Shown here one piece after another: positions 1-6,089 of a DNA stretch of 6,089 bases. The stretch lies in contig JAJXZK010000098.1 of NCBI GenBank assembly GCA_021780095.1, forward strand, positions 1 through 6,089, read 5' to 3'. Position 1 is the first letter of the stretch. Each line of letters begins with the position of its first letter. Both the position numbers and the translations under genes were made by a program. Source of the DNA: Acidobacteriota bacterium (GTDB lineage: Bacteria; Acidobacteriota; Terriglobia; Terriglobales; Acidobacteriaceae). The notes under the pieces were generated by a model. The model ran no database searches. It was given only the letters and a program-made list of their open reading frames with translations, and was not told the DNA's origin.

Positions 1-180
1 CCCAGCTCCGCCAAGGTCCTTGCTTCGGTGGTCAATGAAGGACGCGCGAAGAAGATATTGGTCTTCCACCTGAAGCGCAAGAAGCAATACAAGAAAATGC
101 AAGGTCATCGCCAGTCCTACACCGAAATCAAGATTGACGAAATTCAGGTCGACGGGCAGAGATTTACCGTCGCCAGCTAA
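1..180 (+). CDS. rplU: 50S ribosomal protein L21, C-terminal part (5' end outside window)
   Basis: The frame is open from the first base and ends in TAA at 178-180, giving 59 residues. The basic stretch [20 protein letters not shown] followed by EIKIDEI is the typical C-terminal signature of bacterial L21, a protein of the large ribosomal subunit that binds 23S rRNA. Full L21 is about 100-105 residues, so roughly the first 40-45 are missing to the left. It lies 75 bases upstream of rpmA on the same strand, the classic L21-L27 pair, so the two are almost certainly co-transcribed. Nothing suggests damage. The identification rests on motif recognition and on the neighbour. Confidence 0.95.
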
Positions 181-255
181 GCGCTCCATCGGTACGCTTG
201 TGAGATTGAAACGCAGCAACATTGAAATTCAAAAGATATTTTCAAGGATTGAGTC

Positions 256-522
256 ATGGCACATAAAAAAGGATTAGGCAGTTCCCGGAACGGACGCGAT
301 TCGAATTCGCAGCGTCTGGGAGTGAAGGCATTTGGCGGCGAAGTTGTGACGGGTGGTTCCATTATCGTGCGTCAGCGCGGCACCCGCCTCAAGCCAGGAT
401 TGAACGTAGGCATCGGCAGCGACGACACCCTGTATGCCAAGATCGACGGGCGCGTACGTTTTGTGGATCGCGGGCGCACAGGCCGCTTCGTCGCCATCGA
501 CCCCCTCACCGCGGAAGCGTAA
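256..522 (+). CDS. rpmA: 50S ribosomal protein L27
   Basis: This complete gene encodes 88 residues, normal for L27 (about 85-95). It begins [20 protein letters not shown] and continues with [21 protein letters not shown] and [14 protein letters not shown], the conserved L27 blocks. L27 is a large-subunit protein whose flexible N-terminus reaches the peptidyl transferase centre. The protein starts directly at MAHKK, without the N-terminal extension that Firmicutes cleave off. The start is set by AAGGA at 244-248, 7 bases before ATG. Two small differences from E. coli L27 are visible: KKGLGSS in place of KKAGGST near the N-terminus, and an acidic DPLTAEA tail. A strong terminator begins 53 bases after the stop, so obgE, which often follows rpmA, is not part of this transcript. 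Confidence 0.97.
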
Positions 523-575
523 GGGAGGGGTTTTCCCTAACAAGGATTGACCGAGAAATCTAGTTCCTGCAAATG

Positions 576-605
576 AAAGTGGCTGACCCTCGGGTCAGCC
601 ACTTT
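576..605. terminator. Probable bidirectional intrinsic terminator between convergent rpmA and the membrane-protein gene
   Basis: AAAGTGGCTGACCC at 576-589 is perfectly complementary to GGGTCAGCCACTTT at 592-605, giving a GC-rich stem of 13 pairs around a CTCG tetraloop. On the + strand it runs into TTTT (603-606), a short U-tract, and it sits 53 bases after the rpmA stop. On the minus strand the stem is followed by TTTCATTT, a weaker U-rich tail, and it lies 28 bases beyond the stop of the gene at 634-1533. Position between two converging genes fits a shared terminator. The stem is certain; two-way activity is inferred. Confidence 0.88.
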
Positions 606-633
606 TGTGTCTACAGTACTATTCCGCGCGTGT

Positions 634-1533
634 TTAGCTCGCGATCGGTCCCGGCGGACTGACTGCCCGCTGCGGACGACCATTGGGGCCCATCACATTT
701 TCGACCAGGTCAAACACATCAGTCATGAAGGAAGGCGGATAGCTGACTGCAACCTGCCCCGCTGGATTGCCCAAGGTCTGGGCGACATCATTCCAACGCA
801 TCAATGGCGAGGTTACAGGCATTGTAACCAGGCGACGCGCCGGCTCCGGCTGCAGGAAGTAGCCTGCCCAGAGGGCGATCGCTCCCAGGTAAACGACCTC
901 ATGGACTATGTTTGTAGCGCTTGCAAGGTTCGGCTGATTAGCGAAGAATGCTGAAGTAACTAGATCGCCGACCGCCATCAGGCCGAAACCAAATGTCACC
1001 CCGAAGATCCGGCTGCGGAATGGTACCCCCAATGTATTGGAAGCGAAGGCCAGGAAGGTCAACATGCAGAGGGCGAGCACACTCTGAGACCGCATCAAGA
1101 CCTGAGCTGAAGCCAAAAGAAGGCTCATGCCGCTGGTGTGCGGGGTCATGCCGGAGGCAAAAGCCAGAATCACAGACACCGTGATGGCCCAGAAGAAGAT
1201 CGGCTGACCTAGTTTTTGCACTCCAGGGATGGAACGGACTGCGTGGCGGAACATCTCATGCAGCACGCGGAGAATCAGTATCGCGCTGACGCCGAAAGAG
1301 ACCCAATATACGTAGAAATACACGTAGTAGGCATGCACGCCGCTGATGAGGTGCAGACCGTTTAATGAAGCATCTACAAATTGGATTGTCTGTGTGACAG
1401 CGCCGAAAACTAATAGCTGCCAGAACGCTGGATAGATTCTGCTCTTCTGTGCCTTGTAGACGCACACCAGCGCCACGGTAAGGAAAAGGGCTTCGAGAAA
1501 CGTAGGGAGAGCTATATGTAACCAGACGGACAT
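634..1533 (-). CDS. Seven-transmembrane protein of unknown function
   Basis: The protein has 299 residues and I cannot assign a function. Seven hydrophobic segments are visible at about residues 7-26, 35-53, 69-93, 110-128, 148-170, 174-197 and 209-228, followed by a soluble tail (229-299). Positive charges cluster in the loops after helices 1 (KAQKSR), 3 (RVLHEMFRHAVR...QK), 5 (FRSR) and 7 (ARR). The positive-inside rule therefore predicts N-terminus outside and C-terminus inside. Helix 3 is rich in aromatics (YYVYFYVYWVSF). From memory, similar proteins with a 'YFYVYW' helix and a tail containing a tryptophan-asparagine motif recur in Acidobacteriota genomes, mostly annotated as hypothetical. 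No kinase, transporter or enzyme motif is visible. The start is supported by GGAG (minus strand) 8 bases before ATG at 1533. It lies 99 bases downstream of two small secreted-peptide genes on the same strand and may share their transcript. Confidence 0.85.
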   Translation of the reverse strand: MSVWLHIALPTFLEALFLTVALVCVYKAQKSRIYPAFWQLLVFGAVTQTIQFVDASLNGLHLISGVHAYYVYFYVYWVSFGVSAILILRVLHEMFRHAVRSIPGVQKLGQPIFFWAITVSVILAFASGMTPHTSGMSLLLASAQVLMRSQSVLALCMLTFLAFASNTLGVPFRSRIFGVTFGFGLMAVGDLVTSAFFANQPNLASATNIVHEVVYLGAIALWAGYFLQPEPARRLVTMPVTSPLMRWNDVAQTLGNPAGQVAVSYPPSFMTDVFDLVENVMGPNGRPQRAVSPPGPIAS

Positions 1534-1632
1534 GGGGTTCGCTCCAAGTGAGCCTGAAGAATACCGCAGGCGAAGCCACCCCGCAACAATAAAATTGCGT
1601 TTGTCCCAAATAGGGATTACCTTGGTTTCGAG

Positions 1633-1809
1633 TTACTTATTGAATCCGCAAGCTTTCCCAGGCTCGCACATCGGTACCGGACATACACTATTGCTCGCCA
1701 CCATGGTGGCGTTCGGTGTGGTTGCGGCGGATTTGGAGGCCAGCATATGATCGGCGGCGAATCCGGTAATCAGCATTCCGAGAACGAGGGCTCGAACGGC
1801 GATTTTCAT
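1633..1809 (-). CDS. Small secreted or membrane-anchored Cys-motif protein, paralogue A
   Basis: The gene encodes 58 residues from ATG at 1809-1807 to TAA at 1635-1633. AAGGA lies 8 bases upstream, in AAAAGGATCACCATT. The N-terminus MKIAVR is basic. A hydrophobic stretch follows at about residues 7-19, so it resembles a signal peptide or single membrane anchor. The best small-residue cleavage site is near Gly16-Phe17-Ala18, but it is not strong. The rest is Ser/Thr/Ala-rich and ends SVCPVPMCEPGKACGFNK, with cysteines at 43, 48 and 54. Its neighbour at 1843-2019 is 46/58 identical in protein while carrying many synonymous codon changes, which is strong evidence that both are translated. I do not recognise the family. 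Only 33 bases separate it from the upstream paralogue. No catalytic residues are apparent; a role as a secreted peptide, signal or small toxin is speculation. Confidence 0.85.
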   Translation of the reverse strand: MKIAVRALVLGMLITGFAADHMLASKSAATTPNATMVASNSVCPVPMCEPGKACGFNK

Positions 1810-1842
1810 AATGGTGATCCTTTTGTAGCACCTTATTTTCTG

Positions 1843-2019
1843 TTACTGGTTGAATCCACAAAGAGTTCCCGGTTCACACATAGGCACCGGCGATGCGCTG
1901 TTGCTCACTACCATGGTGGTAGCTGGGGTCGTTGCGATAGACTTGGAGGCCAACATGTGGTCGGCAGCGAAGCCAGTAATCAGCATTCCGAGAACGAGGA
2001 CGCGGACTGCAGCGTTCAT
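1843..2019 (-). CDS. Small secreted or membrane-anchored Cys-motif protein, paralogue B
   Basis: The gene encodes 58 residues from ATG at 2019-2017 to TAA at 1845-1843. AAAGGA lies 9 bases upstream. It starts MNAAVR, has the same hydrophobic segment (residues 7-19), and ends SASPVPMCEPGTLCGFNQ. It has exactly the same length as the paralogue at 1633-1809, with no indels. The differences are at residues 2, 3, 7, 28, 33, 34, 38, 42, 43, 52, 53 and 58. Residues 8-27 are identical in both despite eight synonymous codon changes. It has only two cysteines (48 and 54); the third position, 43, is serine. It is the first gene of the minus-strand block and lies about 60 bases downstream of a candidate promoter. 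Family and function are unknown to me. Confidence 0.85.
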   Translation of the reverse strand: MNAAVRVLVLGMLITGFAADHMLASKSIATTPATTMVVSNSASPVPMCEPGTLCGFNQ

Positions 2020-2060
2020 GGTAGGGTGTCCTTTAGTTACTACGTATTTGAATTTGCTGC

Positions 2061-2090
2061 TTGAGGTCGGTTGACATTCCCGAGTATACT
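2061..2090 (+). promoter_or_regulatory. Candidate divergent promoter toward gyrB
   Basis: TTGAGG (2061-2066) and TATACT (2085-2090) are spaced by 18 bases on the + strand. The -10 lies inside the palindrome AGTATACT (2083-2090), the same eight bases used by the opposing candidate promoter. A + transcript from here would carry a leader of about 470 bases before gyrB, unusually long, so the true gyrB promoter may be closer. Confidence 0.3.
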
Positions 2091-2097
2091 GATTGGA

Positions 2098-2110
<13 letters not shown>
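2083..2110 (-). promoter_or_regulatory. Candidate promoter for the small-peptide / membrane-protein block
   Basis: On the minus strand, TGGACT (2110-2105) and TATACT (2088-2083) form a sigma-70-like -35/-10 pair with a 16-base spacer. TATACT matches the TATAAT consensus at 5/6 and TGGACT matches TTGACA at 4/6. Transcription would start near 2076 and give a leader of about 57 bases before ATG at 2019. The surrounding DNA is clearly AT-richer than the flanking genes. This is consensus matching only. Confidence 0.4.
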
Positions 2111-5210
<3,100 letters not shown>

Positions 5211-5281
5211 GCCAATGACGATCTCCGCTATCGCTATATCATCATGCCGATGTATGGCCACGTCATTAAGCGGCTGGGATT

Positions 5282-5392
5282 GCCGTTCAGCACCGCCCGC
5301 CTGTCGCGCGACGGGCACCCACGGTTGACCTCACGCCGATGAGGGCGGAGGATCGGCTCCGCCAACTCCCACTGTGCGTCTGACAGCCCCAC
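5282..5392 (-). pseudogene. IS5-type transposase N-terminal remnant
   Basis: Read on the minus strand, this segment gives about 37 residues: GLSDAQWELAEPILRPHRRE, then a short gap region, then RDRRAVLNG. From family knowledge, 'LTDAQWALIEPLLP...GRPxxDxRAVLNGILWVLRTG' is the conserved N-terminal (DUF4096-like) domain of IS5-superfamily transposases. Similarity stops at AVLNG: the expected ILWVLRTGA and the DDE catalytic domain are absent, and the frame continues into unrelated sequence. A GTG at 5392 might replace the original start. I see no terminal inverted repeats or target duplication, so only a fragment survives. The segment from the gyrB stop to here (5211-5281) and the segment from here to the next gene (5393-5484) show no gene. 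Confidence 0.75.
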
Positions 5393-5484
5393 GGCCTGCC
5401 ATCCAAATCCGCAAAACGCACCTGAGCAAACCAAAGTTTGGCAGAAATGTGAATGCACAATGTTCATGACTCAGAAGACCAGTA

Positions 5485-6089
5485 TCAATTCGGCCGGGAG
5501 CGACGCGAGGACCATTCTGCGAGCGGTCGGATCACCCGCCGTAGCAAGCTTGAGTTCGCCCGGCCTGGACTTGAGTCGGTTGCCCTGGCGTTTTCGATAA
5601 CAGGAATTTCCAGCGCGGACACGGAGCGATCCGGATTGACGGAGAGTTCTCTGAGCAGCGCCACAAATCGTCGGCTCAACGCGGCCATGCCCGGCCCATC
5701 AAACAGGTCAGTGCAATATTCAAAGGAACCGGAAATGCCGGTGGTGCTTTCGGTTAGCTGCAGCGTCAAATCAAATCTCGCGGTCCCAGGCTTTGTGTCT
5801 ATTTGAATCAAGCCAAGAGGCTTCTCTCCCTCCTCAGAGTCAAAACCAAACATCACCTGAAAGAAGGGAGACCGCAGCGATCTCAAGTCGATTTTCGAAG
5901 TGCGAACGAGCTCCTGGAACGGTAGATCGCTGTTCTCGTAGGCTTCCAGAGCCGTGGTGCGCACGCGTTGTAGAACCTCACGGAAACTTGGCTCGCCGCT
6001 CAGGTCACAACGAAATACGATCATGTTCACGAACAAGCCGATGATGGATTCTGTTTCGACGTGCTTGCGCAGCGTGCTTGGGGAGCCTA
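5485..6089 (-). CDS. Non-ribosomal peptide synthetase condensation domain, C-terminal half (5' end outside window, probably 3'-truncated)
   Basis: The frame enters from the right edge and stops at 5487-5485, giving 200 visible residues. IIGLFVNMIVFR matches condensation motif C5 (IGxFVNT), ENSDLPFQELV matches C6, and LRSLRSPFFQVMFGF matches C7. GTARFDLTLQLTE and GSFEYCTDLFD are also standard for this domain, which joins two carrier-protein-bound substrates with a peptide bond. The active-site HHxxxDG would lie upstream, outside the window. Homology continues to SVSALEIPV (about 5597). The last 35 or so residues match nothing expected: no adenylation domain, carrier protein or thioesterase follows. 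With an IS5-type remnant about 90 bases further on, the likeliest reading is an NRPS gene cut off here and no longer functional. A genuine protein ending in a condensation domain is possible. It runs opposite to gyrB. Confidence 0.85.
   Translation of the reverse strand, partial: GSPSTLRKHVETESIIGLFVNMIVFRCDLSGEPSFREVLQRVRTTALEAYENSDLPFQELVRTSKIDLRSLRSPFFQVMFGFDSEEGEKPLGLIQIDTKPGTARFDLTLQLTESTTGISGSFEYCTDLFDGPGMAALSRRFVALLRELSVNPDRSVSALEIPVIENARATDSSPGRANSSLLRRVIRPLAEWSSRRSRPN

Follow-up and report, generated by a model that had tools for sequence, protein, structure and literature searches.

Secreted-type peptides with a conserved cysteine pair, encoded in short tandem arrays, form a recurrent genetic pairing with a seven-helix membrane protein (7TM) in the acidobacterial order Terriglobales. 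In the DNA stretch analysed here (6,089 nucleotides from an Acidobacteriaceae genome; hereafter the window), two paralogous peptide genes precede the 7TM gene (Table 1). An earlier sequence-only reading had proposed an undescribed peptide/membrane-protein module, and this is strongly supported, as the pairing recurs far outside the window. Of the roles then proposed, ligand and sensor appears the best, judged from predicted topology, the difference in conservation between inside and outside, and the co-variation of the partners; we give an even chance to a secreted two-cysteine peptide acting on a dedicated seven-helix receptor. The pairing looks like a hormone-receptor set of a kind undescribed in bacteria, of putative function.

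Table 1. Features of the window, with positions counted from its first nucleotide
Feature	Position	Strand	Remarks
rpmA	256-522	+	window neighbour, downstream side of the 7TM gene
299-aa seven-helix membrane protein (7TM)	634..1533	-	predicted N-out/C-in; conserved cytoplasmic tail with SPLMRWNDVAQTLGNP
Predicted hairpin, 7TM ribosome binding site (GGAG, 1545-1542) paired with promoter spacer	1534..1582	-	z = -2.25; 5/9 site positions paired
Predicted 7TM promoter TTGCGG-N17-TATTCT	1558..1586	-	conserved intergenic pattern
Peptide 2	1633..1809	-	58-aa paralogue; C-terminal PVPMCEPGKACGFNK; 79% identity to peptide 1
Peptide 1	1843..2019	-	58 aa; Sec-type N-terminus (by eye); C-terminal PVPMCEPGTLCGFNQ
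Predicted peptide-operon promoter ATGGAC-N17-TATACT	2083..2111	-	promoter scan, 9/12 matches in shifted register; 36 bases from palindrome
Palindrome GTTACCTCGGTCAC	2148..2161	-	one mismatch to GTTAC-N4-GTAAC; upstream of peptide promoter
gyrB	2496-5210	+	beyond peptide 1
Condensation-domain fragment	5485-6036	-	NRPS type, C-terminal part, cut by window end, beyond gyrB

The three open reading frames lie where the sequence-only reading had placed them, and the 99-base gap between peptide 2 and the 7TM gene is correct. The frames are taken to be more than chance because homologue searches were positive and tandem copies within arrays show a dN/dS of ~0.11 (79 pairs, related genomes); between-genome values (0.72 for the whole peptide, 0.93 without the signal) were dropped, as equal-length peptides were not codon-aligned. 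At E<=1e-3, searches with peptide 1 and with the 299-aa protein found 93 proteins, two being the window's own, and 171 proteins, respectively, and the named relatives listed for both are Acidobacteriaceae or Acidobacteriota. In an alignment of 30 peptide relatives, picked from the 93 and not by motif, P44, P46, C48 and P50 are invariant, C54 is at least 90% conserved, and the N-terminus is almost fixed (MKxAVRALVLGMLITGFAADHMLASK). On sequence grounds, the peptides are probably secreted via a Sec-type signal. Both prolines and both cysteines are also invariant in 56 diverse peptides, an observation not counted as evidence because most were picked by a regular expression containing that motif. 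Exceptions to PxPxC...C occur at L163 (LxVPxC), L164 (no PxP) and L155 (no cysteine pair). The L155 peptide, encoded in the usual position ahead of a weak 7TM relative, lacks the C-terminal pair (MKALLRSS...PPMMVR) and is possibly a divergent or degenerate form. Neither window peptide matched a Pfam or NCBIfam family above the curated cut-off, and Pfam matches of the 56 relatives were weak, with DUF6520 the most frequent and the best (E 0.0082).

A scan of genome contigs located eight peptide loci. Linkage was evaluated in 298 genomes of the window's order, a peptide being counted as linked when it lay at most 2.5 kb upstream of a 7TM gene on the same strand. The first peptide profile matched 74 of the 298 genomes, with 113 of 121 matches linked to a listed 7TM; of the eight unlinked ones, two (G241, G299) became linked once weaker 7TM matches were counted, three were situated at the end of a contig (one in G007, two in G139) and three were weak and unexplained (G032, G148, G224). 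A diverse 7TM profile matched 260/298 genomes at E<=1e-20 and 147/298 at E<=1e-60, and a peptide match (E<=0.01) was present in 139 of the latter 147 genomes, in which the 7TM match is strong, versus 32 of the 151 others (Fisher p ~3e-42). The sequence-only reading had named peptide homologues lying mostly away from this membrane-protein family as evidence against a module; the reverse was found, with 149 of the best 150 peptide matches listed linked to a 7TM gene and the sole exception situated 39 bases from a contig end. Thirty of 297 genomes in a phylum sample matched, all 30 of them also part of the order sample. As part of the joint hormone-system proposal set out below, we tentatively suggest that the module is old and widespread in Terriglobales, in about half of the 298 sampled genomes.

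In 60 fetched loci, the expression P.P.C...C detected an upstream peptide in 53, at 1-6 copies per locus, against a background of two matches across the 1,466,787 strand-bases that these loci comprise; of the seven loci lacking a match, three begin ~660 bases or less from a contig end. We inspected another fifteen loci visually, most of them earlier misses or weak 7TM relatives. Peptides were present in the usual place at L150, L151, L154, L157, L158, L159, L163 and L164, one lacking the cysteine pair was seen at L155, a peptide start at L162 runs into N, and no convincing peptide was seen at L152, L153, L156, L160 or the contig-end locus L161. Housekeeping genes recur among the neighbours: S1 is the convergent downstream neighbour in 28 loci, IF3 the upstream neighbour in 18, and gyrB the divergent upstream neighbour in 15, as in the window. 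Such a setting suggests vertical inheritance. A scan of one representative per neighbour cluster (10 proteins from nine loci) revealed no regulator, kinase or maturation enzyme. A plasmid megablast gave no match, and PADLOC anti-phage models applied to five proteins gave a sole match (E 0.013, to a candidate model) that does not establish membership. In the window and four loci, Rfam found nothing at the module, returning two tRNAs and Acido-Lenti-1; the latter RNA (RF01687) lies close to one module locus (L097:12658-12702).

The 7TM protein was correctly described as seven-helical: the AlphaFold model has seven long helices and two short ones in the tail, and the chain ends ~70 residues past helix 7. 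Judged by K/R counts, the N-terminus faces outwards and the C-terminus the cytoplasm. Cytoplasmic loops and proximal tail are far better conserved than the outer loops (2.52 versus 1.30 bits/position, p = 6e-11). Two predicted models display a GPCR-like seven-helix arrangement, with structural similarity that is not statistically significant. The window protein stayed below every curated cut-off in Pfam and NCBIfam, as did four relatives in NCBIfam, and 44 diverse relatives gave weak Pfam matches at best (E 0.0024), with no kinase family among them; no GPCR family was matched by sequence. Matches to PDB sequences were at chance level (kinases E>=0.011, an opioid receptor chain E 0.74). Six loosely searched genomes each held one full 7TM, with one additional 68-residue fragment, and two strong 7TM matches are listed for some genomes in the larger search. 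A set of 1-6 peptide genes per locus versus one 7TM per genome points to ligand-like dosage.

At L113, L116 and L117, the module 7TM gene is followed, in the same orientation, by a gene for a second, shorter protein (265-279 aa), by eye another multi-helix membrane protein. A domain fusion was considered from a weak match in a 610-aa frame and rejected, as by eye the frame looks like a long membrane protein without relation to the 7TM. At L168:396-1983 (-), a distant tail-less 7TM paralogue is preceded by a secreted-type open reading frame that contains five tandem repeats of ~15 residues (NMPVFPTPPAVKTA) and resembles a multi-peptide precursor, in a region that is partly N. Distant tail-less paralogues at L167/L169 (one genome) likewise have a secreted-type frame upstream, and none has an upstream peptide at L166/L170 (one locus), L171 or L172, nor a convincing one at L177. 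A wider rule placing a peptide beside every tail-less paralogue was therefore rejected, peptides being present at some and absent at others.

Direct contact between the partners is suggested by their co-variation. Among 31 loci of one clade, with near-duplicates removed, distances between peptide cores tracked those between the outer halves of the 7TM proteins when inner half and distal tail were controlled for (partial r 0.33, permutation p = 0.0005). The corresponding values in the same loci were 0.13 (p = 0.13) for core against inner half, -0.16 (p = 0.90) for core against tail, and -0.10 (p = 0.83) for signal peptide against outer half. In the full set of 52 loci, the core tracked the outer half when the inner was controlled for (0.28, p = 0.002), but it likewise tracked the inner half when the outer was controlled for (0.21, p = 0.004), so that specificity for the outer face is clear only among closer relatives.

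The same data bear on other roles for the pair. The 7TM protein could be a dedicated maturation partner that exports, processes or quality-controls the peptides, in keeping with the tight linkage and with the unusually conserved peptide N-termini in the window's clade, a trait to be expected if a partner recognised the leader. We regard this as unlikely: no catalytic residue pattern was recognised by eye among the near-invariant 7TM columns, no transporter or protease family was matched, signal-peptide distances fail to track the outer face, and a Sec-type signal requires no dedicated exporter. The peptides might instead be small periplasmic accessory subunits or redox/metal switches, whose cysteine pair senses the state of the envelope and gates the 7TM protein. 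The conserved pair would suit this role, outer-face co-variation is compatible with any direct contact, and a peptide promoter with an upstream palindrome, next to a separate 7TM promoter, would fit too; however, 1-6 peptide genes against a usually single 7TM gene sit poorly with a fixed stoichiometry, and the L155 peptide lacks the C-terminal cysteine pair, leaving this role with a small probability. Small secreted cysteine peptides beside a membrane protein are a frequent bacteriocin arrangement, but a bacteriocin with its immunity protein is highly improbable here given the order-wide spread beside housekeeping genes, the purifying selection inside arrays (dN/dS ~0.1), a 7TM protein whose most conserved part is cytoplasmic, and scanned neighbours among which no maturation gene was identified.

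The sequence-only reading had also noted a single terminator behind all three genes and proposed a test for one transcript spanning them. A 13-bp inverted repeat is indeed present at 576-605, but its T-run is short and it is absent from the terminator scan output. The single transcript fares less well, as a conserved promoter and a hairpin hiding the ribosome binding site (RBS), both predicted, argue that the 7TM gene has its own. The pattern TTGnnn-N16-18-TAnnnT occurs in the intergenic region between peptide and 7TM genes in 42/47 loci, where shuffled sequences would give 4.7, and in most cases its end falls 19-33 bases ahead of the 7TM start. It precedes 40 of 60 7TM genes compared with 20 of 271 control frames (Fisher p 6e-22), and the RBS is paired in 51/60 versus 104/271 (Fisher p 2e-11), with mean hairpin z values of -2.42 and -0.11, respectively; the controls were other frames of >=200 aa in the same loci, mechanically called so that some may be false, and the 7TM starts were set by rule, some probably wrongly. 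A single operon as the default for the three genes was rejected on the intergenic promoter pattern and the RBS pairing. Separate transcripts, named by the sequence-only reading as counter-evidence to a module, are in part borne out by these predicted features, which suggest that the 7TM protein is expressed independently of the peptides.

In the window, the GGAG itself is paired, and RNA begun at the 7TM gene's own promoter is predicted to lack the left hairpin arm. For the predicted hairpin between promoter spacer and RBS, the mean z across 41 loci with both features was -2.6 (z < -1.5 in 28), and the RBS was paired at >=6 of 9 positions in 33. Against the simplest view, in which own-promoter RNA has an open RBS, these predictions leave the short RNA partly paired: just 9/41 have <=2 of 9 site positions paired. 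Its folds are nonetheless weak, at 0 to -7.8 kcal/mol compared with -7.7 to -36.7 for the long form. In 33/33 paired loci, the strand that pairs with the RBS is situated ahead of the predicted 7TM transcript start, so own-promoter RNA is predicted to be translated more easily than peptide read-through RNA. In phage T4, a hairpin encloses a promoter of the lysozyme gene e, and the RBS is free only in transcripts begun at this promoter; the module shares this promoter-in-hairpin logic as an analogy of expression only, the genes being unrelated. An operator-type repressor site was considered since the hairpin corresponds to a DNA palindrome around the -10, but RNA pairing is the better fit, as the arms vary between loci (31 different SD windows and 31 different partners in 33 paired loci); this comparison is not independent because those loci were chosen for pairing. 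Secreted-type, proline-rich small frames upstream of a gene with a paired RBS also recall SecM-type arrest leaders that unfold the hairpin, but this is very doubtful as the window's hairpin begins ~50 bases past the peptide stop (1633 versus 1582), beyond the reach of a stalled ribosome, the stretch separating the last peptide from the 7TM gene contains a promoter pattern in those 42 of 47 loci, and the peptides occur in up to six copies with a variable distance from motif to stop.

The peptide arrays have conserved upstream elements of their own. GTTAC-N4-GTAAC is found with <=2 mismatches in 45/53 loci (5.2 expected from shuffles), and the palindrome is likely a regulator site, as far as sequence can tell. 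A TTGGACTTA-like promoter element occurs at 28 of 53 peptide-array loci (0.3 expected); the window promoter is a variant that the conserved cross-locus pattern fails to match. Among the 45 palindrome loci, the spacing to a -35-like element is 37 bases in 28, 36 in eight, 35 in two and 38 in one, the remaining six having no such element within the range searched. This fixed spacing suggests that an activator acts at the peptide promoter. The combined palindrome and promoter pattern was found at seven places in 7/12 genomes, all at the module, a count that is not strong alone as a reversed control gave nine matches. A further motif, GTC[CT]AG[AC]GAA, lies upstream of the peptide arrays in 19/53 loci (0.1 expected from shuffles) and is partly complementary to the TTGGAC -35 element.

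The combined results suggest a model in which the peptides are ligands of the 7TM protein. A regulated promoter would drive a tandem array of small Sec-signal precursors; the genes and conserved promoter elements of the array are the observed part of this step, and regulation and export are presumed. After signal cleavage, the mature peptide would carry a C-terminal loop between its two cysteines, usually following PxPx and probably closed by a disulfide. The peptide would then bind the outer face of the neighbouring 7TM protein, as the co-variation supports, and the signal could be relayed through the conserved cytoplasmic loops and the RWN-motif tail to a partner. The receptor would be made at its own level from the internal promoter, with the hairpin lowering its translation from peptide read-through RNA, as predicted from conserved sequence. 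The fuller proposal, of an old and widespread peptide-hormone system whose stand-alone, GPCR-shaped receptor signals via its own cytoplasmic tail, with neither partner in a described family, is possible but somewhat doubtful.

Compared with known systems, the module combines familiar traits in a different manner. Rap receptors are cytosolic and their peptides need re-import. RRNPPA (Rap-Phr) quorum sensing in Bacillota (PMC11343458) joins secreted propeptides to a receptor, with several pheromones per propeptide in some cases, and the module resembles it in pairing a secreted-type propeptide with a receptor candidate. It differs in that the partner is a seven-helix membrane protein, every copy is encoded by a gene of its own and a cysteine pair is conserved in the peptide. 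In the Agr and ComX-ComP systems, a peptide acts with a multi-helix membrane receptor that is a histidine kinase, and a modifying enzyme and a response regulator are encoded next to it; in contrast, no histidine kinase domain was found in the module 7TM, whose chain ends ~70 residues past helix 7 and whose 44 scanned relatives matched no kinase family, the window neighbours are rpmA and gyrB, and no modifying enzyme or response regulator was found among the 10 neighbour proteins from nine loci. The likeness to the fungal class D GPCR Ste2 and its alpha-factor is restricted to the helix arrangement, where the structural match is not significant; no GPCR family was matched by sequence, and no G protein partner is known for the module.

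No description of this pair was found among the PMC matches listed, nor, among those for acidobacterial terms, a peptide signalling pair described for Acidobacteria. Acidobacteria are among the commonest soil bacteria, and the module offers well-defined candidates for both ligand and receptor, which are testable in cultured strains such as Terriglobus roseus, whose genome encodes the 7TM protein. The conserved separate expression of the peptide and 7TM genes is a further testable design. If the module signals, it would represent a bacterial membrane peptide receptor other than a histidine kinase.
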